A DNA stretch of 23,507 nucleotides from a virus, in IMG/VR virus record IMGVR_UViG_3300023184_000530, positions 1 to 23,507 of that record; one strand, 5' to 3'. Every line of letters begins with the position of its first letter. The first letter of the stretch is position 1. The translations under genes and the position numbers were made by a program. The notes below the pieces were generated by a model, which worked only from the letters and a program-made list of their open reading frames with translations, was not told where the DNA came from and made no database searches. Shown one piece after another: positions 1-23,507 of this stretch.

Positions 1-1
1 A

Positions 2-388
2 ATAGACGATAGAATAAATTCTGCTATTACAGCAGCACCCGGAAGTGTAACTAACGTATCAAATGCTAATTATGGTAACCCAAATTATACTCAAATAAAT
101 TCAATAGGAAGACAATGGATATTTGAATATACTTTAGCTTTATGTAAAGAAATGTTAGGATATATCCGTGGAAAATATCAACAAGTTCCTATCCCAGGTA
201 AAGAAATTTCTCTAAATCAAGGTGATTTAATATCAGCTGCAACAGCAGAAAAAGCTTTACTAATTGAAAGATTAAGAGCATATTTTGATGAAACATCAAG
301 ACAAGCTTTATTAGCAAGAAGAACAGCAGAAAGTGATTCTACTTTAAATGAGCTTGGAAAATCACCTATGCAAATATATATTGGATAA
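2..388 (+). CDS. 13: Neck protein, T4 gp13-like (3' part only)
   Basis: The frame is open from base 2 to the TAA at 386-388, giving 128 residues; the true start lies before the window. An internal ATG at 152 is not the likely start, because upstream codons continue in sensible protein (NYGNPNYTQINSIGRQWIFE). The part seen has KEMLGYIRGKYQQVPIPG followed by a helical, charged tail, which resembles the C-terminal half of T4-like gp13 head-completion/neck proteins as I remember them. In T4, gp13 and gp14 join the filled head to the tail, and here the next gene looks like gp14 with only two bases between stop and start. Naming rests on both this resemblance and gene order, and is probable rather than certain because only a fragment is visible. 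Confidence 0.62.
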   Translation: MDDRINSAITAAPGSVTNVSNANYGNPNYTQINSIGRQWIFEYTLALCKEMLGYIRGKYQQVPIPGKEISLNQGDLISAATAEKALLIERLRAYFDETSRQALLARRTAESDSTLNELGKSPMQIYIG

Positions 389-390
389 GA

Positions 391-912
391 ATGGCACTTT
401 TTGGATCTAGTAGAGATGCTTCATTTCTAAGACGTATGAATAGAGAATTGATGGGAGACATTATTACCCAACAATGTGCTTTTTATAAGTTTAAATTAAA
501 TGAAACAAAAGTAAACATGTATGGTGAAGCAGCAGGAGGAAAATTTTTCGATGGTCCTATTTTATTAAATGCTTTAATTACAGTTAATGGAACTACTTCA
601 CCTACAAGTGAATTAGGAGTAAATTTTGATTGGCCATTACAATTTGCATTTTTAAGAGATGATTTAGTAGATGCTAATTGCCACCCAGAAATAGGAGATG
701 TTTTGTTATATCAAGAAAGTTATTGGGAAATTGACAATACAAATATAACACAATTTTGGGCAGGAAAAGATCCAGACTATCCATATAATAGTGATAATTC
801 TCCTAATCCATTAAATCCAAATTTAGACCAATTTGGATATAGTGTATCTGTAATAGCTGAAGCACATTATATCCCAGGTGATAGAGTTAATATATCTCGC
901 CAAAGATTGTAA
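391..912 (+). CDS. 14: Neck / head-completion protein, T4 gp14-like
   Basis: This 173-residue protein is shorter than T4 gp14 (256 aa) but follows the same plan. A segment near residues 75-95 (NFDWPLQFAFLRDDLVDANC) precedes the block PEIGDVLLYQESYWEIDN (about 99-116), which parallels the GDLIYFPMDNSLFEINWVE block of T4 gp14. A Tyr/Ile-rich C-terminal strand follows, ending ISRQRL. Gp14 acts with gp13 in the neck, where tail and packaged head meet. The gene starts two bases after the gp13-like stop, and its TAA overlaps a promoter-like element that serves the next gene. No signal peptide or membrane segment is seen. The family call is from motif similarity and synteny with gp13 and gp15. Confidence 0.7.
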   Translation: MALFGSSRDASFLRRMNRELMGDIITQQCAFYKFKLNETKVNMYGEAAGGKFFDGPILLNALITVNGTTSPTSELGVNFDWPLQFAFLRDDLVDANCHPEIGDVLLYQESYWEIDNTNITQFWAGKDPDYPYNSDNSPNPLNPNLDQFGYSVSVIAEAHYIPGDRVNISRQRL

Positions 913-925
913 TATTTATAATAAA
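911..925 (+). promoter_or_regulatory. Promoter-like element, copy 1
   Basis: AATATTTATAATAAA overlaps the gp14 stop codon on the left and the GIY-YIG endonuclease ATG on the right. It is identical to the copies before the tube, tape-measure and 84-aa genes. It holds TATAAT on this strand and TATAAATA, the T4 late-promoter octamer, on the other. Because it abuts the ATG, a transcript starting 6-7 bases beyond TATAAT would begin inside the endonuclease gene. It may therefore belong historically to the displaced gp15 gene. Confidence 0.5.
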
Positions 926-1515
926 TGGATAAGACGCTAATTTATTTAGTTACAAATTGTTATGGAGATCCGAATAAAATTTACATAGGTAAAACTAAAA
1001 GTTCACGAAAAGATGATCATGTAAAGACATTTGGTAAACAAATAGAATACTCAATTATAGATGAAGTACAAAGTTTAGATAAAAAATATTGGAAATCATT
1101 AGAGATATTTTGGATTGGATATTTTAAATTTCTGGGTTTTATATTGATGAATAAAAATAAAGGAGGTGGGGGCCCTGATTTTCATTCTGAAGAAACTAAA
1201 GAAAAGATGAGAAAATCTAAACCTTTAATTTTTAGTGAAAAAATGAGAAAACCTAGAAATTTAAATTTTAAAAAAGGTATAAATCATAAATCTCATGGAA
1301 TATTAAAAGGCCCAAGATCTTATGAACATAATGTTAATATAAGAGAAACTCATCTTAAATCAATTTTACAATATGATTTAAAAGATAATTTTATTAAAGA
1401 ATGGAAAGGAATTGTTGAAGCAGAAAAATTTATAAAAGGAGATATAGGAGCATGTTGTAGAGGTAATCAAAAAACATCAGGTGGATTCATCTGGAAATAT
1501 AAAGAAAAGATATGA
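925..1515 (+). CDS. GIY-YIG homing endonuclease (free-standing)
   Basis: 196 residues. The N-terminus has the two GIY-YIG strands (IYLVTN at 6-11 and IYIGKT at 19-24) and the conserved acidic position in KSLEIFWIGYF (Glu60). A DNA-binding tail follows: a NUMOD3-like helix, HSEETKEKMRKSK (87-99), and a NUMOD1/IENR1-like module at about 145-192 (ILQYDLKDNFIKEW, then CCRGNQKTSGGFIWKY). Such enzymes cut a specific site in phage genomes that lack them and spread by repair. The gene sits between gp14 and gp15, a typical intergenic position, and its stop overlaps the start of the next gene (ATGA). There is no sign of a host intron, as neighbouring genes are intact. The family is clear; the cutting site is unknown. 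Confidence 0.9.
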   Translation: MDKTLIYLVTNCYGDPNKIYIGKTKSSRKDDHVKTFGKQIEYSIIDEVQSLDKKYWKSLEIFWIGYFKFLGFILMNKNKGGGGPDFHSEETKEKMRKSKPLIFSEKMRKPRNLNFKKGINHKSHGILKGPRSYEHNVNIRETHLKSILQYDLKDNFIKEWKGIVEAEKFIKGDIGACCRGNQKTSGGFIWKYKEKI

Positions 1516-1985
1516 AACAATCAGAACTTAGACAAATCATTAAAGAAGAATTAATAGTATCTTCTTATGAATTAATGTTTGAGTCTGTAAATCTATCAAA
1601 TCGTTATGATTTTGAACATTCTAGAAAAAATATATGGGTATTTAAAAGTAAAGATAATATTTCATGTTTTATAGTAATAAATCAATCTCTATATAAAGGA
1701 GATAATAAAGCTGAAATTAAATTTGGATGGGTAGATGATGAAGGAGTAAAAAGATATGATAAACCACCAACATATGATGAGAAAATATTTAACACATATA
1801 TCTATATTTTTATTGAAGAAATTTTAAAATATTATAAACAGTATTTTAATGAATTCCATTTAGAAGCAAATGATGATCTTAGATATAGATTATATAGACA
1901 AACTTTGAATAAATTTATAGATAAAAGTAATTTTGAAATTATTGAAAAACCTGAATCTAATACTTTAATTTTAATTACAAAATAA
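1512..1985 (+). CDS. Unknown protein coupled to the homing endonuclease
   Basis: 157 residues, starting inside the endonuclease stop (ATGA), so probably translated by coupling, and ending one base before the gp15-like ATG. The N-terminus, MKQSELRQIIKEEL, resembles a short charged helix I recall at the start of many T4-like phage proteins. The rest is a mixed alpha/beta domain: strands near 40-60 (IWVFKSKDNISCFIVIN), a helix near 96-112, and a C-terminal segment (LRYRLYRQTLNKFIDKS) ending in a strand LILITK. That last part faintly recalls GNAT acetyltransferase C-termini, but no acetyl-CoA loop (Q/RxxGxG/A) is visible. It could be cargo of the mobile endonuclease unit or a resident gene behind which the endonuclease landed. 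I do not assign a function. Confidence 0.75.
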   Translation: MKQSELRQIIKEELIVSSYELMFESVNLSNRYDFEHSRKNIWVFKSKDNISCFIVINQSLYKGDNKAEIKFGWVDDEGVKRYDKPPTYDEKIFNTYIYIFIEEILKYYKQYFNEFHLEANDDLRYRLYRQTLNKFIDKSNFEIIEKPESNTLILITK

Positions 1986-1986
1986 A

Positions 1987-2847
1987 ATGGCAACAAGAGG
2001 TAGAAAACCAATTCCTAAAACACAAAAGGAACTTTTAACCAACGATCAAAAACCGTTTGTTGAAAATGGTAATCCTAATTTAGCCAACTCTATAAACAGA
2101 GGAAATCAAGTTTCTTTCAATGGAGATACAACAAAACCATTTTCTATTGGTATTCAAGATATAGATGAATCTATATTTTATTACTTTGAAAATGTGATTA
2201 AACCATTCGTTATTCAAAATGGGGAAAGATTAAAAGTACCTGTTATCTATGGTTCACCTGAAAAATGGAAATCATTTCAAAAAGATGGTTATTATAGAGA
2301 TGCTCAAGGGAGAATTATGATGCCTATCATTATGATTAAGAGAGATAGTATTGATAAAGTGAGAACTATAGCAAATAAATTAGATGCTAATAACCCACAT
2401 AATATTTCTGTTTCTAAAAAAAATTATAGTGCTAAAAATTCATATGATAACTTTGATGTATTAAATAACGTAAGACCAGAAAGAGTAAGTTACGCTGTTG
2501 TAGTACCTGATTATGTAATGGTAACTTATAGTTGTGCTATAAATACTTATTATATAGAACAATTAAATAAAATTGTAGAAGCAATAGGATATGCTTCTGA
2601 TTCATACTGGGGAAATCCAGAAAGATTTCAATTTAAAGCAATGATTGATTCTTTCAATATGAAAACAGAAATTTCTGATGCTGAAGAAAGAACAGTAAGT
2701 AGTACTTTTACTTTAAAATTAAATGGTTATATAATACCAGATGTGTTACAAAAAGATGTAACATCATTAAAAAAATTAGGAGATAAAACAAGAATAATAG
2801 TAACAGAACAAATAGAAGGAGAAACACCTTCATCAATTGAACCATAA
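1987..2847 (+). CDS. 15: Tail terminator / sheath stabiliser, T4 gp15-like
   Basis: 286 residues, close to T4 gp15 (272 aa). Matching blocks in order are RLKVPVIYGSPEKWK (about 82-96; T4 has a VPITYAS-type block), PIIMIKRD (about 114-121), and a long segment from about 173. That segment includes VMVTYSCAINTYYIEQLNKI, a dispensable-looking PERFQF loop, and TVSSTFTLKLNGYIIPDV near 237-254, equivalent to the WSLTFEVNGWMYPP end of the T4 domain. Gp15 caps the finished tail tube and sheath and binds the neck. The first 45 residues are basic and low in order. In T4, genes 16 and 17 (terminase) follow gp15; here a small coiled-coil gene and the sheath gene follow instead. Confidence 0.75.
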   Translation: MATRGRKPIPKTQKELLTNDQKPFVENGNPNLANSINRGNQVSFNGDTTKPFSIGIQDIDESIFYYFENVIKPFVIQNGERLKVPVIYGSPEKWKSFQKDGYYRDAQGRIMMPIIMIKRDSIDKVRTIANKLDANNPHNISVSKKNYSAKNSYDNFDVLNNVRPERVSYAVVVPDYVMVTYSCAINTYYIEQLNKIVEAIGYASDSYWGNPERFQFKAMIDSFNMKTEISDAEERTVSSTFTLKLNGYIIPDVLQKDVTSLKKLGDKTRIIVTEQIEGETPSSIEP

Positions 2848-2872
2848 TTAATAATAACTAAAAATCAAATCT

Positions 2873-3118
2873 ATGACAGTAAAATTAAAAACAGAAGAAA
2901 TTGAAAAATTAAAATCAATTCAAGAAAAATCACTCCAATTGATAGAAAAATTTGGATTAAATGAATTAAAAATTCAAGAATTCCTTTTACAAAAAGAATT
3001 TTTGAAAGAAGAATTGAAACAGTTACGCGCAGAAGAAAACGAAATTGGTACAGCTCTTCAATTAATTTATGGAAGTGGAGCTATCAATTTAGAAAAAGGA
3101 GAATTTACAAGCGCTTAA
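2873..3118 (+). CDS. Small coiled-coil protein of unknown function
   Basis: 81 residues. Residues 5-60 form one long amphipathic, Lys/Glu/Leu-rich helix suited to a coiled coil, and the C-terminus is YGSGAINLEKGEF, a short Gly-rich turn plus strand. I recall small proteins of this shape in other environmental phages, usually unannotated. There is no membrane segment or signal peptide. The ATG at 2873 is the first in frame and follows AAATCT, the same bases that precede the gp26-like gene start at 6304. It lies between the tail terminator and the sheath, where T4 has the terminase genes. A small structural or assembly role is possible, but nothing in the sequence proves one. Confidence 0.7.
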   Translation: MTVKLKTEEIEKLKSIQEKSLQLIEKFGLNELKIQEFLLQKEFLKEELKQLRAEENEIGTALQLIYGSGAINLEKGEFTSA

Positions 3119-3137
3119 TATTTTAAAATATCTTACC

Positions 3138-3151
3138 ATATTTATAATAAA
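3138..3151 (+). promoter_or_regulatory. Promoter-like element, copy 2 (sheath gene)
   Basis: ATATTTATAATAAA, preceded by ACC, ends 15 bases before the sheath ATG. A start of transcription 6-7 bases beyond TATAAT would leave a leader of roughly 10 bases. It is the same element as at 4891, 7315 and 9546, minus the first A. Confidence 0.55.
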
Positions 3152-3166
3152 ACATAAACAACTAAA

Positions 3167-4876
3167 ATGGCAGAAACATTAATATCACCAGGTGTCTTAG
3201 CAAGAGAAAACGATTCATCTTTTGTATCTAAAAGACCAGTTACAGTAGGAGCAGCAATTATTGGACCAACAGTTAAAGGTCCAGTTGAAGTCCCAACAGT
3301 AGTTACATCATATAGTGAATATACAAATAAATTTGGTAGTACATTTGTAAGTGGAGGAATAAATGATTCTACTACTTACTCTTATTTTACATCAATAGCA
3401 GCATATAATTATTTCATCAATGGTGGAAAATCATTATTAGTAGCTAGAGTAGTAACAGGATCTTATACATTCGCTTCAAGTTCAGCAGCTTCGAATTTAT
3501 TTACTTCTAATTCAGTTGTTTTTGAAACTTTATCTAAGGGTACAGTAATGAACAGTGCATGTACTGAAGTTAGTGGTGCATTATTAGCTAGTGGTTCAGC
3601 AGATAACGTAAGATGGCAAATTGTAAATTCAAACACAGCATCTGGAACATTCGACTTATTAGTTAGAAGAGGAGATGATAATACATTAACACCAACAGTA
3701 TTAGAAACATTTACAGGTTTATCATTAGATCCAAATTCAACAAATTATGTATCTCGTGTTATTGGTGATCAAACAGAAAATTACAATTCAACAAATATAC
3801 AAATTGAAACTAGTGGTTCATTTTCTAATAAATCGAATTATATTAGAGTAAAAACAGTAAATTACACTACACCAAATTATTTCGATAATAACGGAGTAGC
3901 TAAAAGTATATATACAGGTTCATTACCTGTTAATGCAAGTGGATCATTTGGTGGAGCAACAGGAACTATAAAAGGTGGAGCTAATTTTTACCAAAATATT
4001 TCAAGTACTGATACTCAAGGTTTAACAGGTGGATGTTATACTAACATGATTAACTTGTTAGCTAATACAGATGATTATAAATTCAACGTATTATTAACTC
4101 CTGGATTATATGATGCTGATTTTGCAAGTCAAGTTAGCTCAATTATAACTAATACTCAAAATAGAGGAGATAATATTTATATATTAGACCCAGTAGCTTA
4201 TGCTAAAACAATAACAGCAGTAGTAGGACAAGCAGCAACAAGAAATACTTCATACGCTGCATCTTATTGGCCATGGTGTCAAATTATTGATCCAGGAACA
4301 GGAAATCAAGTTTGGGTACCAGCATCAACAGTAATAGCAGGAGTATATGCTTATAACGATTCAGTAGCAGAACCTTGGTTCGCACCAGCAGGTATTAATA
4401 GAGGTGGTTTATCTCAAGTAATTAGAGTAGAACAAAAATTATCTCAAGCTAATCGTGATACTTTATATAATGGAAAAGTAAATCCAATTGCAACATTTCC
4501 TGGAGTAGGAATAGTAGTTTATGGACAGAAAACATTACAAACTAGAGCATCAGCTTTAGATAGAGTAAATGTTAGACGTTTATTGATTGAATTGAAATCT
4601 TATATTTCTCAAGTATCAAATAACTTAGTATTCGAAAATAACACAATAGCTACAAGAAATCAATTCTTAGCAGCAGTGAATCCATTCTTAACAAGTGTAC
4701 AACAACGTCAAGGTTTATATGCTTATAAAGTGAAAATGGATGACACTAATAATACAGGAGATACTATTGATAGACAAGAATTAATAGGTCAAATTTATAT
4801 TCAACCAGCTAAAACAATTGAATTTATTTATCTTGACTTTAATATTACACCAACTGGAGCTACTTTCCCAGCGTAA
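3167..4876 (+). CDS. 18: Tail sheath protein, T4 gp18-like
   Basis: 569 residues, against 659 in T4 gp18. The N-terminus SPGVLARENDSSF is the usual sheath opening (PGV..xE.D.S). The middle, about 90-290, is Ser/Thr/Asn-rich and variable, matching the surface-exposed domains. The C-terminal third is the conserved core: INRGGL near 409, then a block around 500-560 with DDTNNTGDTIDRQELIG and PAKTIEFIYLDFNITPTGA. This closely follows the T4 C-terminus (ETNNTPQVIDRNEF, KPARSINYITLNF, ATGADF). The protein forms the contractile cylinder around the tail tube. The gene has its own promoter-like element and is followed by the tube gene with its own copy, so the two major tail proteins can be made at high, separate levels. 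Confidence 0.95.
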   Translation: MAETLISPGVLARENDSSFVSKRPVTVGAAIIGPTVKGPVEVPTVVTSYSEYTNKFGSTFVSGGINDSTTYSYFTSIAAYNYFINGGKSLLVARVVTGSYTFASSSAASNLFTSNSVVFETLSKGTVMNSACTEVSGALLASGSADNVRWQIVNSNTASGTFDLLVRRGDDNTLTPTVLETFTGLSLDPNSTNYVSRVIGDQTENYNSTNIQIETSGSFSNKSNYIRVKTVNYTTPNYFDNNGVAKSIYTGSLPVNASGSFGGATGTIKGGANFYQNISSTDTQGLTGGCYTNMINLLANTDDYKFNVLLTPGLYDADFASQVSSIITNTQNRGDNIYILDPVAYAKTITAVVGQAATRNTSYAASYWPWCQIIDPGTGNQVWVPASTVIAGVYAYNDSVAEPWFAPAGINRGGLSQVIRVEQKLSQANRDTLYNGKVNPIATFPGVGIVVYGQKTLQTRASALDRVNVRRLLIELKSYISQVSNNLVFENNTIATRNQFLAAVNPFLTSVQQRQGLYAYKVKMDDTNNTGDTIDRQELIGQIYIQPAKTIEFIYLDFNITPTGATFPA

Positions 4877-4890
4877 TTTTTTAGAAATAT

Positions 4891-4905
4891 AATATTTATA
4901 ATAAA
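4891..4905 (+). promoter_or_regulatory. Promoter-like element, copy 3 (tube gene)
   Basis: AATATTTATAATAAA, an exact match to copies at 911, 7315 and 9546, ends 11 bases before the tube ATG in the 40-base gap after the sheath gene. There is no Shine-Dalgarno sequence between it and the ATG, only A-rich DNA. Confidence 0.55.
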
Positions 4906-4916
4906 ACAAAATAAAA

Positions 4917-5405
4917 ATGGCAATATTAGATCCAAACGAAATATTTTTTACAGCATTTGAACCTACATTAAAGAACCGATTCATAATGTATGTAGATGGA
5001 ATCCCATCTTACATCATTAAGAAAGTAGGAGCTGTTGGTGTAACAATGGATGAAATTAAATTAAACCACATCAACATTTACCGTAAAATTAAAGGTAAAG
5101 CGATTTGGGATGATGTTGAAATGACATTATTTAACCCTATTACTCCATCAGGTGCTCAAGCAGTAATGGAATGGGTACGTTTACATCACGAATCTGTAAC
5201 AGGAAGAGATGGATATTCAGATTTCTATAAGAAAGATGTTACTATCAACGTTCTAGGACCAGTTGGTGATATCGTTGGAGAATGGATCTTAAAAGGTGCA
5301 TTTATTAAATCAGCTAAATTTGGTGATTATTCTTGGGATGATGAAAACGCAGCACAAGAAATTACAGTAAACTTAGGAATGGATTATTGTATTCTCAATT
5401 TTTGA
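4917..5405 (+). CDS. 19: Tail tube protein, T4 gp19-like
   Basis: 162 residues, almost the length of T4 gp19 (163). It shows the T4_gp19 tail-tube family pattern: NRFIMYVDGIPSYIIKKV (about 21-38), the IYRKIKGKAIWDDVEMTL strand pair (about 55-72), and a C-terminal EITVNLGMDYC strand (about 149-159). This protein stacks in rings to make the inner tube through which DNA passes. The gene follows the sheath, as in T4, and is followed by a perfect 11-bp terminator hairpin, so the transcript made from the element at 4891 would be a short message for this abundant protein. The codons look ordinary for the window, with somewhat more C-ending codons than neighbours, which fits high expression. Confidence 0.93.
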   Translation: MAILDPNEIFFTAFEPTLKNRFIMYVDGIPSYIIKKVGAVGVTMDEIKLNHINIYRKIKGKAIWDDVEMTLFNPITPSGAQAVMEWVRLHHESVTGRDGYSDFYKKDVTINVLGPVGDIVGEWILKGAFIKSAKFGDYSWDDENAAQEITVNLGMDYCILNF

Positions 5406-5437
5406 GGATACAGTTATCTACTCCGTGATCTTACAAG

Positions 5438-5469
5438 AATGTCCGATATTTATTATCGGACATTTTTTT
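5438..5469 (+). terminator. Rho-independent terminator after the tube gene
   Basis: A perfect 11-bp stem (AATGTCCGATA at 5438-5448 with TATCGGACATT at 5454-5464) and a 5-base loop TTTAT are followed by a T run through 5469. It begins 33 bases after the tube stop codon. It insulates the tube message from the homing endonuclease gene behind it, whose ATG lies 9 bases after the T run. Confidence 0.92.
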
Positions 5470-5477
5470 ATCATATT

Positions 5478-6236
5478 ATGAAAAACGCGGAAAAATTAAT
5501 TCAAGAAAAATATAATGGGGTATATCCAATATGTGGATGTGGTTGTGAAGAAAAAACAGTTTATGATTATAATTCAAAGGATTTTGGAAAATTTAAAAGG
5601 GGACATCAAACCCGAGTAAATAAAAATTATTTTGGAGATCCTAAAAATCCAAAACGAGTAGAAAAAATTAAGTCAACACGTAAAGCTAAATTTGCTTCTG
5701 GTGAATATAACCATGTGTTAAATGCTGTAAAAGAAAATCGTAAAAACCCTGAGTTAGGTAAAAATATATCTAAAGGCGCTAAAGGTATCCCTAAACCTAA
5801 ACCCGAAGGATTTGGTATAGGAAGAAAACACTCAGAAAAAACCAAAGAAAAAATGAGTGAATCTGCTATTGAAAGGATACTAGAAACAGATCAAAATCAC
5901 ACTTCTAAATTAGAAAAAGAATTTGCATTAATATTAGATAATTTGAAAATAAAATACACCCAATGGTTTTATGCTAAAGATATTAAAGCTTTTTATGATT
6001 TTTATATTCCATTAAAAAATACTATAATCGAAGTAGATGGAGATTTTTGGCATTGTAACCCAAGTAGCAAATTTTCAGATCCAAAATATGATAGTCAAAA
6101 GAAAAATCTTAAACGTGATCAAATTAAAAATCAATGGGTTAAAGATAACGGTTTTAAATTACTTAGATTTTGGGAAACTGATATTAACAATAATCCACAA
6201 CAAATAATAGAAATACTTAAACAAGAGCTTACTTAA
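5478..6236 (+). CDS. Homing endonuclease, NUMOD3 plus Vsr-like (EDxHD-type) nuclease
   Basis: 252 residues from the ATG at 5478. The frame can be extended to an ATG at 5439, but that start lies inside the terminator stem, so 5478 is preferred. An N-terminal Cys/His cluster (Cys19, Cys21, Cys23, then RGH at 41-43) looks like the small zinc-binding module common in these enzymes. A NUMOD3 helix, GIGRKHSEKTKEKMSESA, spans 113-130. The nuclease domain at 143-250 has LEKEF, FYDFYIP (Asp174), IEVDGDFWH (Glu185, Asp187, His192), KRDQ (Asp214) and LLRFWETDI. This arrangement matches Vsr/PD-(D/E)XK-related free-standing homing enzymes such as I-Bth0305I. It sits between tube and chaperone genes. With no strong promoter between terminator and ATG, expression is probably by read-through. 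Confidence 0.87.
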   Translation: MKNAEKLIQEKYNGVYPICGCGCEEKTVYDYNSKDFGKFKRGHQTRVNKNYFGDPKNPKRVEKIKSTRKAKFASGEYNHVLNAVKENRKNPELGKNISKGAKGIPKPKPEGFGIGRKHSEKTKEKMSESAIERILETDQNHTSKLEKEFALILDNLKIKYTQWFYAKDIKAFYDFYIPLKNTIIEVDGDFWHCNPSSKFSDPKYDSQKKNLKRDQIKNQWVKDNGFKLLRFWETDINNNPQQIIEILKQELT

Positions 6237-6260
6237 ACTTGGATAGGTTCTCTTTTTTTT
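6223..6260 (+). terminator. Possible weak terminator after the second endonuclease
   Basis: An eight-T run (6253-6260) follows a poor hairpin: AAGAG at 6223-6227 could pair with CTCTT at 6250-6254, and AAC-T with GGTT inside. The stem is broken and overlaps the end of the coding region. The T run is the main reason to list it. Confidence 0.25.
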
Positions 6261-6262
6261 GT

Positions 6263-6275
6263 ATATTTATATACG
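6263..6275 (+). promoter_or_regulatory. Diverged promoter-like element before the gp26-like gene
   Basis: ATATTTATATACG resembles the repeated element in its first eight bases, then diverges from ATAATAAA. It ends 28 bases before the ATG at 6304, farther than the other copies. It follows directly on the T run, as expected for a fresh start of transcription after the inserted endonuclease. Confidence 0.3.
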
Positions 6276-6303
6276 AACAAATAAGTTACAATAAATAAAA
6301 TCT

Positions 6304-7032
6304 ATGGAACCTACAAAACATGACTTCCCAACCGAAGTAATCGATTTACCATCAAAAGGCTTAATTTACCCTGAAACTAGTCCTCTATCAAGTGGAAAAG
6401 TAGAAATGAAATATATGGGAGCATTAGAAGAAGATATTCTAACTAACCAATCATATATTGCTAATGGAACAGTTTTAGATAAACTATTCCAATCATTAAT
6501 TGTATCACCTATCACATACAGTGATTTAGTTGTAGGAGATAAGAATGCAATTATGGTTGCAGCACGTGTTTTAGGATATGGTAAAGATTATACATTCGAA
6601 ATTGATGGAGTAGAACATACAGTAGATTTATCTAAAATAGATAATAAACCATTTGATATGCCAACTAAAGGAGTAAATGAATTTTCTTATACTCTACCAT
6701 CTACTAACGTAAATATCACTTATAAAATTTTAACTCATGGTGATGAGCAAAAGATACAAGCAGAATTAGATGGTCTTAAAAAAATTAATAGAAACGGTTC
6801 TCCTGAGCTGTCTACTCGTCTTAAATATATGATTACATCAGTGGATGGAAAACGAGAAGGAAAAGATATTCGAGAGTTTGTAGATAAACGACTGTTAGCT
6901 CGTGATTCACGCGAGCTAAGAAAACATATTAGAGAAACACAGCCAGACGTAGATCTGACTTTTTTTCCCGAAGACGGTTCAACTCGAATCGATATACCAG
7001 TTGGGGTTAAGTTTTTTTGGCCTGACTTCTAG
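6304..7032 (+). CDS. T4 gp26-like baseplate protein / tail assembly chaperone (short form)
   Basis: 242 residues. The opening EVIDLPSKGLIYPE, then KVEMKYMGALEEDILTNQSYI (about 32-52) and GDKNAIMVAARVLGYGKDY (about 78-96), recalls the T4 baseplate gp26 family (PF12322) and related tail proteins that start with a 'PSKG..Y' motif. No signal peptide or membrane span is visible. The position decides the likely role. It lies between tube and tape measure, and its end overlaps a second frame, as in gpG/gpGT-type tail assembly chaperones that coat the tape measure before tube polymerisation. The stop TAG is at 7030-7032, after an in-frame run AAG TTT TTT TGG. If ribosomes slip there, a ~335-residue long form is made. 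Gp26 homology and the chaperone role are both inferred, not shown. Confidence 0.68.
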   Translation: MEPTKHDFPTEVIDLPSKGLIYPETSPLSSGKVEMKYMGALEEDILTNQSYIANGTVLDKLFQSLIVSPITYSDLVVGDKNAIMVAARVLGYGKDYTFEIDGVEHTVDLSKIDNKPFDMPTKGVNEFSYTLPSTNVNITYKILTHGDEQKIQAELDGLKKINRNGSPELSTRLKYMITSVDGKREGKDIREFVDKRLLARDSRELRKHIRETQPDVDLTFFPEDGSTRIDIPVGVKFFWPDF

Positions 7033-7312
7033 TACTGCAGCTATTGCAAGACAAAATTTATTCACACAAATTCACGAAATTGTATTTCACGGTAAAGGCG
7101 GTTATGACTGGGTAACAGTATATAACATGCCTCGCTGGCTACGTCAATTTACATTTAACAAAATCAATGAATTTTATCAAGAAGAAGCTAAAGCGCACGA
7201 AGATGCGCAAGGTGGAAAATCTACTAATATAATAGATTCATCAGGTAAAATTAATAGAGGAAATTACGATGCAATGAAAAATCCATCTAAACCTGTAGTT
7301 AAATATAAATAA
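7001..7312 (+). CDS. +1-frame extension of the chaperone gene (frameshift product)
   Basis: This frame is open from 6953 to the TAA at 7310-7312. Its only early start is a TTG at 7001, with no ribosome site, so an independent gene is unlikely. The conserved-looking part runs from about 7025: a helix (AIARQNLFTQIHEIVF), then HGKGGYDWVTVYNMPRWLRQFT, then an Asn/Lys-rich tail. Fusing to the upstream frame at the T run (7012-7018) gives about 238 + 97 residues. Forward slippage of one base on UUUUUUU, or backward by two, would do it, because the Phe tRNA re-pairs perfectly. The alternative is a lost or gained T from sequencing or mutation that split one normal gene. Either way the segment belongs with the gene before it. 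Confidence 0.62.
   Translation: MGLSFFGLTSSTAAIARQNLFTQIHEIVFHGKGGYDWVTVYNMPRWLRQFTFNKINEFYQEEAKAHEDAQGGKSTNIIDSSGKINRGNYDAMKNPSKPVVKYK
7012..7018 (+). other. Candidate ribosomal frameshift site (seven T)
   Basis: TTTTTTT is read in frame as TTT TTT T(GG). Skipping T7018 moves ribosomes into the +1 frame, which is open to 7312; the -1 frame meets TGA within a few codons. A homopolymer is also the commonest place for an indel error, so the site needs read-level confirmation. Confidence 0.5.
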
Positions 7313-7314
7313 CC

Positions 7315-7329
7315 AATATTTATAATAAA
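7315..7329 (+). promoter_or_regulatory. Promoter-like element, copy 4 (tape measure)
   Basis: AATATTTATAATAAA preceded by AACC, directly after the chaperone stop and ending 9 bases before the tape-measure ATG. It shares the longer context AATAACCAATATTT with the copy at 9546. Confidence 0.55.
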
Positions 7330-7338
7330 TAATTTTAA

Positions 7339-9540
7339 ATGGCTGATATTAAAAAAGATATAGAAGATTTATTAAATAAATCAACCCGCCTATCTTCTGC
7401 TACAAGAAAAAATTTCCAAGATCAATTAGATCTTCTTATTCAACAAGGAGCACAACTTGAAAGATTCGAAGCATTATATGGTTCTATTGGAGACTCTGTA
7501 GATGCTGTTAGAGACAATTTAAAATATATTTCAGATTCATTAAAAGATTCAGTTAATGAATTAAGTAATGGGAGAAAATATTTACAAGATCAAAAATCTA
7601 TACTAAATAAATTATCAGATATAGCTAGAAATACTTTAAATATTAGAAGAGGAGAAACAGAGTTTGATAAAACTAAAGTAGCTAAATTAAAATTCGAAAC
7701 TAAACAAAGAATAGAAACATTAGAAGTTATAAAACAACAGCATGCTGTTGGTTCTCAAGAACGTAACGCTATAGAAGATCAAATTAAACAAGCATATAAG
7801 ATACTTACATCTTTTCAAAGAATAGCAAAAGTAGATGAAGGTGTAAATAGAACATTAGGTGTTACACCTAAATTATTAGGGGGTATAGATAAAGCATTAC
7901 AAAAATTAGGAATGCCTAATTTAGGATTTGCTGAGGCATTATCTGAAACTAAAAAAGAAGCACAAGAAGCTGCTGGATTAGGAAATAAAGATTTTAAAGT
8001 TTGGGGAACATTAACAGGAAAAGTAGCAGATAATTTTAAATCTATGCTTTCTACATCTAATATGATACAAGGTATCATTGCGTTAATGATTAAAGGTTTC
8101 TTTAGTTTAAATGAAGCCCAAACAAAATTCCAAAATGAAACTGGTCTAACTGTCAAACATGTAGACACATTAAATATGAGTTTGATATCATCATCAGACT
8201 ATATTAAACAAGCAATAGGCTTAACTAAAGAGTTAGGTATGAATGCTACTTTAATATTTACTCCTGCAACATTACAAGAAGCAGCTGAGTTAACTAATTT
8301 AATAGGTTTAAGTGTTGATGAATCAGATCGTTTAGCCATATTGTCTAAAGTTTCAGGAAAAGAATTAACTAAAACTAGTGAAAATATGGTTAAAATTGTT
8401 GGTAACTTTAATAAGACCAATAAATCAGCTATATCAGCAAAAGCAGTATTACAAGATGTAGCTAAAACGTCAGATTCCATATCTATGACATTTGGAGGAA
8501 ATCCAGAAAAGATAGCAGCAGCAGCAGCAGAAGCTAGAAAATTAGGTTTAACATTAGAAGGAGTAAATGCATCAGCTGATGCATTATTAAATTTTGAATC
8601 ATCTATTAATGATGAGATTTCAGCAGAACTTATTACAGGTCAACAATTAAATTTAGAAAAAGCTAGATTATATGCTATAAATGATGACATAGCTGGTTTA
8701 ACTAAAGAAATAGGAAATAATGAAGGTATAATCAATGGTTATCTTAAAGGTAATAGGATATCAAGAGAAGCAATAGCAACATCTATTGGTATGAGTAAAG
8801 ATGCTTTAGCAAAAATGGTTTATACTCAACAAATACAAAAAGGTTTATCTTCTGAAGCAGCTGCTCAAGCAGCAGGTGTAGAGTTAAGTGATATGAAACG
8901 TTTATCAGTTCAAGATAGTATAAATAAATCTATTGAAAAAATGGGTGAAGCTTTAGCTGGACCATTAGAATTTTTAGCTAAAATGGCTAGTCATTTTGGG
9001 GTTATCCAAGCTATTATAGGTCTTTTAGTTGGGGTTCAAATAGTTAAAATGATTGTATTATTTGGACAATTAGCAGGTGTAATTAAAATAATTAGAGGTT
9101 TAGAAATAGGAGCAGCAATAGCAAAAGGTTGGTCAGCAGCAATGAGTAGTCCTGCTTCATTATTAACAGGAGGTATAGCTGGTTTAGCATTAGGGGGAAT
9201 AATTACAGCAGCCATTATGAGTTCGGCTAAATCAGCAGGAGATATGTATTCCCCAGCAGATGGAAAAACACAAGTATCAACTAAAGAGGGAGGATTATTT
9301 GAATTAAGTAAAAATGATAGCTTAATGGCATTTCCAGAATCTAAAATGTCAACAGGTAAAAAATCATCTTCTAAATCATCACCAACACAACAACAAGATC
9401 TATCACCATTACTAGATGAACTTAAAGCATTACGTCAAGAAACATCAAAACAAAACAAAAAACCAATAACAGTTCAAAACAGTATGAACGGTTCTCAATT
9501 TGGAACTTCATTAGCAATGAACTCTTATAAAACTCAATAA
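7339..9540 (+). CDS. Tail tape measure protein
   Basis: 733 residues, the longest protein in the window; T4 gp29 is 590. The N-terminal ~160 residues are helical and charged, with coiled-coil character. A hydrophobic helix lies near 235-255 (MIQGIIALMIKGFF). A long Ala-rich helical region follows, with FGGNPEKIAAAAAEARKLG near 387-405. A strongly hydrophobic stretch runs from about 553 to 582, and a Gly/Ala-rich membrane-like one (LLTGGIAGLALGGIITAAIM) from about 607 to 626. The C-terminus has GGLFELSKNDSLMAFP, a motif common at tape-measure ends, then a Ser/Lys-rich tail. Such proteins set tail length inside the tube and may enter the host membrane at infection. Placement right after a chaperone gene with an overlapping frame supports the call. 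It has its own promoter-like element. Confidence 0.88.
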   Translation: MADIKKDIEDLLNKSTRLSSATRKNFQDQLDLLIQQGAQLERFEALYGSIGDSVDAVRDNLKYISDSLKDSVNELSNGRKYLQDQKSILNKLSDIARNTLNIRRGETEFDKTKVAKLKFETKQRIETLEVIKQQHAVGSQERNAIEDQIKQAYKILTSFQRIAKVDEGVNRTLGVTPKLLGGIDKALQKLGMPNLGFAEALSETKKEAQEAAGLGNKDFKVWGTLTGKVADNFKSMLSTSNMIQGIIALMIKGFFSLNEAQTKFQNETGLTVKHVDTLNMSLISSSDYIKQAIGLTKELGMNATLIFTPATLQEAAELTNLIGLSVDESDRLAILSKVSGKELTKTSENMVKIVGNFNKTNKSAISAKAVLQDVAKTSDSISMTFGGNPEKIAAAAAEARKLGLTLEGVNASADALLNFESSINDEISAELITGQQLNLEKARLYAINDDIAGLTKEIGNNEGIINGYLKGNRISREAIATSIGMSKDALAKMVYTQQIQKGLSSEAAAQAAGVELSDMKRLSVQDSINKSIEKMGEALAGPLEFLAKMASHFGVIQAIIGLLVGVQIVKMIVLFGQLAGVIKIIRGLEIGAAIAKGWSAAMSSPASLLTGGIAGLALGGIITAAIMSSAKSAGDMYSPADGKTQVSTKEGGLFELSKNDSLMAFPESKMSTGKKSSSKSSPTQQQDLSPLLDELKALRQETSKQNKKPITVQNSMNGSQFGTSLAMNSYKTQ

Positions 9541-9545
9541 TAACC

Positions 9546-9560
9546 AATATTTATAATAAA
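9546..9560 (+). promoter_or_regulatory. Promoter-like element, copy 5 (baseplate operon)
   Basis: AATATTTATAATAAA, preceded by AATAACC, starts 6 bases after the tape-measure stop and ends 7 bases before the ATG at 9568. It would drive the whole run of coupled baseplate genes to 15512, because no further inter-gene gap occurs in that run. An initiation 6-7 bases after TATAAT gives an almost leaderless message. Confidence 0.55.
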
Positions 9561-9567
9561 AAACAAA

Positions 9568-9822
9568 ATGGGACTATTAGACAAATTAATAACAGACGGA
9601 TCACCTCTATCAGTAGGGAATGGAGCAACTCCAGCAGTAAATCCGTTAGCAACTTATACATCTAAGATGCATGATTATTCAATTAGTGGAGCAGATTTTG
9701 CTACAGTAAATGCTGAATATCAAGCATATAATGATGGAGTATTAAATCTTTTACCTACACCTTCAGTGTTAGATTTAGATGGCTTAACACCACCAAAATA
9801 CACTGACGCTTTACCAGGATAA
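9568..9822 (+). CDS. Small conserved-looking structural protein, function unknown
   Basis: 84 residues with the opening MGLLDKLITDGSPLSVGNG, then NPLATYTSKMHDYSISG and a Pro-rich end (LLPTPSVLDLDGLTPPKY). The composition is that of an extended, weakly folded polypeptide rather than an enzyme. Its TAA shares an A with the ATG of the next baseplate gene (TAATG), so the two are probably translated together, and its first residues (MGLL) resemble those of that gene (MGLI). I recall similar short proteins beside baseplate genes in environmental phages but cannot name a family. A role as a linker or assembly factor at the baseplate is an inference from position alone. Confidence 0.72.
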   Translation: MGLLDKLITDGSPLSVGNGATPAVNPLATYTSKMHDYSISGADFATVNAEYQAYNDGVLNLLPTPSVLDLDGLTPPKYTDALPG

Positions 9823-11651
9823 TGGGGCTTATAAACCTAACAACTAATTTAAAGAGCAATAAGTTTGGTCATGATAGACCAGGTGGAGGCTCTTCAAATC
9901 AGCCGTATGTACAAACTTTCATCCCAACAAATTTTGGTGTTATAGATCAAGATTTCTTACTTAGAGGAGGTAGTAAAGCTATTACTAATTCTATTTTGGA
10001 TGTAGAACGTTTAGGGAAATATTTCTTAGACGTACGAAATCCTAGTGGTTTGTTGTTCATAGCTAAACAAAATTTGCTATCAAGAACAGCAGTTCGTACA
10101 CAAACAAGTGGGTTAATATTGAATGAAGGAATTTATACTCCAATAAGTACTTTAACTCAAGCAGCAGGTAATGCTTTTGGAATTCACGTTAATAAACAAG
10201 GTTTAGATCCATCAGGTTTTAGTCCATTTTCTATTGGGAAATATGAAGATGAAGCTAGACGTGAAAAAGTTAGAAGTTATTTAGGTTCAGAAAGTAATCG
10301 TTTAGTATTACTAGCAGACTCTAAAATATACAATGAAATAGTAGCTAATCCTTTAACAGGAATATCTTCTAATCCACAAGAAATATTAAATTATTCTGGT
10401 GGACCTGGTTCAATCTTAGGTATTGGAAGAACACATATTAGATTTGCAGATCAAAGAACAGGGAAGAACGCAGCATCGTTTAAACAAGATATATTTAAAG
10501 ATGTACTTAAACTTTTTAGAGTAGAAAAATCTACAACTAGATTAACATCGGGAGAATATTTAACATATGAAGGAGATCATAAATCCATTCCAATTGATCC
10601 ATACGAAAATTTAAAACGTTTTTTAGGTTTAAGTACTTACCCTTCAATTTACAGTGGAAGTTTATATTCTCAAGAATCAAGTAATCCTAATTTTCCTCCA
10701 GTACCATTAGACCCTAAAAACAATCTAATCACTTATACTGCTGAAGAATTAGTAGATATAAATACAGAAAAAACAGAAGATGGATCTTCATTTCATATTG
10801 GAGATGGTTCAAAAGGTGCTACTACAACACCAGGTGATTTTAGAGTATTATTAAGAAAAAGAAATCAAGCTATTACAAAAGCTCCTAACTATACAGAAAA
10901 GAATGTTGAGGCAAGATTAAAATTAGGAGACCCAGGTAATAAAAATGGAAAAAATTTAACATCATATACTTTTGGATACAATGAAACAGGAGCAGCAAGT
11001 GCTGATTCATATGATGAATTAAATAAGTTAGAACCTCAATCAGTACAAAACCCAAAAGAAGCAAACGATTTAGTTAAATTCAGAATAGGAATAATGGGTA
11101 TGGAAAATGATAATGTTGGAACAAAAACATACATCCATTTTAGAGCATTTCTAAATTCAATTTCAGATCAATATAATGCAGAATGGAATTCTACAAAATA
11201 CGTAGGAAGAGGTGAAAACTTCTATACTTACTCTGGGTTTGATAGAAAAGTTTCATTATCTTGGACAGTAGCAGCTCAATCAAAAGTTGAGTTAATACCA
11301 ATGTATAAAAAATTAAACTATTTAGCATCTATAGTAACACCTAATTATAGTGATCATGGTTATATGAGAGGTAATATAGTTACATTAACTGTTGGAGGAT
11401 ATTTTTACGAACAACCAGGTATAATAACCGGTTTTCAATATGAAATGAACGATGATAATGCTACTTGGGAAATAGGAATAAATGATGATGGTCTTAGTGA
11501 TCCAACTGTTAAAGAGTTGCCTCATTTAATTAAAGTAACAGGATTTAATTTTATACCTATTCATGATTTTGTACCAAGATTACAAAAAGAAGTAAATGGT
11601 TCAAGTAGATATATAGCATTGAGTGACGGAGCAAATAATAATTATGAATAG
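9822..11651 (+). CDS. Baseplate tail-tube junction protein, T4 gp48/gp54-like
   Basis: 609 residues. The C-terminal ~200 residues carry the pattern I associate with gp48/gp54-type baseplate proteins that nucleate the tail tube. It runs as YIHFRAFLNSISDQYNAEW, then YVGRGENFYTYSGFDRKVSLSW, then PMYKKLNYLASIVTPNYS, then GYMRGNIVTLTVGGYFYEQPG, then a short strand ending ATWEIG. The N-terminal ~400 residues are Gly/Ser/Asn-rich, with no motif I can assign; they make it almost twice as long as T4 gp48 (364 aa) or gp54 (320 aa). It may combine both roles or carry extra surface domains. It is overlapped by TAATG with the gene before, and its end overlaps the next start by eight bases. The general role is probable; the exact T4 counterpart is not settled. 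Confidence 0.62.
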   Translation: MGLINLTTNLKSNKFGHDRPGGGSSNQPYVQTFIPTNFGVIDQDFLLRGGSKAITNSILDVERLGKYFLDVRNPSGLLFIAKQNLLSRTAVRTQTSGLILNEGIYTPISTLTQAAGNAFGIHVNKQGLDPSGFSPFSIGKYEDEARREKVRSYLGSESNRLVLLADSKIYNEIVANPLTGISSNPQEILNYSGGPGSILGIGRTHIRFADQRTGKNAASFKQDIFKDVLKLFRVEKSTTRLTSGEYLTYEGDHKSIPIDPYENLKRFLGLSTYPSIYSGSLYSQESSNPNFPPVPLDPKNNLITYTAEELVDINTEKTEDGSSFHIGDGSKGATTTPGDFRVLLRKRNQAITKAPNYTEKNVEARLKLGDPGNKNGKNLTSYTFGYNETGAASADSYDELNKLEPQSVQNPKEANDLVKFRIGIMGMENDNVGTKTYIHFRAFLNSISDQYNAEWNSTKYVGRGENFYTYSGFDRKVSLSWTVAAQSKVELIPMYKKLNYLASIVTPNYSDHGYMRGNIVTLTVGGYFYEQPGIITGFQYEMNDDNATWEIGINDDGLSDPTVKELPHLIKVTGFNFIPIHDFVPRLQKEVNGSSRYIALSDGANNNYE

Positions 11652-11970
11652 ATATCAACCAATACCTCTTATTAAAGTAAATGGAAAACCATGTTATCAA
11701 ACAACACGTTATCCAGAGGTTCCTATGTCTGAAAATGATATTTATGTTTATTCAACACAAGGAGATAGGTTTGATATTTTAGCATTACAGTATTATAAAG
11801 ATAAATCATTATGGTGGGTTATCTCTATCGCTAATACAGCAATAGCAGGAACAGCTTTACCATCTGATTTAACACAAGACTCATTAGTGATACCTGAAGG
11901 AATTCAAATTAGAATACCTGCAAATTACCCTAATGTTTTAAATAGTTTTAAGGTTTTAAATAGTCTATAA
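11644..11970 (+). CDS. LysM-like / gp53-like baseplate protein
   Basis: 108 residues from the ATG at 11644 (MNRYQPIPLIK). The frame extends to a GTG at 11623, but the ATG gives an eight-base overlap with the preceding stop (ATGAATAG), typical of coupling, so it is preferred. The core from about residue 30, NDIYVYSTQGDRFDILALQYYKDKSLWWVISIAN, followed by a late strand (EGIQIRIP), is the LysM-like fold pattern seen in small baseplate proteins (P2 gpX type) and in the wedge protein gp53 of T4 (YYIKGSPRPEELANAIYG...YWVLLMCND). It probably joins the hub or wedge to the tube. It is followed after one base by the hub gene, consistent with a baseplate cluster. Confidence 0.7.
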   Translation: MNRYQPIPLIKVNGKPCYQTTRYPEVPMSENDIYVYSTQGDRFDILALQYYKDKSLWWVISIANTAIAGTALPSDLTQDSLVIPEGIQIRIPANYPNVLNSFKVLNSL

Positions 11971-11971
11971 A

Positions 11972-13081
11972 ATGAATATATTCGGTGAAGGTTTTCCTAA
12001 AGAAATAATAGACCAAGTAAATGCAAGGCAGAAAGCTTATGGTTCTGGTTTTACAACAACAAGAACTCCTGAGGAAATTATCTATCTGAATGCAAATACT
12101 TCTTGGTGTAAGATGTTATCTTCTGTTAATGTACAAGACTTAGATAAAATAAATAATGAAACTATAAAGCAAATAGGATTAAAAGGAGATGCCTTATCTA
12201 GAAAATATGTTTTATTTAATGGAACTAGTGAGTATATAGGAGCAAAGGATGGAGGAAATGGTTCTACAAATAATCCAAGAAGTGGAATAGGACCAGATGG
12301 TGCTTATGGAATAGGAGGAAATGAATTTGGTATTACCCCAATGATGGGTATCCAATCAGTTTCTGTTACTCATGAGAATAGAGGATCTTTAAGACGTGCT
12401 AATGTAAAAATTAAAGCATGGAATAAAGCTCAATTTGAAATTATAGATGTTTTATATTTAAGATTAGGTTTTACTGTTTTATTAGAATGGGGAAACTCTA
12501 TGTACTATGATAAAAAAGGAGCATTAGAAACTAATCCAAATGATAGTTTAGATTTTAAATTTATGAATGGAGATTTAAGTTACGCAAGTTTTCTTAAACG
12601 TATCCATAAAAACAGATTAGACTCAGCAGGTAACTATGATGCTATGTTAGGCAAAGTTACTAATTTCCATTGGTCATTTAATGCAGATGGAAGTTATGAT
12701 ATAACTGTAGATTTATCTAGTGTAGGAGATATTATTGAATCTTTAAAAGTAAATATTTTATTAGAAAATAATGAAACATTTAAAGGTATAAAACCAAAAG
12801 AAAATAAAGAAGAAATAAATAAAGTAACAAATGCAGCTGAATATGTAGATTCATTTGCTTCAAAAACTTCTATAGGAACATTTTTATGGGAATTAAAATC
12901 TTTATTAAATATTACTAAAAACACATTAAACGGTCAAGATAAATTTATTTCATTAATAAGTACAACTCAAGAAAACATTAATGATGCCCAAAGATTAGAA
13001 GAAGAAAAATTACAGACATTACGAACAGAGGCGGAAATTCTTTTAACAACACAAGCATTACTTAGACTTACAGGAAGATAA
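11972..13081 (+). CDS. Baseplate hub protein, N-terminal part (probable)
   Basis: 369 residues. The most distinctive segment, residues about 120-220, reads GITPMMGIQSVSVTHENRGS, RRANVKIKAWNKAQFEIIDVL and YLRLGFTVLLEWGNSMYYD. It suggests a beta-barrel hub domain of the gp27/gpD sort, because such hubs start with strand-rich domains that alternate 'V.I.A' strands with a helix. Next comes NFHWSFNADGSYDITVDLSSVGDIIESLKVNI (about 228-259). The C-terminal ~100 residues are helical and charged, and the protein stops abruptly in LLRLTGR. The next gene starts inside the stop (TAATG) and begins with what looks like a second barrel. I infer one hub divided over two genes, but this rests on pattern reading, so the confidence in function is modest. 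Confidence 0.5.
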   Translation: MNIFGEGFPKEIIDQVNARQKAYGSGFTTTRTPEEIIYLNANTSWCKMLSSVNVQDLDKINNETIKQIGLKGDALSRKYVLFNGTSEYIGAKDGGNGSTNNPRSGIGPDGAYGIGGNEFGITPMMGIQSVSVTHENRGSLRRANVKIKAWNKAQFEIIDVLYLRLGFTVLLEWGNSMYYDKKGALETNPNDSLDFKFMNGDLSYASFLKRIHKNRLDSAGNYDAMLGKVTNFHWSFNADGSYDITVDLSSVGDIIESLKVNILLENNETFKGIKPKENKEEINKVTNAAEYVDSFASKTSIGTFLWELKSLLNITKNTLNGQDKFISLISTTQENINDAQRLEEEKLQTLRTEAEILLTTQALLRLTGR

Positions 13082-14901
13082 TGGTAACAATTGACTTAAC
13101 AAATTTCGACCCTTCATCATTCACCTACAGCCCAGCTGATGCTATTAGTATGGAGTGGAATGGGGAAGATACTCAATATTATGTAAGATTAGGAACATTT
13201 CTTCAATACATGCAAAATGGTATAATGCCTAAGATTTACGATAATAATGGAAAATACATTCCATCTTTATTTTTTAATACAGATACAGAGACTAATTTAA
13301 TGTATGTAGATCCTCTACAAGTAAGTGTAGACCCTATGGTGTGCGTTGTTAAAAGAACTTTAGCTTTTACAAGTGGGGAAAAAATTAAATTTACTTCACC
13401 AGCAGATGATTTTATAAGTAGTGATCTTAAAACTATATTCAAAGATGTAGACTATGGTAAGATAATGAATATATATTTAAATTTTACTTTTATTTTAAGT
13501 AAATTAGAAGGTCAAGAAACAGTAGTTTTAATTGATTTTTTAAAAGATTTAATGAGTGGAATAAATGAAGCATTAGGAGGAATAAATGATTTTGATGTGT
13601 TTATTGATGAAACAACTAACACTGTTAAAATTATAGATAAAAACCCATTACCTCATAAAGATGAAATATTAAACTTTTTCGATGTTAGTTCAAATGTTGA
13701 TGAACCTATTTCTACTGAATTAGTAGAATTTGATTTGTTTGGATATAATACTAAAAATACGACAGCAGGTTTTATTAAGGCTTTTGATTTTAAAACTGAA
13801 TTAACACCACAATTTTCTACAATGATAACTGTAGGAGCAGCAGCACAAGGAAGTGTAGTTGGAGAAGATAGTACTGCTTTATCTAAAATAAACATAGGTT
13901 TAGAAGATAGATATAAAACAAAAATGGTAAATGGTAATTTTAAACAACCAAATGCTAAAGATATAGTAGTCAAAATAGCAGCAGATAAAACAGCATTTCA
14001 AAATTTACAAGAAAAATATAAAGTAATGTATGCTGAATATACTAATTTTTTAAAAACATTGAGTATTGAAGGAGAACAAACATATAATGAAGATGATGTA
14101 AATACTTACAAAACAACTTTACCTAACTTAAATCAAGTAAATACAGAATTTTTAAAAGCAAGAGAAAAACAACTAAACCCAAAAGGTTACCAAAATAATA
14201 TAGCATTAGGAACAGGTTTTATACCATTTAATTTATCATTAACAATGGATGGATTATCAGGTATGAAAATAAATCAAAAGTTTACTGTAAATACATCTTT
14301 TTTACCTTCAAATTATCCTAACAATGTAGAGTTTTTGATTAAGAATATGGCTCATGAAATATCAAACAATAAATGGTTTACTAAAATAGAATCATATTGT
14401 ATTTCAAAAGGAAACTATACAGGAACAACAGGAGAAGCTATAAGACCAGATGGTAATAATACGCAAGAATCTACTCCTTGGATAGATCCAAGTGTTTCAA
14501 CAAAAGGTGTTTGGGCTGATAAATTAAGAGAAGTAATTACACAATTAGGATATATAGAAAAAGGAAAAGAAATAGATTCAGGAGGGGATATTACTGAAAG
14601 TATATATAACGCATCATCTGAAGTATTAAAAAATATTAAAACAGAATTACCTGCATTAAAAATAAGAGTATCATCGGGTAATGATTTTTATCATAAAGGA
14701 GTAAAATATAATTCAAAACATAAAATAGGAGATGCTATAGATTTTACTATAACACCTCAATCATCAAGTGATTTAGCTAAAGTAACTAATATTTTACAAG
14801 TATATAAAATTAAAAACCCAGCATTTAAATTTATAAATGAATATACTAATCCTTCATCAGCAGCAACAGCAGGTCATTTTCACTTACAAGTTCAATCATA
14901 A
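13081..14901 (+). CDS. Baseplate hub protein with C-terminal M15-like peptidase domain
   Basis: 606 residues. Residues 1-~440 are strand-rich without a clear motif, plausibly further hub domains; NVEFLIKNMAHEISNNKWFTKIESYCISKG (about 420-449) is typical of the last hub barrel. From about 475 a separate domain follows. It holds NSKHKIGDAIDF, with His547, Gly550, Ala552 and Asp554 fitting the SxHxxGxAxD zinc motif of M15 D-Ala-D-Ala peptidases, and AGHFHLQV at the end, with His599 or His601 as the third ligand. A zinc peptidase at the tail tip would cut peptide cross-links in the host wall during entry, the job of the gp5 lysozyme in T4. The gene overlaps both neighbours as TAATG. The zinc motif is clear; activity and substrate are inferred. 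Confidence 0.72.
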   Translation: MVTIDLTNFDPSSFTYSPADAISMEWNGEDTQYYVRLGTFLQYMQNGIMPKIYDNNGKYIPSLFFNTDTETNLMYVDPLQVSVDPMVCVVKRTLAFTSGEKIKFTSPADDFISSDLKTIFKDVDYGKIMNIYLNFTFILSKLEGQETVVLIDFLKDLMSGINEALGGINDFDVFIDETTNTVKIIDKNPLPHKDEILNFFDVSSNVDEPISTELVEFDLFGYNTKNTTAGFIKAFDFKTELTPQFSTMITVGAAAQGSVVGEDSTALSKINIGLEDRYKTKMVNGNFKQPNAKDIVVKIAADKTAFQNLQEKYKVMYAEYTNFLKTLSIEGEQTYNEDDVNTYKTTLPNLNQVNTEFLKAREKQLNPKGYQNNIALGTGFIPFNLSLTMDGLSGMKINQKFTVNTSFLPSNYPNNVEFLIKNMAHEISNNKWFTKIESYCISKGNYTGTTGEAIRPDGNNTQESTPWIDPSVSTKGVWADKLREVITQLGYIEKGKEIDSGGDITESIYNASSEVLKNIKTELPALKIRVSSGNDFYHKGVKYNSKHKIGDAIDFTITPQSSSDLAKVTNILQVYKIKNPAFKFINEYTNPSSAATAGHFHLQVQS

Positions 14902-15512
14902 TGTATTATCCTAAATCTCAAATAACAACTGATCTTCACACCAATGGTGATGAATTCGTTTTAGATTCATCTAAAAAACCATATGTTGGATTTTATTGGA
15001 AAACAGCTAAGGAAGAATATTTTACAGGTAAAAATCCTCAAGAAACTCTTGTTGAAAAATTAATAAAATTTTCACCAGAATCAAAAACTACATTACCTAC
15101 TTCTACTGTATCAAAAAATACAAATTCATATTATAACCAACAGGAAGACGATAATTTAGTATATTTAAGACTAACTCAACCTACAGCACCAGGTTTGTTA
15201 CCTCAATATTCTCCTAATTTACCAACATTGCAAGATTATAATGATGGAAAATTTACTAGATATTTCTGTAAAAAAACCAATGAATTAACTTATTTAGAAA
15301 TTGATAAAGATACATATACTAGATTAGTAGATAAAGATCCAAAACTTTTATATCAATTGTATCAACCATTTTCATTGTCTTGGATATTAACAGGTAATAA
15401 AACTCAAATATTTATAATAAACAGAAATATGGTTGAGTTAATATCAAGTAGACAAAATTTACTAAAATTCAATGAATATTTAAAAAACGATTTTATAAAA
15501 TATAATAAATAA
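14901..15512 (+). CDS. Structural protein of unknown function, last gene of the baseplate operon
   Basis: 203 residues. The N-terminus, MYYPKSQITTDLHTNGDEFV, then YVGFYWKTAKEEYFTGKNPQ, is a recognisable pattern that I recall in uncharacterised phage proteins next to baseplate genes. The middle is Pro/Asn-rich. A helix-strand region closes the protein (LYQPFSLSWILTGNKTQIFI, then NLLKFNEYLKNDFIKYNK). There is no membrane span, signal peptide or enzyme motif. It starts inside the stop of the hub-peptidase gene and is followed by a strong terminator 39 bases downstream, so it ends the baseplate transcript. A small baseplate or wedge part is the likeliest role, from context alone. A promoter-like element lies inside its coding region at 15407. 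Confidence 0.75.
   Translation: MYYPKSQITTDLHTNGDEFVLDSSKKPYVGFYWKTAKEEYFTGKNPQETLVEKLIKFSPESKTTLPTSTVSKNTNSYYNQQEDDNLVYLRLTQPTAPGLLPQYSPNLPTLQDYNDGKFTRYFCKKTNELTYLEIDKDTYTRLVDKDPKLLYQLYQPFSLSWILTGNKTQIFIINRNMVELISSRQNLLKFNEYLKNDFIKYNK
15407..15421 (+). promoter_or_regulatory. Copy of the promoter-like element inside a gene
   Basis: AATATTTATAATAAA occurs here within the 203-aa gene (encoding part of QIFIINRN). It is followed 7 bases later by an in-frame ATGG at 15429, the same spacing as the 9546 copy. A short product of 28 codons, or a transcript ending at the terminator, could result; chance in AT-rich coding DNA is equally possible. Confidence 0.25.
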
Positions 15513-15518
15513 AGATAT

Positions 15519-15549
15519 ACGGACTTAGGACCGTTATAGCTTCGGCTAT
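15519..15549 (+). other. Two small hairpins before the terminator
   Basis: ACGG (15519-15522) can pair with CCGT (15531-15534). ATAGC (15536-15540) pairs with GCTAT (15545-15549) around a TTCG loop, the especially stable UUCG tetraloop in RNA. They lie between the last baseplate stop codon and the terminator stem, so the message 3' end would carry three stacked hairpins, which could protect it from exonucleases. Confidence 0.55.
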
Positions 15550-15550
15550 T

Positions 15551-15584
15551 AAAAGCCTCCAAATTCGCTATCTGGGGGCTTTTT
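15551..15584 (+). terminator. Rho-independent terminator after the baseplate operon
   Basis: A ten-base-pair stem with one G-T pair (AAAAGCCTCC at 15551-15560 with GGGGGCTTTT at 15574-15583), a 13-base loop and a T run are seen. It ends the structural transcript and separates it from the replication genes that start at 15641. AATTTGG at 15586-15592 could instead pair with CCAAATT at 15559-15565 and compete with the stem. Confidence 0.88.
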
Positions 15585-15610
15585 AAATTTGGCTTACAAA
15601 AATAAAATTA

Positions 15611-15630
15611 ATATATTTATCTTATAAAAA
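15611..15630 (+). promoter_or_regulatory. Possible promoter before the polymerase-like gene
   Basis: ATATATTTATCTTATAAAAA shares ATATTTAT with the late-type element but then differs. A TTATAAAA box ends about 12 bases before the ATG at 15641. The position after a strong terminator implies that some promoter is needed here, but the sequence is too AT-rich to be sure which bases matter. Confidence 0.3.
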
Positions 15631-15640
15631 ATAAAAGGTT

Positions 15641-16924
15641 ATGTTTTACATTATAGAAAATAATGAACAATTAGAAGATTTTAAAAATATAGACTATGGT
15701 AAAGTATTTATCGAACCTATATTTTATAATGATAATGTTCATCCTTCATTAAATGATATATCTTTACTATATATTAAACCTTTAAATAAAGATAAAGGAT
15801 ATATTATATGTCTAGATCATAATGAATCATTAAGTTTAAATAAAACTGATGTTTCTAAATTACTACATTCATTTAGTGAAATATATGTAAGAGATAGGAA
15901 AAAATTTATATATTTCTTCCCATTAACTAATTTAATAGATATATCTTTTGGAATACCTGAATATACGGAGCCATCAACAACAGCATATGATGTATTTTAT
16001 TCAAGATTTAGTAGTTTGGAAAATTTAAACACAATTATTCCATTAGTTAAACATTATGAAAAATGTGAACTTATATTTGATAAAATTAAGGATTATTGTG
16101 TTAAAACAGAAAATTCAAAATTTACAAATAAATTAACAACAACGTTCTTTTCAATTGAAAGAAACGGTTTAAAAATCGATAAACCAATATTCGATAAATT
16201 TTATGAAATCAACGATGAAGCGTTTTCAATATCAGATAACACAGTTTATTCTCGGTATAATTTATATACAACCACAGGTAGACCTTCCAATAGTTTTAAT
16301 GGTATCAATTTTGCAGCATTAGCAAAAGATAGCGGATGTCGCGAAGCGTTCATACCTGAAAATGATTATTTTATAGAGATAGATATAAGTGCTTATCATC
16401 CAACATTAGCAGGTCAATTATTTGGTTTTGATTTTAAAGATGAAACACCATATGAATATTTTGCAAGGGAAGCAGGTATAGAATTATCTGAAGCTAAAAT
16501 ATTAATGTTTAGACAACTATATGGGGGAGTATATAAAGAATATAAACATATTGAATACTTTAAATTAATACAAGAATATATAGATGATTTATGGAAATCA
16601 TTTAAACAACATGGTTTTATAGAATGTTGCAGATCAGGGCATAGGTTTACTAAAGAATTAAAAGATCTTAATCCAAATAAACTTTTTAATTATTTACTTC
16701 AAAACTTGGAAACATCAACAAATGTTGTTATATTATGGGAGATATTTAAATTACTTAAATCAAAACATTCAAATATCGTTTTATACACTTACGATTCGAT
16801 ATTAATAGACTATAGTAAGGAAGATAACATATTAGAAGATATTAAACAAGTATTTACAAATTTTGGTTTAAAAATTAAGTTAACTAAAGGAAAAAACTAT
16901 GGTACTATGATGCCATTACAATAA
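15641..16924 (+). CDS. Family-A DNA polymerase-like protein (diverged)
   Basis: 427 residues, far shorter than E. coli Pol I (928). Residues from 208 follow family-A order: TGRPSNSFNGINFAALA (213-227; Pol I has TGRLSSTDPNLQNIP), REAFIPEND, motif A IEIDISAYHPTLAGQLFG (245-262, Asp248), O-helix EAKILMFRQLYGG (284-296), LLQNLETSTNVVILW (352-366), and motif C LYTYDSILID (381-390, Asp385). The two metal-binding Asp residues are kept, as are O-helix Lys286, Phe290 and Tyr294. The O-helix Arg is replaced by Leu282, and the usual HDE is YDS. The first ~150 residues may be a worn exonuclease-like domain without recognisable active-site acids. T4 itself uses a family-B polymerase. It could be the phage replicase or an auxiliary enzyme. 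The next gene follows after two bases. Confidence 0.78.
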   Translation: MFYIIENNEQLEDFKNIDYGKVFIEPIFYNDNVHPSLNDISLLYIKPLNKDKGYIICLDHNESLSLNKTDVSKLLHSFSEIYVRDRKKFIYFFPLTNLIDISFGIPEYTEPSTTAYDVFYSRFSSLENLNTIIPLVKHYEKCELIFDKIKDYCVKTENSKFTNKLTTTFFSIERNGLKIDKPIFDKFYEINDEAFSISDNTVYSRYNLYTTTGRPSNSFNGINFAALAKDSGCREAFIPENDYFIEIDISAYHPTLAGQLFGFDFKDETPYEYFAREAGIELSEAKILMFRQLYGGVYKEYKHIEYFKLIQEYIDDLWKSFKQHGFIECCRSGHRFTKELKDLNPNKLFNYLLQNLETSTNVVILWEIFKLLKSKHSNIVLYTYDSILIDYSKEDNILEDIKQVFTNFGLKIKLTKGKNYGTMMPLQ

Positions 16925-16926
16925 TT

Positions 16927-17394
16927 ATGGAAAGACACATTTTTGAACCCCAAGCCGATATTTATAATCAGTACGATTTTATAACAGATAAAAATCCGAT
17001 TGATTATATGAATAACAGGTTATTTGCAACGTTTACCCAACAAAATGATATTGATGAATTAATTCACAATTTATCAGCTACATACAGTATTATGTACAAT
17101 AAAATGTTTGTTCTTTTTATTAAGAGCACAAACGAATATGTTGTTACTTATAATGTAGAGCAGGGAAATATTGATACTATACCTTTAAATACTATTTTAG
17201 TTCATAGAAAAAAAGAATCTAATACTCTATATACAATTAATGCACTTAATGATTTAATTAAAAAATTAAATAATGGTGAAATGGATTCGTCATTTAAAAT
17301 AGAATGGCCTAACTATAGAAATTGTATTCTTCTAACTCAACAAGGAGAAGTAAAACAACTTAACACAAAAATATATAAAATCATAGATTTATAA
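16927..17394 (+). CDS. Unknown protein following the polymerase-like gene
   Basis: 155 residues. The opening QADIYNQYDFITDKNPIDYMNNRLFATFT leads into a helix and then strands that look like a small alpha/beta domain: KMFVLFIKSTNEYVVTYNV (about 58-76), then a segment NTILVHRKKESNTLYTINALNDLIKKLN (about 88-115), then WPNYRNCILL. I do not recognise a family and see no catalytic motif, membrane segment or signal peptide. The ATG lies two bases after the polymerase stop (TAATTATG), so the two are surely co-transcribed and may work together, for example as polymerase accessory or a translational regulator. That is guesswork. The next gene is 144 bases away behind a possible regulatory leader. Confidence 0.75.
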   Translation: MERHIFEPQADIYNQYDFITDKNPIDYMNNRLFATFTQQNDIDELIHNLSATYSIMYNKMFVLFIKSTNEYVVTYNVEQGNIDTIPLNTILVHRKKESNTLYTINALNDLIKKLNNGEMDSSFKIEWPNYRNCILLTQQGEVKQLNTKIYKIIDL

Positions 17395-17403
17395 TATTTA
17401 TAA
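17393..17403 (+). promoter_or_regulatory. Partial promoter-like element before the gp32 leader
   Basis: AATATTTATAA matches the first 11 bases of the repeated element and overlaps the stop codon of the preceding gene. CCGG replaces TAAA. It lies 136 bases before the gp32-like ATG, so transcripts from here would carry the structured leader. Confidence 0.3.
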
Positions 17404-17538
17404 CCGGTAAAAGAACATACTCGAGTCACACTACAGAAAAAGAGAGGCATTACAAAAGCTTAAAAAGCTAATTTGGCCTATAAAAGAAAAAGTAGTATAT
17501 TTAATAAGTAAATAATAACCAATAAATAAAAAATCGTC
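17395..17538 (+). promoter_or_regulatory. Leader of the gp32-like gene: hairpin, start-less frame and promoter-like 3' end
   Basis: This 144-base gap is the longest in the window. AGGC (17445-17448) can pair with GCCT (17476-17479), ATT with AAT inside, and GCTT (17458-17461) with AAGC (17465-17468) at the tip, giving an imperfect hairpin with a 3-base bulge. T4 gp32 represses its own translation by binding a structured, unstructured-flanked leader, so an operator here is plausible. One frame (17411-17512, 34 codons, then TAA) looks protein-like but has no ATG, GTG or TTG. The last 28 bases, AATAACCAATAAATAAAAAA and on, repeat the context of the copy-5 element without its TTTAT core. Confidence 0.4.
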
Positions 17539-18378
17539 ATGGATTTAAAATCAATCAAGGGAAAGCTAAGCGCTTTACAAACACAAGGGCAAAAGAAAGA
17601 GAAAGTAGACTACACAAAAGTTCTCTGGAAGCCAAAATCAGAAGGTAAATTCCAAATTAGAATTGTTCCATCCAAAAATGACAAAAACAACCCATTCAAG
17701 GAAGTATTTGTACACTATGGTTTCGGAAAATTCCCAATTTACGCTCTTACAAATTGGGGTGAAAAAGATCCAATTGTAGAATTTTCAAAACAGTTATTTG
17801 CTGCAAATGACAAAGAAAGTTGGAAATTAGGGAAAAAATTAGAACCAAAAATGAGAGTATTTGCTCCAATCATCGTTAGAGGTGAAGAAGACAAAGGAGT
17901 TCGTTTATGGGAATTTGGTAAAGAAATCTATATGCAATTATTAGGTATTGCAGATGATGAAGATTATGGTGATTACACAGACATCGCTGAGGGTCGTGAT
18001 TTTACACTAGAAACAGTAACAGGTGATATTGGTGGTCGTCAAGGTCTAAAATCATCTATTCGTATTAAACCTAAAACATCAGCATTAGCTCCAACAGCAG
18101 CAGAAATCAAAACGTTTTTAACTGAACAACCAGATATTTTATCTATTCAACGTAAAATTGAATTTGATAAATTGAAGGAAATTTTACAAAACTTTTTAGA
18201 CCCAACTGATGAATCTGAAGTTGAAGAAACTGAAGAAGAAGAAGTTGAAACAGCAAAAGAGGAAGTAAAACCAAATTATGCTATTAAAACTCCAAAAGCT
18301 TCTAAAGCAACAAAAGCAGATAAATTCGATGCTTTATTTGAAGAAGAAAAAGTAGAAAAAGACGATTTACCGTTTTAA
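17539..18378 (+). CDS. 32: Single-stranded DNA-binding protein, T4 gp32-like
   Basis: 279 residues (T4 gp32 has 301). The basic N-terminus (SIKGKLSALQTQGQKKEKVDY) and the start of the core, VLWKPKSEGKFQIRIVPSKND (28-48), are typical of phage gp32, as is VFVHYGFGK (56-64). Strands WEFGKEIYMQLL (about 124-135) and EGRDFTLETVTGD follow. Residues from about 216 are an acidic, disordered tail, and the protein ends EKDDLPF. It coats ssDNA during replication and recombination and loads UvsX and helicase partners. Two oddities stand out. There is no cysteine at all, so the T4 zinc site is absent. The C-terminus resembles the DDDIPF tip of bacterial SSB rather than T4 gp32. The next genes, uvsX, FEN nuclease and helicase, fit a replication operon. 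Confidence 0.86.
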   Translation: MDLKSIKGKLSALQTQGQKKEKVDYTKVLWKPKSEGKFQIRIVPSKNDKNNPFKEVFVHYGFGKFPIYALTNWGEKDPIVEFSKQLFAANDKESWKLGKKLEPKMRVFAPIIVRGEEDKGVRLWEFGKEIYMQLLGIADDEDYGDYTDIAEGRDFTLETVTGDIGGRQGLKSSIRIKPKTSALAPTAAEIKTFLTEQPDILSIQRKIEFDKLKEILQNFLDPTDESEVEETEEEEVETAKEEVKPNYAIKTPKASKATKADKFDALFEEEKVEKDDLPF

Positions 18379-18401
18379 TTAACAACTAAATTTTATTAAA
18401 A

Positions 18402-19490
18402 ATGACTAAAGCAAGTGAAAAAACTTCACTAATGGCAGCGGTCTCTAAGGAACTTAAATCTAAATTTGATTTAAATGCTTTCAAGGAGAAGAAATCGTTA
18501 GGAGGTAATGTAAAATTCAAAGAACAAAAATGGATTCCATTTTCACAAGCCATGCAAGACGCGTTATCGATCCCAGGAATTGGGATCGGTCACGTTAACA
18601 TGGTTAGAGGAAGAAGTAATACAGGAAAAACTACTACATCTATTGAAACAGTAGTATCAGCTCAAAAAATGGGAATTTTACCTATTCTTATTATTACCGA
18701 AATGAAACATAGTTGGGACCACTGGAGAACAATGGGTTTCGAAATGGAAGAAGTAAAAGATAAAGATGGTAAAGTAACAGATTATGAAGGATTCTTTATT
18801 TATAAAGATAGAGGAAAATTAAATTCTATTGAGGACGTAGCTGATTTTATCCAAGATATATTAAATGAACAAGACAAAGGAAATTTGCCTTATGATTTAT
18901 TATTTATGTGGGATTCAGTAGGTTCTATACCATGTAGAATGAGTATTGAAAAAAGTAACAACAATCCAATGTGGAATGCAGGAGCAGTTGCTACTCAATT
19001 TGGTAACTTTATCAATCAAAGGATTATGTTATCAAGAAAAGAAGAAAGTAAATATACTAATACGTTCTTGATTATCAACAAAACAGGAGTAGCGCCAGCT
19101 GAAAATATATTTTCACAACCTAGAATGACTAACAAAAATGGAGACACATTTTTCTGGGATACGTCAATATGTTTAACTTTTGGAAATGTTACTAATAGTG
19201 GAACATCAAAAATCAAAGCCCAAAAAGATGGGAAAGATGTTGAGTTCGCTTTAAGAACGAAAGTAGCCTGTGATAAAAATCACATTAATGGTATTACAAC
19301 TAAAAGTACAGTAATTAGTACAGTACATGGTTTTATTGATGATGATAAAAAAGCCATTGAAAAATATAAGAAAGAACATTCAAGTGAATGGGCTAGTATA
19401 TTAGGAAAAGGTGAATATAAGACTATTGAAGACAATAGTGAGTGGGATGAAAAAATGGATGTCACAGACGTTATAGAATCAGAAGACTAG
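18402..19490 (+). CDS. uvsX: UvsX-like RecA-family recombinase
   Basis: 362 residues (T4 UvsX has 391). Walker A is GRSNTGKTT at 70-78, after GIGIGHVNMVR. The Walker B strand is DLLFMWDS (165-172), and the following residues VGSIPCRMSIEKSNNNPMW match the UvsX 'DSIGN..S.KE' region in position. A QRIMLSRKEE helix and FLIINKTG strand (about 207-228) complete the ATPase core. The C-terminal tail is acidic. UvsX pairs ssDNA with duplex DNA in strand exchange and recombination-dependent replication; the T4 partner UvsY is not seen here. It lies 23 bases after gp32 and 2 bases before the FEN nuclease, a direct link to replication forks. Confidence 0.92.
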   Translation: MTKASEKTSLMAAVSKELKSKFDLNAFKEKKSLGGNVKFKEQKWIPFSQAMQDALSIPGIGIGHVNMVRGRSNTGKTTTSIETVVSAQKMGILPILIITEMKHSWDHWRTMGFEMEEVKDKDGKVTDYEGFFIYKDRGKLNSIEDVADFIQDILNEQDKGNLPYDLLFMWDSVGSIPCRMSIEKSNNNPMWNAGAVATQFGNFINQRIMLSRKEESKYTNTFLIINKTGVAPAENIFSQPRMTNKNGDTFFWDTSICLTFGNVTNSGTSKIKAQKDGKDVEFALRTKVACDKNHINGITTKSTVISTVHGFIDDDKKAIEKYKKEHSSEWASILGKGEYKTIEDNSEWDEKMDVTDVIESED

Positions 19491-19492
19491 TT

Positions 19493-20542
19493 ATGGATAA
19501 AAAAGATTTACTTAAACTTCTTAATAATATTAAAGAAGACGATACGAACCAGACTCCTGAAGAATCAGGAGAACGAATTCTAATTATAGACGGTTTAAAT
19601 CTATTCTTAAGAAACTTTGCAGTATTAAATTTTATAAATACTGATGGGGTTCATATAGGAGGATTAGGTGGATTTTTACGTTCGTTAGGTTTTTTAGTTA
19701 AACAATTACAACCAACATCAATTTATATTGTATTTGATGGAGTGGGTTCTTCCATAAACAGGAAGAACTTACTTCCTGAATACAAATCAGGTCGAAGTGT
19801 ATTAAGAGTAAATAAAACTGCTTTTAAATCACAAGAAACAGAAAATGAATCTAAAACAGACCAAATAATCCATTTAATCCATTATTTACAATGCTTACCT
19901 GTAAAAATTCTATCTATGGATGGAGTTGAAGCAGATGACATTATAGCGTTTTTAAGTAAGGAACTTACCAAAAATAAGCAAAATAAAGCTTACATAGTAT
20001 CAGCAGATAATGATTTTCTACAATTAGTAGATGATAACGTTATCATTTATAGGTCTATGGAAAAAGAATTTTATACACCACAATTAGTAAAAGAGAAATA
20101 TGGTGTTTATCCTCATAATTTTTTAATATATAAAACATTAATGGGAGACAGTTCTGATAAAGTAGGTGGAGTTAAAGGATTAGGAAAAGGAAAATTTGAA
20201 AAATTATTTTCTGAAGTATTAGGTTCGGAAGAATTATCTATGGATCATATTTATGATATTTGCGCTTTGAAATTTAAAGAACATATTATATATTGTAGAG
20301 CATTAGAGAATTTTGACAATTTAAGAAAAGCTCATAAGATTATGGATTTAAGTAATCCTATGCTTGATGAAGCAGAAAAAGGACTTATATTAGAGTGTGT
20401 TAAAGATCCTCCATATAAGTTAAATGCAGAAGTCTTATTAAGAGAATATCATAAAGACGGATTAGGAAGTGTTTTAAAGAATATAGATTATTGGATTAAA
20501 GACATTTGGGGTAGAATTGACAGGTATAATAAAACAAAATAA
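19493..20542 (+). CDS. FEN-family 5'-3' exonuclease (T4 RNase H-like)
   Basis: 349 residues. The acidic metal-binding sites are all in order: Asp33 in LIIDGLNLF, Asp82 in YIVFDG, Glu146/Asp148/Asp149 in GVEADDII, Asp172/Asp174 in VSADNDF, and Asp219/Asp222 in MGDSSDKVGGVKGLGKGK, which also forms the DNA-binding H3TH turn. This is the phage 5' nuclease that removes RNA primers from lagging-strand fragments. The first 28 residues (MDKKDLLKLLNNIKEDD and an acidic stretch) are an extension before the catalytic strand; they may hold a partner-binding helix, such as for the gp32-like protein. The gene begins two bases after uvsX. Confidence 0.88.
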   Translation: MDKKDLLKLLNNIKEDDTNQTPEESGERILIIDGLNLFLRNFAVLNFINTDGVHIGGLGGFLRSLGFLVKQLQPTSIYIVFDGVGSSINRKNLLPEYKSGRSVLRVNKTAFKSQETENESKTDQIIHLIHYLQCLPVKILSMDGVEADDIIAFLSKELTKNKQNKAYIVSADNDFLQLVDDNVIIYRSMEKEFYTPQLVKEKYGVYPHNFLIYKTLMGDSSDKVGGVKGLGKGKFEKLFSEVLGSEELSMDHIYDICALKFKEHIIYCRALENFDNLRKAHKIMDLSNPMLDEAEKGLILECVKDPPYKLNAEVLLREYHKDGLGSVLKNIDYWIKDIWGRIDRYNKTK

Positions 20543-20553
20543 AAATAAAGTTT

Positions 20554-21936
20554 ATGACATTATCAGCATTAGAAAGTTATGGAATTTCATTCCAAACTAA
20601 AGTAATATCAGCATTATTAACTGATAAACCATTTTTACAAAATGTAAATGATATATTAACAGAAGAGTACTTCCCAAACGCCTCCCATAAGTGGATTGTA
20701 GATGAAGTACTAAAATACTATAGTAAATATCATTGCAACCCAACAATGGATGTTTTAAAAACTGAAATGAAGAAGGTTGAGAATGAAGTACTTCAATTAT
20801 CTATTAAAGAACAATTAAAAGAAGCATATAGAGCATCAGATGAGTCTGATTTAGTCTATATTAAAACAGAATTTTCCAATTTCTGTAAAAATCAACAATT
20901 AAAGAAAGCATTACTTAACTCAGTTGACTTACTAAAAGCAGGAGACTACGATTCAATTAGAATATTAGTTGATAGTGCTTTAAGATCAGGTCAAGATAAA
21001 AACATCGGACATGAGTATAACAAAGATACAGAATCTAGATATAGAGAAGATGATAGATGTCCAATTGCTACACCTTGGGATAAAATAAATGAATTATTGC
21101 AGGGAGGAATTGGTCAAGGTGACTTTAATATTATATTTGGTGGCCCTGGAGGTGGAAAATCATGGAGTTTGGTTGCCTTAGGAGCGCATGCTGTAACAAT
21201 GGGTTATAATGTAGTACATTACACTTTAGAATTAGGTGAAAGTTATGTAGGAAGACGATATGACTCATATTTCACAAATATTCCAGTTAATTTAATTACC
21301 AAACATAAAGATAAAATTGATGAATTTACATCTGTTTTAGAAGGTAAATTGATTATCAAAGAATATCCAATGGGGAAAGCATCAATCCATACAATAGAAT
21401 CGCATATTAAAAAATGTATAGATTTAGATTTTAAACCAGATTTGATTATCATAGATTACGTTGACTTACTTTCATCAAAAAGAAAAAATCGTGAGCGAAA
21501 AGATGAAATTGATGATATTTATATCAGTACTAAAGGATTGGCTCGTGAACTTAAACTTCCTATATGGAGTGTATCTCAAGTAAATAGAGCAGGTGCAAAA
21601 GATAGTGTTATTGAAGGAGATAAAGCAGCAGGAAGTTATGATAAGATGATGATCTCAGACTTCGCAATGTCTCTATCAAGACAGAAAAAAGATAAAGTTA
21701 ATGGTACAGGCCGCTTTCATATTATGAAAAATAGATATGGTTCAGATGGTATGACTTTTAACTCGCAAATAGATACGTCTACAGGACATATTAAATTCTT
21801 AAATGAATTAGATGAAGAGGAAGAAGAAGAAATGGCAAAACAAGATAAAAAACCAACTAAATTTAACTCAGGTATAGACGATTTCGATAGAGAATTTTTA
21901 CAAAAACAGTTTTTTGAATTAAAAGATAAAATATAA
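20554..21936 (+). CDS. 41: Replicative DNA helicase, T4 gp41 / DnaB-like
   Basis: 460 residues, near T4 gp41 (475). Residues 10-140 are the helical N-terminal domain used for hexamer formation. The RecA-like core has ATPWDKINELLQGGIGQGD before Walker A GGPGGGKS (196-203), the helix-end Glu region HYTLELGES (222-230), Walker B LIIIDYVDLL (297-306), motif H4-like WSVSQVNRAG (338-347), and RFHIMKNRYG near 389-398, which carries the arginine finger and neighbouring strand of DnaB-type helicases. The C-terminal ~50 residues are acidic. It unwinds DNA at the fork. A DnaG/gp61-type primase is not in the window. The ATG is 11 bases after the nuclease stop. Confidence 0.92.
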   Translation: MTLSALESYGISFQTKVISALLTDKPFLQNVNDILTEEYFPNASHKWIVDEVLKYYSKYHCNPTMDVLKTEMKKVENEVLQLSIKEQLKEAYRASDESDLVYIKTEFSNFCKNQQLKKALLNSVDLLKAGDYDSIRILVDSALRSGQDKNIGHEYNKDTESRYREDDRCPIATPWDKINELLQGGIGQGDFNIIFGGPGGGKSWSLVALGAHAVTMGYNVVHYTLELGESYVGRRYDSYFTNIPVNLITKHKDKIDEFTSVLEGKLIIKEYPMGKASIHTIESHIKKCIDLDFKPDLIIIDYVDLLSSKRKNRERKDEIDDIYISTKGLARELKLPIWSVSQVNRAGAKDSVIEGDKAAGSYDKMMISDFAMSLSRQKKDKVNGTGRFHIMKNRYGSDGMTFNSQIDTSTGHIKFLNELDEEEEEEMAKQDKKPTKFNSGIDDFDREFLQKQFFELKDKI

Positions 21937-21953
21937 TAAATAGAAAGATAAGT

Positions 21954-23507
21954 ATGTTAAGCAAAGAATCGGAGATTTTAAGTTCAATAGTAGTATATAA
22001 TAAATACGCTAAATATCAACCAGAAAAAGAACGTAGAGAGACTTGGGATGAGTTAGTTACAAGAAATAAATTAATGCATTTAGGACGTTTTCCTAATTTA
22101 GCAACTGAAATTGAAGAAGCATATAAATATGTTTATGATAAGAAAGTTTTACCTTCAATGCGTAGTATGCAATTTGCAGGAAAACCTATTGAAATAAATA
22201 ATGCAAGAATATTCAATTGTGCTTATTTACCTATAGATGACCATAGAGCATTTTCTGAAGTGATGTTTTTATTACTTTCAGGATGCGGAGTAGGATATTC
22301 TGTCCAAACTCATCACGTAGAAAATTTACCTGATATTAGAAAACCTTTAAAATCTAAAAGATATTTAGTAGGTGACTCTATTGAAGGATGGGCTGATGCA
22401 GTTAGAATGTTAATGAAGTCATATTTTGGTCAGATTGCTTCTTGTCCTAAATTTGATTTTAGAGATATTAGACCAAAAGGATCTCAATTGATCACAGTTG
22501 GAGGAAAAGCACCAGGTCCAGAACCATTAAAAATTGCTTTAGTTCATGTTAAAGCTATTCTAGATAGAAAAAATGATGGTGAGAAATTAACATCAGTAGA
22601 ATGTCATGATATAATTTGTCATTTAGCAGATGCTGTTTTATCAGGTGGAATTAGAAGAGCAGCATTAATTTCATTATTCGATTTAGATGATGAAGATATG
22701 TTAGCTTGTAAATTTGGAAGTTGGTGGGAAGAAAATCCACAAAGAGGTAGAGCAAATAATACAGCAGTATTATTACGTAGTAAAATAGATAGAGAAACAT
22801 TCCTTAAATTATGGAAGAAAATTGAATTAAGTAACAGTGGAGAACCAGGATTTATCTTTACAAATGATAAAGACGCAGGTACAAATCCATGTGCTGAAAT
22901 AAATTTAAAAGCAAATCAGTTTTGTAACTTATGTGAAATCAATGCATCAGATATTGATTCACAAGAAGAATATAATGCAAGATCAAAAGCAGCAGCATTC
23001 ATAGGTACATTACAAGCATCATATACTGATTTTCACTATTTAAGAGATGTTTGGAAAAAAACAACTGAAAAAGAAGCATTGTTAGGAATTGGTATGACTG
23101 GAATAGCATCTGGGAAAGTAATAAATCTAAATATGGCCGAAGCAGCTCAAGTAGCTATGGATGAAAATGAAAGATTAGCAGCTATAATTGGTATCAATAA
23201 AGCAGCTCGTGTTACTACAGTTAAACCATCAGGTACTACATCATTAGTTCTAGGAACATCTAGTGGAATACACGCTTGGCATTCAGAATATTATATTAGA
23301 AGAATGAGATTAGGTAAAAATGAGTCTTTATATACTTATTTATCTATTTACCATCCTGAAATGTTGGAAGATGATTTTTTCAAACCAACAATTCAATCTA
23401 TAGTAAATGTACCTCAAAAAGCACCTGAAGGAGCTATTACACGATTAAATGAATCTGCATTAGATTTATTAGAACGTATTAAATTAATTAATAAAGAATG
23501 GATTAAA
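21954..23507 (+). CDS. nrdJ: B12-dependent (class II) ribonucleoside-triphosphate reductase, 3' end beyond window
   Basis: The frame is open for 518 codons to the last base; the family length is about 740 (739 in the Lactobacillus enzyme), so about 70 percent is seen. The start ATG (MLSKESEILSS) lies 17 bases after the helicase stop. Active-site features in order are Cys89 in IFNCAYLP, SGCGVGYSV (109-117), the substrate loop SGGIRRAALISLF (230-242), NPCAEI with Cys313 and Glu315, Cys324 eleven residues later, and TTVKPSGTTSLV (421-432). These match single-chain adenosylcobalamin reductases in which two cysteines are reoxidised and a third forms the thiyl radical. T4 itself encodes class I and class III enzymes. 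The product supplies dNTPs for the neighbouring replication genes. There is no intein or intron in the part seen. Confidence 0.88.
   Translation, partial: MLSKESEILSSIVVYNKYAKYQPEKERRETWDELVTRNKLMHLGRFPNLATEIEEAYKYVYDKKVLPSMRSMQFAGKPIEINNARIFNCAYLPIDDHRAFSEVMFLLLSGCGVGYSVQTHHVENLPDIRKPLKSKRYLVGDSIEGWADAVRMLMKSYFGQIASCPKFDFRDIRPKGSQLITVGGKAPGPEPLKIALVHVKAILDRKNDGEKLTSVECHDIICHLADAVLSGGIRRAALISLFDLDDEDMLACKFGSWWEENPQRGRANNTAVLLRSKIDRETFLKLWKKIELSNSGEPGFIFTNDKDAGTNPCAEINLKANQFCNLCEINASDIDSQEEYNARSKAAAFIGTLQASYTDFHYLRDVWKKTTEKEALLGIGMTGIASGKVINLNMAEAAQVAMDENERLAAIIGINKAARVTTVKPSGTTSLVLGTSSGIHAWHSEYYIRRMRLGKNESLYTYLSIYHPEMLEDDFFKPTIQSIVNVPQKAPEGAITRLNESALDLLERIKLINKEWIK

What the first reader, a model, noticed from the sequence alone, without database searches (positions are those of the whole stretch)
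6953..7312. Probable programmed +1 (or -2) frameshift joining a gp26-like gene to a hidden extension before the tape measure
The gp26-like gene ends at 7032, but the +1 frame is open from 6953 to 7312 and codes for a well-formed helix-plus-aromatic segment with no credible start. The switch can happen at seven T (7012-7018). Position immediately before the tape-measure gene is where tail assembly chaperones use conserved frameshifts (Xu, Hendrix and Duda 2004); most use -1, a few +1 or -2. Gp26-family proteins are not, to my knowledge, usually described as frameshifted, so this may link T4-like gp26 proteins to the gpG/gpGT chaperone system.
Basis: partly seen in the sequence, partly recalled or inferred. 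Interest (0 to 1): 0.72.

Follow-up and report, generated by a model that had tools for sequence, protein, structure and literature searches.

The report
Ribosome-slip tail chaperone, +1 version
A phage tail-assembly gene makes two proteins from one message, a short one and a longer one reached when some ribosomes slip forward by one base on a run of T's; that such genes slip was already known, but here the slip appears to go the opposite way from that of related T4-like phages.

Summary
The gp26-like gene (6304-7032) overlaps a +1-frame extension (open 6959-7309). TTTTTTTGG (7012-7020) and the extension are conserved in about 100 relatives, always in the +1 frame. The extension is under purifying selection (dN/dS 0.23), and constraint on both frames begins exactly at the T run. 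Position (tail tube, this gene, tape measure), family (phrog_150 / PF12322, i.e. T4 gp26 and gp51) and predicted fold make it the tail assembly chaperone: TAC-N (242 aa) and, after frameshifting, TAC-NC (about 335 aa). The link from gp26/gp51 to gpG/gpGT is prior art (Vladimirov, Gautam and Davidson 2022). What may be new is the direction. Cyanophages, KVP40, phiM12, Vi01 and PA5oct-like phages shift -1 (mostly on T_TTT_TTY), whereas this clade (immuto, Mel-JY01, SP-15, LIS04, GXN1, RM378, many uncultured phages) shifts +1 at the same Phe-Phe position, best explained by slipping on UUU_Y. A -2 shift does not fit the TTC-TTT-TGG and TTC-TTT-CGT relatives. One nested lineage has no slippery run and encodes TAC-C as a separate ATG-started gene. 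Nothing was measured; frameshifting and its direction are inferred from comparative sequence.

The parts
6304..7032 (+). TAC-N: gp26-like (phrog_150 / PF12322 family) tail assembly chaperone, short form, 242 aa, ends KFFWPDF*
   Evidence: phrog_150 E 0.0027 for the window itself; immuto homologue E 4e-10; PF12322 in 20 of 36 close family members, best 5e-22; fold matches T4-like baseplate hub/gp26-type models
7012..7018 (+). Slippery run: 0-frame codons AAG TTT TTT TGG; inferred +1 slip of tRNA-Phe on UUU_U (7012-7015 or 7015-7018)
   Evidence: TTT-Y-TT-T conserved in 77 of 77 unique loci; T at the wobble base of the first Phe codon 77/77
7019..7026 (+). GGCCTGAC: dual-coded (0 frame (T)GG-CCT-GAC = W-P-D; +1 frame GGC-CTG-AC(N) = G-L-T); also puts TGA (7023-7025) in the -1 frame
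   Evidence: CCT 77/77 against 33% background, GAC 71/77 against 25% background; -1 frame closes after 2 codons in 77/77
7019..7312 (+). TAC-C: extension read only after the frameshift (97 codons plus stop); long form TAC-NC about 335 aa
   Evidence: dN/dS 0.23 against 0.90 and 1.69 in the other frames; helical model, pLDDT 76
4917..5405 (+). Tail tube (gp19-like), context
   Evidence: phrog_4542 tail tube E 2e-19
7339..9540 (+). Presumed tail tape measure protein, 733 aa, context (by position; the gene in the same place is annotated tape measure in immuto)

Best explanation
[quoted passage not shown] Most ribosomes stop at 7030-7032 and make TAC-N. A minority, with peptidyl-tRNA-Phe on UUU at the T run, slip one base forward (UUU_U to UUU), continue in the +1 frame and make TAC-NC. 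By analogy with lambda gpG/gpGT, TAC-N coats the tape measure protein, and the TAC-C part of the rarer long form recruits tail-tube subunits. Shown by sequence: the overlapping frames, the conserved +1 relation, the dual coding that starts at the T run, selection on TAC-C, and the gene order. Inferred: that slippage happens in the cell, that it is +1, its frequency, and the chaperone function.
For: (1) The extension is in the +1 frame in all 77 unique loci and the named relatives, and in 23 of 23 loci fetched by the extension itself. (2) Zero-frame wobble bases vary freely upstream of the T run but are fixed in and just after it, where they become second-position bases of the +1 frame (CCT 77/77 against 33% expected, GAC 71/77 against 25%). 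This places the start of dual translation at the T run. (3) dN/dS is 0.23 in the +1 frame and 0.90/1.69 in the wrong frames. (4) In 10 of 77 loci no ATG/GTG/TTG precedes the run in the open +1 stretch, and in L123-L131 a +1 stop lies about 9 nt upstream, so separate initiation upstream is excluded there. (5) Gene order is sheath, tube, this gene, tape measure. (6) Homology to phrog_150/PF12322, and the T4 paralogues: gp26 ends at the equivalent FF, gp51 continues. (7) The best solved-structure match of the TAC-N model is the HK97 tail assembly chaperone 2ob9, although weak (E 0.92). (8) +1 rather than -2: relatives with TTC-TTT-TGG (L123-L132) and TTC-TTT-CGT (GXN1) would put tRNA-Phe on UCU after -2; UUU_C is a proven +1 slip site elsewhere (PMC3498833).
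Against: No protein or ribosome data. No conserved downstream RNA structure was found, and the A-site codon is Trp UGG, not a stop or an obviously rare codon, so the stimulator is unknown. LIS04 (TTT-TTT-AGT) and LR756508 (TTT-CTA-TTC) fit a slip on the first Phe codon, while GXN1 and L123 fit only the second, so the exact slip codon is not uniform. Direct profile comparison of the window family with T4 gp26 alone fails; the link runs through intermediates. The PDB fold match is not significant by itself.
Confidence: 0.86

Rival explanations
1. The same long form is made, but by a -2 slip on the T7 run, as in phage Mu gpGT.
For: T7 allows P-site re-pairing two bases back; Mu gpGT is the only known natural -2 case, and a U6A site can be made to give -2 (PMC3498833).
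Against: In relatives with TTC-TTT-TGG (L123-L132) and TTC-TTT-CGT (GXN1) a -2 slip puts tRNA-Phe on UCU; LR756508 TTT-CTA-TTC also has no good -2 partner. +1 fits more members.
Confidence: 0.09
2. TAC-C is a separate gene started at a weak codon inside the overlap (TTG 7001) or at ATG 7127, with no frameshift.
For: TTG 7001 exists in the window. In L133/L138 TAC-C really is a separate ATG-started gene.
Against: 10 of 77 loci have no start in the open +1 stretch before the run; L123-L131 have a +1 stop about 9 nt upstream; the first start after the run is usually 36 codons in, past conserved residues. The T run and dual-coded GGCCTGAC would be unexplained.
Confidence: 0.04
3. RNA polymerase slippage on the T7 run (indels in mRNA) rather than ribosomal slippage gives the long form.
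For: T7-T8 runs can provoke transcriptional slippage.
Against: Relatives keep the +1 relation with interrupted runs (TTTCTTTGG in immuto, TTCTTTTGG in L123, TTCTTTCGT in GXN1, TTTCTATTC in LR756508), while the codon-level UUU_Y feature is mostly kept.
Confidence: 0.03
4. Sequencing error or pseudogene: one normal gene broken by a T-run error.
For: Homopolymers are error prone.
Against: The same junction occurs in 77 unique loci from many samples, and the same +1 relation in isolated, completely sequenced phages.
Confidence: 0.005

Closest known systems
T4 gp26 / gp51 (TAC-N / TAC-NC of T4-like phages; phrog_150, PF12322; Vladimirov, Gautam and Davidson 2022)
   Same: Homologous N-terminal protein through intermediates; a C-terminal extension with a similar pattern (Y-S/D-x-x-T/S-I/V-x-x-M-P) in gp51 only.
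   Different: T4 uses two separate, divergently transcribed genes; here one gene plus a +1 shift.
Cyanophage / KVP40 / phiM12 / HTVC008M gp26 with the 'gp51' hub-assembly-catalyst frame (phrog_634)
   Same: Homologous gene, same position of the switch at a Phe-Phe pair.
   Different: Extension in the -1 frame with the heptamer T_TTT_TTC or T_TTT_TTT; here the +1 frame.
Lambda gpG/gpGT and other tail assembly chaperones (Xu, Hendrix and Duda 2004)
   Same: Gene order tube - G/T - tape measure; short plus recoded long form; mainly helical extension.
   Different: Lambda shifts -1; no sequence similarity was tested; the fold match to HK97 TAC 2ob9 is weak.
Phage Mu gpGT (-2) and the probable +1 TAC of archaeal virus HSTV-2 (reported in PMC3498833 and PMC5009743)
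   Same: The extension is in the frame reached by +1 or -2.
   Different: Unrelated genes; here a UUU_Y site conserved over a wide clade.
Influenza PA-X UCC_UUU_CGU +1 site (PMC3498833)
   Same: P-site UUU_C slip; GXN1 has UUC_UUU_CGU.
   Different: Eukaryotic host; a resemblance of the site only, no kinship.

Membership tests
Recoded tail assembly chaperone (gpG/gpGT type) | Lies between the tail tube and tape measure genes | tested here: met
   an endonuclease-like ORF (5439-6236) sits between tube and TAC in the window
Recoded tail assembly chaperone (gpG/gpGT type) | Short product plus a long product in another frame, with a conserved slip site near the end of the first ORF | tested here: met
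   (sequence evidence only)
Recoded tail assembly chaperone (gpG/gpGT type) | Chaperone fold of the N domain | tested here: inconclusive
   HK97 TAC 2ob9 is the top PDB match but E 0.92, prob 0.38
Recoded tail assembly chaperone (gpG/gpGT type) | Binds tape measure, absent from the virion, required for tail assembly | not testable with these tools
   needs experiments
T4-like TAC (gp26/gp51; phrog_150/PF12322) | Profile match | tested here: met
   window phrog_150 E 0.0027, no Pfam match of its own; PF12322 in 20 of 36 close relatives, best 5e-22; immuto E 4e-10; SP-15 3e-31
T4-like TAC, -1 frameshift type | TAC-C in the -1 frame after T_TTT_TTY | tested here: not met
   the -1 frame closes within 2 codons in 77/77 loci; TAC-C is in the +1 frame
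Mu-type -2 frameshift | -2 re-pairing possible across the clade | tested here: not met
   impossible with standard pairing in L123-L132 and GXN1; possible in the window itself
[quoted passage not shown]
   the A-site codon is TGG in most; the zero-frame stop lies several codons on
RF2-type +1 frameshift | Internal Shine-Dalgarno a few bases upstream | tested here: inconclusive
   GG(G) at -12 to -10 is common but coded by Gly and replaced in some loci

The most novel reading that the evidence does not exclude
One homologous tail-chaperone gene family makes its long form or its two parts in four different ways: -1 frameshift, +1 frameshift at the same Phe-Phe codons, gene duplication (T4), and a split TAC-C gene with its own start. 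The frameshift direction has changed more than once while the site and the products were kept.
Probability: 0.7. Interest if true: 0.6.

Novelty: new variant of a known kind. Interest (0 to 1): 0.47.

Why it matters
[quoted passage not shown] Having -1 and +1 versions of one homologous gene, at the same codons, makes it testable how frameshift direction is set and switched in evolution. The lineage with a split TAC-C gene would test whether the chaperone's two parts must be covalently joined.

Tried and rejected
Alignment A1 was too divergent for a collection scan. Direct profile comparison of the window family with T4 gp26 or whole gp51 gave nothing; intermediates were used instead. TAC-C fold search found no significant match. 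The upstream TTTTTTT (6960-6966) was considered as a second slip site: it lies in the open +1 stretch and TTT-TTT-CCC is common in relatives, but +1-frame second positions between the two runs vary freely, so it is not favoured. The Vladimirov 2022 paper is not held, so whether it already lists +1 members is unknown.

Full report
WHAT IS THERE. The window carries a T4-like tail module: sheath (3167-4876), tail tube (4917-5405), an endonuclease-like ORF (5439-6236), the gp26-like gene (6304-7032), and a presumed tape measure gene (7339-9540). Zero frame at the end of the gp26-like gene reads AAG TTT TTT TGG CCT GAC TTC TAG. The +1 frame is open from 6959 to 7309 (stop 7310-7312) and continues GGC CTG ACT TCT AGT... 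with possible starts only at 7001 (TTG), 7127 and 7274. By composition alone a 98-codon open stretch is expected in 2-4 of 10,000 trials. Runs of seven T are rarer in the window than chance (12 places against about 52 expected), so having one here is not explained by AT-richness.

THE RELATIVES. The extension matches DNA directly downstream of the gp26-like gene in Flavobacterium phage immuto, Microcystis phage Mel-JY01 and LR756508. A scan of viral contigs gave 80 loci. In every one that reaches far enough the extension is in the +1 frame, at the same place, behind TTT-Y-TTT-(GG/AC)-CCTGA(C). A second scan that used only the extension of a distant member as bait returned 23 other loci, all +1; 20 show TTT TTT T at the junction in the printed stretch, and the other three (L174, L175, L178) show TTT TGG CCT GA with the stop further on. 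The T run is therefore not a sequencing error.

WHERE DUAL READING STARTS. In 77 unique loci the wobble bases of the zero frame vary upstream of the run (0.1-1.2 bits each) but are fixed in it and in the next codons: T, T, mostly G, T, mostly C. CCT is used 77/77 times (33% of Pro codons elsewhere in the gene) and GAC 71/77 (25% of Asp codons elsewhere). Those bases are second-position bases of the +1 frame, so the +1 frame is read from the T run on and not before. Beyond the overlap dN/dS is 0.23 in the +1 frame and 0.90 or 1.69 when the same DNA is read in the other frames; TAC-N gives 0.14. The +1 frame stays open 82-110 codons in 72 of 73 complete loci. The -1 frame closes after two codons in 77/77, because CCTGAC contains TGA in that frame.

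A SEPARATE START IS UNLIKELY. Ten of 77 loci have no ATG/GTG/TTG in the open +1 stretch before the run. In L123-L131 a +1 stop sits about 9 nt before the slip. The first start after the run is typically 36 codons in, beyond the conserved beginning of the extension.

WHAT IT IS. The gene family is phrog_150 / PF12322, which holds T4 gp26 and gp51. T4 gp26 ends at about the point where the frames switch here; gp51 carries on with an extension of similar pattern (profile comparisons of the extensions give E 2e-4 to 4e-5 for one pairwise test, probability 45-72%). The TAC-N model (pLDDT 92) matches predicted SP-15, CP220 and other T4-like hub/assembly proteins, and its top solved structure is the HK97 tail assembly chaperone, but only at E 0.92. 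Gene order, short plus long form, and family together make it the tail assembly chaperone. This assignment of gp26/gp51 was already made by Vladimirov, Gautam and Davidson (Virology 2022, 566:9-15), cited in PMC10885494 and PMC12846349. As I recall its abstract, T4 itself uses two genes while several other T4-like groups frameshift; I could not read the paper.

DIRECTION. In Syn9, P-SSM2, S-PM2, HTVC008M, phiM12, KVP40, phiW-14, Atu_ph07 and the PA5oct-like phage Ettore the extension is in the -1 frame behind T_TTT_TTC or T_TTT_TTT; in Vi01 it is behind A_ATT_TTC. In the window clade, SP-15, LIS04, GXN1, RM378 and LR756508 it is in the +1 frame at the corresponding Phe-Phe (or Phe-Leu) codons. 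A tree of TAC-N puts T4 and the cyanophage-like -1 members in one fully supported group and most +1 members in the other, with -1 lineages and a split lineage inside the latter; well-supported branches force at least two changes of direction. Several branches are long and the root is unknown, so the order of changes is open. For SP-15, LIS04, GXN1 and RM378 the extension was recognised by position, openness and pattern rather than by strong sequence similarity to the window.

MECHANISM. A +1 slip of tRNA-Phe on UUU_U or UUU_C is available in nearly all +1 members. A -2 slip is possible in the window itself, but not in the TTC-TTT-TGG group (L123-L132) or GXN1 (TTC-TTT-CGT), where it would pair tRNA-Phe with UCU. 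UUU_C is a mass-spectrometry-proven +1 site in influenza PA-X (PMC3498833), and Mu gpGT is the only known natural -2 case. No stop codon is in the A site and no conserved RNA structure was found, so what stimulates the shift is unknown.

A SPLIT LINEAGE. L133 (187.8 kb contig) and L138 lack the slippery run. There TAC-C starts at its own ATG 2-5 nt after the TAC-N stop and has a conserved extra N-terminal segment. L133's contig has no second TAC-N. This lineage is nested in the +1 clade.

LIMITS. All of this is comparative sequence evidence. Many loci are uncultured fragments and share ancestry, so counts of loci are not independent events.

Noticed in passing
L133:2477-3543, L138:2378-3510: Split variant: no slippery run; TAC-C is a separate ATG-started ORF 2-5 nt after the TAC-N stop, with a conserved extra N-terminal segment; only one TAC-N in the 187.8 kb contig of L133.
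   Followed up: partly
L100 (LR756511), L143, L099 (Atu_ph07), L101 (Ettore): -1 frameshift members that fall inside the mostly +1 half of the TAC-N tree.
   Followed up: partly
window 6960-6966: A second T7 run 52 nt upstream (ACT TTT TTT CCC), also common in relatives and inside the open +1 stretch; no dual-frame constraint between the two runs.
   Followed up: partly
window 5439-6236 and 925-1515: Two nuclease-like ORFs (DUF559/restriction-endonuclease-like C-terminus; GIY-YIG-looking by eye, no Pfam hit) sit among the tail genes, resembling free-standing homing endonucleases.
   Followed up: no
L001:4730-4995, L004:4727-4948, L098:2727-2960: Public annotations leave TAC-C out or call a small ORF in it hypothetical; none joins it to TAC-N.
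   Followed up: yes
L037: The +1 extension is cut by a stop after 30 codons though similarity continues; sequence error or decay.
   Followed up: no
window 1-23507: T7 runs are fewer than in dinucleotide shuffles (12 against about 52), as if homopolymer runs were avoided.
   Followed up: no
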